Assembly: GCF_013408985.1 (NCBI RefSeq)
Contig: NZ_JACBZT010000001.1
Location: forward strand, 2,232,001 to 2,296,000
Origin: Petropleomorpha daqingensis
Lineage (GTDB): Bacteria; Actinomycetota; Actinomycetes; Mycobacteriales; Geodermatophilaceae
DNA length: 64,000 nt
Reading direction: 5' to 3'
Made by a program: the position numbers and the translations under genes. The notes below the pieces were generated by a model, which saw only the letters and a program-made list of their open reading frames with translations, did not search any database and was not told the DNA's origin. Every line of letters begins with the position of its first letter. Position 1 is the first letter of the stretch. Positions 1-64,000 of the stretch are shown here, one piece after another.

Positions 1-1435
1 CGGCGTTTGGGTCTGTCCCGGTGGGGTCTGGGGCTGGCCGGGCGGGGTGTCGCTCTGGCCAGGTGGGGTCCGGGTCTGTCCCGGCGGGGTGTGGACCTCT
101 GCGGGCGGGATGGTGGTGATCGGGTCGGCCGGCGTGTCGGTGGCCGGCGGGGTGGTGCTGTCGTCGACCTGGCTAGGTGGGGTCTGGCTCTGGCCGGGCG
201 GGGTCCGGGTCTGTCCCGGTGGGGTGTGGCTGTGGCCGGGTGGGGTGTTGGTCGGCGGGTCGGTCGGGGTGTCGGTGGTCGGGTCGGCCGGGGTGTCGGT
301 GGCCGGCGGGGTGGTGCTGTCGTCGACCTGGCTGGGTGGGGTCTGGCTCTGGCCGGGCGGGGTGTCGCTCTGGCCGGGAGGAGTGTTGGCCTGTCCGGGT
401 GGGGTGTGAGCCTGTCCGGGCGGAGTGCTGGCGGCCGGGTCGGTAGTCGTCGGGGGGGTGCTGTCGTCGACCTGGCCAGGCGGGGTCTGGTTCTGGCCGG
501 GCGGGGTGTCGCCCTTTCCGGGCGGGGTGTCGCTCTGCCCCGGCGGGGTGTGGGCCTGGCCGGGCGGGGTGCTGATGGGCGGGTCGGCCGGAGGATCGGC
601 CGGAGGGTCGGCGATCGGCGGGGTGGTGGTGCTGTCGTCGACCTGGCCGGGCGGGGTCTGGCTCTGGCCGGGCGGGGTGTCGCTCTGTCCGGGCGGGGTG
701 TGGCCCTGGCCGGGCGGGGTGGTGCTGTCGTCCACCTGGCCGGGCGGGGTCTGGCTCTGGCCGGGCGGAGTGTCGCTCTGGCCTGGCGGGATGCTGTTGT
801 CGACCTGGCCCGGCGGGGTGTTGTTCTGCGCGGGCGGAATCTTGGCCTGTCCGGGCGGCGTGCTGGTGGCTGAGTCGGCTGGCGGCTCAGCGGACGGCGG
901 GGTCGTGGTGGTGCTGTCGTCGACCTGGCCCGGCGGAACCGTGCTCTGGCCGGGCGGGGTGTCGCTCTGACCCGGAGGAATGTGGGTCTGGTCGGTGGGG
1001 GTTTCGCTCTGGCCGGGAGGGGTCTGGCTCTGGCCGGGAGGGGTCTGGCTCTGGCCGGGCGGAGCGGCGGCTGGGTCGGCCGGAGTGTCGGCTGGGTCGG
1101 CCGGAGTGTCGGCTGGGTCGGCCGGAGGGTCGGCTGGAGTCTCGGTGGGCGGCGGAGTGCCGGCGGCTGCGTCGGCCGGAGGGTCGGCGGTGGGCGGCGT
1201 AGCGCTGCTGTCGTCGACCTGTCCCGGCGGGGTGTCGCTCTGGCCGGGTGGGGTGTTGGCCTGTCCGGGCGGGGTCCCGTCTTGTCCGGGCGGAACCGTG
1301 CTCTGGTCGGACGGGGTGTCGCTCTGTCCCGGCGGAGTCTGGTCCTGTCCGGGCGGGGTGGCGCTGCCGTCGATCTGACCGGGCGGAGAGTTCTGGCCGG
1401 GTGAGGTACCGCCTTGTCCGGGTGGAGTGCTGTCC
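1..1435. repeat. 21-bp coding repeat array (PPGQ heptads)
   Basis: The stretch is built of variants of a 21-bp unit that, read on the minus strand, encodes the heptad T-P-P-G-Q-S-(D/Q). Blocks of heptads are separated by spacers reading VDDS(T/S) and by short ADPPADP or DTPADPA runs. Three near-identical 21-mers encoding DTPADPA lie at about 1066-1130. The composition keeps several other frames open, which creates long spurious open frames on both strands. Confidence 0.9.
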
Positions 1436-1707
1436 TGGCCGGGCGGGGTGTTGCTCGGCTTGTCGGCCCCTGACTTGGCGCTCGTCGCAGCTGTCGCCGT
1501 GACGGTGCTGCCCTGCGCTGCCGGGGTGGCCCGGGCCGCTCCGGCCAGGAAAGCGAGGAACGCCCAGCCGCAGGCGAGGAGGAAGACGACGACCGGGTAG
1601 CGGACCCACACTCGAGGCTCGGCCGATTGTCGGTCAGCCGACTGTGCGACGGTCGTCGTGCTGGGCGGCGTACCGCCCAGCGACGACCTCGGACAGCCTG
1701 CTGACAC
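1..1707 (-). CDS. PPGQ-repeat secreted or membrane-anchored protein, C-terminus beyond window
   Basis: This frame has no stop codon from 1707 to the window edge, so at least 569 residues are present and the C-terminus is missing. It begins with about 36 polar residues, then a hydrophobic segment (YPVVVFLLACGWAFLAFL) ending in an AARA-type signal-peptidase-like site. After a short Ala/Thr/Ser linker come dozens of PPGQ heptads (TPPGQSD, TPPGQSQ, TPPGQAN) broken by VDDST spacers. The Pro/Gln/Thr/Gly composition suggests an extended, hydrophilic stalk outside the membrane. GTG 1707 has AGGGG seven bases upstream; GTG 1611, just before the hydrophobic segment, is the alternative start. I do not recognise the family and assign no function. 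Confidence 0.75.
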   Translation of the reverse strand, partial: MSAGCPRSSLGGTPPSTTTVAQSADRQSAEPRVWVRYPVVVFLLACGWAFLAFLAGAARATPAAQGSTVTATAATSAKSGADKPSNTPPGQDSTPPGQGGTSPGQNSPPGQIDGSATPPGQDQTPPGQSDTPSDQSTVPPGQDGTPPGQANTPPGQSDTPPGQVDDSSATPPTADPPADAAAGTPPPTETPADPPADPADTPADPADTPADPAAAPPGQSQTPPGQSQTPPGQSETPTDQTHIPPGQSDTPPGQSTVPPGQVDDSTTTTPPSAEPPADSATSTPPGQAKIPPAQNNTPPGQVDNSIPPGQSDTPPGQSQTPPGQVDDSTTPPGQGHTPPGQSDTPPGQSQTPPGQVDDSTTTPPIADPPADPPADPPISTPPGQAHTPPGQSDTPPGKGDTPPGQNQTPPGQVDDSTPPTTTDPAASTPPGQAHTPPGQANTPPGQSDTPPGQSQTPPSQVDDSTTPPATDTPADPTTDTPTDPPTNTPPGHSHTPPGQTRTPPGQSQTPPSQVDDSTTPPATDTPADPITTIPPAEVHTPPGQTRTPPGQSDTPPGQPQTPPGQTQTP

Positions 1708-1997
1708 GGACGGGCCCCTATTCTCAGGATGCCGGGGCCGCTGTCCTCCTCCTCGCGCTTCCGACGAGACGGCTCCGGCTGTGGACGCGCTTGGCGGATG
1801 CGGACATTTGTCCGAGGGTGGGTCCCGAGCAAGTCCCTGCCCCGCGCCTGTGCACGGCCCCGGTGCTGTCATCACCGTCCGTGACCGGTAGCGCGCCGAA
1901 CCGAGCTACAGCTGGACAGGGTTCCGGAACGTTGTGACGGGATCCGTCCGTATCGACTGCGATGCGTGACGTGCGCTGCTGATGCAGCGTCCACGCG
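1708..1997. other. Intergenic region, no gene seen
   Basis: This is the larger part of the 341-bp gap between the small heat-shock gene and the PPGQ-repeat gene. It probably carries the promoter of the repeat gene; a GAGAAT hexamer lies about 12 bases before GTG 1707. The open frames crossing it have no convincing start or family. Confidence 0.5.
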
Positions 1998-2034
1998 CTC
2001 GTGCCCTGCCTCCGTCGCGGAAGCAGGGCACGAG
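1998..2034 (-). terminator. Terminator of the Hsp20 gene
   Basis: A perfect 12-bp inverted repeat (arms 1998-2009 and 2023-2034, loop 13 nt) lies 15 bp after the stop of the small heat-shock gene. There is no U tract, as is common in actinobacteria. Confidence 0.7.
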
Positions 2035-2048
2035 CACGGTCGGGAGGA

Positions 2049-2555
2049 CTACTCCCGGGTGACCGTGATCCGGGTCGTCTCGGCGGCCGGAGGCTCGGCA
2101 AGCGGGATGCGGATCTCGAGGACGCCGTCGCGGTAGGTCGCCGAGATGTCGGACGGCTTCGCCCGCTCCGGCAGCGGCAGCGTGCGGGTGGAGGCACTGC
2201 GGCGCAGCTCCCGCCGGACGTAGTCGCGGCCGTCCTGCGCGCGCTCCTTCACCGTGATGCGCAGCGCGCCGTCCTCGGCGGTCAGCTCGACGTCCTGATC
2301 GGGATCGATGCCCGGCAGGGCCGCACGCACCACGTGCACGCCGCCGTCCCGGTACTCGTCGACCAGGATGGCCTCGCTCGCGCTCGGTCCGTCGGCGGCG
2401 TCCTCCCGCGGCGCGGTGCGGTCGGCCCGGGTGGCCTGCGCCCAGACCGACCCGTGGGGACGGTTCTCGCGCATCGTCCGGACCCAGTCGTCGAACATCT
2501 CCTCGAGCCGGCCGAAGTCGATCTGTGGCCCGCCCCAGCGTCCCTGTCCGTTCAC
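2049..2555 (-). CDS. Hsp20/alpha-crystallin family small heat-shock protein
   Basis: The 168-residue product has an alpha-crystallin domain at about 65-165. It includes the VVRAALPGIDPDQDVELT strand region, an LRITVKER segment and the closing GVLEIRIPL motif, followed by a short C-terminal extension. Proteins of this family form ATP-independent oligomers that hold unfolding clients in the cytoplasm. The GTG start is preceded by GAGAGGAG at good spacing. The N-terminal 60 residues are polar and family-variable. I see no HspR-type inverted repeat directly upstream. A strong hairpin follows the gene. Confidence 0.92.
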   Translation of the reverse strand: MNGQGRWGGPQIDFGRLEEMFDDWVRTMRENRPHGSVWAQATRADRTAPREDAADGPSASEAILVDEYRDGGVHVVRAALPGIDPDQDVELTAEDGALRITVKERAQDGRDYVRRELRRSASTRTLPLPERAKPSDISATYRDGVLEIRIPLAEPPAAETTRITVTRE

Positions 2556-2613
2556 GGTGTCTCCTCTCGCCCGTTCGTGGTCTGCCCAACGCGCGGCAGC
2601 CGCGTCCAGTGCC

Positions 2614-4083
2614 TCACAGCGGGAAGGAGATGTACTTCGCCTGCAGGTATTCGGCGATCCCCTCGTGACCGCCCTCCCGGCCGATGCCCGACTGCTTCAC
2701 CCCGCCGAACGGCGCCGCCGGGTCGCTGACCACGCCGCGGTTGAGCCCGACCATGCCGAACTCCAGCGCCTCCGACAGCCGCAGTCCGCGGGCCAGGTCG
2801 CCGGTGTAGACGTAGGCGACCAGGCCGTACTCGGTGCCGTTGGCGTTGGCCAGCACCTCGTCGTCGGTCTCGAAGGGCACGATCGGCGCCACCGGGCCGA
2901 AGATCTCCTCCTCGGTGGCCGGCGAACCGGCGGGGACGTCGAGCAGCACGGTCGGCGGGTAGAACCAGCCCGGGCCGTCGGGGCGCTCGCCGCCGATCAC
3001 CGTGCGGGCTCCGGCCGCGACGGTCTCGCGGACGATCCGCTCCACCTTCTCCACGGTGTCCTCGTTGACCAGGGGACCGAGCCCGACGCCGTCCTCGTCG
3101 CCGCGGCCGACCTTGATCGCGCCCATCTTCTCGGCCAGCTTCCGGCCGAACTCCTCCGCGACCGGCGCCTCGACGTAGAAGCGGTTGGCCGCCGTGCACG
3201 CCTCGCCGCCGTTGCGCAGCTTGGCCAGCATCGCGCCCTCGACCGCCGCGTCGAGGTCGGCGTCGGCGCAGACGACGAACGGCGCGTTGCCGCCCAGCTC
3301 CATCGAGCTGACCAGCACCTGGTCGGCGGCCTGCTTGAGCAGCACCCGGCCCACCTCGGTCGACCCGGTGAAGCTGATCTTGCGCAGCCGGGAGTCGCTC
3401 ATCGCGACCTTGCTGACGTCGCTGGACCTGCTCGTCGGCAGCAGGTTGACCACGCCGTCCGGGACGCCGGCCTCGGCCAGCAGCTCGGCCAGCAATAGCG
3501 CGGTCAGCGGTGTCTCGCCGGCGGGCTTGACCAGCGACGTGCAGCCGGCGGCCAGCGCCGGTCCGAGCTTGCGGGTGAGCATCGCCGCCGGGAAGTTCCA
3601 CGGGGTGATGAGCAGGCAGACGCCGACCGGCTGCCGGGTGACGACGGTGCGGGTGCCGCCGGCCGGGGCGATCCGGTAGTCGCCGTCGATGCGCACCGCC
3701 TCCTCGGAGAACCACCGGAAGAACTCCGCGGCGTAGGTCAGCTCGGCCTTGGCGTCGGTCAGCGCCTTGCCGTTCTCGCGGACCATGAGCAGCGCGAGGT
3801 CGTCGGCGCGCGCGTGCATCGCCTCGAAGGCGCGGCGCAGGATCTCCGAGCGCTTGCGCGGTGGGGTCGCCGACCACTCGGGCAGCGCGGCGTAGGCGGC
3901 GTCCATCGCCGCGGCGGTGTCGTCCTGGGTCGCATCGGCGACCTGGGCCAGGACGCCGGCGTCCGCCGGGTCGTGGACGTCGAACGTCGCGCCGGACGAC
4001 GACGGGCGCCACTCGCCCGCGATGAACAGGCCGGTCGGGACCGGGCGGCTCACGCCCGGGACGTCGGCGTACAGATCGGCCAT
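2614..4083 (-). CDS. gabD: NAD(P)-dependent succinate-semialdehyde dehydrogenase-like ALDH
   Basis: The 489-residue protein is full length for the aldehyde dehydrogenase superfamily. It has the PWNFP motif near 161, KPAGETP near 186, the nucleotide-loop FTGSTEVG at 238-245, the general base Glu262 in MELGGN and catalytic Cys296 in GGEACTAANR. The pattern fits succinate-semialdehyde dehydrogenase (GabD), which oxidises succinate semialdehyde to succinate, but exact substrate is inferred. ATG 4083 has GGAGGAGG nine bases upstream. The same-strand hydrolase ends 47 bp upstream, so the two genes probably share a transcript. Confidence 0.88.
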   Translation of the reverse strand: MADLYADVPGVSRPVPTGLFIAGEWRPSSSGATFDVHDPADAGVLAQVADATQDDTAAAMDAAYAALPEWSATPPRKRSEILRRAFEAMHARADDLALLMVRENGKALTDAKAELTYAAEFFRWFSEEAVRIDGDYRIAPAGGTRTVVTRQPVGVCLLITPWNFPAAMLTRKLGPALAAGCTSLVKPAGETPLTALLLAELLAEAGVPDGVVNLLPTSRSSDVSKVAMSDSRLRKISFTGSTEVGRVLLKQAADQVLVSSMELGGNAPFVVCADADLDAAVEGAMLAKLRNGGEACTAANRFYVEAPVAEEFGRKLAEKMGAIKVGRGDEDGVGLGPLVNEDTVEKVERIVRETVAAGARTVIGGERPDGPGWFYPPTVLLDVPAGSPATEEEIFGPVAPIVPFETDDEVLANANGTEYGLVAYVYTGDLARGLRLSEALEFGMVGLNRGVVSDPAAPFGGVKQSGIGREGGHEGIAEYLQAKYISFPL

Positions 4084-4130
4084 GGGGACCCTCCTCCGCT
4101 GGGGTGCTGGTCCCATCCTGCGCCGAACGG

Positions 4131-4928
4131 TCAGCCGGTCGCGACCGCTCCCCGGCCGGCGGAGGCGAGCACCAGCGCCGCCACCGCTGCGGGGTCGTCG
4201 GCCATGGGGACGTGCCCGCAACCAGGCAGGTCGGCCACGCGTCGGTCCGGTGGCAGCTCGTGGAGCCGGCGGTACCGACGGCGGATCAGCAGCCGGTCGC
4301 GGTCCCCGAAGGCGACGGTCACCGGGGCGGTGAAGGGGGCGTCGGCCGCGTAGTGCCGGTGCAGGGTGGCGGCGAGGACGGCGTCGAAGCCCGGCGCCGT
4401 GGCCATGGCCCGCAGCGCGCCCTTCGCCTGGGCCGGGCTCAGCCGCGTCGGTCGGCCGTGGGTCTGCCCGAGGACGGCGATGCGGCCGACGCGGGTGTCG
4501 ACCGCGCGGGACAGCAGGCCACCCGCGTGCACCGACAGCCAACGGGAGCCGCGCAGGCTGACCCGGCAGTACAGCGGGGTGTCGCCCGGCCACATCCCGG
4601 CCGGTGAGAGCAGCGTCAGCGAGGCCAGCGGCCGCAGCGCCGCCAGTTCCAGCGCCACCCAGCCGCCGAGGGAGTTGCCCACGACGTGCGGCACGGCGAG
4701 GCCTTGCTCGTCGAGGAACGCGGCGACCGCGGCGGCCAGCGCCTTCGGGCTCGGTTCCTCCGCCAGGGGCGGGCTGTCGCCGAACCCGGGCAGGTCGACC
4801 GCGACGACGTCGAAGTGCTCGGCGAGCGCCGGGAGGACCGGCGCCCAGGACGCCCGCGAGAGGCCGAGGGCATGCAGCAGGACCAGGGGCGCGCCGGATC
4901 CGCTCCGGCTGTGCGCGAGTGCACTCAT
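4131..4928 (-). CDS. Alpha/beta-fold hydrolase
   Basis: The 265-residue protein has the alpha/beta hydrolase layout. It shows an LVLLHALGLS oxyanion-loop region near 15-24, the nucleophile elbow GNSLGG (Ser86), an acid in FGDRDR (Asp209 or Asp211) and the catalytic His239 in GCGHVP. Such enzymes hydrolyse esters, lactones or C-C bonds; the substrate cannot be read from sequence. The start chosen is ATG 4928, where family similarity begins; there is no strong Shine-Dalgarno. A CRP-like palindrome lies about 143 bp upstream. It is probably co-transcribed with the downstream aldehyde dehydrogenase. Confidence 0.85.
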   Translation of the reverse strand: MSALAHSRSGSGAPLVLLHALGLSRASWAPVLPALAEHFDVVAVDLPGFGDSPPLAEEPSPKALAAAVAAFLDEQGLAVPHVVGNSLGGWVALELAALRPLASLTLLSPAGMWPGDTPLYCRVSLRGSRWLSVHAGGLLSRAVDTRVGRIAVLGQTHGRPTRLSPAQAKGALRAMATAPGFDAVLAATLHRHYAADAPFTAPVTVAFGDRDRLLIRRRYRRLHELPPDRRVADLPGCGHVPMADDPAAVAALVLASAGRGAVATG

Positions 4929-5070
4929 GCCCAGGAGACGCGAATGCCCGTGCCGATGTGACACGGGCCGTTTGTGGGGCGGGGGGCCGGTCCTGACGGT
5001 CTGGCCGCGTTGGTCGGTCCACCGAGCAGTCGGTGGCCACTCTCTGCCGGCTTCCCCCGCCCGCACACAC

Positions 5071-5086
5071 TGTGACCGGGGTCACG
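5071..5086 (-). promoter_or_regulatory. CRP/GlxR-like operator candidate
   Basis: The sequence TGTGACCGGGGTCACG fits the TGTGA-N6-TCACA consensus of CRP-family regulators with one mismatch. Inside it is a perfect GTGACC/GGTCAC inverted repeat. It sits about 143 bp upstream of the hydrolase-dehydrogenase pair. Assignment is by consensus only. Confidence 0.45.
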
Positions 5087-5136
5087 CAGGCGGGTCAACC
5101 CCCGGTCGGCGTGTCGTCGTCCCCGGGCGTGTCCAC

Positions 5137-5158
5137 CGCAGAAGTCGCGATTTCTGCT
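5137..5158 (-). terminator. Weak terminator after the FMN oxidase gene
   Basis: GCAGAA (5138-5143) pairs with TTCTGC (5152-5157) around a short GC-rich loop, directly after the stop codon of the FMN-dependent enzyme. The stem is short, so support is modest. Confidence 0.4.
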
Positions 5159-5159
5159 G

Positions 5160-6449
5160 TCAGGAGACGCGGCGGAGGACGGCGGGGGAGAGCTGGTCGA
5201 CGCGGGTGTGGCCGGTCAGGCCGAGGGTCAGGTCGAACTCGGCGAGCACGTCCTCGACCACCTGCCGGACGCCGGCCTCCCCGGCCAGCGCCAGCCCCCA
5301 CGCGAACGGCCGGCCGAGCAGCGCCGCCCGCGCCCCCAGCGCCACCGCGGTGAAGACGTCGGCGCCGCTGCGGATCCCGCTGTCGATCAGCACCGGCGCC
5401 CGGTCGTCGACCGCGGCGAGGACGTCGGGCAGCGCGTCGAGGGCGGCGATCGAGCGGTCCACCTGCCGGCCGCCGTGGGTGCTCACCACGATCCCGTCGA
5501 CGCCCTCGTCCAGGGCCCGGCGGGCGTCGTCCGGGTGCAGGATGCCCTTGAGCACGATCGGCAGCCGGGTCCTCGAGCGCAGCCAGGCGAGGTCCGACCA
5601 CGAGATCGACGGCCGCGAGTAGATGCCGAGGAAGGTCTCGACGGCGGCCCGAGGCAGCGGCGAGCGCAGGTTGGCCAGCAGCGGTCCCGGCCAGGCCCGC
5701 GCCATCCCGACCAGCGCCCGGACGGCGGACGGCGTGGGCAGCGGCTGCGGCTCGCGCGGCTGGTCGGCGGTGTCGGCCACCCGCCGCTCGACCAACCGGC
5801 GGAACACCGGGTCGGAGGTGTACTGCGCGATGCCCTTGCCCAGCGCGAACGGCAGGTGGCCCAGGTCGAGGTCGCGGGGCCGCCAGCCCAGCATCGTCGT
5901 GTCGAGGGTGACCGCGACCGCGTCGCAGCCGGCCGCTTCGGCGCGCTGCAGCAGGCTCTCCACCAGCTCGTCGGAGGTCGACCAGTACAGCTGGAACCAG
6001 CGCGGTGAGTCACCCATCGCCGCGGCGCAGGTCTCCATCGGCACCGAGGCCTGGTTGGAGAAGACCATCGGCACGCCGGCCGCGGCCGCGGCCCGGGCGA
6101 CGGCGAGGTCGGCCTCGCCGTCCACCAGCTCGAGGGCGCCGACGGGGCCGAGCAGCAGCGGCGCGGGCAGCCGTCGTCCGAACAGCTCGATCGAGGTGTC
6201 GCGGTCGCTCGCGTCGCGCAGCACGCGGGGGACGACGGCCCACTTGTCGAAGGCGGCCCGGTTGGCCCGCTGCGTGGCCTCGTCGCCGGCACCGCCGGCC
6301 ACGTAGGAGTAGGCGCGCGGGTTCAGCTTCCGCTTCGCCAGCCGCTGCAGGCCGCGGGCCGTCGTCGGCACCCGCGGGTGCCGGCCGTACACGCCGGCCC
6401 GGTAGACCTCGTTCTGCCGACGGCGCCCGGTTCCCGCTGCTGAGTCCAC
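5160..6449 (-). CDS. FMN-dependent alpha-hydroxy-acid oxidase, lactate 2-monooxygenase-like
   Basis: The 429-residue protein belongs to the FMN alpha-hydroxy-acid dehydrogenase family. Visible are SYVAGGAGDE near the N-terminus, FQLYWSTSDE, LDTTMLGWRPRDLDLG, the Lys of VLKGILHPDDA, the catalytic His-Arg motif STHGGRQVD and the FMN-phosphate region DSGIRSGADVF. The LGWRPRDL segment and the length suit lactate 2-monooxygenase better than simple lactate dehydrogenase, but the substrate is inferred. GTG 6449 is six bases after TACGGT, a TANNNT -10 box, indicating a leaderless transcript and supporting this start. The gene lies just upstream of the hydrolase-dehydrogenase pair. Confidence 0.85.
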   Translation of the reverse strand: MDSAAGTGRRRQNEVYRAGVYGRHPRVPTTARGLQRLAKRKLNPRAYSYVAGGAGDEATQRANRAAFDKWAVVPRVLRDASDRDTSIELFGRRLPAPLLLGPVGALELVDGEADLAVARAAAAAGVPMVFSNQASVPMETCAAAMGDSPRWFQLYWSTSDELVESLLQRAEAAGCDAVAVTLDTTMLGWRPRDLDLGHLPFALGKGIAQYTSDPVFRRLVERRVADTADQPREPQPLPTPSAVRALVGMARAWPGPLLANLRSPLPRAAVETFLGIYSRPSISWSDLAWLRSRTRLPIVLKGILHPDDARRALDEGVDGIVVSTHGGRQVDRSIAALDALPDVLAAVDDRAPVLIDSGIRSGADVFTAVALGARAALLGRPFAWGLALAGEAGVRQVVEDVLAEFDLTLGLTGHTRVDQLSPAVLRRVS

Positions 6450-6618
6450 GGCGTCACCGTAGCCAGGCGAACTATTTGCCGACACGCCGCGCGACACGCC
6501 CGCTGGCCTGTGACAGGGGGGCGACTTTCCGTCACACCCAGGTGAGAATGACACGGCCGGGATCTGGGGGAGCACGCAATCGCAGGGCAGGGTCTCCGGC
6601 AGGTTCGAGGGAGACGCC

Positions 6619-7269
6619 GTGCCGGGAAGGCCGACGCCTAGAGTTGTGCGCCGGGTGGCACCGCTTGCCGCAGGGTTCGCGTTGATCGGGATCGCGTTCG
6701 CGCCGTCCGCCGCGGCCGCCGACGATCCGGCCCGGCCGGACTACGCCGTCGTGTCGGGGCCGAGCTGCCACCCGGGCGGGGTGGAGATCCGCGTGGTCGA
6801 CGGCACGGTCCCGTACACCGTCGTCCTGGCCAGCACCCGCCAGCCGGACGGCGAGGACTCCGCCGACCTCGCCCCCGGCGAGACGGTCCTGCTGCACACC
6901 GGGGACGTCGACTGGGGCGAGACCATCGACAGCCGGCTGGTCTTCACCGCGCGGGACGGCTCGGGCGCGACCTTCACCGACGAGCTCCAGGACTACAGCT
7001 TCACGCGACCCGCGCAGGAGGACTGCGCGGCGATCGCGCCGTCCCTGGCCGGGGTCACCGACGCCCCGGCGACGGTGCCGGCGTCCTCCGGCGACCGCGG
7101 GCCCCAGCGCGGCGACCTGCAGGTCCGGCCGGCCGCGGCCTCGCAGCCGGTCGCGCCGGTGAACCGGCCGCCGGACTGGGCGCTGATCGCCGCCGGCGTC
7201 TCGCTGGCCGGCGTCGCGGGCGGGTTCGCGTTCGTCGCCACCCGCCGGCGGGACACGCCGTCCGCCTGA
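6619..7269 (+). CDS. Secreted protein with C-terminal membrane anchor, unknown function
   Basis: The 216-residue product has a signal peptide (basic start, then a hydrophobic stretch ending ASAAAA-like near residue 35). An extracellular domain of about 120 residues contains two cysteines, near 52 and 137. A Pro/Ala-rich linker leads to one transmembrane helix near 186-207 and a short basic cytoplasmic tail. That layout is of a wall-exposed, membrane-anchored protein. GTG 6619 has GAGGGAG about eight bases upstream. I recognise no catalytic motif or family. Confidence 0.7.
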   Translation: MPGRPTPRVVRRVAPLAAGFALIGIAFAPSAAAADDPARPDYAVVSGPSCHPGGVEIRVVDGTVPYTVVLASTRQPDGEDSADLAPGETVLLHTGDVDWGETIDSRLVFTARDGSGATFTDELQDYSFTRPAQEDCAAIAPSLAGVTDAPATVPASSGDRGPQRGDLQVRPAAASQPVAPVNRPPDWALIAAGVSLAGVAGGFAFVATRRRDTPSA

Positions 7270-7302
7270 GCGCCCGGCGTCGGCACGAGGGACGATGAGC
7301 CG

Positions 7303-7803
7303 GTGACCTCCCCGCGGGACGCGCCGCCGCGAGGCGTTCCCCGCGACACGGCCGGACTGCCGGGGATGGGACCTCTCCCTGCGGAGACGTGGCTGCGGAT
7401 CGTCCAGGTCCACGACCGGATCAGCCACCGCGTCGACTCGGCGCTGCACCACCGGCACGGGGTCTCGCTCACGGGCTTCGAGGCGCTGCGCCGGATCGCC
7501 GAGGCGCCGGGGGAGCGGGCCAGCATGGGTGAGGTCGCCGACGCGCTGGGGATGTCCCGGGCGGCGGTCACCAGCACGATCAACCGGTTGGTCGCCGACG
7601 GGCTCGTCGTGCGGGAGCGTTCGCAGGAGGACCGGCGGCTGCTGCACGCCCGGCTGACGCCGGTCGGCCGGGAGCGGTTCGCGGCCGCCGCGCACACGCA
7701 CGACGACCTCGTCGCCCACCTGCTGACGCTGCTCGGGGACGACGCCCCGGTCGTGACCGACGCGCTCGCCCGGGTCTCGGCGGCGGCCCGCACCCGGCGC
7801 TGA
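7303..7803 (+). CDS. MarR-family transcriptional regulator
   Basis: The 166-residue protein has the MarR winged helix. It contains the helix-turn-helix SMGEVADALGMSRAAVTSTINRLVADGLVVRE and the wing EDRRLLHARLTPVGRE. MarR proteins bind palindromes as dimers and usually respond to small phenolic or oxidant ligands. The gene follows the anchored surface protein by 33 bp and lies upstream of the heptose operon; its target is not evident. The start is GTG 7303. Confidence 0.85.
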   Translation: MTSPRDAPPRGVPRDTAGLPGMGPLPAETWLRIVQVHDRISHRVDSALHHRHGVSLTGFEALRRIAEAPGERASMGEVADALGMSRAAVTSTINRLVADGLVVRERSQEDRRLLHARLTPVGRERFAAAAHTHDDLVAHLLTLLGDDAPVVTDALARVSAAARTRR

Positions 7804-7876
7804 CCGCAGCGTCACCGCCACGCCGCGCCGCCGGTTCCTCCCTGGTGGGGACGGGTAGCCCGCACGCCAACCCTCG

Positions 7877-7899
7877 GGAAACTTCAAGCCCGTAGCGTT
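7877..7899 (+). promoter_or_regulatory. Weak ECF-sigma-like promoter before the heptose operon
   Basis: GGAA (7877-7880) and GTT (7897-7899) are separated by 16 bases, about 30 bp before the first gene of the glycosyltransferase operon. This is loosely compatible with SigH/ECF-type promoters, but the spacing from GGAAAC to CGTT is short. It is a pointer, not a firm call. Confidence 0.2.
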
Positions 7900-7930
7900 T
7901 CGGCCGCTCCCGTCCGGATAGGGGGCCACG

Positions 7931-9421
7931 GTGTCCGTGCAGTGCACCGTCGTCGTGCCGACCATCGGCCGGCCGAGCCTCGACGTGCTGCTCGACGCCC
8001 TCGCGACGGCGACCGGCCCCCGCCCGGCGGAACTGCTCGTCGTCGACGACCGGCCCGCCGGAAAGCCCCTGGACGTGGCCCGCGACGGGCTGCCCCCCGT
8101 GCGCGTCGTCCGCACCGGTGGCGGCGGCCCGGCCCGCGCCCGCAACCTCGGCTGGCGCACCGCCCGCACCGAGTGGATCGCCTTCCTCGACGACGACGTC
8201 GTCCCCGACCCCGACTGGTACGAGCGGCTCGCCGAGGACCTCGACGGCCTGCCCGGTGACGTCGCCGGCAGCCAGGGCCGGGTCCACGTGCCGCTGCCGG
8301 AGGACCGCAGGCCCACCGACTGGGAGCGCGGCACCGCCGGCCTGGCCACCAGCAGCTGGATCACCGCCGACCTCGCCTACCGCCGGACCGCGCTGGCCCG
8401 CGTCGGCGGGTTCGACGAGCGCTTCCCCCGTGCCTTCCGCGAGGACTCCGATCTCGCCCTGCGCGTGATGGACACCGGCGCCCGGCTGGTCCGCGGACGG
8501 CGCCGGATCACCCACCCGGTCCGCCCGGTCGACCGCTGGATCAGCCTGCGCGTGCAGGCCGGCAACGCCGACGACGTGCTCATGCGGCGGCTGCACGGCC
8601 CGGACTGGCGCCGGCGGGCCGACGCCGCGCTCGGCCGCCGGCCCCAGCACACGGCGATCACCGCTGCGGCCGTGGCGGCGGTCGCGTTCGCCGCGGCGCG
8701 CACGCCCCGTGCCGCTGCGCTCGCCGCGGGCGCGTGGCTGGCCGGCACGGCCGAGTTCGCCTGGCGGCGGATCGCATCCGGACCCCGCACCCGCGCAGAA
8801 GTGACGACGATGGCTCTGACCAGCGCGGCGATCCCTCCGCTCGCCACCTGGCACTGGCTGAAGGGCGTCGTGCAGCACCGCGGCGTGCAGACGTGGCGCG
8901 GTCTGCCCGACCTGGTCCTCTTCGACCGCGACGGCACGCTGGTCCACGACTTCCCGTACAACGGCGACCCCGACTGGGTGCGGCCGGTCGACGGCGCCCG
9001 CGAGGCGCTGGACCGGCTGCGGGCCCGCGGTGTGCGGGTCGGCGTCGTCAGCAACCAGTCCGGCGTCGCGCGCAGGCTGATCACGACCGAGCAGGTCGAG
9101 GCCTGCAACGCCCGGCTCGCCGAGCTGCTCGGCCCGTTCGACGTCATCAGGTACTGCCCGCACGGTCCGGACGACGGCTGCGCCTGCCGCAAGCCGGCCC
9201 CCGGCATGGTCAAGGACGCCTGCGCGGAGCTCGGCGTCGACCCGGCGCGGTGCGTGGTGATCGGTGACATCGGGGCGGACGTGGACGCCGCCTCCGCGGC
9301 CGGAGCGGTCGGCATCCTCGTGCCGACGCCGGTCACCAGGAAGTCGGAGGTCGCCGCGGCGACCCGTTCGGTCAAGACACTGGCCGTCGGCATCGAGAAC
9401 GTGCTGACGGGCAGGTGGTAG
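7931..9421 (+). CDS. GT2 glycosyltransferase fused to GmhB-like HAD-IIIA heptose phosphatase
   Basis: The 496-residue protein joins two enzymes. Residues about 1-230 are a GT-A family 2 glycosyltransferase, with a LLVVDD start of the nucleotide site, a GPARARN motif and the metal-binding FLDDDVVPD. Hydrophobic segments at about 235-310 may touch the membrane. Residues about 330-496 are a HAD phosphatase of the D,D-heptose 1,7-bisphosphate type. They carry DRDGTL, SNQSG, the GmhB zinc loop pattern CPH...CAC and the Asp-rich GDIGADVDAA. The start is GTG 7931 after a G-rich Shine-Dalgarno. It heads a seven-gene overlapping operon that also encodes GmhA and HldE. Confidence 0.88.
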   Translation: MSVQCTVVVPTIGRPSLDVLLDALATATGPRPAELLVVDDRPAGKPLDVARDGLPPVRVVRTGGGGPARARNLGWRTARTEWIAFLDDDVVPDPDWYERLAEDLDGLPGDVAGSQGRVHVPLPEDRRPTDWERGTAGLATSSWITADLAYRRTALARVGGFDERFPRAFREDSDLALRVMDTGARLVRGRRRITHPVRPVDRWISLRVQAGNADDVLMRRLHGPDWRRRADAALGRRPQHTAITAAAVAAVAFAAARTPRAAALAAGAWLAGTAEFAWRRIASGPRTRAEVTTMALTSAAIPPLATWHWLKGVVQHRGVQTWRGLPDLVLFDRDGTLVHDFPYNGDPDWVRPVDGAREALDRLRARGVRVGVVSNQSGVARRLITTEQVEACNARLAELLGPFDVIRYCPHGPDDGCACRKPAPGMVKDACAELGVDPARCVVIGDIGADVDAASAAGAVGILVPTPVTRKSEVAAATRSVKTLAVGIENVLTGRW

Positions 9422-10422
9422 TGGTTCGAACAGCCCTCATCGCCCGACTCGACAACGCAGGTGACGTGCTCCTCCAGGGACCCCTGGTGCGGGCGGTCGC
9501 GGCCGGCGCCGAGCGCGTGGTGTTCCTGGCCGGTCCCGCCGGGGCCGCGGCGGCCGAGCTGCTGCCCGGCGTCGACGAGGTCTGGACCTGGGCGTGCCCC
9601 TGGATCCTCGGTGACCCGCCGCCGGTCGACACGGCCGACCTCGCGCGGCTGACCGAGCGGGTCCGCGCGCTGTCGCCCGACGTCGCCGTCGTCGCCACGT
9701 CGTTCCACCAGTCGCCGCTGCCGCTCGCGCTCCTGCTGCGCACGGCCGGCGTTCCGCGGATCGCCGCGATCGGCGTCGACTACCCCGGCTCGCTGCTCGA
9801 CGTCCGGCACACCGTGGACGACGACCTCCCCGAGCCCGAACGGGCGCTGTCGCTGGCCCGCGCGGCCGGCTTCGACCTCCCTCCCGGGGACGACGGGCGG
9901 TTGGCGGTGCGCCGGCCCCTGCCCCCGGTCGCGCACGAGCCCGGCTCCGTCGTGCTGCACCCCGGCGCCTCGGTGCCCGCGCGCGCGTGGCCGGCCGCGC
10001 ACTGCGCCGAGGCGGTCGAGGCCCTCGCCGACGCGGGGCACCGGGTGCTCGTCACCGGCGGTCCGGCCGAGCGCGAGCTGACGGCGTTCGTCGCCGGCCG
10101 GCGTGGCGTCGATCTCGGCGGGTCGGCGTCCTTCGCCGAGATGGCCGCGCTGCTCGACGGCGCCGCCGCCGTCGTGGTCGGCAACACCGGCCCGGCGCAC
10201 CTGGCCGCCGCGGTCGGCACCCCCGTCGTGTCGCTGTTCTCCCCGGTCGTCCCGGCCGAGCGGTGGGCGCCCTACGGCGTCCCCACCGTCCTGCTGGGCG
10301 ACCAGCGCGCGCCGTGCGCCGGAACCCGGGCCCGCGAGTGCCCGGTGCCCGGCCACCCCTGCCTGTCGTCGGTGAGCCCGGCCGACGTGGTCGCTGCCGT
10401 CGAGAAACTGGTGAGCACGTGA
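9415..10422 (+). CDS. GT9 heptosyltransferase-like glycosyltransferase
   Basis: The 335-residue protein is a GT-B fold family 9 enzyme. It has a glycine-bearing N-terminal loop (ARLDNAGDVLLQGP), VVLHPGASVPARAWP at the domain junction, VTGGPAE and the C-terminal donor site VGNTGPAHLAAAVGTPVVSLF. Family 9 members transfer heptose from ADP-heptose to LPS core or related acceptors; here the acceptor is unknown. It overlaps the upstream gene by 7 bp from GTG 9415, with GTG 9421 an alternative. It overlaps the next gene by 4 bp, so translation is probably coupled. Confidence 0.85.
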   Translation: MVVVRTALIARLDNAGDVLLQGPLVRAVAAGAERVVFLAGPAGAAAAELLPGVDEVWTWACPWILGDPPPVDTADLARLTERVRALSPDVAVVATSFHQSPLPLALLLRTAGVPRIAAIGVDYPGSLLDVRHTVDDDLPEPERALSLARAAGFDLPPGDDGRLAVRRPLPPVAHEPGSVVLHPGASVPARAWPAAHCAEAVEALADAGHRVLVTGGPAERELTAFVAGRRGVDLGGSASFAEMAALLDGAAAVVVGNTGPAHLAAAVGTPVVSLFSPVVPAERWAPYGVPTVLLGDQRAPCAGTRARECPVPGHPCLSSVSPADVVAAVEKLVST

Positions 10423-11384
10423 AGGTCCTGCTCTGGCACGTGCACGGCTCGTGGACGACGGCCTTCGTCGAGGGCGGCCACGAGTACCTGATCCCGGTCA
10501 CTCCCGATCGCGGTCCCGACGGCCTCGGCCGCGCCCGCACGTGGAACTGGCCGTCGTCCGCCCGCGAGGTGACGCCGGCGCAGCTGCGCGACGAGGACGT
10601 CGACGTCGTCGTCCTCCAGCGGCTGCGCGACCTCGAGCTGGTCCGCGAGTGGGTCGGCCGCGAACCCGGCCGCGACCTGCCCGCCGTCTTCCTCGAGCAC
10701 AACGCGCCCGACGGCGGCGTGCCGAACACGCGGCACCCGCTGGCCGACCGCGACGACATCCCGGTCGCGCACGTCACCCACTTCAACCGGACCTTCTACG
10801 ACAACGGCCGGGCACCGACGACGGTGATCGAGCACGGCATCGTCGACCCGGGGGAGCGCTACAGCGGCGAGCTGGCCCGGGCGGGCGTCGTCGTCAACGA
10901 GCCGGTCCGCCGCGGCCGCCACGTCGGCGCCGACCTGCTGTCGTCGTTCGCCGACGCCGCGCCGCTCGACGTCTTCGGGATGGGCCTGACCGGGCTGCAC
11001 GAGGCGTACGGCCTCGACCCCGAGCGGGTCGCGCTGCACGAGGACCCGCCGCAGGCCGCGATGCACGCCGAGCTCGCCCGCCGCCGGGTCTACGTGCACC
11101 CGATCCGCTGGACCTCCCTCGGGCTCTCGCTGCTCGAGGCGATGCACCTCGGGATGCCGGTGGTCGCGCTGGCCACCACCGAGGCCGTCGAGGCGGTGCC
11201 GGCGGACGCCGGCGTGCTCTCGACCGATCCGGAGCGGCTGGCGACGGCGCTGGCGCACTTCCTGCACGACGAGGACGCCGCCCGGCTGGCCGGCAAGGCG
11301 GCCCGCGCCGCCGCGCTGGAGCGGTACGGGCTTGCCCGGTTCCTCCGCGATTGGGATGCCCTTCTGGAGGAGGTGACGCGGTGA
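10419..11384 (+). CDS. GT-B glycosyltransferase
   Basis: The 321-residue protein has a C-terminal Rossmann half typical of GT4-like transferases. It shows VYVHPIRWTSLGLSLLEAMHLGMPVVA, in which an acidic residue contacts the donor sugar, followed by a terminal helix. The N-terminal half is less typical and has an FLEHNAPDGG segment. The start is GTG 10419, giving a GTGA overlap with the upstream gene. The donor sugar is not readable, but the operon makes activated heptose. Confidence 0.78.
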   Translation: MKVLLWHVHGSWTTAFVEGGHEYLIPVTPDRGPDGLGRARTWNWPSSAREVTPAQLRDEDVDVVVLQRLRDLELVREWVGREPGRDLPAVFLEHNAPDGGVPNTRHPLADRDDIPVAHVTHFNRTFYDNGRAPTTVIEHGIVDPGERYSGELARAGVVVNEPVRRGRHVGADLLSSFADAAPLDVFGMGLTGLHEAYGLDPERVALHEDPPQAAMHAELARRRVYVHPIRWTSLGLSLLEAMHLGMPVVALATTEAVEAVPADAGVLSTDPERLATALAHFLHDEDAARLAGKAARAAALERYGLARFLRDWDALLEEVTR

Positions 11385-12583
11385 AGATCGACCTGGTCTC
11401 CGAGCACGCGAGCCCGCTGGCCGCGATCGGCGGCGTGGACGCCGGCGGTCAGAACGTGCACGTCGCGGCGCTCGCCGCCGGCCTGGCCAGGCGCGGGCAC
11501 GACGTCACGGTGTTCACCCGCCGGGACGACGAGGCGTTGCCCGAGCGCGTCGTGACGCAGGACGGCTGCAACGTGGTGCACGTGCCGGCCGGCCCGCCCG
11601 CGGTGCTGCCCAAGGACGAGCTGCTGCGGCACATGCCGGAGTTCGCGTCGTTCCTGCGCCGCACGTGGGCCGAGCACCCGCCGGACCTGGTGCACGCGCA
11701 CTTCTGGATGAGCGGGCTCGCCTCGGTCGCCGCCGCCGGGCAGATCCCCGTGCTGCAGACGTTCCACGCACTCGGTTCGGTCAAGCGCCGGCACCAGGGC
11801 CCCGCCGACCCCTCGCCGCCGCAGCGGATCGACCTGGAGCGCTCGCTGTGCCGCACCGTGGCGCACGTCGTGGCGACCTGCTCCGACGAGGTGTTCGAGC
11901 TGCGCCGGCTGGGCCTGACCCGCGACCGCGCCTCGATCGTGCCGTGCGGCGTGGACACGTCGGTGTTCACACCTCGCGGGCCGGTGGCCGCACGGTCCGA
12001 TCGGCCGCGGCTGCTCGTGCTCGGCCGGCTGGTCGAGCGCAAGGGGCACGAGGACGCCGTCCGGGCGCTGACCCGGATCCCCGAGGCGGAGCTGGTCGTC
12101 GTCGGCGGCCCGCCGACCGCCGAGCTGGACGACGACCCGTTCGTCGGCCGGCTGCGGGCGGTCGCCGCCGAGCTCGGCGTCGCCGACCGGCTGGTGTTCA
12201 CCGGGTCGGTCCCGCGCAGCGACGTGCCCGCCTGGATCCGCTCGGCCGACGTCGTCCTGGCCGTCCCCTGGTACGAGCCGTTCGGCATCACCCCGCTCGA
12301 GGCGATGGCCTGCGGCCGGCCGGTCGTGGCCACCGCGGTCGGCGGCCTGGTCGACAGCGTCGCCGAGGGGGTGACCGGCGACCTCGTCCCGGCACGCGAC
12401 CCGCAGCGGCTGGGCGAGGTGGTCGCGGCGCTGCTCGCCGACGACGGCCGCCGCGCCGCGTACGGCGCGGCCGGCGGAAAGCGGGCGCAGGCCCGCTACC
12501 GCTGGAGCCGGGTGGTCGCCGACACCGAGGCCGTCTACCGGCAGGTGCTGGCCGCGCCGCGGCTGGCGGAGGTGGCCCGGTGA
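11381..12583 (+). CDS. GT4 family glycosyltransferase
   Basis: The 400-residue protein is a retaining GT-B enzyme. The N-terminal GGVDAGGQNVHVAALA loop resembles MshA and sucrose-phosphate-synthase-like GT4 members. LVLGRLVERKGHEDAVRAL opens the C-terminal domain, and the E-x7-E motif is seen in EPFGITPLEAMACG. GGAGGAGG precedes GTG 11381, which overlaps the previous stop by 4 bp. It probably adds a sugar to the glycan built by this operon; donor and acceptor are unknown. Confidence 0.88.
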   Translation: MKIDLVSEHASPLAAIGGVDAGGQNVHVAALAAGLARRGHDVTVFTRRDDEALPERVVTQDGCNVVHVPAGPPAVLPKDELLRHMPEFASFLRRTWAEHPPDLVHAHFWMSGLASVAAAGQIPVLQTFHALGSVKRRHQGPADPSPPQRIDLERSLCRTVAHVVATCSDEVFELRRLGLTRDRASIVPCGVDTSVFTPRGPVAARSDRPRLLVLGRLVERKGHEDAVRALTRIPEAELVVVGGPPTAELDDDPFVGRLRAVAAELGVADRLVFTGSVPRSDVPAWIRSADVVLAVPWYEPFGITPLEAMACGRPVVATAVGGLVDSVAEGVTGDLVPARDPQRLGEVVAALLADDGRRAAYGAAGGKRAQARYRWSRVVADTEAVYRQVLAAPRLAEVAR

Positions 12584-13260
12584 GCGCGGCACCCCACTCG
12601 TTCTTCGAGAACACCGCCGCCGAGGTGCCCTCGCCCGACGCGTGCACCCACCTCACCGGGGCCGATCACCTGGCCTCGCTGTCGGCGGCGCTGCGGTCGC
12701 TGGACGCGCAGCTCGACGTGGTCGACCGGTGGGGCCGGCTGCTCGCCGACGTGCTCTGCGGTGAGGGGCGCGGGCGGCTGCTCGCGGCCGGCAACGGCGG
12801 CAGTGCGGCGCAGGCGCAGCACCTGACCGCGGAGCTGGTCGGCCGCTACCGCGCCGACCGGCCGCCCTTCTCGGCGATCTGCCTGACCGCCGAGACGTCG
12901 TCGCTGACCGCGATCGCCAACGACTACCCGGCCGACGAGCTGTTCGCCCGGCAGGTCGAGGCGCACGGGCGGGCCGGCGACCTGCTGGTGCTGATGTCCA
13001 CCTCCGGCCGTTCGCCGAACGCGGTCGCCGCCGCCCGCCGGGCACGGGAGTGCGGGATCACCGTGCTCGCGATGACCGGCCCGGCGCCGAACCCGTTGGC
13101 CGCCGCGGCCGACGAGGCGATCTGCGTCGACTCCCCGTGGACGGCGAGCGTGCAGGAGTGCCACCTGGTCGCGCTGCACCTGGTCTGCGCCGCCTTCGAC
13201 GCGGCCGTGCTCGCCGAGCCGGCCCGGGTGCCGGTGTCCCGGCTGGGGGTGGCGCGGTGA
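12580..13260 (+). CDS. gmhA: Sedoheptulose-7-phosphate isomerase (phosphoheptose isomerase)
   Basis: The 226-residue protein is a SIS-domain isomerase with the GmhA signature GNGGSAAQAQHLTAEL, the phosphate loop STSGRSPNA and the metal/catalytic VQECHLVALH near the end. GmhA converts sedoheptulose 7-phosphate to D,D-heptose 7-phosphate, the first step of ADP-heptose synthesis. It has about 30 extra N-terminal residues compared with the E. coli enzyme. GTG 12580 overlaps the upstream stop. It directly precedes hldE, the next enzyme of the pathway. Confidence 0.9.
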   Translation: MSAAPHSFFENTAAEVPSPDACTHLTGADHLASLSAALRSLDAQLDVVDRWGRLLADVLCGEGRGRLLAAGNGGSAAQAQHLTAELVGRYRADRPPFSAICLTAETSSLTAIANDYPADELFARQVEAHGRAGDLLVLMSTSGRSPNAVAAARRARECGITVLAMTGPAPNPLAAAADEAICVDSPWTASVQECHLVALHLVCAAFDAAVLAEPARVPVSRLGVAR

Positions 13261-14651
13261 GGCCGTTGGTGGTGGTCGGCGACGCGCTGCTCGACGTCGA
13301 CCTGGTAGGGACGGCGTCGCGGCTGACCCCGGACGCGCCGGTGCCGGTCGTCGAGGACGTCGAACGCCGCGAGCGGCCCGGCGGCGCGGCGCTGGCCGCG
13401 GTGATCGCCGCGGTGATCGCCGCTCTGTCTCCTTCGGGACGCCCCAGGCGCGAGGTCGTGCTGGTCGCGCCGATCGACACCGACGAGGGCGCGTCGCGAC
13501 TTCGGGCGCTGCTCGACGGCCGGGTGCGGCTGGTGGCGATCCCCTCGTCCGGCGGCACCGCGGTCAAGCAGCGGGTGCGGGTGGGCGACCACTCCGTCGT
13601 CCGGCTGGACACCGGTTCCCCGGTCGCGACGGTCGGTGCGCTGCCGGCCGAGGCTGCCGAGGTGATCCGGACGGCGGGTGCGGTGCTCGTGGCCGACTAC
13701 GGCCGGGGGACGACGGCGGCGCCCGACGTGCGGGCGGCCCTGGCCGCTGCCGGTGGGCCGGTCGTCTGGGATCCGCACCCGCGCGGCGCCGACCCGGTGC
13801 CCAACGCCCGGCTCGTGACCCCGAACGGCGCGGAGGCCGCTCGGGTCGCCGCCGCGGCGGGGTGCCCGGCCGACGGCGACGGACTGGCCGCGGTCGGGGT
13901 CCGAGCGGAGGCGCTGATCCGGTCCTGGGGCGTCGCCGCGGTCGCGGTGACGCTGGGCTCGAGGGGTGCGCTGCTGTCCTACGGCGAGGGCGCGCCGATG
14001 GTGGTGCCGGCCGTGCCGGTGACCGGGGGAGACCCGTGCGGCGCGGGCGACTCGTTCGCCGCCGCGGCCGCGCTGGCGCTGGCCGACGGCGCGGTGACCG
14101 GCGAGGCGGTGGCCGCCGCGGTGGCCGCGGCGTCGGCGTTCGTCGCGCGCGGCGGGGCCTCGGCCTGGGACGCCGCGGTCGACGAGCCGAACGTCGTCGC
14201 CGACTCGTCGGTGGACGCGCTGCTCGCGCGGGTGCGGGCGGCCGGCGGCACCGTCGTCGCCACCGGAGGCTGCTTCGACCTGCTGCACCCGGGACACGTC
14301 GCCACGCTGCGGGCCGCCCGCGGGCTCGGCGACTGCCTGGTCGTCTGCATCAACTCCGACGACTCGGTGCGCCGGCTCAAGGGGCCGTCGCGGCCGCTGG
14401 TCACCGCGACCGACCGGGCGCGGGTGCTCGAGGCGCTGGAGTTCGTCGAGGCGGTCGTCGTCTTCGAGGAGGACACCCCGGCCGCGGTGCTGGACCGGCT
14501 GCGCCCCGACGTCTGGGCCAAGGGCGGCGACTACGCCGGCGCCGACCTGCCCGAGGCGGCGGTGCTGCGGCGCTGGGGTGGGCAGGCCGTCGTCCTGCCC
14601 TACCTGGACGGGCACTCGACGACCGCGCTGGTCGAGCGCTCCCGCGTGTGA
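13257..14651 (+). CDS. hldE: Bifunctional heptose-7-phosphate kinase / heptose-1-phosphate adenylyltransferase
   Basis: The 464-residue protein has both HldE domains. Residues about 1-310 are a ribokinase-like kinase with GDALLDVD, VADYGRGT, TPNGAEA and the catalytic GAGDSFAAA. Residues about 330-464 are a nucleotidyltransferase with GCFDLLHPGHVATL (the GxFDxxHxGH motif) and the KGGDY loop. HldE phosphorylates heptose 7-phosphate and, after GmhB action, adenylylates heptose 1-phosphate. GmhB activity is encoded by the first gene of the same operon. The start is GTG 13257 with a GTGA overlap. Confidence 0.92.
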   Translation: MRPLVVVGDALLDVDLVGTASRLTPDAPVPVVEDVERRERPGGAALAAVIAAVIAALSPSGRPRREVVLVAPIDTDEGASRLRALLDGRVRLVAIPSSGGTAVKQRVRVGDHSVVRLDTGSPVATVGALPAEAAEVIRTAGAVLVADYGRGTTAAPDVRAALAAAGGPVVWDPHPRGADPVPNARLVTPNGAEAARVAAAAGCPADGDGLAAVGVRAEALIRSWGVAAVAVTLGSRGALLSYGEGAPMVVPAVPVTGGDPCGAGDSFAAAAALALADGAVTGEAVAAAVAAASAFVARGGASAWDAAVDEPNVVADSSVDALLARVRAAGGTVVATGGCFDLLHPGHVATLRAARGLGDCLVVCINSDDSVRRLKGPSRPLVTATDRARVLEALEFVEAVVVFEEDTPAAVLDRLRPDVWAKGGDYAGADLPEAAVLRRWGGQAVVLPYLDGHSTTALVERSRV

Positions 14652-15571
14652 AGACCGCCGTCGTCCTGCGCCCCCTCGGGCTGGGGGACCTGCTCACCGG
14701 GGTGCCGGCTCTGCGCGCGATCCGCGCGGCGGTGCCCGACCACCACCTGATCCTGGCGACGACGCCGGCGCTCGAGCCGCTCGCCGCGCTGATCGACGCC
14801 GTCGACGAGGTGCTGCCCGCCGGCGAGCTGGAACCGCTCGACTGGGACCGGCCGCCGCCCGAGCTCGCGGTGGACCTGCACGGCAAGGGCCCGGCCTCGC
14901 ACGTCATCGTCGACCAGCTGCACCCCGAGCGGCTGCTCACGTTCGCCGGCCCCGGCTACCCCGGCCCGGTCTGGCGGCCCGACGAGCACGAGGTCCGCCG
15001 CTGGTGCCGGCTGGTCGCCGAGGGGCTCGGCGTGCCGGCCGACCCCGACGCCCTCGACCTCGCGATCCCGGCCGTGCCCCCGCCGGTGCGCGACGCGGCG
15101 GTCGTGCACCCCGGCGCGGCGTACCCGGGCCGGCGGTGGCCGCCCTCGCGGTTCGCCGCGGTCGCCCGGCACCTCGCCGACGCCGGGCACGACGTGCGGA
15201 TCACCGGCGGGCCGGCCGAGGAGCCGCTCGCCCGCGCCGTGGCGTCGCAGGCGGGGCTGGGGGAGGACGCCGTCCTGGCGGGGCGCACGACGTCCCTCGA
15301 GCTCGCCGCCGTCGTCGCTGCCGCCCGCGTGGTGGTGTGCGGCGACACCGGCGTCGCGCACCTGGCGACGGCGTACCGGCGGCCGTCGGTCGTGCTGTTC
15401 GGGCCGGTGTCGCCGGCGCTGTGGGGACCGCCGTCCCGACCGCAGCACGTGGTCCTCTGGCACGGCGACGGCACCGGCGACCCCTGGGGGCTGGAACTGG
15501 ACCCGGCGCTGGCGAAGGTTGCCGTCGACGAGGTGACCGACGCCCTCGATGTGCTCCTGCGCCCGCGCTAG
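14648..15571 (+). CDS. GT9 heptosyltransferase-like glycosyltransferase (second)
   Basis: The 307-residue protein is a second family 9 enzyme. It has RPLGLGDLLTGVPALRAI at the N-terminus, VVHPGAAYPGRRWPPSRFA at the linker, ITGGPAEEPLA and the donor motif CGDTGVAHLATAYRRPSVVLFGP. It resembles ADP-heptose:LPS heptosyltransferases but is diverged from the copy at 9415. It is the last gene of the overlapping operon and ends at a strong hairpin that begins on its stop codon. Confidence 0.87.
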   Translation: MKTAVVLRPLGLGDLLTGVPALRAIRAAVPDHHLILATTPALEPLAALIDAVDEVLPAGELEPLDWDRPPPELAVDLHGKGPASHVIVDQLHPERLLTFAGPGYPGPVWRPDEHEVRRWCRLVAEGLGVPADPDALDLAIPAVPPPVRDAAVVHPGAAYPGRRWPPSRFAAVARHLADAGHDVRITGGPAEEPLARAVASQAGLGEDAVLAGRTTSLELAAVVAAARVVVCGDTGVAHLATAYRRPSVVLFGPVSPALWGPPSRPQHVVLWHGDGTGDPWGLELDPALAKVAVDEVTDALDVLLRPR

Positions 15572-15601
15572 TGCTCTGCCCCGTCCGGCGGGGCAGAGCA
15601 C
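15571..15601 (+). terminator. Terminator of the heptose operon
   Basis: Arms 15571-15582 and 15590-15601 form a perfect 12-bp stem that can extend by one or two pairs into the loop. The stem starts on the last base of the operon's final stop codon. Its outer half, GTGCTCTGCCC, recurs in another terminator near 57.3 kb. Confidence 0.85.
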
Positions 15602-15621
15602 CAGGACCTGCGGGGCAGGGA

Positions 15622-16203
15622 TCAGGCGGCGGCGCCGGACTCGGTCTCGGCGCGCAGCGGCGCCAGCGCGGACGCCCACTCCACGACCTGGTCGAGCGTC
15701 TGCTCGAGGAACTGCACCTGGTGGCTGCCCGGCGTGAACTCGGTGAAGTTCTCGAAGTCGGTGAACATGCTCAGGTAGACGCCGGCCCGCACGGTCGCCA
15801 CCCGGAGCTCGGCGAGCACCAGCCGCAGCTGCTCGACCGCGCGGCTGCCGCCCGCGGCGCCGTAGCCCACGAAGCCCGCCGCCTTGTTCGCCCACTCGGT
15901 GTTGAGGAAGTCGATCGCGTTCTTCAGCGACCCGGGGATGCCGTGGTTGTACTCGGGCGTGACGAAGACGAACCCGTCGAAACGGGCCACGGCCTCGCTC
16001 CACGCGTGGGTGTGCGGCCGGGTGTAGCGGCCCAGCGACGGCGGCAGCGGCTCGTCGAGCAACGGCAGGTCGAACTCCTCGATGTCGAGCAGCTCGAACT
16101 CGGCGTCCCCACGAGCGGCGGCCAGTCCGTGGACCCAGCGGGCGACGGCCTCGGCATTGCGGCCCGGGCGGGTGGTGCCGACGACGACGGCGATGCGGGG
16201 CAT
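15622..16203 (-). CDS. NADPH-dependent FMN reductase family protein
   Basis: The 193-residue protein has the flavodoxin-like fold of the FMN_red family. It begins VVVGTTRPGR (the FMN-phosphate loop) and carries the conserved TPEYNHGIPGSLKNAIDF flavin-binding stretch and a GYGAAGGSRAVEQLR segment. Members reduce FMN, quinones or azo compounds with NAD(P)H. ATG 16203 has GGAGG four bases upstream. It is divergent from a marR gene, with inverted-repeat operators between, so repression by that MarR is likely. Confidence 0.88.
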   Translation of the reverse strand: MPRIAVVVGTTRPGRNAEAVARWVHGLAAARGDAEFELLDIEEFDLPLLDEPLPPSLGRYTRPHTHAWSEAVARFDGFVFVTPEYNHGIPGSLKNAIDFLNTEWANKAAGFVGYGAAGGSRAVEQLRLVLAELRVATVRAGVYLSMFTDFENFTEFTPGSHQVQFLEQTLDQVVEWASALAPLRAETESGAAA

Positions 16204-16222
16204 GAGGGCCTCCGAGGGTTGT

Positions 16223-16275
16223 GACTTGAACCTTCAAGTCAGTACCGAAGCAGAGCTGAGTTGAAGCGTCAAGTC
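16223..16275. promoter_or_regulatory. Paired MarR operators TTGA-N4-TCAA
   Basis: Site 1 is a perfect 8-2-8 palindrome, GACTTGAA-CC-TTCAAGTC (16223-16240). Site 2, GTTGAAGCGTCAAGTC (16260-16275), keeps the TTGA-N4-TCAA core. Site 2 lies just upstream of TACGAT (16281-16286), the -10 box of the leaderless marR gene. The arrangement suggests autorepression and repression of the divergent FMN reductase. Confidence 0.75.
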
Positions 16276-16292
16276 ATCGGTACGATGAGCCC

Positions 16293-16763
16293 GTGACCAC
16301 GGAGGAACCGCGCTGGCTGAGCGCCGAGGAGCTCGACGTGTGGCTGCGGCTGTCCGTCGTCCTCGTCCGCCTGCCGCAGGAGCTGGACGCCCAGCTCCAA
16401 CGCGACGCGGGCATCAGCTGGTTCGAGTACATGGTGCTCGCCGGGCTGTCCGAGGCCCCCGACCGCACCGTGCGGATGAGCCGGCTCGCCGTGCTGACCA
16501 ACGGCTCGCTGTCCCGTCTCTCGCACGGGGTCAAGCGCCTGGAGAACCGCGGCTGGGTGGTCCGCAGCGCCTGCCCGGAGGACGGCCGGTTCACCAACGC
16601 GACGCTCACCGACGACGGCTACGCCAAGGTCGTGGCGACGGCGCCCGGCCATGTCGCGACCGTGCGCCGGTTCTTCGCCGACGTCCTGGAACCGGGGCAG
16701 CTGGCGCAGCTCGGCGGCGTCGTCGACACCGTGCTGACCCGGCTGGCGCCCGAGATCGCGTAG
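16293..16763 (+). CDS. MarR-family repressor, likely regulator of the divergent FMN reductase
   Basis: The 156-residue protein has the MarR fold with the helix-turn-helix at about 62-90 (RMSRLAVLTNGSLSRLSHGVKRL) and a short wing. TACGAT followed by six bases and GTG 16293 marks a leaderless start. One operator half-set overlaps its promoter. No single conserved ligand or redox residue can be assigned, although a cysteine lies just after the recognition helix (VRSACPEDGR) and could be an oxidation sensor. Its stop codon directly abuts the stop of the convergent VWA gene. Confidence 0.88.
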   Translation: MTTEEPRWLSAEELDVWLRLSVVLVRLPQELDAQLQRDAGISWFEYMVLAGLSEAPDRTVRMSRLAVLTNGSLSRLSHGVKRLENRGWVVRSACPEDGRFTNATLTDDGYAKVVATAPGHVATVRRFFADVLEPGQLAQLGGVVDTVLTRLAPEIA

Positions 16764-18431
16764 CTACTGCCGCTGGCGCAGCGCGTCGAAGAGGACGTCC
16801 TGCAGGTCGGTCGGGTCCTTGGCCGAGTAGGCCGCACCGCCGGTGACCTCGGCGATCTGCTGGAGCACGTCGAGGTCCGCGTCCGGCCCCAGGGCCACGC
16901 CGATCACCTTCACCGGCCGGTCGGGGTTGGCCTCGCTGCGCAGCGTGTCCAGCAGCCCCTGCAGCCCGATGCTCTGGTCGTCGTCGTCCGTCCCGTCGGT
17001 GACCACGAGGACGCTGTTGACGGCGTCGGGGTTGTAGTCGGCCTGGGCCGCGCGGACCGCGGCCAGCGTCGTGTCGTACAGCCCGGTCCCACCCGGCGTG
17101 AGCCGGTCGGGCAGCGTGTCCAGCTGCGCCGACAGCGTGTGGCGCTGCGACTGGCCCTCGACGTCGGCGTCCAGCCGCCGGGTCGGCACGAGCTCGGCGT
17201 AGTCCTTGTCGCCGTCGAGGTGGTAGGCGAAGTCCCACAGGCCGATCGCCGAGGCGTCGGGGATCAGCGTGAGCGCGCTCTTCGCCGCGTCGCGGGCGAG
17301 GGTCACCCGGGTGCCGTCGCCCACCGGCGCCTCCATCGACGTCGAGACGTCGAAGACGGCGAGGATCCGCGACGGCGCGACCAGGCTGGACAGCCGCGCC
17401 AGCAGCGTGCGGACGTCGGCGGGGTCGAGCGCGATCGGCTGCGGGGCGTCGGCGCGCAACCCGGCGTCCGTGGCGTGCGGCGGGGCGGCGCCGTCCGGGG
17501 TGCGGAAGCCGGCGGCGCGCGCCTTCTCGTGCGCGGCCCGGGAGGTCAGCCGCGCGACGACGGCGTCGACCGCGGCCGACCGCTCCCCGGACGGCGAGCC
17601 GACCCGCACGACCGGGTAGTCCAGGTACGGCGACCCGTCGCTCGGGTACACCGCGACGAGCTGCGAGGAGTCCGCGGCGGTCGTCGTCGCGTAGACCTGC
17701 TGCTCGCTGACCGGGACCAGCGGCGCGTCGACATCGCCCTTGCTCCCGGCGGCCAGCGCGTCCTCCGCGGTGGTCACCGGCCCGCGCGCGGCCGCCAGGA
17801 CGGCCTCGACGATCGCGTTGTCGGCGTCCTCGCCGCCACCCAGCCCGGCCCGGACGGCGCCCAGCGCCGAGACCGCCTCCGCGCTCTGGGCGATGTCGGG
17901 GATCGACACCGGCTGCTGGGTGCCGAACGCCTGCGGCCAGGACGGCGGCGAGCCGGTCCAGCCCAGCTGGTCGACCGCGGCGCGGCTCGTGGCCACGACC
18001 ACCGGGGAGCTGGCCAGCGCACCGTCGGCGGTGACGGCCCCGCCCTCCGGCGCCCGGGCCAGCCACAGCGACGAGTCCGGCACCCACACCTCGGGCAGCG
18101 CCGAGGCCTGCAGCGCGCCCAGGTCGCCCACGGTCTGCAGCGGCTCCTGCGTCGTCACCTCGGCCTGCGCGCAGCTGCCGTCGTCGAGCTGCTGCGGTCC
18201 GGACAGCAGCGACCTCGCCAGGTCGCCGATCTCCGGGGCGACGGTGACCCGCACGGTCCGGGTGGGGTCGCAGCCACCGGCCGACGCCACGGTCCACCAC
18301 ACGATCCCGCCGGCGGCCACGACGAGGACGGCGAGCCCGGCCAGGAGCACGCGCGGATCGAGGCGGCGGCCGGACGTGGAATGGTGGGTCGGCGGGTGCT
18401 CCGGGCTCTTCGGGGCGGCGTGTCGGCCCAT
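16764..18431 (-). CDS. Membrane-anchored solute-binding-like / VWA-domain fusion protein
   Basis: The 555-residue protein starts with a polar tail and one transmembrane helix at about 28-48 (VLLAGLAVLVVAAGGIVWW). Residues about 55-330 resemble extracellular solute-binding proteins, with VWVPDSSLWLA and SSPVVVATSRA. Residues about 350-555 are a von Willebrand A domain with a MIDAS motif (FDVSTSM) and VVTDGTDDD. Such fusions are found in actinobacteria next to surface-glycan genes; the ligand is unknown. It converges with marR without a spacer and lies beside UDP-glucuronate decarboxylase and the heptose operon. Confidence 0.82.
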   Translation of the reverse strand: MGRHAAPKSPEHPPTHHSTSGRRLDPRVLLAGLAVLVVAAGGIVWWTVASAGGCDPTRTVRVTVAPEIGDLARSLLSGPQQLDDGSCAQAEVTTQEPLQTVGDLGALQASALPEVWVPDSSLWLARAPEGGAVTADGALASSPVVVATSRAAVDQLGWTGSPPSWPQAFGTQQPVSIPDIAQSAEAVSALGAVRAGLGGGEDADNAIVEAVLAAARGPVTTAEDALAAGSKGDVDAPLVPVSEQQVYATTTAADSSQLVAVYPSDGSPYLDYPVVRVGSPSGERSAAVDAVVARLTSRAAHEKARAAGFRTPDGAAPPHATDAGLRADAPQPIALDPADVRTLLARLSSLVAPSRILAVFDVSTSMEAPVGDGTRVTLARDAAKSALTLIPDASAIGLWDFAYHLDGDKDYAELVPTRRLDADVEGQSQRHTLSAQLDTLPDRLTPGGTGLYDTTLAAVRAAQADYNPDAVNSVLVVTDGTDDDDQSIGLQGLLDTLRSEANPDRPVKVIGVALGPDADLDVLQQIAEVTGGAAYSAKDPTDLQDVLFDALRQRQ

Positions 18432-18527
18432 GCTCGCTCTCAGTCGTCGGGGTCAGCGTTCCGCTCCCCCCGAGCGCGCCGGCCCCACAGACTAACGGGC
18501 CTGCCCCGCCCGTGGCGCCGTCCCAGG

Positions 18528-19523
18528 TCAGCCCGCCGCGACGGACCTCCCGCCGAGCTCCTCGGCGAACCAGGCCACCGTGCGCCGCAGCCCCTCCTCC
18601 GAGGAGACCGAGGGCCGCCAGCCCAGCCGCGTCTCGGCGCGGGTGCTGTCGGGACGGCGCACCTTCGGGTCGTCCACCGGCAGGTCGATGAACTCGATGG
18701 GCGACGCCGAACCGGTCAGCTCCGTGATCCACTCGGCGAGCCGGAGCACGGACAGCTCGTCGGGGTTGCCGATGTTGATCGGCCCCGCTTCGGCGGAGAA
18801 CGCCATCGCCAGGATGCCGCGCACCGTGTCGTCGACGTAGCAGATCGAGCGGGTCTGCGAGCCGTCGCCGGCCACCGTCAGCGGGCGACCGGACAGCGCC
18901 TGGCCGATGAAGGCGGGGATGGCCCGGCCGTCGTCCGGGCGCATCCGCGGACCGTAGGTGTTGAAGATCCGCACGATGCCGGTGTCGGTGCCCTTGTACG
19001 TGCGGTACGCGGTGGTCATGGCCTCGCTGAACCGCTTGGCCTCGTCGTAGACCCCACGCGGGCCGACCGGGTTGACGTTGCCCCAGTAGTCCTCGTCCTG
19101 CGGGTGCTGCAGCGGGTCGCCGTAGACCTCGGAGGTCGAGGCGAGCACGTACCGGGCGCCCTTGTCGTTGGCCAGCCCGAGGGTGTGCAGGGTGCCGAGG
19201 CTGCCGACCTTGAGCGTCTCGATCGGCATCTTCAGGTAGTCGAGCGGGCTGGCCGGCGAGGCGAAGTGCAGCACCAGGTCCACCGGGCCGGGCACGTGGA
19301 CGAAGTCGGTGACGTCGCAGCGGATCAGCCGGAAGCCGGGCCGCTCCATGAGGTGCCGCACGTTCTGCGGGGAGCCGGTGAGGAAGTTGTCGAGGCAGAC
19401 CACCTCGACGCCCCGGTCGAGCAGGTGCTCGCACAGGTGCGACCCCAGGAACCCGGCGCCGCCGGTGACCACCGCCCGTCCGATGCTGCGCGCCTCGCGG
19501 ATCGGACCGGTGCCCTGTGCCAT
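18528..19523 (-). CDS. UDP-glucuronate decarboxylase (UDP-xylose synthase)-like SDR
   Basis: The 331-residue extended short-chain dehydrogenase has the NAD loop [11 protein letters not shown], the catalytic Thr/Ser of [10 protein letters not shown], and the Tyr-Lys pair in [22 protein letters not shown] and [10 protein letters not shown] are hallmarks of UDP-xylose synthases, which decarboxylate UDP-glucuronate. It probably supplies a nucleotide pentose to surface glycan synthesis near the glycosyltransferase operon. It is not the ADP-heptose epimerase HldD by these motifs. ATG 19523 is the chosen start. Confidence 0.88.
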
Positions 19524-19562
19524 GCCCGCGCCCTACCCGGCGATCCCCACCGCACACGTGCG

Positions 19563-19600
19563 CCGGGGAGGGCAGGAGTCGCGACTCCTGCCCTCCCCGG
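19563..19600. terminator. 38-bp perfect palindrome, terminator after the DUF2630 gene
   Basis: Positions 19563-19600 are an uninterrupted perfect palindrome of 19-bp arms, six bases downstream of the DUF2630 stop on the minus strand. As RNA it would form an almost loopless hairpin. It separates that gene from UDP-glucuronate decarboxylase. Confidence 0.8.
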
Positions 19601-19606
19601 GCGGCG

Positions 19607-19843
19607 TCACTGGAGGTAGTTCTCGACCTCCTGCTCGGGGCGGGCGCTCGCCTCGTCCGGGTTCTCGCCGTACTGCCGCTTGGCCCGCCACTGGCGCAGC
19701 AGGTCCCAGCACTGGTCCAGCTGGGTCTCCACGTGGGACAGGCGTGCGCGCTCGTCGTCGGTGTGCTGCCCGCTGCTGCCGCGCAGCTGGTGCTCCTCGT
19801 CGACCAGGGCGGAGATCCGCCCGAGGATGTCCTTCTCGTCCAC
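19607..19843 (-). CDS. DUF2630 family small protein
   Basis: The 78-residue product begins MDEKDILGRISALVDEEHQL, the typical opening of DUF2630 proteins in actinobacteria, and continues with a charged helix (ERARLSHVETQLDQCWDLLRQWRAKR). It is likely an all-helical, coiled-coil-like cytoplasmic protein of unknown function. GTG 19843 has GGGAG eight bases upstream and matches the family start; upstream in-frame codons are not conserved-looking. Confidence 0.8.
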   Translation of the reverse strand: MDEKDILGRISALVDEEHQLRGSSGQHTDDERARLSHVETQLDQCWDLLRQWRAKRQYGENPDEASARPEQEVENYLQ

Positions 19844-19917
19844 TGGCTGCTCCCTGTGCTCGATGTCTCGGCCCAGTCTCGCCGCTCGGCGGTCGCCTGG
19901 TCGAGCCGGGGGATATG

Positions 19918-19939
19918 GTTGCTTCACATCAACTAAGTT
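19918..19939 (+). promoter_or_regulatory. Promoter and candidate operator of the MFS-marR operon
   Basis: GTTG-N8-CAAC (19918-19933) is an imperfectly spaced inverted repeat directly before TAAGTT (19934-19939), a TANNNT -10 box. A repressor bound there would block RNA polymerase. The MarR encoded at the end of the same operon is the natural candidate. Confidence 0.4.
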
Positions 19940-19965
19940 TTCGAGCAGTTCGAGGGGACCGCACC

Positions 19966-21696
19966 GTGGCCGTGGAGACAGCTCCGCCCGTGCCCACTCC
20001 GCCCACCGGCCGCCGCACGCGCTGGGACAAGGACCACCCCCGCTACAAGTGGGTCGCGCTGTCCAACACCACGCTCGGCACGCTCATGGCGACGATCAAC
20101 GGCTCGATCGTGATCATCAGCCTGCCGGCGATCTTCCGCGGGATCGGCATCGACCCTCTGCAGGAGGGCAACGTCAGCTTCCTGCTCTGGATGATCATGG
20201 GCTTCCTGCTCGCCAGCGCGGTGCTCGTGGTCACCTTCGGCCGGCTCGGCGACATGTTCGGCCGGGTCCGCATCTACTCGCTCGGCTTCGTCGTCTTCAC
20301 CGTCGCCTCGCTGGCGCTCGGGCTGGTCCCGATGTCCGGCTCGGGCGGCGCGCTGTGGCTGATCGTCTGGCGGATCGTGCAGGGCGTCGGCAGCGCGATG
20401 CTGTTCGCCAACTCGACGGCGATCCTCACCGACGCCTTCCCGTCCCGGCAGCGCGGGCTCGCGCTCGGCATCAACCAGGTCGCCGCGCTCGCGGGCAGCT
20501 TCCTCGGCCTGATCGTCGGCGGTCTGCTCTCGGAGCTGGACTGGCGCGCGGTGTTCTGGGTCAGCGTGCCGTTCGGCCTGCTGGGGACCGTCTGGTCCTA
20601 CAGGTCGCTGCACGAGCTGGGCACCCGCAGGTCCGGTCGGCTCGACGTCCCCGGCAACCTGACCTTCGCCGTCGGCCTGTCGGTGCTGCTCATCGCGATC
20701 ACCTACGGCATCCAGCCCTACGGCGGCCACACCACCGGCTGGCTGAACCCGTGGGTGCTGGGCGGGCTCATCGGCGGCGTCGTCCTGCTGGTCGCCTTCT
20801 GCGTGGTCGAGTCGAAGGTCGCCGACCCCATGTTCGACCTGAAGCTCTTCCGCATCCGCGCCTTCTCGGCGGGCAACCTCGCCGGGCTGCTGGCCTCGAT
20901 CAGCCGCGGCGGCCTGCAGTTCATGCTGATCATCTGGCTGCAGGGCATCTGGCTGCCGCTGCACGGCTACAGCTTCGAGTCGACGCCGCTGTGGGCGGCG
21001 GTCTACCTGCTCCCGCTGACCATCGGCTTCCTGATCGCCGGTCCGGCTTCGGGGGCGCTCTCGGACAAGTTCGGCGCCCGCTGGTTCGCCACCGGCGGCC
21101 TGCTGCTGACCGCGGTCACCTACATCGGGCTCTTCCTCATCCCGGTCGACTTCCCCTACTGGCTGTTCGCGCTGCTCATCGCGCTCAACGGGGTCGGTTC
21201 CGGGCTGTTCGCGGCGCCGAACACGACCGCGATCATGAACAGCGTGCCGGCCTCCGAGCGGGGCATCGCCTCGGGCATGCGCGGCACGTTCTTCAACTCG
21301 GGGACGTCGCTGTCGATCGGCATCTTCTTCTCGCTGATGATCGTCGGCCTGGCCTCGACGCTGCCCGCGACGATGAGCTCGGGGCTGCAGCACCAGGGGG
21401 TCAGCGCGCAGGTGGCCGACGGGGTGGCCCAGCTGCCCCCGGTGGCCAGCCTGTTCGCCGCCTTCCTCGGCTACAACCCGATCCAGCGGCTGCTCGGCCC
21501 GACCGGCGCGCTCGACCAGGTCAGCGCGCACCAGGCGGCCACGCTCACCGGCGGCGAGTTCTTCCCGCAGCTGATCAGCGGCCCGTTCCACAGCGGCCTG
21601 GTCGTCGTCTTCACCGCCGCGGCGGCGATGTCGGTGATCGGCGCGCTGGCCTCGCTGCTGCGCGGCGGCCGCTACGTGCACGGCGAGGACGCATGA
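19966..21696 (+). CDS. DHA2/EmrB-type MFS drug efflux transporter
   Basis: The 576-residue protein has about 14 predicted transmembrane helices. It has the MFS motif A-like loop GRLGDMFGRVRIYSLG, the QGVGSAMLFANSTAILTDAFP motif and the GLALGINQVAALAGSFLGLIVGG motif C region of proton-driven drug antiporters. Efflux of hydrophobic or cationic toxins is the family role; substrates are unknown. GTG 19966 has GAGGGGA upstream. A marR gene overlaps its stop by 4 bp and probably represses the pair through the promoter palindrome. Confidence 0.9.
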   Translation: MAVETAPPVPTPPTGRRTRWDKDHPRYKWVALSNTTLGTLMATINGSIVIISLPAIFRGIGIDPLQEGNVSFLLWMIMGFLLASAVLVVTFGRLGDMFGRVRIYSLGFVVFTVASLALGLVPMSGSGGALWLIVWRIVQGVGSAMLFANSTAILTDAFPSRQRGLALGINQVAALAGSFLGLIVGGLLSELDWRAVFWVSVPFGLLGTVWSYRSLHELGTRRSGRLDVPGNLTFAVGLSVLLIAITYGIQPYGGHTTGWLNPWVLGGLIGGVVLLVAFCVVESKVADPMFDLKLFRIRAFSAGNLAGLLASISRGGLQFMLIIWLQGIWLPLHGYSFESTPLWAAVYLLPLTIGFLIAGPASGALSDKFGARWFATGGLLLTAVTYIGLFLIPVDFPYWLFALLIALNGVGSGLFAAPNTTAIMNSVPASERGIASGMRGTFFNSGTSLSIGIFFSLMIVGLASTLPATMSSGLQHQGVSAQVADGVAQLPPVASLFAAFLGYNPIQRLLGPTGALDQVSAHQAATLTGGEFFPQLISGPFHSGLVVVFTAAAAMSVIGALASLLRGGRYVHGEDA

Positions 21697-22142
21697 GCGC
21701 CCCCGACGTCGATGTGCCGCCGGCGCAGGTCGCCGACCTGCTGCTCGCGCTGTCCCGGGCGCGGCGCTGGCTGTCCCGCCTGGCCACGGACCAGCCCGCC
21801 CCGCTCGGCTCGAGCGGGGTCTCGGCCCTGGCCGAGATCCGCCGCTCCGGCCCGATGCGGCTGGGCGACCTCGCCGCGCGGGAGCGGATCGCCCCGCCGA
21901 CCCTCTCGCGGATCGTGGCCGGCCTGGTGGAGCACGGGTACGTCGAGCGCAGCCCGGACCCGGACGACGCCCGGGCGGGGCTGGTCCGCATCACCGAGGC
22001 CGGTGAGCAGCTGCTCGGCGGGCTGCGCTCGCACCGCACGACCGAGCTGTCCGCCCGGCTCGCCCGGTTGTCGCCGCAGGACCGGGAGGCGCTGCTGGCC
22101 GCCGCCCCGGCCCTGCACCGGCTGCTGGACGAGGGCGCCTGA
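21693..22142 (+). CDS. MarR-family regulator of the efflux operon
   Basis: The 149-residue winged-helix protein contains MRLGDLAARERIAPPTLSRIVAGLVEHGYVERSPDPDDARAGLVRIT-type helix-turn-helix and wing segments. ATG 21693 overlaps the transporter stop (ATGA), so both are translated from one mRNA. It is likely an autoregulating, ligand-released repressor of the pump; the inducer is not visible from sequence. Confidence 0.87.
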   Translation: MSAPDVDVPPAQVADLLLALSRARRWLSRLATDQPAPLGSSGVSALAEIRRSGPMRLGDLAARERIAPPTLSRIVAGLVEHGYVERSPDPDDARAGLVRITEAGEQLLGGLRSHRTTELSARLARLSPQDREALLAAAPALHRLLDEGA

Positions 22143-22190
22143 GCCGTTCGGCCCTGGTCGGAGGGCCCTGCTGCTCCCGACGATCTGCGC

Positions 22191-23048
22191 GTGGCAGCGC
22201 TGCACCAGAGAGGTGAGCGGCTCGTGGCCGCGGCTCGGGAGCGCTACACCGGGTCGCAGGCCGAGTCGGTCGTGGGCCGGCTCAAGGACCTGAACGTGAT
22301 CACCGAGACGACGGTGTTCGGCTCCGCGTTCCTGCTCTCCGCGCTGCCGCTCATGGTCCTGCTCAGCTCCTTCGCCAACCGGCGGATCGAGGAGGACCTG
22401 GCCAGCCACCTCGGCCTCAACGAGCAGGCCACGCGCGTCGTGGGGCAGCTGTTCCACGTCTCCGCGCAGCGCTCGGTGCTGGCCGTCGCGGTGGCCATCG
22501 TGCTCACCCTGGCCGGCACCCTGGGTGTCGCGAGCTCGGTGCAGAAGTTCTACGAGCGGATCCTCGGCGGCCGCCGCCGGCACCGCACCGACCTGCTCCG
22601 GCTCCTGCTGTGGATCGCGGCGCTGTGCGTGTGGCTCGCCCTCGACGCCGTTCTCGCGCGCGTCGCCCACGGCATCCCCGGCGGGGTCGTCCTGGAGGGG
22701 ATCGCCGTCCTGGCGGTGACGACCGCCTTCTTCTGGTGGTCGATGCACCTGCTGCTCGGCGGCGCCCGGCCGTGGCCGAGCCTGGTGCGGCCGGCCCTCG
22801 TCACCGCCGTGCTCTGGCTCGTCCTGGAGGGCGGCTCTGCCCTCTACTTCTCCACCGCGATCACCAACGACAACCGGATCTACGGCGCGGTCGGGGTGGT
22901 CTTCAGCCTGATGACCTGGTTCGTCCTGGTGGCGGTCGTGGTGGTGCTGGGTGCCCTGCTCGGTGAGGTCTGGCAGGAGCGCGCCGTCGCGCGCCGCCCT
23001 CAGCCCGACTCCGGCACCCAGCCCTCGACGAACGCGGCCAGCCGGTAG
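22191..23048 (+). CDS. YihY/BrkB family inner-membrane protein
   Basis: The protein is up to 285 residues with about six membrane helices and matches the YihY/BrkB family, with a LLSALPLMVLLSSF first helix and a LLGGARPWPSLVRPALVTAVLW region. The biochemical function of the family is unsettled. GTG 22191 is the longest start; GTG 22224, preceded by an AGAGAGGTG Shine-Dalgarno, is as likely. Its last 49 bp overlap the 3' end of the convergent tyrA gene. Confidence 0.82.
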   Translation: MAALHQRGERLVAAARERYTGSQAESVVGRLKDLNVITETTVFGSAFLLSALPLMVLLSSFANRRIEEDLASHLGLNEQATRVVGQLFHVSAQRSVLAVAVAIVLTLAGTLGVASSVQKFYERILGGRRRHRTDLLRLLLWIAALCVWLALDAVLARVAHGIPGGVVLEGIAVLAVTTAFFWWSMHLLLGGARPWPSLVRPALVTAVLWLVLEGGSALYFSTAITNDNRIYGAVGVVFSLMTWFVLVAVVVVLGALLGEVWQERAVARRPQPDSGTQPSTNAASR

Positions 23049-23896
23049 GTCACGGCCCCGCCGGCGCGGCCGAGCGCGAGCAGCGCCTGCCGGTCGACGG
23101 GCACCCGCACCGGACGGCGGCCGACGCCCCCGGTGACCGCCGCGTGCCCGGCCGCCACCAGCTCGTGCCACGGGCGGGACAGTTGCGCGAGCACCCGGTC
23201 GAGAGCGGCCGCGGTCGGGCCGGCGTTGCCCTCGACCATCGCCGTCACGAACTCCGGATCGCTGCCGATCACCCGCGTGCCGCCGGCGAAGCTGCCCGCG
23301 GCCAGGTTCAGCGCCAGCGGGCCGGCCTCGGCCGCCGCCGCGGCCAGCGCGGCGGCCAGCAGGTGCGGCACGTGGCTGATCGCGGCCACCGCGTCGTCGT
23401 GGTCGGCCGCGGTCACCGGCACCACCTCGGCGCCGACCTGCAGGGCGACCTCCGCGACCCGCAGCCAGCGCGCCAGCTCGGTGCCCGCCTCCAGGCAGAC
23501 CGCCCACCGCGCACCGGTGAACAGCGCCGGATCGGTCGCCTCGTGGCCGGAGCGCTCGGTGCCGCACATCGGGTGGCCGCCGACGTACCGGCTGCCGTAC
23601 CGGGCGCCGAGCTCGGCGAGCACCGGCGTCTTGACCGAGCCGAGGTCGGTGACCGTCGCGTCGGGGGCGACGTCGAGGTCGTCCAGCGCGGTCGCCAGCG
23701 CGGGCAGCGGCACGGCCAGGACGACGACGCCGTCGAGCTCGCGGCCGATCCGCACGCCGCGCGCGGCCGCGGCGTCGCGGGCGGCGGGATCGACGTCCCA
23801 TCCGGTGACCGGCCGCCCGGCGGCGACCAGGGCCGCGGCGAGCGAGCCGCCGAGCTGGCCGAGGCCGACCACCGACACCGGCGGGACGGGCATCAT
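23000..23896 (-). CDS. tyrA: Prephenate dehydrogenase
   Basis: The 298-residue protein has an N-terminal NAD fold (VVGLGQLGGSLAAAL), DLGSVK and the prephenate-site motif GGHPMCGTERSG, with the helical dimerisation domain after about 165 (HVPHLLAAAL). TyrA oxidatively decarboxylates prephenate to 4-hydroxyphenylpyruvate for tyrosine. No ACT domain is present, so allosteric tyrosine control through ACT is not expected. ATG 23896 overlaps the stop of the upstream thioesterase by 4 bp. Confidence 0.9.
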   Translation of the reverse strand: MMPVPPVSVVGLGQLGGSLAAALVAAGRPVTGWDVDPAARDAAAARGVRIGRELDGVVVLAVPLPALATALDDLDVAPDATVTDLGSVKTPVLAELGARYGSRYVGGHPMCGTERSGHEATDPALFTGARWAVCLEAGTELARWLRVAEVALQVGAEVVPVTAADHDDAVAAISHVPHLLAAALAAAAAEAGPLALNLAAGSFAGGTRVIGSDPEFVTAMVEGNAGPTAAALDRVLAQLSRPWHELVAAGHAAVTGGVGRRPVRVPVDRQALLALGRAGGAVTYRLAAFVEGWVPESG

Positions 23897-24309
23897 GCGG
23901 TCTCCCAGGCGCGGTCGGTGCGGAAGACCCGGGCCAGGGCGGTGGCGACCAGCCGGCCGTCCTGCGCGCGGGCGTCGATCCGGTAGACGGCGGTGCGGCT
24001 GCTGCGGTGCACCTCGACGCCCTCGGCGACGAGCACGTCGCCCTCGGCGCCGGGGGAGAGGAACTCGGTGTGCACGTCCTGGGCGACGGCCACCGTGCCG
24101 TGGCTGTTGCTCACCGCGGCGTGGACGACGTCGAGCAGCGCCATCGTCGCCCCGCCGTGCGCCATCCCGACCGCGTTGAGCAGCTGCGGTCCGACGGTCA
24201 TCGAGGCGCGCGCGTACCCGGGCCGGACCTGCTCCAGCGTGATGCCGAGGTGCCCGGCCAGCGGGTCGGCCGCGAGCCGGGCGAACAGGTCGGCCGGGAC
24301 GTCGTCCAT
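23893..24309 (-). CDS. PaaI-like hotdog-fold thioesterase
   Basis: The 138-residue protein has the PaaI-type hotdog motif NAVGMAHGGATMALLD near 45-60, with an expected catalytic Asp or Asn in that helix. It hydrolyses acyl- or aryl-CoA thioesters by family; the substrate is unknown. TAAGGT lies six bases upstream of ATG 24309, so the mRNA is probably leaderless. It is translationally coupled to tyrA. Its start is only 11 bp from the divergent methyltransferase start. Confidence 0.85.
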   Translation of the reverse strand: MDDVPADLFARLAADPLAGHLGITLEQVRPGYARASMTVGPQLLNAVGMAHGGATMALLDVVHAAVSNSHGTVAVAQDVHTEFLSPGAEGDVLVAEGVEVHRSSRTAVYRIDARAQDGRLVATALARVFRTDRAWETA

Positions 24310-24321
24310 GATCGGACCTTA
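24307..24321. promoter_or_regulatory. Interlocked divergent leaderless promoters
   Basis: The minus-strand -10 box TAAGGT (24316-24321) overlaps the ATG of the plus-strand methyltransferase. The plus-strand -10-like box CATGAT (24307-24312) overlaps the ATG of the minus-strand thioesterase. Each lies 6-8 bases from its own start codon, so both mRNAs would be leaderless. Confidence 0.5.
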
Positions 24322-24983
24322 TGACCCCGCGGTCGTTCCTCCTGACCGAGCAACTCGGCGACTACGTCCGCGCGTCGTCCGAGCCCCCGGACGACGTGGT
24401 CCGCGACCTGCTGGCCGAGACCGCCGAGCTGGGCGAGCGGGGCGAGGCGCCGCCGACGTTCCAGATCCCGCCGGAGCAGGGCGCGCTCATGCAGCTGCTC
24501 ACCCGGGCGCTCGGCGTGCGGCGGGCGGTGGAGATCGGCACGTTCACCGGGTTCTCCGCCCTCTGCGTGGCCCGCGGCCTGCCCGCCGACGGCTCGCTGA
24601 TCTGCCTGGACACCAGCGCGGAGTGGACGGCGATCGCCCGCCGGTACTGGGAGCGCGCCGGCGTGGCCGACCGGATCGAGGTCCGCCTGGGCGACGCGCA
24701 CGAGACGGTGCGGGCGCTGCCGGCCGAGCCGGTGCTCGACCTCGCGTTCGTCGACGCCGACAAGGCCGGTTACGCCGACTACGTCGACCAGCTGCACCCG
24801 CGGCTGCGCACCGACGGGCTCGTGCTGCTGGACAACACGCTGCGCAGCGGCAAGGTCCTCGACCCCCAGGACGACGACGCCCGTGCCGTGGCCGAGCTGA
24901 ACGCCGCGCTGGCGGCCGACCCGCGGTGGGAGACCGTGCTGCTGCCGGTGTCCGACGGCCTGACGTTCCTGAGGAAGAGATGA
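24321..24983 (+). CDS. Class I SAM-dependent O-methyltransferase
   Basis: The 220-residue protein matches the caffeoyl-CoA/catechol-type O-methyltransferase family 3. It has VEIGTFTGFSALCVARGLP (SAM motif I), LICLDTS (acidic ribose contact), LAFVDADKAGYADYVD (metal-binding Asp and motif) and LLDNTL. It methylates a small hydroxylated compound with divalent metal; the substrate is unknown. ATG 24321 has no Shine-Dalgarno and is likely leaderless. The TadA-associated gene overlaps its stop by 4 bp. Confidence 0.88.
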   Translation: MTPRSFLLTEQLGDYVRASSEPPDDVVRDLLAETAELGERGEAPPTFQIPPEQGALMQLLTRALGVRRAVEIGTFTGFSALCVARGLPADGSLICLDTSAEWTAIARRYWERAGVADRIEVRLGDAHETVRALPAEPVLDLAFVDADKAGYADYVDQLHPRLRTDGLVLLDNTLRSGKVLDPQDDDARAVAELNAALAADPRWETVLLPVSDGLTFLRKR

Positions 24984-25477
24984 GCGACGCTCCTGAACTG
25001 CGCCCCAGCTTCGCCGTGCGGGTCAGCCGGCCCGATGCCCGCTGGCAGGTCGAGCTGCTCGCCTCCGACGCCGCCGACGAGCTCCCGGCGCTCGAGCACG
25101 CCCTCGGCGAGCCCGGGACCGAGTGGCCGGGGCCGTTCGTGGTGGTGGTCGACTCGCGGCTGTACTTCGTCGTCCTGCGGCACGGTCCCGGTGGGATGGT
25201 GCGGGCGCTGATCTCCGACGCGACGATGCAGGAGTGGCTGCTCGCCGCCGAGGTGGTCGAGCGCTACGGCATCGCCGTCGACACCGACGGTGCGTTCGAC
25301 GACGACGAGTCCGGCTGGCCCGGGGGAGACCTGGACGTGTTCGCCGACGACGGCCTGCCCGCCGACCAGCTGCGGCCGATCGTGACCGCCGACGACCTGT
25401 GGGCCGACGAGATGGTCGCCCGGATCGCCGCGCGCCTGGGCTTCGCCGACGAGCTGCACGCGGTGGTGGCACCGTGA
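24980..25477 (+). CDS. tRNA adenosine deaminase-associated protein
   Basis: The 165-residue acidic protein corresponds to the actinobacterial family named for its constant position next to tadA. It has a DAADELPALEHAL start and a very acidic central stretch (DDDESGWPGGDLDVFADD). No catalytic motif is visible and the biochemical role is not known. ATG 24980 overlaps the methyltransferase stop; the next gene overlaps its own stop. Confidence 0.8.
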   Translation: MSDAPELRPSFAVRVSRPDARWQVELLASDAADELPALEHALGEPGTEWPGPFVVVVDSRLYFVVLRHGPGGMVRALISDATMQEWLLAAEVVERYGIAVDTDGAFDDDESGWPGGDLDVFADDGLPADQLRPIVTADDLWADEMVARIAARLGFADELHAVVAP

Positions 25478-26130
25478 GCGCGCTGGTCGGCGCGGTGGTC
25501 TTCGACCTCGGCGGGGTGATCACCGAGAGCCCGATGCACGCCTTCACCGCCTACGAGCGGGAGGCCGGGCTGCCGGACGGGCTGATCCGGCAGCTGAACA
25601 GCACCGACCCCGACACCAACGCCTGGGCCCGCTACGAGCGCAACGAGCTCGACGTCGCCGGCTTCTCCGCCGCGTTCGAGGCCGAGGCGCTGGCCGCCGG
25701 CCACCGGGTGGAGGCCGCGCGGGTGCTCGAGGGGCTGCGCGGCGAGCTGCGCCCCGAGATGGTCACCGCCGTCCACCGGCTCAAGGACGCCGGCCTGCCG
25801 CTCGGCCTGCTGTCGAACAACGTCGCGCCGATGGAGCGCACCGGCGAGCTGGGCGCGCTGCTGGGCCTCTTCGACACGATCGTCGAGTCGTCGGTCGAGG
25901 GCGTGCGCAAGCCCGAACCGGCCATCTACGAACTCGCGTTGACCCGCCTCGCGGAGGCGGTGGGACGCGACCTGCTCGCCGAGGACGTCGCCTACCTCGA
26001 CGACCTCGGGATCAACCTCAAGCCGGCCCGCGCGCTGGGGTTCCGCACGATCAAGGTCGTCGAGCCGGCCGAGGCGCTCGCCGAGCTCTCCGAGCTGGTC
26101 GGCTTCCCGCTGGACGGCCACCCCGGATGA
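25474..26130 (+). CDS. HAD-like hydrolase
   Basis: The 218-residue HAD-superfamily protein has motif I in FDLGGVI (nucleophile Asp), motif II LLSNN, the conserved Lys of GVRKPEPAIY and the acidic motif IV in YLDDLGINLKPA. It resembles the phosphatase-like N-domain of soluble epoxide hydrolases. The substrate is unknown. It overlaps its neighbours by 4 bp on both sides, inside the tadA operon. Confidence 0.85.
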   Translation: MSALVGAVVFDLGGVITESPMHAFTAYEREAGLPDGLIRQLNSTDPDTNAWARYERNELDVAGFSAAFEAEALAAGHRVEAARVLEGLRGELRPEMVTAVHRLKDAGLPLGLLSNNVAPMERTGELGALLGLFDTIVESSVEGVRKPEPAIYELALTRLAEAVGRDLLAEDVAYLDDLGINLKPARALGFRTIKVVEPAEALAELSELVGFPLDGHPG

Positions 26131-26594
26131 CCGCCGATGCGATCGACGCCGCCATGGGCCGGGCGCTGGAGCTCGCCGCGGCCGCGCAGGAGTGGGGCGA
26201 CACGCCGATCGGTGCGGTCGTCCTCGGGCCCGACGGGAGCGTCCTGGCGGAGGCCGCGAACGAGCGGGAGAAGCGCGGCGACCCGACCGCGCACGCCGAG
26301 ATCCTGGCCCTCCGCGCGGCCGCACACGTGCACGGCGACGGCTGGCGGCTGACCGGCGCGACGCTCGTCGTCACCCTCGAGCCCTGCACCATGTGCGCAG
26401 GTGCGAGCGTCCTCGCGCGAGTCGACCGGGTGGTCTACGGCGCCGACGACCCGAAGGCCGGCGCGGTCGGCTCGCTGTGGGACGTCGTCCGCGACCGCCG
26501 GCTCAACCACCGGCCCGAGGTGACCGCCGGCGTGCGCGCCGAGGAGTCCGCCACGCTGCTACGCGCGTTCTTCCGGTCGAAGCGGGGCCTGTAG
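26127..26594 (+). CDS. tadA: tRNA-specific adenosine deaminase
   Basis: The 155-residue zinc deaminase has HAEILAL (zinc His and proton-shuttling Glu) and PCTMCAG (two zinc Cys). TadA converts A34 to inosine in tRNA-Arg(ACG), allowing CGN decoding. The length is normal. ATG 26127 overlaps the HAD gene stop. Its stop codon coincides with a TAGTCT hexamer that can serve as the -10 box of the following tRNA-Ser gene. Confidence 0.93.
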   Translation: MTADAIDAAMGRALELAAAAQEWGDTPIGAVVLGPDGSVLAEAANEREKRGDPTAHAEILALRAAAHVHGDGWRLTGATLVVTLEPCTMCAGASVLARVDRVVYGADDPKAGAVGSLWDVVRDRRLNHRPEVTAGVRAEESATLLRAFFRSKRGL

Positions 26595-26604
26595 TCTCTC
26601 CTGC

Positions 26605-26692
26605 GGTGGCGTGTCCGAGCGGCCGAAGGAGCACGCCTCGAAAGCGTGTGAGGTGAAAGCCTCCGTGGGTTCAAATCCCACCGCCACCGCCA
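26605..26692 (+). tRNA. tRNA-Ser (CGA), CCA encoded
   Basis: The 7-bp acceptor stem (GGTGGCG with CGCCACC), anticodon loop CTCGAAA giving anticodon CGA, a long serine-type variable arm and T arm GTGGG-TTCAAAT-CCCAC are all visible. Discriminator G is at 26689 and CCA at 26690-26692. TAGTCT at 26592-26597 is a fitting -10 box. It reads UCG codons. Confidence 0.95.
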
Positions 26693-26695
26693 GCC

Positions 26696-26731
26696 GAGAG
26701 CGCCGGCGCCCGACCGGGTGCCGGCGCTCTC
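26696..26731 (+). terminator. Terminator after tRNA-Ser(CGA)
   Basis: A perfect 12-bp stem (26696-26707 with 26720-26731) begins three bases after the tRNA CCA end. It can also serve the convergent small CPxC gene. Confidence 0.8.
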
Positions 26732-26744
26732 GCGTGTCCGGGGC

Positions 26745-26894
26745 TCACATCCGGCGGCGGGGCCGGAGCGTGGCCGCCGTCAGGTGCCAGCCGGTGCACA
26801 GCGGGCAGGCGTACGCGCGCCACGACGGCCAGCCGGCGGCCAGCGCCGCGGCCTCGTCGCAGAAGCGCCGCTTGCCGGTCCCGCAGCTGTTCAC
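26745..26894 (-). CDS. 49-aa CPxC small protein, putative zinc ribbon
   Basis: The 49-residue minus-strand frame begins with GTG 26894 and encodes MNSCGTGKRRFCDEAAAL, then a Trp-rich stretch and CPLCTGWHLT. The cysteines at 4, 12, 30 and 33 are arranged like a compact treble-clef or zinc-ribbon. Similar tiny Cys proteins with a CPxC-x-x-WHLT ending occur in actinobacterial genomes, to my knowledge without known function. Codon use is GC-biased and the frame ends just before the tRNA terminator. No strong Shine-Dalgarno is seen, so the start is uncertain. Confidence 0.6.
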   Translation of the reverse strand: MNSCGTGKRRFCDEAAALAAGWPSWRAYACPLCTGWHLTAATLRPRRRM

Positions 26895-26937
26895 GGGTGA
26901 ACGCTAGCCAGGGGGTACGACTGTTTCCGGCGGTTCT

Positions 26938-28473
26938 TCAGACCGCGACGTCGCTGTCCATGAGCAGTTGTCCGTCGTCCCCGACGACCAGCGTGAACTG
27001 GTGCTGCTCGGTCTGCCGCGAGCCGTCCTGACCGCGGAACTCCAACTGGCCGGTGGCGGTGAGCGAGCCGTCCTCGGCGTGCACGTCGCTGAGCTTGACG
27101 TCCTTGAACCGCGACCAGAACGCGACGTAGTTCTGCTCGCTGATGCTGTTGCGCAGCGTCGGCCCGGTCCGCTGCCACGCGGCCTCCGGATCGCGGACGA
27201 CCAGCGCGTGGTAGTCGCGCAGGAACTTCTCCACGTCCTTGGCCTTGACGTCGCCGGCCGCCGGCGGCGCGGAGCTGGTGGTCGGCGGCGGTTCGCTCGT
27301 GGTCGTCGGCGCCTGGGACTCGGTGGTCGGTGCGGAGGACGAGGACGACGTGCTGGCCGCCGAGGACGACGTCGTCCCCTGGCTCGCCGACGCCCCGCCG
27401 TCCCCCCGGGTGCCCAGCCAGATGCCGCCGACCAGCAGCACGAGCGCGACCAGCGCGCCGATCAGGATCCACAGCCCGCCCCTGCGGCGCCGCTCGGCCG
27501 GCGGTGGGGGAGGTGGCGCGGCGGCGGGCTGCGGCGTGGTCGAGGGCACCGGCGGCAGGGTCTGCGTCCGCTGCGGCCCGGACGAGCGCAGGTCGGTGCG
27601 CGCCATGAGGACGGTGGTGGTGTCGCCGTCCCGGGCGACGAGCGAGGCGAGCTCGTCGCGGACCTCCAGCATCGACGGCCGGGCGGCGGGGTCGGCGGCG
27701 AGCATCGCCAGCAGCGGCCTGGTCAGGGCGCCGCACCGCTGCGGTGGGTCGATCTGCCCGCTCGCCACCTTGTGCAGCTGCTGCAGCGAGTTGCCCTGCA
27801 TGCCGAACGGCGGCGCGCCCTCGAGGCAGGTGTAGAGCGTCGCGGCGAGGGAGAAGACGTCGCTGGCCGGTGTGGGCTCGTGACCCTGCGCGACCTCCGG
27901 TGACAGGAAGGCCGGCGTCCCGGTGATCTGCCCGGTCTGGGTGAGCGTGACGTCGCCGCTGGCGTGCGAGATGCCGAAGTCGGTGATCTTCACCAGGCCC
28001 TCGACCCGCGGCCCCTCGCCGATGAGGACGTTGGCCGGCTTCACGTCGCGGTGCACGATCCCGGCGGCGTGCGTGGCGGCCAGCGCGTCGGCCACCTGCG
28101 CGCCGATCTGGGCCACCTGGTCGACCCGGAGCAGCCCGTCCTCGGCGAGCACCGCCGCCAGGCTCCGCGAGGGCAGGTACTCCATGACCAGCCACGGCTG
28201 GCCGGCCTCGACCGCGACGTCGTAGACCGAGATCGCGTGCGGGTGCGTCAGCCGCGCGGCGATCCGGCCCTCGCGCAGCGCCCGCTGCCGCTGCTGCTCG
28301 GCCTCGTGCGGGTCGGCGTTCGCCGGCGGCAGCACCTGCTTGACCGCGACGTCCCGGCCGAGGAGTTCGTCACGGGCGACCCAGACCGTGCCCATCCCGC
28401 CGCCGCCGATCTGCGAGAGCAGCCGGTAGCGGTCGGCGACGAGCCGGCCGGAGCTGGAGGGAGGCGACGTCAC
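26938..28473 (-). CDS. Membrane Ser/Thr protein kinase (PknB-like catalytic domain, no PASTA)
   Basis: The 511-residue protein has a Hanks-type kinase domain at about 11-275 with GGGGMGTVW, VAVKQV, catalytic HRDVKPANVL and DFGIS, plus GTPAFLSPE. A Pro-rich juxtamembrane linker and a single helix near 333-355 follow. Outside are a Ser/Thr-rich stalk and a C-terminal domain of about 110 residues (KDVEKFLRDYHALVVRDPEAAW) resembling NTF2-like or DUF4878-like folds. There are no PASTA repeats. It should phosphorylate cytoplasmic targets in response to an external cue. The start is GTG 28473, 12 bp after the upstream gene. Confidence 0.9.
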   Translation of the reverse strand: MTSPPSSSGRLVADRYRLLSQIGGGGMGTVWVARDELLGRDVAVKQVLPPANADPHEAEQQRQRALREGRIAARLTHPHAISVYDVAVEAGQPWLVMEYLPSRSLAAVLAEDGLLRVDQVAQIGAQVADALAATHAAGIVHRDVKPANVLIGEGPRVEGLVKITDFGISHASGDVTLTQTGQITGTPAFLSPEVAQGHEPTPASDVFSLAATLYTCLEGAPPFGMQGNSLQQLHKVASGQIDPPQRCGALTRPLLAMLAADPAARPSMLEVRDELASLVARDGDTTTVLMARTDLRSSGPQRTQTLPPVPSTTPQPAAAPPPPPPAERRRRGGLWILIGALVALVLLVGGIWLGTRGDGGASASQGTTSSSAASTSSSSSAPTTESQAPTTTSEPPPTTSSAPPAAGDVKAKDVEKFLRDYHALVVRDPEAAWQRTGPTLRNSISEQNYVAFWSRFKDVKLSDVHAEDGSLTATGQLEFRGQDGSRQTEQHQFTLVVGDDGQLLMDSDVAV

Positions 28474-28485
28474 ACAGGCCCGCCG

Positions 28486-28833
28486 TCAGACGGCGGACGG
28501 GATCCCGAAGCGCCGCGCGTACTCCTCCTGGGCGCCGGCGGGCAGGGCGTCGTAGAGCGTCCCGAGCTCCTGGAGGGCCTCGGGGGAGAGGTCGTCGAAG
28601 AGCCGCTGCCAGGTCGGGGGCTCGTCGTAGCCGCGGGTCAGCAGCAGTTCCCACGCCTGGGCCTGGCGGTCGCGCTTGCTCCGCTCGGCCACCACCTCCG
28701 ACAGGTACCGGTCCTTGGCCGCGTCCTTCTCCTCGCGCGTGGCATCGGCCGGCAGCTCCGCCGGATCGGCGCCCTTGAGGACGGCGAAGATGGTGTCGAC
28801 GACCTCGGGTCTGACCTGCTGCGGATCAGTCAT
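28486..28833 (-). CDS. Conserved hypothetical cytoplasmic protein
   Basis: The 115-residue acidic, helical protein carries no signal peptide, membrane helix or motif I recognise. ATG 28833 is preceded by GGGAGG-type Shine-Dalgarno sequence; longer in-frame starts would cross the promoter region. It precedes the kinase gene by 12 bp on the same strand, so the two are probably one transcript and it may work with, or be a substrate of, the kinase (inference). Confidence 0.7.
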   Translation of the reverse strand: MTDPQQVRPEVVDTIFAVLKGADPAELPADATREEKDAAKDRYLSEVVAERSKRDRQAQAWELLLTRGYDEPPTWQRLFDDLSPEALQELGTLYDALPAGAQEEYARRFGIPSAV

Positions 28834-28960
28834 GGACTCCTGCCTCCCGTTCGCCCGGCTGGCCCGGTGACCTTTCCCCGTCGGCCGACACTCAACCACC
28901 CGCAGCAAGACCCCGGGGTCGTGCACCGGTTCGCGTCGGCCGACCGGTAACCTGTCCGGC

Positions 28961-29046
28961 GGAGGATTCGCCTAGTGGCCTATGGCGCTCGCTTGGAAAG
29001 CGGGTTGGGTTAACAGCCCTCAGGGGTTCAAATCCCCTATCCTCCG
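28961..29046 (+). tRNA. tRNA-Ser (GGA)
   Basis: The acceptor stem GGAGGAT pairs with ATCCTCC, the anticodon loop TTGGAAA gives GGA, and the variable arm is long, as in serine tRNAs. The T arm is AGGGG-TTCAAAT-CCCCT. CCA is not encoded. TAACCT at 28948-28953 is a plausible -10 box. It reads UCC and UCU. Confidence 0.95.
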
Positions 29047-29051
29047 CCGCC

Positions 29052-29087
29052 CGACAGGCCCCCGACGTCCGCGCCGGGGGCCTGTCG
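29052..29087. terminator. Bidirectional terminator between tRNA-Ser(GGA) and the EamA gene
   Basis: Arms 29052-29064 and 29075-29087 form a perfect 13-bp stem between the tRNA gene and the convergent transporter gene. It can end transcription from both sides. Confidence 0.85.
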
Positions 29088-29091
29088 CGTG

Positions 29092-30018
29092 TCAGACGGC
29101 GGACTCCAGCTCCGGCGCCCGCCCCAGCTCCCGGACGTAGAGCCCGGCGACGGCGGCCAGCATGAGCAGGCCGCCGACCACCGCGGCCGGGGCCAGCCGC
29201 TCGCCGAGGAACACCGTCGCCAGCACCGTCCCGGTCAGGGGCTCGAGCAGGGTGACGATCGATGCGACCGCTCCCGGCAGCGTCCGCACGCCGGTGAAGA
29301 ACAGGGTGTAGGCGAGCGCGCTGGGCACCAGACCGAGGTAGAGCAGGACGGCGATCGCCACCGGGTCGGCCGGGACGTGGAGCCCGACGGCCAGGACGAC
29401 CGGCGTGAGCAGCACGGCCCCGCCGGCGAACCCGGCCAGGGTCACCGGCACGCCGGCCGGCACGCTGCCCGAGGCGATCGTGACGACGGCGTAGCCGAGC
29501 GCCGAGCCCGCGGCGAGCAGCGCGCCGAGCAGCACCGCCGTCCCGGTGTCGAGACCCGCCGAGACCCCGACCAGCAGGGTCAGGCCGAGGAGGGCGACGA
29601 CGAGCGCGACCACCGTCGTCCGGCTGGGCCGGCCGTGCCCGAGCAGTGCCGCGCCGACCGCGATGAGCAGCGGCGCCAGGCCGAGCGCGACCAGGGTGGC
29701 GATGCTCACCCCGGCGCGGGCCACCGCGCTGAAGTAGGCGAGCTGGTAGGCGGCCAGGCCGGCGCCGATGAGCACCAGCCGGACGGCGACCGGGCGGGTG
29801 ACCCGGGTGCGGGTGGTGCGCCGGCGGGCGGTCAGCGCCCAGCCGGCCAGCAGGACCACCGCGCCGACGGCGAGGCGGTACCAGGCGATGTCGAGCGGGG
29901 ACAGATCGGTGCGGTCGGCGACGATCCGGCCGCTGATGCCCGAGGTCCCCCAGCACAGGGCGGCGAGGACGACGAGGGCGAACCCGCGGCGTGACGCGGG
30001 TGACGAGACGGTGTGCAT
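29092..30018 (-). CDS. EamA/DMT-family transporter
   Basis: The 308-residue protein has about ten transmembrane helices in two EamA repeats (first near 15-140, second near 165-300), beginning FALVVLAALCWGTSGISGRIV. Drug/metabolite transporters of this family usually export amino acids, nucleosides or toxic metabolites. ATG 30018 has AGGAG five bases upstream, but that Shine-Dalgarno sits inside an inverted-repeat leader with an upstream leader ORF. Expression is therefore probably controlled by translational attenuation. The substrate is unknown. Confidence 0.85.
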   Translation of the reverse strand: MHTVSSPASRRGFALVVLAALCWGTSGISGRIVADRTDLSPLDIAWYRLAVGAVVLLAGWALTARRRTTRTRVTRPVAVRLVLIGAGLAAYQLAYFSAVARAGVSIATLVALGLAPLLIAVGAALLGHGRPSRTTVVALVVALLGLTLLVGVSAGLDTGTAVLLGALLAAGSALGYAVVTIASGSVPAGVPVTLAGFAGGAVLLTPVVLAVGLHVPADPVAIAVLLYLGLVPSALAYTLFFTGVRTLPGAVASIVTLLEPLTGTVLATVFLGERLAPAAVVGGLLMLAAVAGLYVRELGRAPELESAV

Positions 30019-30140
30019 GACGCTCCTGACAGGGCGCGAGATCCGGGAGAGGGACTCGGTCCGGAGCGCGCAGCAGGAGGCCCGGGCCGTCGTGGCCCGG
30101 GCCGGGAGGCATCAGCCCCGCGGCGCTCCGGTCAGGAGCG
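30019..30140 (-). promoter_or_regulatory. Four-segment RNA switch controlling the EamA Shine-Dalgarno
   Basis: In transcript order, A (30140-30131, CGCTCCTGAC), B (30130-30123, CGGAGCGC), C (30069-30062, GCGCTCCG) and D (30030-30021, GTCAGGAGCG) are mutually complementary. A pairs with B (6 bp), B with C (8 bp), C with D (about 6 bp) and A with D (10 bp). D contains the Shine-Dalgarno of the transporter. A separate perfect 10-bp hairpin (30079-30088 with 30094-30103) lies between B and C. A 14-codon leader ORF ends in A. This is the layout of erm-type translational attenuators. Confidence 0.65.
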
Positions 30141-30176
30141 CGGAGGGGGCAGGACGAGCGCGCGTCGGTGCGTCAC
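30132..30176 (-). CDS. 14-aa leader peptide upstream of the EamA transporter
   Basis: GTG 30176 opens a short frame encoding MTHRRALVLPPPRS, ending with TGA inside the first switch segment. TACGCT (30184-30189) lies seven bases upstream of the GTG, the spacing expected for a leaderless mRNA. Three consecutive prolines before the end are a known ribosome-slowing context. A ribosome held on the last codons would open A:B and let B pair with C. The role is inferred from layout. Confidence 0.6.
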   Translation of the reverse strand: MTHRRALVLPPPRS

Positions 30177-30235
30177 GGGAGGCAGCGTAGCGGGGCGCAC
30201 GGCCGGGGTCCGCCGACTTTCCTCTACAGTGGTCG

Positions 30236-30327
30236 CAGACCCCTCGTGTGGCGTCACCCTGTGAACCTCCCCAGGGCCGGAAGGCAGCAAGGATAAGCGG
30301 GCTCTGGCGGGTGCGCGGGGGGTCCCT
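30236..30327 (+). ncRNA. ffs: Signal recognition particle RNA, small bacterial type
   Basis: The conserved SRP domain IV is evident: GTGAACCTCCCCAGG, then GGCCGGAAGGCAGCAAGG, then GCGGGCTCTGGCGGGTGCG. The ends pair (GACCCC near 30238 with GGGGTC near 30322). TACAGT at 30225-30230 is a suitable -10 box and a TTGTTTT stretch follows. It forms the core of the particle with Ffh for co-translational membrane targeting. End coordinates are approximate. Confidence 0.92.
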
Positions 30328-30379
30328 TGTTTTCCCCGACCTCCACGGACTCGTCGTGGGCAGCACGTAACCTCGGCGC

Positions 30380-32488
30380 GTGGCTCTGGCGCTCTACCGC
30401 AAGTACCGCCCGGCGACCTTCGCCGAGGTGGTCGGGCAGGAGCACGTCACCACGCCGCTGGTCAACGCCGTCGACTCCGGCCGGATCAACCACGCCTACC
30501 TCTTCAGCGGTCCCCGCGGCTGCGGGAAGACGTCGTCCGCCCGGATCCTGGCCCGCTCGCTGAACTGCGAGCAGGGGCCGACCTCGACCCCGTGCGGCGT
30601 CTGCACCTCGTGCGTCTCGCTGGCGCCCGACGGCCCCGGCTCGATCGACGTCATCGAGATCGACGCGGCCAGCCACGGCGGTGTCGACGACGCCCGCGAC
30701 CTGCGCGAACGCGCCTTCTTCGCGCCGGTCAACAGCCGCTACAAGGTCTACATCGTCGACGAGGCGCACATGGTCACCACGCAGGGCTTCAACGCCCTGC
30801 TCAAGGTGGTCGAGGAGCCGCCGGAGTTCCTCGTGTTCGTCTTCGCGACGACCGAGCCGGACAAGGTGCTGCCGACGATCCGCTCGCGCACGCACCACTA
30901 CCCGTTCCGGCTGGTGCCGCCGACGACGCTGCGCGGGCTGCTGGAGAAGACCTGCGCGGCCGAGGGCGTGCAGGTCGAGCCGACCGTGTTCCCGCTCGTC
31001 GTGCGCGCAGGTGGCGGCTCGGTGCGCGACTCGCTGTCGATCCTCGACCAGCTGCTCGCCGGCGCCGGTGAGGAAGGCGTCACCTACCGGACGGCGGTCG
31101 GGCTGCTCGGCGTGACCGACGACGCGCTGCTCGACGAGACGATCGACGCCCTGGCCGCGCACGACGCGCCCGCCGTCTTCCGCGCCGTCGACCGGGTGGT
31201 CGAGGCCGGGCACGACCCGCGGCGGTTCGCCACCGACCTGCTCGACCGGCTGCGCGACCTGATCGTGCTCGACGCCGTCCCCGACGCCGGCGGCAACGGG
31301 CTGCTCGACGTGCCGCCGGACCGGCTGGACCTCATGAGTTCCCAGGCCCAGGCCCTGGGCCCGGCGACGCTGTCGCGGATGGCCGACACGGTGCACGAGG
31401 GCCTCACCGAGATGCGGGGGACGACGGCGCCGCGGCTGCTGCTCGAGCTGGTCTGCGCCCGCATGCTGCTGCCGGCCACCGACGGCTCGGCCGCCGCGAC
31501 CCTGCAGCGCCTGGAGCGCCTCGAGCGGCGGCTGTCGATCGCCGGCGAGCACGCCCTCCTGCCCGAGGCGCCGGTGGCCGCGACCCCGGCCCCGGCTCCG
31601 GCTGCCGCGCCCGCCGCCGCGCCCGCTGCTGCGCCCCCCGCGCAGGAGGCTCCCGCCGGAGGGCCGAAACGCGAGTTCGTCCGCAGGTCCCAGCAGGCCG
31701 CCGCGCCGCAGGCGCCCGCCCGGCCCACCCCGGCCACGCCCGCGCCGGCCGAGGACGACTGGCCCGAGCCCGCCCGACCCGGCGCGGCCGCGCCGGCGCC
31801 GTCCGCGCCGAAGGTCGCCACCGGCGAGCCGGACATCCCGCTGCCGCCCGAGCCCACCGACGACGAGGACTGGCCGAGCCCGGCCCGGCCGGCCGCGCCG
31901 GCTCGTCCGGCCACCCCCGCTCCTGCCGCGGCTCCGGCGCCGGCGGCGGAGTCCGCGCCCGCGCCGCGGGGCGCCGAGCCCACGCCCGTCGTCTCGGCGA
32001 GCGCCGCCCAGCCCGCGAGCGGCGGCGACCTGACCACCAGCGACGTCCGCCGGGTCTGGCCCGAGCTGCTCGCGGTGGTCAAGCGGCACAAGCGCACGAC
32101 CGAGGCGCTGCTGAAGAACGCCCAGGTGCACGAGCTGCGCAACGGCGTGCTCGTGCTGTCGACGAACTCACCGGCGCTGGCGCGCCGGATAGGCGACGAC
32201 CTGAACAAGGACGTCCTGCGCGAGGCGCTCAACGAGCTGCTCGGCGTGCGGTGGAAGGTCGAGGCGGTCGTCGAGGGCGCCGGCGCGCCGGCCGGGGCGA
32301 AGGTCTCGCCCGAGGTCGCCCGCGAGGCCGCGCGGGCCGCGGAGGAGCGCGAGGAGCGGGAGCTGGTCGCCCAGCACGCCGCCGAGGCGGCCGGCGAGCC
32401 GGTCGACGAGAGCCCCGTGGTCGACCCCGAGCAGGCCGCGCTGGCGCTGCTGCGCTCCCAGCTCGGCGCCCGCCCGGTCGACGGCTAG
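30380..32488 (+). CDS. dnaX: DNA polymerase III subunit gamma/tau
   Basis: The 702-residue clamp-loader ATPase has Walker A GPRGCGKTS near 44-52, a four-Cys zinc module (Cys near 64, 73, 76, 79), Walker B-type VDEAHM and the sensor region ATTEPDKVLPTIRSR. A collar domain follows, then a long Pro/Ala-rich linker (about 395-550) and a C-terminal domain. No slippery frameshift signal for a short gamma form is seen. TAACCT followed by six bases and GTG 30380 indicates a leaderless start. Its stop shares a CTAG with the convergent amidase gene. Confidence 0.95.
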   Translation: MALALYRKYRPATFAEVVGQEHVTTPLVNAVDSGRINHAYLFSGPRGCGKTSSARILARSLNCEQGPTSTPCGVCTSCVSLAPDGPGSIDVIEIDAASHGGVDDARDLRERAFFAPVNSRYKVYIVDEAHMVTTQGFNALLKVVEEPPEFLVFVFATTEPDKVLPTIRSRTHHYPFRLVPPTTLRGLLEKTCAAEGVQVEPTVFPLVVRAGGGSVRDSLSILDQLLAGAGEEGVTYRTAVGLLGVTDDALLDETIDALAAHDAPAVFRAVDRVVEAGHDPRRFATDLLDRLRDLIVLDAVPDAGGNGLLDVPPDRLDLMSSQAQALGPATLSRMADTVHEGLTEMRGTTAPRLLLELVCARMLLPATDGSAAATLQRLERLERRLSIAGEHALLPEAPVAATPAPAPAAAPAAAPAAAPPAQEAPAGGPKREFVRRSQQAAAPQAPARPTPATPAPAEDDWPEPARPGAAAPAPSAPKVATGEPDIPLPPEPTDDEDWPSPARPAAPARPATPAPAAAPAPAAESAPAPRGAEPTPVVSASAAQPASGGDLTTSDVRRVWPELLAVVKRHKRTTEALLKNAQVHELRNGVLVLSTNSPALARRIGDDLNKDVLREALNELLGVRWKVEAVVEGAGAPAGAKVSPEVAREAARAAEEREERELVAQHAAEAAGEPVDESPVVDPEQAALALLRSQLGARPVDG

Positions 32489-33306
32489 CGGCCGAGGAAG
32501 GCGAGCACGCCCGCGGCGAGCTGCTGGGCGACGGCCTGCCGGCCGTCCGGGCTGGTCATCCAGGCCGCGTCGGTGGCGTTGCGCATGTTGCCGCACTCCA
32601 CGTAGACCGCGGGCACCGTGGAGAGGTTGAGCCCGGCGAGGTCCGCGCGGCGGTCCAGCCCGTCGGTGCCGATGTAGTCGCTGACCGGCTCGACGGCGCT
32701 CAGCGCGTCGCGCAGGTCGACGGCCAGGCCGTTGCTCGCCGCGGCGACGGCCGCCCCGGCCGGGTCCAGCGACGAGGTGATCACGTGGAAGCCGCGCCGG
32801 CCCGCCGCCGCGCCGTCCCCGTGGATGCCGACGAACGCGGCCGCGCCCACCTGGCCGCCGAGCGCACCGCGCGCGTCCACGCACGGGCCGACCCCGGCGT
32901 CGTCGGTCCGCGAGAGCACCACCTGCACGCCGGCGGCGGTCAGCAGGTCGCGGGTGCGCAGCGCAACGTCCCAGGTGAACGCGTGCTCGGGGTAACCCGC
33001 GTCGGTCGCCGTCCCGGTGGTGTTGCACGGCTTGGTGCCGCCCGCGCCGTCCGGCACCGGTGCGTTGATCTGCGCCGGGTGGGCGGCGTTGCCGCCGTTG
33101 TGCCCCGGGTCCAGGACGACGACCGGCGGGGGAGCGGCCGTCGTCGCCGTCGTGGTCGTGGTCGCGGTCGTTGGGGACGGCGTCGTCGTGGAGGCCGGCA
33201 CGGTGGTGGACGGCGTCGGGCTGCTGCTCGACGAGGCGACCGGCGCGGCGGGCGAGGAGCAGGCTGCGACCAGCGCGAGGGGCAGCAGGATCCACGCCCG
33301 TCGCAT
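32485..33306 (-). CDS. N-acetylmuramoyl-L-alanine amidase, lipoprotein (Amidase_3)
   Basis: The 273-residue protein has a lipoprotein signal ending LVAAC and a long Ser/Thr/Pro linker. The zinc amidase domain starts near 62 ([10 protein letters not shown]) and has GIHGDGA and the late catalytic Glu in [10 protein letters not shown]. It should cleave the amide bond between muramic acid and the stem peptide at the outer face of the membrane. The domain is complete and of usual size. ATG 33306 is the start. Confidence 0.9.
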
Positions 33307-33355
33307 GCGACCAGCGTGTCACGCCGATGTCGGTGTCCCGGCCTACGCTCGGTGC

Positions 33356-33697
33356 ATGTTTCCAGGAGGCCAGCCCGACATGGCTCAGTTGCTCCAGCAG
33401 GCCCAGCAGATGCAGCAGCAGCTGATGGCAGCCCAGGAGCAGCTCGCCGAGACCGAGGTCACCGGCTCGGCCGGGGGCAACCTGGTCACCGCGACCATGA
33501 CCGGCACCGGTGAGCTGACCGCGCTCACCATCGCGCCCGCTGCCGTCGACCCCGACGACGTCGAGACCCTGCAGGACCTCGTCGTCGCCGCCGTCCGCGA
33601 CGCCAAGCGCGCCGCCGACGAGCTCGCCGCGCAGTCGATGGGCCCGCTGGCCGGCGGCCTCGGCGGCGGTGGCGGCCTGGGTCTGCCGGGCTTCTAG
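33356..33697 (+). CDS. ybaB: YbaB/EbfC family nucleoid-associated protein
   Basis: The 113-residue protein starts [20 protein letters not shown], matching actinobacterial YbaB N-termini. It then shows the [19 protein letters not shown] strand region and a helical [12 protein letters not shown] tail with a Gly-rich end. It binds DNA as a dimer. TACGCT and six bases precede ATG 33356, so a leaderless start is likely. ATG 33380, nine bases after AGGAGG, is a possible second start. It precedes recR, the usual arrangement. Confidence 0.92.
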
Positions 33698-33726
33698 ACC
33701 TCTCGAGACCCCGCGAAGGAATCACC

Positions 33727-34326
33727 GTGTACGAGGGTGCCGTCCAGGACCTCATCGACGAGCTCGGCCGGCTGCCGGGCGTCGGTCCCAAGAGCGCCCA
33801 GCGCATCGCCTTCCACCTGCTCGCCGCCGAGAGCGCCGACGTCGGCCGGCTGGTCGCGGCGCTGCAGCGCGTGCAGGCCGAGGTGCGCTTCTGCGTGACC
33901 TGCTACAACGTCGCCGAGGGCGAGCAGTGCCGGATCTGCAAGGACCCGCGCCGCACCGACGACGTCATCTGCGTGGTCGAGGAGCCCAAGGACGTCGTCG
34001 CGATCGAGCGCACCCGCGAGTTCCGCGGCAAGTACCACGTGCTCGGCGGGGCGATCAGCCCGATCGAGGGCGTCGGCCCCGACGACCTGCGGGTCAAGGA
34101 GCTCATGACCCGGCTCATGGACGGCACGGTCACCGAGCTGATCATCGCCACCGACCCCAACCTGGAGGGCGAGGCGACCGCCGCCTACCTCGCGCGGCTG
34201 GTCTCGCCGATGGGGCTGGCCGTCTCGCGGCTGGCCAGCGGGCTGCCGGTGGGCGGTGACCTCGAGTACGCCGACGAGGTCACGCTCGGCCGCGCCTTCG
34301 AGGGCCGGCGCCGCATCGACGCCTGA
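33727..34326 (+). CDS. recR: Recombination mediator RecR
   Basis: The 199-residue protein has the helix-hairpin-helix [17 protein letters not shown], a four-Cys zinc finger (FCVTCYN...CRICKD), the Toprim segment with [14 protein letters not shown] and [12 protein letters not shown], and the C-terminal Walker-B-like strand. RecR acts with RecF/RecO to load RecA at gaps. GTG 33727 has GAAGGA upstream. It lies 29 bp after ybaB and is likely co-transcribed. Confidence 0.95.
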
Positions 34327-34384
34327 GCGGAGGGGATCCGAGCGCGTCACCGGCACGGCTCCACTCCAGATAGGGTCCCCGTCC

Positions 34385-36322
34385 GTGCGCAGGCTGCTCG
34401 TCGTCCTCGGCCTGCTCGCGGGGCTGGTGCTCCCGGCCGCTGTCCCTGCCCTCGCCGATGCCCCGTTCCGGCTCGACGACCAGGTCACCGACCGGGCCGG
34501 CGTGCTCTCGGCCGGCGACCGCGCCGACGTGGACGGCGCCCTGCAGGAGCTGCGCGACGCCGACGGCACCCAGCTGTGGGTGGTGTTCGTCGACTCCTTC
34601 GACGGCCAGAGCGGCGACGACTGGGCGGCGCAGACGGCAGAGGCCTCGCAGCTCGGTGCCGGCGACGTCCTGTTCGCGGTCGCGGTGGGCGACCGCGCCT
34701 ACGGCTACTCGGTGGACGCCGACTTCCGCGTGTCCGACGCCGACCTCGACGACCTCCTCGTCTCCGACGTCGAACCGAAGCTGTCCGACGGCGACTGGGC
34801 CGGCGCCGTCGTCGCCTTCGCCGACGGGCTGGAACCCACCTCGATCTGGCCGGCCGTGCTCGTCGTCGTCGGCGTCGTGCTGGTCATCGCCGGGCTGGTC
34901 TGGCTGAACCGCGTCCGCAAGCGGCGGCGGACCGAGCAGGAGCGGATCCGCAGGGAGGACCCGTTCCCCGGCGAACCGACCGAATCGGTCCAGGGCCGGG
35001 CCGCCGAGGCGCTGCTGCAGGTGGACGAGGCGTTGCGCAGCTCCTCGGTCGACCTCGACTTCGCGAAGGCCCAGTACGGGGAGGCGGAGGTGGCCGACGC
35101 CGCGGCATCGTATGCGGCCGCCAAGGGTGAGATGGAGCAGGCGTTCGCCGTCCGCCAGCAGCTGGACGACGAGCACCCCGAGGACGACCTGGCGACCCGG
35201 AAGCTGCTCGCCCGGATCCTCGCCCTCGCCGACTCGGCCGACACCGAGCTGGACGCCCAGGCCGCGGCGTTCGCCCAGCTGCGCGACCTGGAGAAGAACG
35301 CGCCGCAGTTGCTCGACGGGCTGGCCGCGGGCATCACCGCGCTGGCCGACCGGCTGCCGCAGGAGGAGGCCGCGCTCGCCCGGCTGCGCGAGCGCTGGGC
35401 CCCGACCGCGCTCGTCCCCGAGGACGACAACGACGCCGAGGCGCGCTCCCGGCTCGACGCCGCCCGGGAGGCCGTGGCGGCGGGGCGGGCGGAGATCGCG
35501 GCCGGCCGGGCGGGGATGGCCGCCCCGGCCGTCCGGACGGCGGAGGCAGCGCTGGCCCAGGCCACCACCCTGCTCGACGCCATCGGCCGGCGCGCCGGCG
35601 AGCTGGAGGACGCCGCGGCGAAGCTCCCGGCCGCCCGCGCCGACGCCGAGCGGGACCTCGCGGAGGCGCGCACCCTGGCCGCGTCGGGCGCCGACCGGAC
35701 CGGCCTGGCCGAGCAGGTGTCCCGCGCCGAGCAGGCCCTCGCCGAGGTGGACGCCCTGGCCGGCGCCGTCCCGCCCGACCCGTTGACCGCGCTGGAGAAG
35801 CTCACCGCGGCCGACACCGCGCTCGACGAGGCGCTGGGCCGGGCCAAGGACGAGCAGGCGAAGCAGGCCGCCGCGCGGGCCCGGCTGGACCGGACGCTGT
35901 CCGGCGCGCGGGTCCGGGTCGCCGGTGCGCAGGACCTCGTCGCCACGCGCAGCGGCCGGGTCGGTGTGGGGGCGCGCACCGCGCTCTCCGAGGCGCAGCG
36001 CTGGCTCGCCCAGGCGGAGGCCGCCGCGGCCGTCGACGCCGTGGCCGCGGTGGCGGCCGCCGAGCGTGCGACGGCGCAGGCCCAGTCCGCGCAGAGCCAG
36101 GCGAACGCCGACCTCGCCCCGCCGGTGGCCGTGGGTGGAGGCTATGGCGGTTCCGGTGGCTGGGCGTGGGGCGGTGGAGGGTTCGGCGGCTCCGGGGGTG
36201 GTTACCGCTCCTCCCGTCGATCCACGTACCGGTCGTCGTCCCGCTCGTCGGGGAGCCGGCGGTCCGGGGGCGGCAGCCGGCGTTCCGGGGGCGGCCGGCG
36301 CGGCGGCGGCGGTCGGTTCTGA
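34385..36322 (+). CDS. TPM-domain membrane protein with coiled coil and Gly/Arg/Ser tail (first of pair)
   Basis: The 645-residue protein has a signal peptide, then a TPM domain at about 30-155 (VTDRAGVLSAGDRADVDGALQEL ... LWVVFVDSFDGQSGDDWA). A transmembrane helix at about 158-180 is followed by some 390 residues of charged, Ala-rich coiled coil. It ends in a GGGGFGGSGGGYRSSRRS-like tail. TPM domains (YgcG/Psb32 type) are extracytoplasmic; the long helical part would be cytoplasmic. TAGGGT eight bases before GTG 34385 suggests a leaderless start. Exact role unknown. Confidence 0.82.
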   Translation: MRRLLVVLGLLAGLVLPAAVPALADAPFRLDDQVTDRAGVLSAGDRADVDGALQELRDADGTQLWVVFVDSFDGQSGDDWAAQTAEASQLGAGDVLFAVAVGDRAYGYSVDADFRVSDADLDDLLVSDVEPKLSDGDWAGAVVAFADGLEPTSIWPAVLVVVGVVLVIAGLVWLNRVRKRRRTEQERIRREDPFPGEPTESVQGRAAEALLQVDEALRSSSVDLDFAKAQYGEAEVADAAASYAAAKGEMEQAFAVRQQLDDEHPEDDLATRKLLARILALADSADTELDAQAAAFAQLRDLEKNAPQLLDGLAAGITALADRLPQEEAALARLRERWAPTALVPEDDNDAEARSRLDAAREAVAAGRAEIAAGRAGMAAPAVRTAEAALAQATTLLDAIGRRAGELEDAAAKLPAARADAERDLAEARTLAASGADRTGLAEQVSRAEQALAEVDALAGAVPPDPLTALEKLTAADTALDEALGRAKDEQAKQAAARARLDRTLSGARVRVAGAQDLVATRSGRVGVGARTALSEAQRWLAQAEAAAAVDAVAAVAAAERATAQAQSAQSQANADLAPPVAVGGGYGGSGGWAWGGGGFGGSGGGYRSSRRSTYRSSSRSSGSRRSGGGSRRSGGGRRGGGGRF

Positions 36323-36408
36323 CGCGGGAACCCGTGGGGCCCCTCGCGCGTGTGTCGAGTCCGGGACGTCCCGAGCGGGGCGGCCCTTGCACCAGGAGGT
36401 CTGGAACC

Positions 36409-38490
36409 GTGCGCCGTCGGCTGACGATCCTCATCGGCGTCCTCGCCGCCGCCCTCGTCGTGGGGGCGGGCCCGGCGATGGCCGCGGCACCGTTCGCGCT
36501 CAGCGACCGCATCACCGACCAGTCGAACGTGCTGTCAAGCGGCGACCGGTCCGACGTCCAGGACGCCATCGACGGCCTGCAGTCCGACACCGGCACCCAG
36601 CTGTTCGTCGTCTACGTCGACAGCTTCGACGGCACGGCCGGGCACACCTGGGCGCAGGAGACCTTCCAGGCCTCGAACCTGAGCGGCGACCAGGTGGTCC
36701 TCGCGGTCGCGACCGGCGACGGGAAGGGCGGCTTCTTCGCCGGCAGGACGGCGGCGCAGGACGAGCTCAGCAAGGTGTCCGGCGATCTGGGCTCCGCGGT
36801 CGACAGCCAGGACTGGGTCGGCGTCGTCACCACCGCGACCGACGCGCTGGGCGGCGGGTCGTCGTCCTCGTCGGGTGGCGGCGGGGGCTCGAACTCCGGG
36901 CTGGTCACGCTCGGCGTCGTCCTGGCCCTCGTGCTGGTGGCCGGCGGCGGCTACATGTTCTTCCGCGCCCGGCGCAACCGGCGCAAGGAACTCCCGCAGG
37001 GCCAGCAGCCGGCGCAGGTCGGCCCGCCGGACCCGCACGCCGGCACCCCCACCGAGGTGCTCAACGGCCGGGCCAGCGAGGCGCTGCTCGACCTCGACGA
37101 GCGGGTGCGCACCGCCCAGGTCAACGTCGACTTCGCCCGCACGCACTTCGGCGCCGACGCCGTCCCCGGCGGCGACCAGGCGCTCGAGCAGACCCGCGGC
37201 GAGCTGGCGCGGGCGTTCACGATCCGCCAGGAGCTCGACGACGAGATCCCCGAGGACGAGCCGACCCGACGCCGCATGCTGACCGAGCTGCTGGCGCTGA
37301 CCGACTCCGCCGGCAAGCGGCTGGCCGAGCAGGGCGCCGCCCTCGATGCGCTGCGCACCCAGGAGGCCAACGCGCCGCAGGCCATCGAGGAGCTGGGCGG
37401 GCGGATCACGCAGCTGCAGGGCCGGCTGCCCGAGCAGGAGCGGAAGCTGGCCGACCTCGGCGCCCGGTACGCCGCGTCCGCGCTCTCCCCGGTGGCGGTC
37501 AACGTGCAGGAGGCGGGGGTGCGGTTGACCGCGGCCGGCCAGCTGCTCGACCAGGCACGCGCGGCGATGCAGAGCGGCGACACGGGACAGGCGGTCGGGC
37601 GGCTGCGCCCGGCCGAGGACGCCGTCACGCAGAGCGCCACGCTGCTCGACGCGGTCGACCGGCTGGCCGGCGACCTCGCCGCGGCCGAGCAGAAGCTGGC
37701 CGCCGCGCGTGCCGAGACCGAGGCCGACCTGGCCGAGGCCCGCGCGATGATGCAGAACGGCGACCCGAACGGCCTGCAGCCGCACGTCGCCCGCGCCGAG
37801 GCCGAGCTGGCCTCGGCCCAGAACGCCCTGCGGCCCACCGACGGCGGGCTGCCCGACCCGCTGGCGGCGCTGCGCCGGCTGGAGGACGCCGACAACGCCC
37901 TCGAGCAGGCCCTGGTCCCGGCCCGGGACGCGCAGACCCAGGCCCGGCGGGCCCGCGAGGCGCTCGAGCAGGCGCTGCTCACCGCGAGCTCTTCGGTCGC
38001 GGCGGCCGGCGACTTCATCAGCACCCGCCGCGGCGCGGTGGGTCCCGAGGCGCGGACCCGGCTGGCCGAGGCCGAGCGGCACCTCGACGCCGCGCACCGG
38101 CAGCCGTCGTCGGACCCGGTGTCGGCGCTGCGCGAGGCGCAGCACGCCGACCAGCTCGCGCAGTACGCCCTCGACGTCGCCCAGGACGACGTCTCGCGGT
38201 GGTCGCAGCGCACCGGTTACGGCTGGGGCGGCGGCTACGGCGGCGGGTACGGCCAGCCCGGCTACGGCGGTGGCTGGGGTGGCGGCGGCTATCGCCGCGG
38301 CGGCGGCAGCGGGCTCGGCTGGGGTCTGGGCGGTCTGGTGCTCGGCGGCCTGCTCTTCGGCGACCACGACGGCGGCGGCGGTGGTGACTGGGGCGCCGGT
38401 GGTGGCGGCGACTGGGGTGGCGGTGGCGACTTCGGCGGTGGCGGCGACTTCGGTGGCGGTGGCGACTTCGGTGGCGGTGGCGACTTCTAG
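36409..38490 (+). CDS. TPM-domain membrane protein with coiled coil and GGGGDF tail (second of pair)
   Basis: The 693-residue protein is a paralogue of its upstream neighbour: signal peptide, TPM domain (ITDQSNVLSSGDRSDVQDAI, LFVVYVDSFDGTAGHTWAQ), a Ser/Gly spacer, transmembrane helix near 163-185, then a long Ala/Glu-rich coiled coil. The end is a glycine-aromatic tail finishing in four GGGGDF repeats. GGAGG is about 10 bases before GTG 36409. The tandem pair probably arose by duplication; the tails have diverged from basic (Arg/Ser) to acidic-aromatic (Asp/Phe). Confidence 0.82.
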   Translation: MRRRLTILIGVLAAALVVGAGPAMAAAPFALSDRITDQSNVLSSGDRSDVQDAIDGLQSDTGTQLFVVYVDSFDGTAGHTWAQETFQASNLSGDQVVLAVATGDGKGGFFAGRTAAQDELSKVSGDLGSAVDSQDWVGVVTTATDALGGGSSSSSGGGGGSNSGLVTLGVVLALVLVAGGGYMFFRARRNRRKELPQGQQPAQVGPPDPHAGTPTEVLNGRASEALLDLDERVRTAQVNVDFARTHFGADAVPGGDQALEQTRGELARAFTIRQELDDEIPEDEPTRRRMLTELLALTDSAGKRLAEQGAALDALRTQEANAPQAIEELGGRITQLQGRLPEQERKLADLGARYAASALSPVAVNVQEAGVRLTAAGQLLDQARAAMQSGDTGQAVGRLRPAEDAVTQSATLLDAVDRLAGDLAAAEQKLAAARAETEADLAEARAMMQNGDPNGLQPHVARAEAELASAQNALRPTDGGLPDPLAALRRLEDADNALEQALVPARDAQTQARRAREALEQALLTASSSVAAAGDFISTRRGAVGPEARTRLAEAERHLDAAHRQPSSDPVSALREAQHADQLAQYALDVAQDDVSRWSQRTGYGWGGGYGGGYGQPGYGGGWGGGGYRRGGGSGLGWGLGGLVLGGLLFGDHDGGGGGDWGAGGGGDWGGGGDFGGGGDFGGGGDFGGGGDF
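38415..38487 (+). repeat. 18-bp tandem coding repeat (GGGGDF x4)
   Basis: Four near-perfect 18-bp units encode GGGGDF at the very end of the second TPM protein, with related degenerate units just upstream encoding GGGGDW. Such arrays vary in copy number by slippage. Confidence 0.9.
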
Positions 38491-38550
38491 AAGGACCCCA
38501 CTGCTCCCCACCGCTCGCACGCTCGCGGCGGGCCCCTGCAGCGGGGCCGC
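38491..38550 (+). terminator. Conserved intergenic palindrome, copy 1
   Basis: Directly after the TPM stop, GGACCCCACTGC can pair with GCAGCGGGGCC and an inner CCGC/GCGG stem forms around TCGCACGCTC. The same layout and loop consensus recur after the ABC-importer operon at 44.9 kb, with different but complementary stem bases. It is likely a terminator-like element of a genome-wide family. Confidence 0.65.
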
Positions 38551-38565
38551 CTCACCGGACTCGAC

Positions 38566-39006
38566 CTAGTCCGGGACCTGCCCGTAGGCGTGCTCCGGGC
38601 GGATTCGGACGACGAGCCGGCGGTCGGCGACCATCGCGCGCCGGTAGTCGTCCCAGTCCGGGTGCTCGCCGGCGGTGCCGCGGTAGTAGGCGATCAGCTC
38701 GTCGACGGTCGCGTCGTGGGGGTCCTCGGCGACCGGCGTGAGCTCGGCGGTGCCTTCGACGACCACCCAGGTCCAGAAGTCGGCGCTGGTCACGTGGAGC
38801 GAGACGCGCGGATCGCGGCGCAGGTTGCGGGTCTTCGCCCGGTCGTCGGTCACCGAGACGCGGATCAGGCCGGTGTCGTCGGTGGCGTCCCACGCGTAGC
38901 CGACGTTCGACAGCTGCGGTCGCCCGTCGCGCTTGATCGTCGTGAGCACACCCCGGCGGTTGCCGGCGACGAAGGCGAGCAGGCGCTGATCGGACACGGC
39001 GGTCAT
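38566..39006 (-). CDS. PPOX-class F420-dependent oxidoreductase-like protein
   Basis: The 146-residue split-barrel protein belongs to the pyridoxamine 5'-phosphate oxidase-like family. It has NRRGVLTTIKRDGRPQLSNVGYAW, the RAKTRNLRRDPRVSLHV flavin/F420-phosphate region and FWTWVVVEGTAEL. Actinobacterial members use F420 or FMN/heme; the substrate is not evident. ATG 39006 was chosen because the fold begins there; an in-frame upstream extension is poorly conserved in character. Confidence 0.82.
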   Translation of the reverse strand: MTAVSDQRLLAFVAGNRRGVLTTIKRDGRPQLSNVGYAWDATDDTGLIRVSVTDDRAKTRNLRRDPRVSLHVTSADFWTWVVVEGTAELTPVAEDPHDATVDELIAYYRGTAGEHPDWDDYRRAMVADRRLVVRIRPEHAYGQVPD

Positions 39007-39224
39007 GCCGACAGCCTGCTCGCACCCGGCCACGTCCCGCTCGGCGGGCTCCCGGAGCGCGAAGGCGTCCCGTCGGGACCGGTCACGACCGCATAACAGC
39101 AGCGTCTCAAGCCTGATGTCCGGGAAATGCTGTGTGCTAGGCATGGATCTCCATCACCCACGGGCGGCCGCGGTGGGAGCGCTTCGTGCGCCCGCGGCCC
39201 GCTCCCATGAAGACGAGGTTGCGG

Positions 39225-40877
39225 ATGAGATCCGTTTCGAACGGCGGCCGCCGTGCGCTGGCCGCCGGCGCGGGCATCGCGATGACTGCGCTGGCCCTGA
39301 CCGCCTGTGGCGGCGGCAGCGGCAGCGGGGGCTCCGGCGGCAGCAGCGGGGGCTCGCTCACCATCGGCACGACCGACGTCATCGTCACCCTCGACCCCGC
39401 GGGTTCGTACGACAACGGGTCGTTCACGGTGATGAACCAGGTCTACCCGTTCCTGATGAACACCGCTCCGGGCAGCCCCGACGTGCAGCCCGACATCGCC
39501 GAGAGCGCCGACTTCTCCGCTCCGACCGACTACACGGTCAAGCTCAAGAGCGGTCTGAAGTTCGCCAACGGCCACGACCTGACGTCCTCGGACGTCAAGT
39601 TCAGCTTCGACCGGATCCTGAAGATCAACGACGAGAACGGCCCGGCGTCCCTGCTCGGCAACCTCGCCAGCGTCGACGCCCCGGACGACACGACCGTCGT
39701 CTTCCACCTCAAGACGGCGAACGACCAGACCTTCGCCCAGGTCCTGTCGACCAACGCCGGCCCGATCGTCGACGAAGAGGTGTTCGACCCGAATGCCCTG
39801 ACGCCGGACGAGGACATCGTCAAGGGCAAGGCCTTCGCCGGCCCGTACACGATCACCAGCTACAAGAAGAACGACCTGGTCTCCTACGAGGCCAACCCCG
39901 ACTACCAGGGGCTGCTCGGCAAGCCGAAGACCGACAAGGTCAACGTCAAGTACTACTCGGACGCCTCGAACCTCAAGCTCGACGTCCAGCAGGGCAACAT
40001 CGACGTCGCCTTCCGCAGCCTGACCGCGACCGACATCGCCGACCTGAAGAACGACGACAAGGTCAAGGTCGTGACCGGTCCGGGCGGGGAGATCCGCTAC
40101 ATCGTGTTCAACTTCGACACGATGCCGTACGGCGCCAAGACGCCCGAGGCCGATCCGGCCAAGGCGCTGGCCGTCCGCCAGGCGGTGGCCGACCTGATCG
40201 ACCGCAAGGAGATCGCCGACCAGGTCTACAAGGGCACCTACACGCCGCTGTACTCCTTCGTCGCCTCCGGTCTGACGGGCGCGAACGATGCCCTGAAGAG
40301 CCTGTACGGCGACGGCCAGGGCGGTCCGGACGCGGACAAGGCCGCCCAGCGGCTGCAGGCCGCCGGCGTGCAGACCCCGGTCCCGCTCAGCCTGCAGTTC
40401 ACGACGGACCACTACGGCCCGTCGTCCGGTGACGAGTACGCGCTCATCAAGAGCCAGCTCGAGTCGACCGGCCTGTTCCAGGTGAACCTGCAGTCCACCG
40501 AGTGGACGCAGTACTCGAAGGACCGCACTGCCGACGTCTACCCGGCTTACCAGCTCGGCTGGTTCCCGGACTTCTCCGACGCCGACAACTACCTGACGCC
40601 GTTCTTCCTCAACACGGAGACGACGCAGTCCTTCCTCGCCAACCACTACGACAACCCGGCGATCGACCAGCTGATCCAGCAGGAGCAGACGACCGGTGAC
40701 CCGACCCAGCGGGCGGCGATCATCGGTCAGATCCAGGACGCCGAGGCGCAGGACCTCTCGACCGTCCCGTTCCTCCAGGGCAGCCAGGTCGCCGTGGTCG
40801 GCAAGGACGTCACCGGCGCCGACACCACGCTCGACCCGTCGTTCAAGTTCCGCTACGGCGTCCTCGCCAAGGGCTGA
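39225..40877 (+). CDS. Peptide ABC transporter substrate-binding lipoprotein
   Basis: The protein is 550 residues from ATG 39225, which has GAGG eight bases upstream; ATG 39207 and GTG 39186 are in frame. A lipoprotein signal ends LALTAC, followed by a Gly/Ser linker and the SBP_bac_5 fold (VTLDPAGSYDNGSF, GLKFANGHDLTSSDVKFSFDRIL). It captures oligopeptides or similar solutes outside the membrane for the permeases encoded directly downstream. Codon use is strongly biased to C-ending codons (for example AAG, AAC), suggesting high expression. Confidence 0.9.
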   Translation: MRSVSNGGRRALAAGAGIAMTALALTACGGGSGSGGSGGSSGGSLTIGTTDVIVTLDPAGSYDNGSFTVMNQVYPFLMNTAPGSPDVQPDIAESADFSAPTDYTVKLKSGLKFANGHDLTSSDVKFSFDRILKINDENGPASLLGNLASVDAPDDTTVVFHLKTANDQTFAQVLSTNAGPIVDEEVFDPNALTPDEDIVKGKAFAGPYTITSYKKNDLVSYEANPDYQGLLGKPKTDKVNVKYYSDASNLKLDVQQGNIDVAFRSLTATDIADLKNDDKVKVVTGPGGEIRYIVFNFDTMPYGAKTPEADPAKALAVRQAVADLIDRKEIADQVYKGTYTPLYSFVASGLTGANDALKSLYGDGQGGPDADKAAQRLQAAGVQTPVPLSLQFTTDHYGPSSGDEYALIKSQLESTGLFQVNLQSTEWTQYSKDRTADVYPAYQLGWFPDFSDADNYLTPFFLNTETTQSFLANHYDNPAIDQLIQQEQTTGDPTQRAAIIGQIQDAEAQDLSTVPFLQGSQVAVVGKDVTGADTTLDPSFKFRYGVLAKG

Positions 40878-40902
40878 ACCGGACCGACGAACACCTGACC
40901 GG

Positions 40903-40942
40903 GGCCCCGGACGGCTCGCACTGTCGCGAGTCGTCCGGGGCC
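40903..40942 (+). terminator. Hairpin between binding-protein and permease genes
   Basis: Arms 40903-40913 and 40932-40942 pair perfectly, and CTCGC/GCGAG extends the stem through a G-T pair, giving about 17 bp and a 6-nt loop. Within an operon, such a hairpin usually lowers distal expression so the binding protein exceeds the permease. Confidence 0.75.
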
Positions 40943-41050
40943 GCGGTCCGTGTGGCGCCAGGGACTGGCGCATGCTGATCCCCGCAGCCGGCATCCCGGC
41001 TGCTCACCGCTGACGGCGCTCGCGCCCCGGCACCGAACGGCTGGACACCC

Positions 41051-42157
41051 ATGACAACGACGACGAGCGAGCTGACCGACAGCCCGGCTCAGGACGAGGG
41101 CGCCGGCGCACCGGTGACCCGGCGACGCCGGCGGGGCGGCGGCCTGGGCCGTTACATCGTGGTCCGCTTCCTGCTGATCATCCCGACGATCTTCATCCTG
41201 GTGACGACCGTCTTCTTCCTCATGCGGACGACGGGTGACCCGATCACCGCGGCGCTCGGCGGTCGGCTGCCTCCCGACCAGCTGGCCCAGCGGGTGCACG
41301 ACGCCGGCTACGACCGCCCGCTGTTCGTGCAGTACTTCGACTACCTCGGCGGCATCGTCCACGGCGACTTCGGGACGACGATCTCCGACCGCCGGCCGGT
41401 CCTCGACGTGCTCAAGACCTTCGGGACGGCGACCCTCGAGCTCACCGTCTACGCGCTGATCGTGGCCCTGATCGTCGGTATCCCGCTCGGCATGGTGGCC
41501 GCGTACTTCCGCGACCGGGCGCCGGACGCCGTCCTGCGGGTGTTCGCGATCCTCTTCTACGCGACTCCCGTGTTCTTCCTCGGCCTGCTGTTCAAGCTGG
41601 TCTTCTCCGTGTGGCTGGACTGGCTGCCGGTCGCCGGCCGCGCGTCGACCGGCACCGAGATCGAGCTGTCCACGCTGCCGCACCCGAGCGGGTTCTACCT
41701 GATCGACGCGATCCGGCTGGGCGATCCGGCGGCGGTGCAGGACGTCCTGCAGCACGCGATCCTGCCCTCGCTCGCCCTCGGGCTGCTCACCGCGGGCATC
41801 TTCCTGCGGCTGGTGCGCACCAACGTCATCGGCACGCACGGCGCCGGCTACGTCGAGGCGGCCCGCTCGCGGGGCGTGGGGGAGTACCGCCTGCTGCGCA
41901 AGCACGCCTACCGGCCGGCGCTCATCCCGATCATCACCGTCATCGGCCTGCAGGTGGCGATCCTGCTGGTCGGCGCGGTGCTCACGGAGACGACGTTCGA
42001 GTGGAAGGGCCTGGGCTTCCAGCTGACGAAGTACCTGCAGGCCCGCGACTTCGTCGCCGTCCAGGGCATCGTCGCGCTGCTGGCGGTGATCGTCGCGGTC
42101 ACCAACTTCATCGTCGACATCATCGCCGCGCTCATCGACCCCCGGGTGAGGTACTGA
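41051..42157 (+). CDS. Peptide ABC transporter permease (DppB/OppB type)
   Basis: The 368-residue inner-membrane protein has an N-terminal helix near 37-57 and the BPD_transp_1 domain with about five further helices. The EAA loop is visible as YVEAARSRGVGEYRLLRKHAYRPALIP. It forms half of the translocation pore. The N-terminal 33 residues are polar and basic. ATG 41051; the second permease starts on its stop codon (TGATG). Confidence 0.92.
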   Translation: MTTTTSELTDSPAQDEGAGAPVTRRRRRGGGLGRYIVVRFLLIIPTIFILVTTVFFLMRTTGDPITAALGGRLPPDQLAQRVHDAGYDRPLFVQYFDYLGGIVHGDFGTTISDRRPVLDVLKTFGTATLELTVYALIVALIVGIPLGMVAAYFRDRAPDAVLRVFAILFYATPVFFLGLLFKLVFSVWLDWLPVAGRASTGTEIELSTLPHPSGFYLIDAIRLGDPAAVQDVLQHAILPSLALGLLTAGIFLRLVRTNVIGTHGAGYVEAARSRGVGEYRLLRKHAYRPALIPIITVIGLQVAILLVGAVLTETTFEWKGLGFQLTKYLQARDFVAVQGIVALLAVIVAVTNFIVDIIAALIDPRVRY

Positions 42158-43218
42158 TGGCCACCGCCGAAGCGGCCCCCACGACCGCTGCCCCCCGACG
42201 GAAGCGCTCCTGGAGGCAGCTCCCGGTCATCCACCAGCTGCGGCAGAGCGTCGGCCTGCAGCGCGGCATGCTGGTCGCCGGCCTGGTGCTCATGGGCATC
42301 TTCGTGCTGACCGCGATCTTCGCCCCGCTGCTCGCCCCCTACGGCTACGGCCAGCTGCGCGACGAGAACGGCGTCTTCGGCGCCCAGCAGGAGCCCTCGA
42401 GCGAGCACTGGCTGGGCACCACCGTCGGCGGCTACGACGTCCTGTCCCGGGTGATCTACGGCGCCCGGACGGCGCTGCTGGTCATCCTGGTCGCGATCCT
42501 GCTCTCGATCGTCGTCGGCGTGCTGCTCGGGCTGGTGTCCGGCTACTTCGGCGGCTGGGCCGACCGCGTGCTGGTCGTCATCTGCGACGCGATCTACGCC
42601 TTCCCGACGCTGCTGCTGGCCATCGTCGTGGGGATCGCGATCAGCGGCGGGCAGTCCGACCTCTGGGGCGGCATCTTCGCGGCGGCGATCTCGATCACCG
42701 TGGTGTTCATCCCGCAGTACTTCCGGGTGATCCGCGCCGAGACGGTGCGGATCAAGGCCGAGGCGTTCGTGGAGTCGGCCCGGGTCATCGGGGCGAGCAA
42801 CTGGCGGATCATGACCCGCCACGTGCTGCGCAACTCCACCCGGACGCTGCCGCTGATCGTCACGCTCAACGCCTCCGAGGCGATCCTCACGCTGGCCGGG
42901 CTCGGCTTCCTCGGCTTCGGCATCCAGCCGACCGCGGGCGCCGAGTGGGGCTACGACCTCAACAGGTCGCTGTCCGACGTCACCAGCGGCATCTGGTGGA
43001 CGTCGGTGTTCCCGGGGGCGGCGATCGTGCTCACCGTGCTCGGGCTGACGCTGGTCGGCGAGAGCCTCAACGACCTGGTCGACCCGCGGCTGCGCACCCG
43101 CCGCCGGGCCGCCGAGGGCGAGCCGTCGCCGGTCGGGGACGTCGCCGTGGTGCCGGGCGGCACGCTGGCCGCCCCGGGTGGCCTGCGTGGTCTGGAGCCC
43201 CTGGGGGACAACTCATGA
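42157..43218 (+). CDS. Peptide ABC transporter permease (DppC/OppC type)
   Basis: The 353-residue permease has an OppC-type N-terminal helix (GMLVAGLVLMGIFVLTAIFAPLLAPYG), GTTVGGYDVLSRVIYGARTAL before the pore domain, and the EAA loop FVESARVIGASNWRIMTRHVLRNS. It pairs with the preceding permease. ATG 42157 overlaps the upstream stop by one base; the ATPase gene overlaps its end by 4 bp. Confidence 0.92.
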   Translation: MATAEAAPTTAAPRRKRSWRQLPVIHQLRQSVGLQRGMLVAGLVLMGIFVLTAIFAPLLAPYGYGQLRDENGVFGAQQEPSSEHWLGTTVGGYDVLSRVIYGARTALLVILVAILLSIVVGVLLGLVSGYFGGWADRVLVVICDAIYAFPTLLLAIVVGIAISGGQSDLWGGIFAAAISITVVFIPQYFRVIRAETVRIKAEAFVESARVIGASNWRIMTRHVLRNSTRTLPLIVTLNASEAILTLAGLGFLGFGIQPTAGAEWGYDLNRSLSDVTSGIWWTSVFPGAAIVLTVLGLTLVGESLNDLVDPRLRTRRRAAEGEPSPVGDVAVVPGGTLAAPGGLRGLEPLGDNS

Positions 43219-44897
43219 GCGTCGTCGACATCGACAACCTGCGGATCTCGTTCGCCACGGACTCCGGCACCGTCGAGGCGGTCCGCGACGTCAGCCTCAC
43301 CGTCGAGCCCGGAGAGGTGCTGGCGATCGTCGGGGAGAGCGGCAGCGGCAAGACGGTGACCGCGCGCAGCATCCTGCGGCTGCTGCCGGAGACCGCGACG
43401 ACCCGCGGCGCCGTCGTCCTGTCCCGGAAGGACGGTGCTCGCAGCCACGACATCGTGAGCCTGCCTGCTAGGGAATTGCGCGAGGTGCGGGGGCGGGACG
43501 CCGCGATGGTGTTCCAGGAGCCCGGCAGCGTGCTCAACCCGGTCTACAAGGTGGGCTGGCAGATCATCGAGGGCCTGCGCGCGCACGGCGGGCTGTCGAA
43601 GGCCGAGGCGCGGGAGAAGGCGATCGACGTGCTCCGCCGGGTCGGCATCCCCGACCCCGAGGAGCGCATCGACTACTACCCGCACCAGTTCTCCGGCGGG
43701 CAGAAGCAGCGCATCGTCATCGCGCAGGCGCTCGTCCTCGACCCCGGCGTGATCATCGCCGACGAGCCGACGACGGCGCTGGACGTCACCGTGCAGGCCG
43801 AGATCCTCGACCTGCTGCGCCGCTGCCGCGACGAATTCGGCGCGGCGATCGTGCTGATCACGCACAACATGGGCGTCGTCGCCGACCTCGCCGACCGCGT
43901 CGCGGTGATGTACCAGGGGCGGATCGTCGAGGAGGCCGACGTCGCCACGCTGTTCCGCGACCCGAAGGACGACTACACCAAGCAGCTGCTCGGGTCGGTG
44001 CCGCGGATCGGCCAGGGCAGCGCCCGGGCGGTCGAGCGGGCCGCGCGCCGCGAGCAGGGCTGGGAGTCCGCGACCCCGATCGTCGAGGCGAAGGACCTGC
44101 AGATCGTCTACCCCGGGCGGTTCCGGCAGCCGGACTTCGTCGCCGTCGACGGGGTGAGCTTCTCGATCCGCCCGGGTGAGGTGCTCGGGCTGGTCGGGGA
44201 GAGCGGCAGCGGCAAGACGACGATCGGCCGCGCGATCGCCGGGCTGACCAAGGTCAGCGGCGGCTCGCTGTCGGTGCTCGGCACCGAGATGAACGGGGTC
44301 AAGGAGCGCGCGTTCCGGCCGGTGCGCGAGCGGATCGGGTTCGTCTTCCAGGACCCGGCGACCAGCTTCAACCCGCTGCTGACCATCGCCCAGGCCGTCG
44401 CCGAGCCGCTGATCGTGCACGGCCGGCACAAGGACCTCGCCGGTGCGCGCAAGCGGGTCGACGACCTGCTCGAGTCGGTGCAGCTGCCGAAGGCCTTCGG
44501 CGACCGGTACCCGCACGAGCTCTCCGGCGGTCAGCGGCAGCGGGCCTCGCTCGCCCGGTCGCTGGCGCTGTTCCCGGAGCTGCTCATCGCCGACGAGCCG
44601 ACCTCGGCGCTGGACGTGTCGGTGCAGGCGAAGGTGCTGGAGCTGTTCGAGGACCTGCAGCGCGAACTCGGGTTCGCGGCGCTGTTCATCAGCCACGACC
44701 TCGCCGTCGTCGACCTGCTGGCCGACCGCATCGCCGTCCTCTACCGGGGGCAGCTGGTCGAGGAGGGGACAGGCGAGCAGGTGCTCGGCGCGCCGCAGCA
44801 CCCGTACACCCAGCGGCTGCTGGCCTCGCTGCCCGTGCCCGACCCCGAGGAGCAGGCCCGCCGCCGCCACGAGTGGGAACGTCTCCGGACCGTGTAA
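43215..44897 (+). CDS. Fused dual ATPase of the peptide ABC transporter (DppD-DppF type)
   Basis: The 560-residue protein carries two complete ABC ATPase domains in one chain. Domain 1 (about 1-270) has GESGSGKT, signature FSGGQKQR and IIADEPTTALD. Domain 2 (about 290-560) has GESGSGKT, LSGGQRQR and LIADEPTSALD. Both include the oligopeptide C-terminal region (DDYTKQLL, HPYTQRLLASLP). In many bacteria these are two genes. ATG 43215 overlaps the permease stop. Confidence 0.93.
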   Translation: MSVVDIDNLRISFATDSGTVEAVRDVSLTVEPGEVLAIVGESGSGKTVTARSILRLLPETATTRGAVVLSRKDGARSHDIVSLPARELREVRGRDAAMVFQEPGSVLNPVYKVGWQIIEGLRAHGGLSKAEAREKAIDVLRRVGIPDPEERIDYYPHQFSGGQKQRIVIAQALVLDPGVIIADEPTTALDVTVQAEILDLLRRCRDEFGAAIVLITHNMGVVADLADRVAVMYQGRIVEEADVATLFRDPKDDYTKQLLGSVPRIGQGSARAVERAARREQGWESATPIVEAKDLQIVYPGRFRQPDFVAVDGVSFSIRPGEVLGLVGESGSGKTTIGRAIAGLTKVSGGSLSVLGTEMNGVKERAFRPVRERIGFVFQDPATSFNPLLTIAQAVAEPLIVHGRHKDLAGARKRVDDLLESVQLPKAFGDRYPHELSGGQRQRASLARSLALFPELLIADEPTSALDVSVQAKVLELFEDLQRELGFAALFISHDLAVVDLLADRIAVLYRGQLVEEGTGEQVLGAPQHPYTQRLLASLPVPDPEEQARRRHEWERLRTV

Positions 44898-44951
44898 GGA
44901 CCCCGTCCTCCCCACCCCTCGCAAGCTCGGGGCGGTGCCCTGGACGGGGCC
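44896..44951 (+). terminator. Conserved intergenic palindrome, copy 2
   Basis: It follows the ATPase stop immediately. GGACCCCGTCC pairs with GGACGGGGCC, and an inner CCCC/GGGG stem encloses TCGCAAGCTC. It aligns with the element at 38491-38550, with compensatory stem changes. It also lies at the end of the convergent methyltransferase gene. Confidence 0.65.
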
Positions 44952-44952
44952 G

Positions 44953-45735
44953 TCAGCGTTCGGCGACGACGAGGACGCGGCGGAGCATGGCGTCGACGGT
45001 CGAGGCCATCTCGGTGAACGCCGCCCGGACGTCGTCGGGGTGCTCGCCGGTCTCGGCGGCCAGCTCGTCGATGCGGGCCAGCAGCAGCCGGTCGGTCTCC
45101 CGGTGCCGCCGCTCCCAGTCGGGGGTCTCCTCGTAGGCGAGGACGCGGAAGCCGGCGTCGGCGAGGAGCGGGCGGTGGTCGGCCACCTGCGGCGGGCGGC
45201 CGGCGAGCTGCCGGGAGTAGTCCCAGGTGGTGAGCACCAGCCGGCCACCGGGGCGCAGCACCCGGGCGAGCTCGTGCGCGGCGGCCTGCTTGTCCGGCGT
45301 GAACAGCAGCGCGTCGATGCTCATGACCGCGCCGGCCTCGCCCGCCTCGAGGGGGAGCGCCTCGAAGCTGCCGAGAGCGGTGCGCGCCCGGCCGTCCAGA
45401 CCCAGGGCGGTCGCGCGGCGGCGCACCTCCGCCAGCCCCGGCGCGGCGATGTCCACCGCGAAGTAGTCCGCGCCGGTCGTCGCCGCCACCCACAGGCCCG
45501 GGCCGCCCCGCCCGGAGCCGACGTCGACGAGCAGGTCGCCGGCGCCGACCTGCACCTCCTCGGCGATCCGGCGCAGCTCGCTGCGGGAGGTGTAGCTGTA
45601 CGGCGCGAGCTCGGCCGGGTACTCCTCGCCGAAGACCTCTCCCCAGATCTCGGCCTGCACCCGCGATTCGGGCTGACGGAGCACGTCGGCGAAGACGGCG
45701 GACCAGTCCTGCGCAGCGCTCACGTCAGCGGACAC
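44953..45735 (-). CDS. Class I SAM-dependent methyltransferase
   Basis: The 260-residue protein has SAM motif I in LLVDVGSGRGGPGLWVA, an acidic FAVDIA motif II and the post-I/III segments AVMSIDALLF and RVLRPGGRLVLTTWDY. It resembles ubiquinone/sterol-type small-molecule methyltransferases; the substrate is unknown. GTG 45735 overlaps the pirin stop by 11 bp; GTG 45723 is a shorter alternative. It ends at the conserved intergenic palindrome. Confidence 0.85.
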   Translation of the reverse strand: MSADVSAAQDWSAVFADVLRQPESRVQAEIWGEVFGEEYPAELAPYSYTSRSELRRIAEEVQVGAGDLLVDVGSGRGGPGLWVAATTGADYFAVDIAAPGLAEVRRRATALGLDGRARTALGSFEALPLEAGEAGAVMSIDALLFTPDKQAAAHELARVLRPGGRLVLTTWDYSRQLAGRPPQVADHRPLLADAGFRVLAYEETPDWERRHRETDRLLLARIDELAAETGEHPDDVRAAFTEMASTVDAMLRRVLVVAER

Positions 45736-46690
45736 GGCCGCGCGGGACCAGGGGGAGCGGCGGCAGCGGTGGCGCCTCGATGCGGATGCCCTCGAAGCCG
45801 GTCACCTCGCCGAAGCGCTCGTGCTCGGTCCACGAGGTCGCGTAGTCGGCGATCTCCTCACCGGAGCGGCCGACGAAGTTCCACCACATGACGATCCGTT
45901 CCTCGAACGGTTCGCCGCCGAGCAGCAGCAGCTTCGCGGGCTCGTCGGCCCGCAGCCGCAGCGTGCGCCGGCCGGTGCCCAGGTAGGCCATGGTCCCGTG
46001 CGCCAGCGGGGTGCCCTCGACCGTCGCCGACCCCGACGCGGCCAGGATGCCGTGCTCGAAGTCCGGGTCGAGCGACACCTCGACGTCCGCCCCCGCGTCC
46101 AGCGCCAGGTCGACGCCGACCAGCGGGGTGTACGCCGTCCCGGGGGAGGTCGCCCCGCCGAACGAGCCCATGAGCACCGTCGCCGTCACACCGTCCGAGG
46201 TGAAGCCGGGCAGCGTCGCGTGGTGCTCGAACGCCGGCGCGGTGTCCCGCGACCCGTCCGGGAGCACGACCCACAGCTGGGCACCGTGCAGGAACCGCGG
46301 GTGCACCGCCGGGGACTGCTCGGAGTGCGCGATGCCGTGCCCGGCCGTCATCAGGGCCAGCTGGCCGGGGCCGAACAGGACGTCGCTGCCGATCGAGTCG
46401 CGGTGGTGGATCTCGCCGTCGAGCAGCCAGGACACCGTCTGCAGCCCGGTGTGCGGGTGCGGCGCGACCTGCATGCCCGGCGACGACGTGACGTCGTCGG
46501 GGCCGTAGTGGTCGACGAACGCCCACGCCCCGACGAGCCGCCGCCCGAGCGTGGGCAGCAGCCGTCGGACGCGGGTGCTCTCGCCGAGCAGCACCTCCTT
46601 GCCCGGCAGAAGGTCCAGCACCGGGCCGGCGGGGGTCTGCTCGAGCCCGCCGAGCTCCTGGGGAGTGGGACGGCGGTCGAGGTTGCTCAT
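45725..46690 (-). CDS. Pirin family protein (second of pair)
   Basis: The 321-residue double-cupin protein has the pirin N-domain metal motif region PHPHTGLQTVSWLLDGEIHHRDS and GHGIAHSEQSP. The C-terminal pirin domain follows (TPLVGVDLAL ... KLLLLGGEPFEE). Pirins bind Fe or similar metals and include quercetinases and redox-related proteins. ATG 46690 starts eight bases after the stop of the first pirin gene, so the two are one operon. The exact substrate is unknown. Confidence 0.88.
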   Translation of the reverse strand: MSNLDRRPTPQELGGLEQTPAGPVLDLLPGKEVLLGESTRVRRLLPTLGRRLVGAWAFVDHYGPDDVTSSPGMQVAPHPHTGLQTVSWLLDGEIHHRDSIGSDVLFGPGQLALMTAGHGIAHSEQSPAVHPRFLHGAQLWVVLPDGSRDTAPAFEHHATLPGFTSDGVTATVLMGSFGGATSPGTAYTPLVGVDLALDAGADVEVSLDPDFEHGILAASGSATVEGTPLAHGTMAYLGTGRRTLRLRADEPAKLLLLGGEPFEERIVMWWNFVGRSGEEIADYATSWTEHERFGEVTGFEGIRIEAPPLPPLPLVPRGRVR

Positions 46691-46698
46691 GCGGCTTT

Positions 46699-47691
46699 CT
46701 ACCCCTGGCCGGCCTCGCCGCGCACGGCGGCATGCGGGACGTGCTGAGCCGGGATGGAGCCGAGCCGGCCGGCCTGGAAGTCGGTGAACGCGTCGAGGAC
46801 CTCCTGCCGGGTGTTCATCACGAACGGCCCGTACATGGCGATCGGCTCGCGGATCGGCTGCCCGCCGAGGACGACGACGTCGAGCGCCGGGGTGCGCGAC
46901 TCCTGGTGCACCGCGCCGTTGATCGTGACGGTGTCGCCGGGGCCCAGGACGGCGAGCTGACCGGTGCGCACGGGGGCGCCGTCGATGCCGACCGAGCCGG
47001 CGCCGGAGAGCACGTAGACCAGGGCGTTGAAGTCCGGCCGCCACGGCAGGTCGAGGGTGGCGCCCGGGGCGACCGTGGCGTGCACCATCGCCATCGGCGT
47101 GTAGGTGCTGCCCGGGCCGGTCTGCCCGGCGACGTCCCCGGCGATCACGCGCAGCAGCGCGCCGGCGTCCGCGCTGGCCAGCAGCACCGACTCGTGCGCA
47201 CGCAGGTCCTGGTAGCGCGGCTCCACCCACTTCTGCGCCTTGGGCAGGTTCACCCAGAGCTGCAGGCCGTGGAAGAGCCCGCCGCTGACGACGAGGTGCT
47301 CCGGGGGCCGCTCGATGTGCAGGACGCCGCCGCCGGCGGTCATCCACTGCGTGTCGCCGTTGCTGATCGTGCCGCCGCCGCCGTGGGAATCGGCGTGCTC
47401 GAAGGTGCCGTCGATGATGTAGGTGACGGTCTCGAAGCCGCGGTGCGGGTGCCACGCGGTGCCTTTGGGCTCGCCGGGTGCGTACTCGACCTCGCCCATC
47501 TGGTCCATGTGGATGAACGGGTCCAGGTCGCGCAGGTCGACGCCGGCGAAGGCGCGGCGGACCGGGAAGCCCTCGCCCTCGAAGCCGGACGGCGCGGTGG
47601 TCACCGAGCGGGTCCGGCGGCGCACCGTCCCCGGGGCGGGCAGCGGGACGCGCGGCAGGGTGGTGGTGTCCTCGACGGTGACGGCGGGCAT
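46699..47691 (-). CDS. Pirin family protein (first of pair)
   Basis: The 330-residue bicupin has WHPHRGFETVTYIIDGTFEHADSHG as metal-binding region, TAGGGVLHIERPP, and a C-domain with VLGGQPIREPIAMYGPFVMNT. AAGGAGG precedes ATG 47691 at ideal spacing. A GTTGA-N4-TCAAC inverted repeat, matching the core of the MarR operators at 16.2 kb, lies 16 bp upstream of the start, so redox/phenolic induction by a MarR is plausible. Confidence 0.9.
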   Translation of the reverse strand: MPAVTVEDTTTLPRVPLPAPGTVRRRTRSVTTAPSGFEGEGFPVRRAFAGVDLRDLDPFIHMDQMGEVEYAPGEPKGTAWHPHRGFETVTYIIDGTFEHADSHGGGGTISNGDTQWMTAGGGVLHIERPPEHLVVSGGLFHGLQLWVNLPKAQKWVEPRYQDLRAHESVLLASADAGALLRVIAGDVAGQTGPGSTYTPMAMVHATVAPGATLDLPWRPDFNALVYVLSGAGSVGIDGAPVRTGQLAVLGPGDTVTINGAVHQESRTPALDVVVLGGQPIREPIAMYGPFVMNTRQEVLDAFTDFQAGRLGSIPAQHVPHAAVRGEAGQG

Positions 47692-47706
47692 CGCCGGCCT
47701 CCTTGA

Positions 47707-47720
47707 GTTGAGAGTTCAAC
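47707..47720 (-). promoter_or_regulatory. TTGA-N4-TCAA operator candidate upstream of pirin
   Basis: GTTGAGAGTTCAAC is a 5-4-5 inverted repeat (arms GTTGA and TCAAC). Its TTGA-N4-TCAA core equals that of both operators between the FMN reductase and marR genes at 16.2 kb. It overlaps the expected transcription start region of the pirin gene. Confidence 0.5.
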
Positions 47721-47835
47721 CAGTGGCCACCCTAGCGTTCCGCGGGCCTGATGTGTTCCCGCGCCGGCGGACGGGTCGGATCCGGATCACGGACTCGAAA
47801 CGCGCAGGACACACGGTCGAACTAGGTTCCCCACC

Positions 47836-49413
47836 ATGGCGGACCTGTTCGACGGCTACCCACTGGGGGAGCAGTGGGACGAGATGTTCGGTGGGCCGGC
47901 CCAACCGCGGGCGGCGTACCTCGGGCTGTACGGCTCGCTGCAGCCGATGGCCGCCGACGAGCTGGCCGCCCGGGCCGATCTGCTCTCGCAGACCTACCGG
48001 GACGCCGGGGTGACCTTCGCCCACGCGGGCGAGGAGCAGCCGTTCCCGCTCGACATCGTGCCGCGGGTGATCGGCCCCGAGGAGTGGGCGGTCATCGAGC
48101 GGGGCGTCGGGCAGCGGGTGCTGGCGCTGGAGGCGTTCCTGGCCGACGTCTACGGCGCCGGCGAGGTGTTCGACGACGGTGTCGTGCCGCGCAGCGTCGT
48201 CACCACCAGCGCGCACTTCCACCGCCAGGCGCACGGGCTGGTGCCGCCCAACGGGGTGCGGGTGCACGTCGCCGGGATCGACCTGGTCCGCGACGAGGCC
48301 GGCGACTTCCGGGTGCTCGAGGACAACCTGCGCTCGCCGTCCGGGGTCAGCTACGTGATCACCAACCGCTCGGCGATGAGCCAGGTGCTGCCCGAGCTGT
48401 TCGCCGACCACCGCATCCAGCCGGTCGACGACTACCCCACCCGGCTGCTCGCCGCGCTCAAGGCCTCGGCGCCGTCCAACGTCGCCGACCCGACGGTCGT
48501 CGTCCTGACCCCGGGTGTCTACAACTCCGCCTACTTCGAGCACGCGCTGCTCGCCCGCCAGATGGGGGTCGAGCTGGTCGAGGGCCGCGACCTCGTGTGC
48601 GCCGGCAACCAGGTCAGCATGCGGACGACGGACGGCCAGCGCCGCGTCGACGTCATCTACCGGCGGATCGACGACGAGTTCCTCGACCCCGTGCACTTCC
48701 GGCCGGACTCGGTGATCGGCTGCGCCGGCGTCCTCAACGCCGCCCGCGCCGGGCGGGTGACCATCGCCAACGCCGTCGGCAACGGCGTGGCCGACGACAA
48801 GCTGCTCTACACGTGGGTGCCGGACCTGATCCGCTACTACCTCGGCGAGGACCCGGTGCTGCAGAACGCCGAGACCCACCGGCTCGACGACGAGGACACC
48901 GTCGAGTGGGTGCTGGACTCGCTCGCCGAGCTCGTGCTCAAGCCGGTCGACGGGTCGGGCGGCAAGGGGATCGTGATCGGTCCGCGGGCCGACGAGCGCA
49001 CGCTCACCGAGCTGGCGCTCAAGGTGCGGGCGAGGCCGCGGGACTGGATCGCGCAGAAGCCGATCGGGCTGTCGACGGTGCCCACGCTGGTGGCGGGGAG
49101 GATCGCGCCCCGGCACGTCGACCTGCGGCCGTTCGCCGTCCACGACGGATCGAAGGTGTGGGTGCTGCCCGGCGGGCTGACCCGGGTCGCGCTGCCGGAG
49201 GGCGAGCTGGTCGTGAACTCCAGCCAGGGCGGCGGCTCCAAGGACACCTGGGTGATCAGCCCGCCGCGGACGAGCGAGCCGGCGGAGCCCGACCTCACGC
49301 GGGTCGAGTTCAGCACGGAGGACCTGGCGGCGATCGCGCCGGACGCCGGTCCGCTGAACGACCTGGCGGTCGGGCAGTCGCAGCAGCAGCAGCAAGCGGG
49401 TCCGCCGTGCTGA
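47836..49413 (+). CDS. Circularly permuted ATP-grasp protein
   Basis: The 525-residue protein matches the CP_ATPgrasp_1/2 family (formerly DUF404/DUF407). It shows DIVPRVIGPEEWAVIERGV, VLEDNLRSPSGVSYVI, VYNSAYFEHALLARQMG, the nucleotide-loop VLKPVDGSGGKGIVIG and DLRPFAVHDG. ATP-grasp enzymes ligate a carboxylate to an amine; the permuted family is linked to peptide or amide synthesis by genome context. TAGGTT seven bases before ATG 47836 indicates a leaderless start. It heads a three-gene operon with alpha-E and transglutaminase genes. Confidence 0.9.
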   Translation: MADLFDGYPLGEQWDEMFGGPAQPRAAYLGLYGSLQPMAADELAARADLLSQTYRDAGVTFAHAGEEQPFPLDIVPRVIGPEEWAVIERGVGQRVLALEAFLADVYGAGEVFDDGVVPRSVVTTSAHFHRQAHGLVPPNGVRVHVAGIDLVRDEAGDFRVLEDNLRSPSGVSYVITNRSAMSQVLPELFADHRIQPVDDYPTRLLAALKASAPSNVADPTVVVLTPGVYNSAYFEHALLARQMGVELVEGRDLVCAGNQVSMRTTDGQRRVDVIYRRIDDEFLDPVHFRPDSVIGCAGVLNAARAGRVTIANAVGNGVADDKLLYTWVPDLIRYYLGEDPVLQNAETHRLDDEDTVEWVLDSLAELVLKPVDGSGGKGIVIGPRADERTLTELALKVRARPRDWIAQKPIGLSTVPTLVAGRIAPRHVDLRPFAVHDGSKVWVLPGGLTRVALPEGELVVNSSQGGGSKDTWVISPPRTSEPAEPDLTRVEFSTEDLAAIAPDAGPLNDLAVGQSQQQQQAGPPC

Positions 49414-50351
49414 GCCGGATCGCCGAGTCGCTGTTCTGGATCGGCCGCTACGTCGAGCGCGCCGACGACACCGCCCGCATCCTCGACGTGCACACCCAGC
49501 GGCTGGTCGAGGACCCGTGGATCGACGAGCGGCGGGCCTGCGCCAACCTGCTCGCGCTCATGGGCGCCCCGGACGGCGAGGCCGACACCGAGCGGGTGCT
49601 CGACACCCTCGCCTTCGACCGCAGCAGCCCGAGCTCGATCGTCGGTGCGCTGTCGGCGGCGCGGGAGAACGCCCGCGGTGCGCGCGAGGTGCTCTCGGCG
49701 GAGATCTGGGAGTCGCTCAACGTCACCCACAACGCGCTGCCGCAGCAGCGCACGATGGCCCGCCGGTACGGCCCGCACTCGCTGTTCCGGTTCGTGCGCG
49801 AGCGCTCGGCGATGGTGTTCGGGCTGGCCGACGCGACGATGAGCCGCGACGAGAGCTGGCTGTTCCTCATCCTCGGCCGCTCGCTGGAGCGGGTGGACAT
49901 GACCGCGCGGATGCTCTCGACCCGCGTGCTGGCCGGCGACGCGGCGCCGTCCTGGACCCTGGTGCTGCGCTCGACCGGCGCCTACGAGCCCTACCTGCGC
50001 ACCTACCGGGGCGTGGTCAACTCCAACCGGGCCGCCGAGTTCCTGCTGCTGGACCGGCTGTTCCCGCGGTCGGTGTTCGCCTCCCTGGAGGCGGCCGAGG
50101 CGTGCCTGGTCGAGCTGGAGCGGGACACCGTCTCGCACGCCACCCGGGTCGGCGTGGCCGGCGAGGCGCACCGGATCGTCGGCCGGGCCCGCACGCTGCT
50201 GGAGTACATGGCGCCCGACCAGCTGCTCGCCGGGCTGCCGGCGCGGCTGGAGGAGCTGCAGCGCACCTGCTCGGCGGCGAGCGCCGCGGTGACGCACCGG
50301 TTCTTCACCGAGCAGGCGCCGCAGGTGTGGGTCCCCGAGGAGGTCGGGTGA
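49407..50351 (+). CDS. Alpha-E domain protein
   Basis: The 314-residue helical protein begins MLSRIAESLFWIGRYVERADDTARI, the signature of the alpha-E (DUF403) family. A second copy-like motif reads FLILGRSLERVDMTARML. No enzymatic residues are established for the family; it always accompanies CP-ATP-grasp and transglutaminase genes. GTG 49407 overlaps the ATP-grasp stop by 7 bp and the gene is overlapped 4 bp by the next one. Confidence 0.9.
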   Translation: MLSRIAESLFWIGRYVERADDTARILDVHTQRLVEDPWIDERRACANLLALMGAPDGEADTERVLDTLAFDRSSPSSIVGALSAARENARGAREVLSAEIWESLNVTHNALPQQRTMARRYGPHSLFRFVRERSAMVFGLADATMSRDESWLFLILGRSLERVDMTARMLSTRVLAGDAAPSWTLVLRSTGAYEPYLRTYRGVVNSNRAAEFLLLDRLFPRSVFASLEAAEACLVELERDTVSHATRVGVAGEAHRIVGRARTLLEYMAPDQLLAGLPARLEELQRTCSAASAAVTHRFFTEQAPQVWVPEEVG

Positions 50352-51199
50352 GCGCGCAGCGCTGGCGGCTGCAGGTGGTGCACCGCACCCGGTTCGCCTA
50401 CGACGGCCCGGTCCGATCGTCGTACAACGAGGCGCGGCTGACCCCGGAGAACTCCGGCCGGCAGACGACGCTGCGCTCGCGCGTGGAGATCGAGCCGGCC
50501 GCGACCGCCTACCCGTACCGCGACTACTGGGGGACGACGGTCACCGCGTTCGACCTGCACGTCCCGCACAGCGAGCTCGTGGTCACCGGGACGTCGATCG
50601 TCGAGGCAGGGCCGGAGCCCGCGGTGCACCGCGTCCTCGGCTGGCCGGAGCTCGGCGGCCGCGACGTCCGCGACCGGTTCGGGGAGCTGCTCACCGCGAC
50701 CAGGCTGACCGCGATGGACGATCCCGTCGTCCGGGCTGCGCGGGCCGAGGTCGGCCGGGCCGACCCGCACGAGGCCGGGGCGATCGTCTGCCGGTTCGTC
50801 CGCGACCACATGGACTACCTGTCCGGCGCGACCAACGTGAAGACCAACGCGATGCAGGCCTGGACCACCGGCAAGGGGGTCTGCCAGGACATCTCGCACG
50901 TGACCGTGGGGCTGCTGCGGGCGCTCGGGCTGCCGGCCCGCTACGTCTCCGGTTACCTGCACCCGAAGCCGGGCGCCGCGATCGGCGAGGCGGTCACCGG
51001 GGAGAGCCATGCGTGGGTGGAGTGGTGGGACGGCGGCTGGACCGGCTTCGACCCGACCAACTCGGTGGAGGTCGGGCCGCGGCACGTGACCCTCGGGCGC
51101 GGTCGCGACTACGGCGACGTCCCGCCGTTCAAGGGACTGTTCTCCGGGCCGACCAGCGAGGGCCACAGCGTGACCGTCGAGGTGACCCGCCTGGCGTGA
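50348..51199 (+). CDS. Transglutaminase-like cysteine protease family protein
   Basis: The 283-residue protein has the bacterial transglutaminase N-domain (VVHRTRFAYDGPVRSSYNEARL). The catalytic core has Cys in GKGVCQDISH, His in GESHAWVEWW and Asp in GFDPTN. It could hydrolyse or form amide bonds on the product of the ATP-grasp enzyme. No signal peptide is seen, so it acts in the cytoplasm. GTG 50348 overlaps the upstream stop. A very strong palindrome follows its stop codon. Confidence 0.9.
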   Translation: MSAQRWRLQVVHRTRFAYDGPVRSSYNEARLTPENSGRQTTLRSRVEIEPAATAYPYRDYWGTTVTAFDLHVPHSELVVTGTSIVEAGPEPAVHRVLGWPELGGRDVRDRFGELLTATRLTAMDDPVVRAARAEVGRADPHEAGAIVCRFVRDHMDYLSGATNVKTNAMQAWTTGKGVCQDISHVTVGLLRALGLPARYVSGYLHPKPGAAIGEAVTGESHAWVEWWDGGWTGFDPTNSVEVGPRHVTLGRGRDYGDVPPFKGLFSGPTSEGHSVTVEVTRLA

Positions 51200-51200
51200 C

Positions 51201-51248
51201 CACGGTTTCGCGCGCTCAACCGCGCGCGGTTAAGCGCGCGAAACCGTG
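51201..51248. terminator. 48-bp near-perfect palindromic terminator
   Basis: Arms 51201-51216 and 51233-51248 are a perfect 16-bp stem, and the centre (AACCGCGCGCGGTT) is itself self-complementary after one mismatch. It follows the transglutaminase stop and faces the convergent GNAT gene, so it can act in both directions. Confidence 0.85.
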
Positions 51249-51267
51249 TTCCACCGACCGGGTCGCG

Positions 51268-52032
51268 TCAGCGGAGGAGGCGGGCGACGCCGGTCGGCCC
51301 GTCGGACTCGTCGTCCTCGGGGATGTGGACGGTCCGCTCAGCGAGCCGCGGCCGCCAGTACAGGGGAGCGCCGTCGAGCCACGAGGCGCCGGAGTCGGTG
51401 AGCCGTCCGTCGGTGGTCAGCGGGGCCCAGCCGCGGACCAGGCGCAGGCCCTCCGCGGCGGTGGCCAGCACGCGCCCGATGCCCTGCCGGCGGAAGACGG
51501 GCTCCACGGTCACCGTCTCGACCACGCCGGAGCGGGTCCACCAGCGGATCTCACCGACCCGGTCGCTCATCCGCAGGCCCTTGCGGGCGACGTCGTGCGG
51601 GCCGACCAGCGCGCCCTCGGGGTGGGCGGTACCGGCGAAGGCGAGCAGCGACACGGTCGGCACGTTGCTCGTGGCGTGGCAGATCTCGGCGAACCACAGC
51701 GGCGGGGCGGGGGTCGCGACGGTCTCGGCCACCTCGATGCGCAGCACCTGGCCGTCAGAGGCGCGGTAGCGGACGTCGACCAGCCAGCCGGCCGGTCGCC
51801 GGCCGCGGGAGTCCTGGCCGCTGAGGTCGACCGGGGTGCCGGTCGGGAAGCGGTCGGAGTTGACGACGACGACGGAGTGTTCGGGCGCGCCGCCGGCCAC
51901 GCGGTGCGCCAGGCGGGCGAACCAGACCGTGTCGGTCGTGGCGGCCGCGGGCCTGCCGACCGGCCGGAGCGCTCGCCGCGCCGGCTGGTACCGCTCGTCC
52001 TCGGCGTCGTCGTGAGCTACGGCTGCCCTCAT
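51268..52032 (-). CDS. GNAT-like acetyltransferase-domain protein
   Basis: The 254-residue protein has a C-terminal segment with a GNAT acetyl-CoA loop (VTVEPVFRRQGIGRVLATAAEGL). The N-terminal 130 residues are not recognisable. Acetyl-CoA-dependent transfer to an amine is the expected chemistry; the substrate is unknown. ATG 52032 has GGAGGG eight bases upstream; longer frames run into the ABC-F promoter region. It converges with the ATP-grasp operon. Confidence 0.65.
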   Translation of the reverse strand: MRAAVAHDDAEDERYQPARRALRPVGRPAAATTDTVWFARLAHRVAGGAPEHSVVVVNSDRFPTGTPVDLSGQDSRGRRPAGWLVDVRYRASDGQVLRIEVAETVATPAPPLWFAEICHATSNVPTVSLLAFAGTAHPEGALVGPHDVARKGLRMSDRVGEIRWWTRSGVVETVTVEPVFRRQGIGRVLATAAEGLRLVRGWAPLTTDGRLTDSGASWLDGAPLYWRPRLAERTVHIPEDDESDGPTGVARLLR

Positions 52033-52097
52033 GGCCGTTCCCTCCGTGTGCTGTCCGGGCCCCGGTGGGCCTCCTGGTTGGAAGCCTCCGGGCGGCA

Positions 52098-52125
52098 CTT
52101 GGGTCCGCCTTGGGCTCGACTTGGG
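52098..52125 (+). promoter_or_regulatory. Three 11-bp-phased CTTGGG direct repeats plus -10 box
   Basis: CTTGGG occurs at 52098, 52109 and 52120, exactly 11 bp apart, just upstream of GATACT (52134-52139), a -10-like box nine bases from the ABC-F start codon. Direct repeats at helical phase are typical of OmpR/PhoB-type response-regulator sites. The regulator is not known. Confidence 0.5.
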
Positions 52126-52148
52126 CAGGCGGCGATACTGGGGATCCC

Positions 52149-53945
52149 ATGAGCGCGCCGCTGAACCTGATCTCGCTGGAGCGGGTCTCCAAGGCGCACG
52201 GGACGACGGTGCTGCTGGACGACGTCTCCCTCGGCGTGGCCGCCGGCGAGCGGATCGGCGTCGTCGGCCGCAACGGCAGCGGCAAGTCCACGCTGCTCGG
52301 CGTGCTCACCGGCACCGAGGACCCCGACAGCGGGCGGGTCACCCGGCGCGGGGACCTCGCGGTCGGCGTCCTCGACCAGTCCGGCACCCTCCCGCCCGGG
52401 ACGACGGTGCGCGACGTCGTCCTGCCGGCCAGCCTGTTCGCCGCCGAGCACGAGTGGGCCGCCGACCCGGCCGTGCGCAGCGTGCTGACGGGCCTGGAGC
52501 TCGACCGGCTGGGCCTGGACGCCCCCGTGGCGCCCATGTCCGGCGGCGAGCGGCGCCGGGTGGCGCTGGCCGCGCAGCTGATCCGGCCGCTGGACCTGCT
52601 CGTGCTCGACGAGCCGACCAACCACCTCGACGTCGAGGGCGTGGCCTGGTTGGCGGATTACGTGAAGAGCCGCGTCGGCGCGCTCGTCGTCGTCACCCAC
52701 GACCGCTGGTTCCTCGACGAGGTGTGCTCCACGACGTGGGAGGTCGCCGAGGGCAAGGTCTTCGCCTACGAGGGCGGCTACTCCGCGTACACGCTGGCCC
52801 GGGCCGAGCGCGCCCGGATCGCGGCGGTCACCGAGGAGCGCCGGCTCAACCTGGTCCGCAAGGAGCTGGCCTGGCTGCGCCGCGGTCCGCCGGCCCGCAC
52901 CAGCAAGCCGCGTTTCCGCATCGAGGCGGCCGAGGCGCTCATCGCCGACGAGCCGCCGCCGCGCGAGTCGATGGCGCTCAAGGGCTTCGCCGCCCGCCGG
53001 CTCGGCCGCACGGTCTACGACGTCGAGGACGTCGACTACGCGATCGGCGATCGCCGGCTGTTCCACGACCTGACCTGGCACGTCGGCCCGGGAGACCGGA
53101 TCGGCGTGGTCGGGGTCAACGGCGCCGGGAAGACGACGCTGCTGCGGCTGCTGGTCGGCGAGATCGAGCCCGACCGCGGCCGGGTCGTGCGCGGCCAGAC
53201 CGTGGCCCCGGCGTACCTGTCGCAGCACGTGACCGAGCTGCCCGGCCGGCTGCGCGTGCTCGAGGCGGTGCAGGAGATCTCTCGGATCGCCCGGTTCGGC
53301 AACCAGGAGATCTCCGCGTCGTCCCTGGCCGAGCGGTTCGGCTTCGCCGCGTCGCGGCAGTGGACGCCGGTCGGCGACCTCTCCGGCGGCGAGCGGCGGC
53401 GGCTGCAACTGCTGCGGCTGCTCATGGGCGAGCCGAACGTGCTGATCCTCGACGAGCCGACCAACGACCTCGACATCGACACGTTGACCGCGCTGGAGGA
53501 CCTGCTCGACTCGTTCCCCGGCACGGTGCTGGTGGTCAGCCACGACCGGTACTTCGTGGACCGGGTGTGCGACTCGGTGGTCGCGCTCATGGGCGACGGG
53601 TCGCTGGCCGCGCTGCCCGGCGGGGTCGAGGAGTACCTGGCCCGCCGCGCGGCCGGTGAGGCGCAGCTGCCGGGGAGCGGAGCGGGTCCCGGCCCGGCAG
53701 CGGCAACTCGGTCCGCCGGCCCCTCGGCGGCGGAGGTGCGCACCGCGCGCAAGGAGGCCGCCCGGCTGGAGCGCCGGCTGGAGAGGCTCTCCGCGGACGA
53801 GGAGAAGCTGCACGCGGACCTGGCCGCCGCGGCCACCGACCACGCGCGCGTGCTGGAGCTCGACGCCCGGCTGCGCGAGCTGCTCGCCGAGAAGGACCGG
53901 GTCGAGACCGACTGGCTCGCCGCGGCGGAGGTCGCCGAGGGCTGA
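52149..53945 (+). CDS. ABC-F family ATPase
   Basis: The 598-residue soluble protein has two ABC domains: GRNGSGKST/MSGGERRR/LDEPTNHLD, then GVNGAGKTT/LSGGERRR/LDEPTNDLD. They are joined by a charged linker of about 70 residues (ERRLNLVRKELAWLRRG), followed by a C-terminal coiled coil (ARKEAARLERRLERLSADEEK). ABC-F proteins act on ribosomes, either in translation quality control or antibiotic protection. No membrane helices are present. ATG 52149 lies near a -10 box, so the mRNA is nearly leaderless. Phased direct repeats upstream suggest regulated expression. Confidence 0.9.
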   Translation: MSAPLNLISLERVSKAHGTTVLLDDVSLGVAAGERIGVVGRNGSGKSTLLGVLTGTEDPDSGRVTRRGDLAVGVLDQSGTLPPGTTVRDVVLPASLFAAEHEWAADPAVRSVLTGLELDRLGLDAPVAPMSGGERRRVALAAQLIRPLDLLVLDEPTNHLDVEGVAWLADYVKSRVGALVVVTHDRWFLDEVCSTTWEVAEGKVFAYEGGYSAYTLARAERARIAAVTEERRLNLVRKELAWLRRGPPARTSKPRFRIEAAEALIADEPPPRESMALKGFAARRLGRTVYDVEDVDYAIGDRRLFHDLTWHVGPGDRIGVVGVNGAGKTTLLRLLVGEIEPDRGRVVRGQTVAPAYLSQHVTELPGRLRVLEAVQEISRIARFGNQEISASSLAERFGFAASRQWTPVGDLSGGERRRLQLLRLLMGEPNVLILDEPTNDLDIDTLTALEDLLDSFPGTVLVVSHDRYFVDRVCDSVVALMGDGSLAALPGGVEEYLARRAAGEAQLPGSGAGPGPAAATRSAGPSAAEVRTARKEAARLERRLERLSADEEKLHADLAAAATDHARVLELDARLRELLAEKDRVETDWLAAAEVAEG

Positions 53946-53958
53946 CCCCTGTCGCTGC

Positions 53959-54001
53959 GGTGCTCGCTCCCCGTCCATCACCCGGACAGAGGGCGGGCAC
54001 C
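53959..54001. terminator. Terminator between ABC-F and VOC genes
   Basis: GGTGCTCGC (53959-53967) pairs with GCGGGCACC (53993-54001), with an inner GTCC/GGAC stem. It lies between convergent genes and may serve both. The stem has mismatches. Confidence 0.5.
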
Positions 54002-54014
54002 GCCGTCAGATACG

Positions 54015-54746
54015 TCAGTCCAGCTGACCGAGGTAGAACGGCAGTCCCTGGTCGTCCCGGCATCGCGCGGTGAGCCCGTACGGCTGCCGGTCGATCTCGC
54101 CGGCCTCGCCGCCCGCCGTCCGGACCGCGACGACGGCGACCTCGAGGTCGTCGACGGCGTACATCGGGACCAGCCCGGGCTCGTCCGAGCCGCCGCCGAT
54201 GCCGACCATCGGCACCGGTCCCTCGACCTGCCAGCCGTCCGGGACCCGCCCCGGGACGGCGGACCAGCCGAGCACTGCCCCGTAGAAGTCCCGGGCGCGA
54301 GCGCCGTCGGGCACCTGCAGGGTCAGGTAGACCGCGTCGCCCGGCCGCACCGGCGGGCGCGGCTCGGCCGGCTCCCCGCGCGGGGTCTGCAGGATCCAGC
54401 GGTGCCCGTAGGGGTCGACGACGACGCCGGTGCGCCCGTACGCGGCGTCGGCCGGCGGCCGCTGGACGGTGGCGCCGAGATCCGCGGCGCGGGCGACGGC
54501 GGCGTCGACGTCGGAGACCGCGAGGTTCAGCGAGACCGACACCTGACCCTCCTGCGGGCCGCTGAGCCCCAGCTCCGGGTGGTCGTCGGCGAGGTAGAGC
54601 CGCGTGCCGGCGATCTCCATCTCGGCGTGACCGATGCGGTCGTCGTCCATCACGTAGGGGTCGCCGACGACCCGGGCGCCGAAGGCTTCGCAGTAGAAGT
54701 CCATCGCCGCCCGGGCATCGCGAACCGACAGGTAGGGCGTGAGCAT
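54015..54746 (-). CDS. VOC superfamily protein, two glyoxalase-like domains
   Basis: The 243-residue protein has two vicinal-oxygen-chelate modules. The first (about 1-120) opens LTPYLSVRDARAAMDFYCEAFGARV and ends in VVVDPYGHRWIL; the second (about 135-243) has DGARARDFYGAVLGWSAVPGR. Such proteins include glyoxalases, dioxygenases and antibiotic-binding resistance proteins; the substrate cannot be told. Its ATG directly abuts the leuA stop, so it may be read through from leuA. Confidence 0.85.
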   Translation of the reverse strand: MLTPYLSVRDARAAMDFYCEAFGARVVGDPYVMDDDRIGHAEMEIAGTRLYLADDHPELGLSGPQEGQVSVSLNLAVSDVDAAVARAADLGATVQRPPADAAYGRTGVVVDPYGHRWILQTPRGEPAEPRPPVRPGDAVYLTLQVPDGARARDFYGAVLGWSAVPGRVPDGWQVEGPVPMVGIGGGSDEPGLVPMYAVDDLEVAVVAVRTAGGEAGEIDRQPYGLTARCRDDQGLPFYLGQLD

Positions 54747-56528
<1,782 letters not shown>

Positions 56529-56557
56529 TCAGCGCAGGCGCCGGGGACGCGCGGTCT

Positions 56558-56598
56558 CCGCGGCGAGGGGGCCGACCTAGGAGAGGGCCTCGCCGCGG
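56558..56598 (-). promoter_or_regulatory. leuA attenuator stem
   Basis: In transcript order, CCGCGGCGAGG (56598-56588 side, inside the leader ORF) is perfectly complementary to CCTCGCCGCGG (56568-56558), an 11-bp stem. The first arm lies directly after the leader's leucine codons, so a ribosome stalled for Leu-tRNA would cover it and change folding before leuA. Confidence 0.7.
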
Positions 56599-56624
56599 CG
56601 GGTAAGCAGGAGGCTGCCGCGCAC
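56577..56624 (-). CDS. leuL: leuA leader peptide
   Basis: GTG 56624 encodes MRGSLLLTRRGEALS, 15 residues with three consecutive leucines and a fourth near the end. TACCGT lies six bases upstream of the GTG, fitting a leaderless mRNA that starts at the leader peptide. A 22-residue version from ATG 56645, overlapping the XRE gene stop, is also open. Leucine attenuators upstream of leuA are known in actinobacteria; this copy is recognised by layout. Confidence 0.75.
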   Translation of the reverse strand: MRGSLLLTRRGEALS

Positions 56625-56644
56625 GGTGCCACGGTAGCAGCGCA

Positions 56645-57226
56645 TCAGCCGACATCGCACCCACACGGGCAGTCCTGCGCGTGCACCGGCCGTTCGCCCT
56701 GGTCCAGCTCGGCGCACTCGGGTGGGCAGGTGCAGGCCCACTCCTCGGCGAGATGCACGCCGCCGGGCGTGCGTCTGGGCGCCGCACGAGGCCTCGCGGA
56801 GGCGTCGCCCGGGAGCTGGTGGTCGTCGGGGATCCCGAGCCACTCGCGCCAGATGTCGCGGATGTCGCGCACCCGGTCGAACGTGTACGCGGGCTGGTCC
56901 CGGCTGTAGCGCTCCCGGCCGTGCCACCAGTCGATGTGGCCGTCGCGGGTGTCGAGGTGTGCGGGAAACCGACGGCCCGCCTCGTCGCGCACGGCCCCGT
57001 CGGCCATGGCCGCGACCTCGGCGCCGGACTCGTCGACGAGCACCAGGCGCAGACCGGCCAGCGCTGCCGCCTGGGCCAGAATTCTCGCATCGAGGCCGCC
57101 GACGCCCCGCTCCGCTGCCGCGATCGCGGATTTGGACACCGATACGCGGGCAGCCAACTCGCGTTGTGACAGGTCGGCGGATCGACGGATCCGGCGCACG
57201 TAGCCGGCCAGGTCGAACGTGGGCAT
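56645..57226 (-). CDS. XRE-family HTH regulator with cysteine-rich C-terminus
   Basis: The 193-residue protein has an N-terminal XRE helix-turn-helix at about 8-40 (DLSQRELAARVSVSKSAIAAAERG). A middle region carries VLVDESGAEV and RFPAHLDTRDGHIDWWHGRER. The tail has CTCPPEC at about 169-175 and CPCGC near the end, likely a metal site. The DNA targets are unknown. ATG 57226; its TGA overlaps an ATG that could start the longer leuA leader peptide, so the gene sits directly upstream of the leuA promoter. Confidence 0.82.
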   Translation of the reverse strand: MPTFDLAGYVRRIRRSADLSQRELAARVSVSKSAIAAAERGVGGLDARILAQAAALAGLRLVLVDESGAEVAAMADGAVRDEAGRRFPAHLDTRDGHIDWWHGRERYSRDQPAYTFDRVRDIRDIWREWLGIPDDHQLPGDASARPRAAPRRTPGGVHLAEEWACTCPPECAELDQGERPVHAQDCPCGCDVG

Positions 57227-57285
57227 GTCCGCAGAGTGACGTGGCCGGAGCCGGAGACCCGACCCCGACCACTACCTGTGGACAG

Positions 57286-57325
57286 TTCTAGTGCTCTGCC
57301 CAGGATGGTGGGCAGAGCACTAGAA
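57286..57325 (-). terminator. Terminator of the phospholipase D gene
   Basis: Arms 57286-57301 and 57310-57325 form a perfect 16-bp stem with an 8-nt loop, 38 bp after the phospholipase stop. Its core, GTGCTCTGCCC, matches the heptose-operon terminator at 15.57 kb. Confidence 0.85.
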
Positions 57326-57363
57326 CCGCCGGAGACAGGTGGTGGGGGGCCGGCCCAGCGAGG

Positions 57364-63088
<5,725 letters not shown>

Positions 63089-63119
63089 CGGACCATCCAA
63101 GCAGGGACCCGGAAACGCA

Positions 63120-63149
63120 CTCAGGGGCCGCCAGCCGGCGGCCCCTGAG
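63120..63149 (-). terminator. Terminator after tRNA-Pro
   Basis: A 13-bp perfect stem (63120-63132 with 63137-63149) with a 4-nt loop lies nine bases past the 3' end of the minus-strand tRNA. Confidence 0.85.
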
Positions 63150-63156
63150 CAGCAGA

Positions 63157-63231
<75 letters not shown>

Positions 63232-63280
63232 AGGTGCCCGACGAGTCTAACCTGCGTCGTCGAGCCGGTTCCGGCGGGGC

Positions 63281-64000
63281 TCAGCCCTCCCGCGCGGTCA
63301 GCGTCAGCAGGGTGGCCTCCGGCGGGCAGGCGAAGCGCACCGGCGCGTAGGGACTGGTGCCCAGGCCTGCCGAGACGTGCAGCCACGTGCCGTTCGGGTG
63401 CTCCGCCGTCGGCTGCGTCCAGCGGTGCAGCCAGCGGGCCTTGTCGCGCGGGATGCCGCAGTTGGTGACCAGCGCCCCGTAGAACGGCACCCGAAGCTGC
63501 CCGCCGTGGGTGTGCCCGCAGAGCAGCAGGTCGTAGCCATCGGCGGCGAACCTGTCGAGCACGCGCGGCTCGGGGGAGTGGACGACGCCGATCCGCAGGT
63601 CCGCCGTCGGGTCGGCCGGTCCGGCCACCTTCTCGTAGCGGTCCAGCTTCAGGTGCGGGTCGTCCAGCCCGGCGAAGACGACGCGCCGGCCGTCGACGGT
63701 GAGCTCGCCGCGCGCGTTGGTGAGGTTCAGCCAGCCGCGGTCGACCAGGCCGTCGCGCAGGTCGCGCCAGGGCAGCTTCACCCCGTGCACGCGCTTGTGG
63801 TTCTTCCTGAAGTACTTCAGCGGGTTCTTCGGCCGCGGCGCGAAGTAGTCGTTGGACGACGTCACGAACGCGCCGGGGACGTCCGTCAGCGGGTCCAGCG
63901 CCTTGAGCGTGGGCGGGACGGCGTCCATCCCCGCCAGGTTGTCGCCGGTGTCGACCACGAGGTCCGGCTCGAGGGCGGCGAGGCCGGCGACCCACTCCTG
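63281..64000 (-). CDS. Metallophosphoesterase, 5' end beyond window
   Basis: The 239 residues seen are open to the window edge. The chain includes DLVVDTGDNLAG (metal-binding GDN motif), VFAGLDDPHL, and the C-terminal GHTHGGQLR metal motif. It resembles the YaeI/YkuE group of calcineurin-like phosphoesterases, often membrane-associated and acting on lipid or nucleotide phosphates. The N-terminal DxH motif would lie outside the window. Downstream is tRNA-Pro on the same strand. Confidence 0.85.
   Translation of the reverse strand, partial: QEWVAGLAALEPDLVVDTGDNLAGMDAVPPTLKALDPLTDVPGAFVTSSNDYFAPRPKNPLKYFRKNHKRVHGVKLPWRDLRDGLVDRGWLNLTNARGELTVDGRRVVFAGLDDPHLKLDRYEKVAGPADPTADLRIGVVHSPEPRVLDRFAADGYDLLLCGHTHGGQLRVPFYGALVTNCGIPRDKARWLHRWTQPTAEHPNGTWLHVSAGLGTSPYAPVRFACPPEATLLTLTAREG

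Follow-up and report, generated by a model that had tools for sequence, protein, structure and literature searches.

A leaderless Pro-Pro-Pro leader peptide and a proposed RNA switch ahead of an EamA exporter gene in Actinomycetes

The leader locus and its neighbors

The window analyzed here is a 64,000-nt stretch of the Petropleomorpha daqingensis genome (contig NZ_JACBZT010000001.1), and all positions given below are positions within it. Its minus strand encodes an EamA/DMT-family transporter, ahead of which lie a short leader ORF and four RNA segments, A to D (Table 1). The transporter matches PF00892 over two stretches (E = 1.7e-29; 103 bits vs. a cut-off of 28), and a PDB sequence search found no relative among solved structures at E 0.001. 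The original prediction, which had recognized an EamA exporter as the target and placed its Shine–Dalgarno (SD) sequence in segment D, is supported on both points. A strong inverted repeat (29050-29089, minus strand) lies directly 3′ of the EamA stop codon, ahead of an opposite-strand tRNA gene; it is a possible terminator that lacks a T run.

Reading the minus strand confirmed the layout proposed for the leader, in which TACGCT is followed, after a gap of 7 nt, by a GTG (30176) opening an ORF of 14 codons that ends with TGA (30134-30132) within segment A. No canonical sigma-70 promoter was found by a scan that also demands a −35 hexamer. The −10 element was assigned because its position is conserved in homologs, not on the basis of that scan. 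Upstream, the SRP RNA gene starts ~45 nt from the leader −10 element and is then followed by dnaX; the SRP RNA gene adjoins the leader locus in the Geodermatophilaceae. Rfam covariance models yielded no matches for the window leader or for eight leader loci from other families, only the neighboring SRP RNA.

Table 1. Features of the leader–EamA locus, with positions in the window
Feature	Positions	Strand	Remarks
EamA/DMT-family transporter, 308 aa	29092..30018	minus	PF00892; regulated gene in the proposed switch; ATG at 30018
Segment D (UCAGGAGCG)	30021..30029	minus	Holds the EamA SD, AGGAG (30027-30023)
Segment C (GCGCUCCGG)	30061..30069	minus	Pairs with B (on) or D (off)
Hairpin GGCCCGGGCC-ACGAC-GGCCCGGGCC	30079..30103	minus	Perfect 10-bp stem between B and C; would bring B and C together
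Segment B (CCGGAGCGC)	30123..30131	minus	Pairs with A or C
Segment A (GCGCUCCUGA)	30132..30141	minus	End of leader ORF; pairs with B or D; A:B 5-7 bp in homologs
Leader ORF MTHRRALVLPPPRS-stop	30132..30176	minus	14 codons; GTG start at or adjoining the mRNA 5′ end (leaderless)
Pro10-Pro11-Pro12 codons CCC CCT CCG	30141..30149	minus	Predicted arrest site; prolines kept, third bases vary
−10 element TACGCT	30184..30189	minus	Leader–EamA transcript; TANNNT conserved in homologous loci
SRP RNA gene (RF00169)	30235-30330	plus	Divergent from leader; Rfam match

A leaderless PPPxx-stop ORF and RNA segments are linked to one EamA subfamily

Searching with the leader DNA recovered homologous stretches in related genomes that share one order. 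A TANNNT box, usually followed by a gap of 6–8 bases, precedes an ATG or GTG that opens a short ORF; next come segments A and B, a stretch of variable sequence that in most cases is a hairpin, segments C and D, and finally EamA. Nearly all of the loci keep the distance of 6–8 nt between box and leader start, and the start and −10 positions agree between leaders of the Geodermatophilaceae and Micromonosporaceae, which supports the claim that the peptide is leaderless. A leader pattern allowing up to two mismatches had matches in 46 of 115 Geodermatophilaceae genomes, compared with ~1 for a reversed control pattern. The family peptide is of the type MTPRRALVLPPPRS, conserved as xxxRRALVLPPPRS-stop, and rare exceptions to its PPPRS-stop tail in this family are PPPVS (L048) and PPPRSC (L005). 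Seven leaders (L014, L018, L035, L036, L047, L052, and L056) have in-frame inserts of 11–15 codons, with the start, the PPPRS-stop tail, and the ORF end all kept. These inserts, located inside the leader ORF, are palindromic, REP-like sequences of ~33–45 nt.

The leaderless ORF ending in PPPRS-stop, the four segments, and EamA are common to the Geodermatophilaceae and Micromonosporaceae; the ORF and the segments are both retained in orthologous leaders of different families, and the original prediction thereby withstands its refuting condition, the lack of both in such leaders. A scan of named genomes (from which a few pattern matches within unrelated sequence were set aside by eye) adds Micromonospora, Actinoplanes, Jidongwangia, Agreia, a Quadrisphaera MAG, and a Streptosporangiaceae MAG. 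The N-termini of these leaders differ (MRPFLGVLPPPRS, MSPFPGVLPPPRS, MTPFAGILPPPRS, MHRLFPITPPPRS), and the tail, leaderless start, segments, and EamA recur. In a scan of Microbacteriaceae, the matched strings besides that of Agreia resemble chance coding sequence, as judged from the strings alone, and Agreia looks like an isolated case within that family. A strict pattern combining PPPRS with GGAG, applied to the whole class, gave a convincing match in the window only, as other lineages have other residues after PPP.

A class-wide set was built on the transporter itself: 96 of 395 genomes had an EamA match at E below 1e-28, and 89 matches were scanned, with 420 nt upstream of each. A short ORF with PPP close to its end was found upstream of 62 of the 89 orthologs (~2.4 expected by chance), in 58 cases at leaderless spacing from a TANNNT box. 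The corresponding frequencies in Markov-shuffled upstream sequence are 2.7% and 0.04%, and no PPP leader occurs in 20 upstream regions of EamA paralogs. Five matches scored as negative hold near-variants with two prolines (MSSTVLSPPAA twice, MSSTALAPPVA, MHTRTLIVSPPAA, and MHRLFPVSPPSAS). The importance attached earlier to Pro-Pro-Pro is thereby strengthened, given that PPP, or at least PP, persists when its surroundings change.

The peptides are, as a rule, 11–16 aa long, and the distance from PPP to the stop is exactly two codons in nearly all of them. Their tails vary by lineage (LPPPAA, SPPPAR, TPPPAL, LPPPRS) within the form [VI][LTS]PPPxx, and a RAPP-like motif is absent. Across 138 leaders the proline codons are a mixture of CCC, CCG, CCT, and CCA; because the prolines persist while the third bases vary, PPP appears to be constrained as amino acids. 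The near invariance of RS-stop within the family is best explained by RNA, because AA, AR, or AL replaces RS in other lineages. The residues ahead of the prolines are constrained as well: among 62 distinct tails, position −1 is L, T, S, or C in 57 and position −2 is V or I in 46.

Linkage to the transporter is tight. In 61 Streptomycetaceae genomes, all 21 genome-wide matches to VLPPPA[AV]-stop precede a gene of the leader-bearing EamA subfamily, one per matched genome; thus, at least for this tail, the peptide serves the EamA gene rather than a regulon. In all five divergent actinobacterial genomes searched, the leader sits before exactly the best match to the window EamA (38–44% identity). 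All leader-bearing EamAs fall in one subfamily, and leader presence is clustered on its tree (0 of 500 shuffles). On this tree, which was built by a quick method, 13 changes of leader state are required, and the pattern is best read as a leader ancestral in the subfamily followed by several losses. Several EamA orthologs without the leader exist, including those at L017, L019, and L020. At L017 the leader has collapsed, and at L019 and L020 EamA itself looks leaderless, from the equivalent promoter position. Two other loci, L016 and L032, have a leader remnant (segments A and B with a degenerate peptide) with no detectable EamA adjoining. EamA neighborhoods, which were inspected by eye without in-depth annotation, are varied, with no common partner gene and no functional clue.

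Pairing and folding of the leader RNA

The four segments had been described as mutually complementary, and in the window all of the pairings can form: A:B with 7 bp, B:C with 9 bp, C:D with 6 bp plus one G-U, and A:D, for which the 10 bp originally counted are 9 bp plus one G-U. The hairpin between B and C appears in the minimum free energy (MFE) structure, and relatives have hairpins of different sequence at the equivalent place (by eye). Ahead of the EamA start, GGAG is conserved in homologs. The window leader is more stably folded than its shuffles (z = −3.5).

Within the Geodermatophilaceae, B:C is the only pairing that stands above shuffled partners (0 of 500). Directly beside the B:C core, 26 sequences have an A-U pair and nine a G-C pair, the opposite base of segment A being nearly always C. 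On the tree, both B:C partners change on three branches (P = 0.04), twice from A-U to G-C and once to a C-C mismatch. The C:D and A:D pairs hardly vary and show no covariation, and in the Micromonosporaceae A:B and C:D are likewise nearly invariant and form the consensus fold. Such invariance is to be expected when a segment has two or three partners. Over the broader set the RNA sequences differ between lineages, yet 130 of 137 leaders have the start of their best B:C helix within two bases of the position that follows the stop; the search was confined to the neighborhood of the stop, so this is supportive evidence rather than a clean test.

When A is masked, as by a ribosome in the proposal below, the median B:C pairing is 0.98 in the Geodermatophilaceae and 0.67 in the Micromonosporaceae. 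When both A and B are masked, median C:D pairing is 0.48 and 1.00, respectively. The simulations thus reproduce the exchange of B:C for C:D that the proposal predicts. The free full-length fold of the Geodermatophilaceae leaders contains little C:D (median 0.00). The predicted accessibility of the SD (from the partition function) rises from a mean of 0.07 in the free mRNA to 0.14 with A masked. This shift is modest, other pairings of D compete, and its direction is as expected in 67 of 76 leaders. Outside the two families, RNAduplex energies are weakly better than those of shuffles, and the class-wide result is mixed; cross-lineage swaps likewise support some of the pairings, in some lineages only. 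These mixed outcomes arise because GC-rich loops give strong chance helices. The topology claimed originally, that of erm-type attenuators with the SD in the fourth segment, is therefore found in the window and in the two families, and is weaker in other lineages.

One further candidate, in which the start of the leader pairs with that of EamA (AUGACGC:GCGUCAU), is present in the MFE structure and was rejected, as changes are uncompensated in L004, L015, and L025. In L207, L225, and L232 (f31 lineage), the bases that immediately follow B (ATCTCTCC) could pair directly with the SD region (GGAGAGAT), and SD hiding may be wired differently in that lineage.

Proposed mechanism, alternatives, and meaning

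From these comparisons we infer, with a probability of roughly 0.7, that the leader is a ribosome-operated, erm-like translational attenuator controlling EamA, with arrest and switching as its predicted steps. The mRNA would begin at or adjoining the leader GTG, where a ribosome would initiate without a leader and translate MTHRRALVLPPPRS. In normal translation it would reach the stop codon and cover B, so that C:D could pair; after its release A:B and C:D (or A:D) would form, and the EamA SD would be hidden either way. From its P-site codon, a ribosome usually extends 15–16 nt downstream. Should it lag at the prolines, with Pro11 and Pro12 occupying the P and A sites, respectively, its leading edge would reach the end of the stop codon. 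It would cover A and leave B free for the 9-bp B:C helix (aided by the intervening hairpin), D would be released, and EamA would be made. The idea that a ribosome held near the end of the leader would free B and release the SD is thus retained; the stall itself is now placed at the prolines rather than at the stop codon, because a ribosome at the stop would cover B. Likely triggers would be low Pro-tRNA, low EF-P activity, or some agent or metabolite (perhaps one that EamA exports) that prevents the formation of Pro-Pro bonds.

The conserved [VI][LTS] before PPP suggests that the nascent peptide may help to set the arrest. In E. coli, L, T, S, or C before PPP weakens EF-P-dependent stalling (PMC4176338), so PPP in the present peptides may not stall unaided. 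The leader would then be tuned to respond to a condition rather than to stall by itself. Tentatively, nascent [VI][LTS]PPP could be a receptor that, together with the small molecule exported by EamA, arrests the ribosome, in an ancient, class-wide arrangement; the exporter would then be induced by its own substrate. To our knowledge, no polyproline-based, ligand-dependent arrest leader was previously known, and this would be the first.

The same RNA switch could also be driven by other signals. It is possible, though we lean against it, that the proline codons sense charged tRNA-Pro (or its m1G37 methylation) and that the peptide sequence is irrelevant. The run of regulatory codons directly before the switch would suit this, and Salmonella mgtP, which responds to low proline through three consecutive Pro codons, works with the remaining ORF scrambled; two prolines suffice in some relatives of both systems (PMC3641672). 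Codon sensing, however, needs no constraint on the residues before PPP, in which the L/T/S/C and V/I preferences are pronounced, and proline starvation would be a strange reason to induce an exporter, unless its substrate is a proline analog or the protein is an importer. That the leader is a sensor of EF-P or of general polyproline stress, with PPP arrest under limiting EF-P turning the exporter on, seems unlikely to us. PPP is the canonical EF-P-dependent arrest motif (PMC4176338), and loss of EF-P raises Salmonella mgtCB and mgtA mRNA via proline leaders (PMC6460261), but the residues conserved before PPP are those that reduce such stalling, and the neighborhoods, within their shallow annotation, offer no EF-P clue. 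A further doubtful candidate is a drug-inducible resistance leader of the erm/cat kind, in which a ribosome-bound antibiotic would arrest at [VI][LTS]PPP and induce its own exporter. The topology and type of target fit, the constraint on the nascent chain would fit arrest by drug plus peptide, and many hosts are soil actinomycetes; against it, the system appears ancestral in the EamA subfamily, which would give it a greater age and a wider role than a gene dedicated to resistance would have. We know of no drug that acts at PPP in such a manner.

Two other readings concern the output rather than the signal. Transcription is the presumed level of action of many actinobacterial leader peptides (PMC1262725, PMC8079986), and the choice between B:C and C:D might decide termination or read-through instead of SD exposure. 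We regard this as distinctly improbable, since D holds the SD and the region of the gene start, and a search for intrinsic terminators found no such hairpin with a T run in the window. The last reading, to which we give almost no weight, is that there is no regulation: the ORF would be a relic of an older upstream EamA start, as L019 and L020 translating EamA leaderless from the equivalent promoter position might suggest, or would be conserved only through overlap with the divergent SRP RNA promoter, which the locus abuts in the Geodermatophilaceae. However, genomes in which the upstream sequence is different, Micromonospora and Streptomyces-type ones among them, still have the leader, and PPP is kept as amino acids despite varying third bases. 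The counts reported above for EamA orthologs (62/89), paralogs (0/20), and Streptomycetaceae matches (21/21) largely contradict this reading.

Taking the leader as an erm-like attenuator, its nearest known relative in principle would be mgtP, a leader that switches between stem-loops in response to proline and EF-P (PMC3641672, PMC6460261); the sensing end would resemble mgtP and the output end ermC. As in mgtP and mgtL (of the mgtCBR operon and mgtA), a short ORF with proline codons precedes a transporter-related gene, and in those systems slow decoding of the prolines flips competing stem-loops and raises expression. The present leaders also have conserved consecutive Pro codons where a stalled ribosome would decide the fold. 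The enterobacterial leaders serve Mg2+ transport and virulence genes and exert their control mainly at transcription elongation, and mgtP is equipped with an SD-like sequence of its own, whereas the leader described here is leaderless, actinobacterial, and located before an EamA exporter, with predicted SD sequestration and a [VI][LTS]PPPxx-stop tail. With ermC-type attenuators it shares the leader peptide, the 1:2/3:4 versus 2:3 RNA arrangement, and the target SD in the last segment; the short ORF lies directly upstream of its target, and codon-level constraint and in-frame inserts are consistent with its translation. It differs in its target (a DMT exporter, not a methyltransferase), its leaderless start, and its putative arrest motif, PPP.

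Streptomyces leuL, trpL, and ilvL are likewise short leaderless ORFs that contain regulatory codons and have alternative hairpins downstream (PMC1262725, PMC8079986), but such leaders precede biosynthesis, tRNA-synthetase, or uptake genes, and neither paper mentions proline in its main text, as judged by a term search. Pro-Pro arrest in a regulatory nascent peptide is also described for RAPP-type ApdA and ApdP (PMC10951233); these carry the RAPP motif, which the present peptide lacks, and are associated with protein-localization genes. We found no earlier description in literature searches on the peptide motifs and on EamA leaders, whose coverage leaves out many subscription papers.

In much of the Actinomycetes, Streptomyces-type genomes and Micromonospora among them, a conserved peptide of ~12 residues is thus tied to a single subfamily of orphan exporters. 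The proposal predicts that whatever stalls ribosomes at Pro-Pro-Pro turns the EamA exporter on. It would extend the small group of known proline-codon attenuators by one that is leaderless and translational, and would offer a simple route to the substrate of the exporter as well as, in a bacterial group that produces many antibiotics, a natural reporter for stalling at polyproline.
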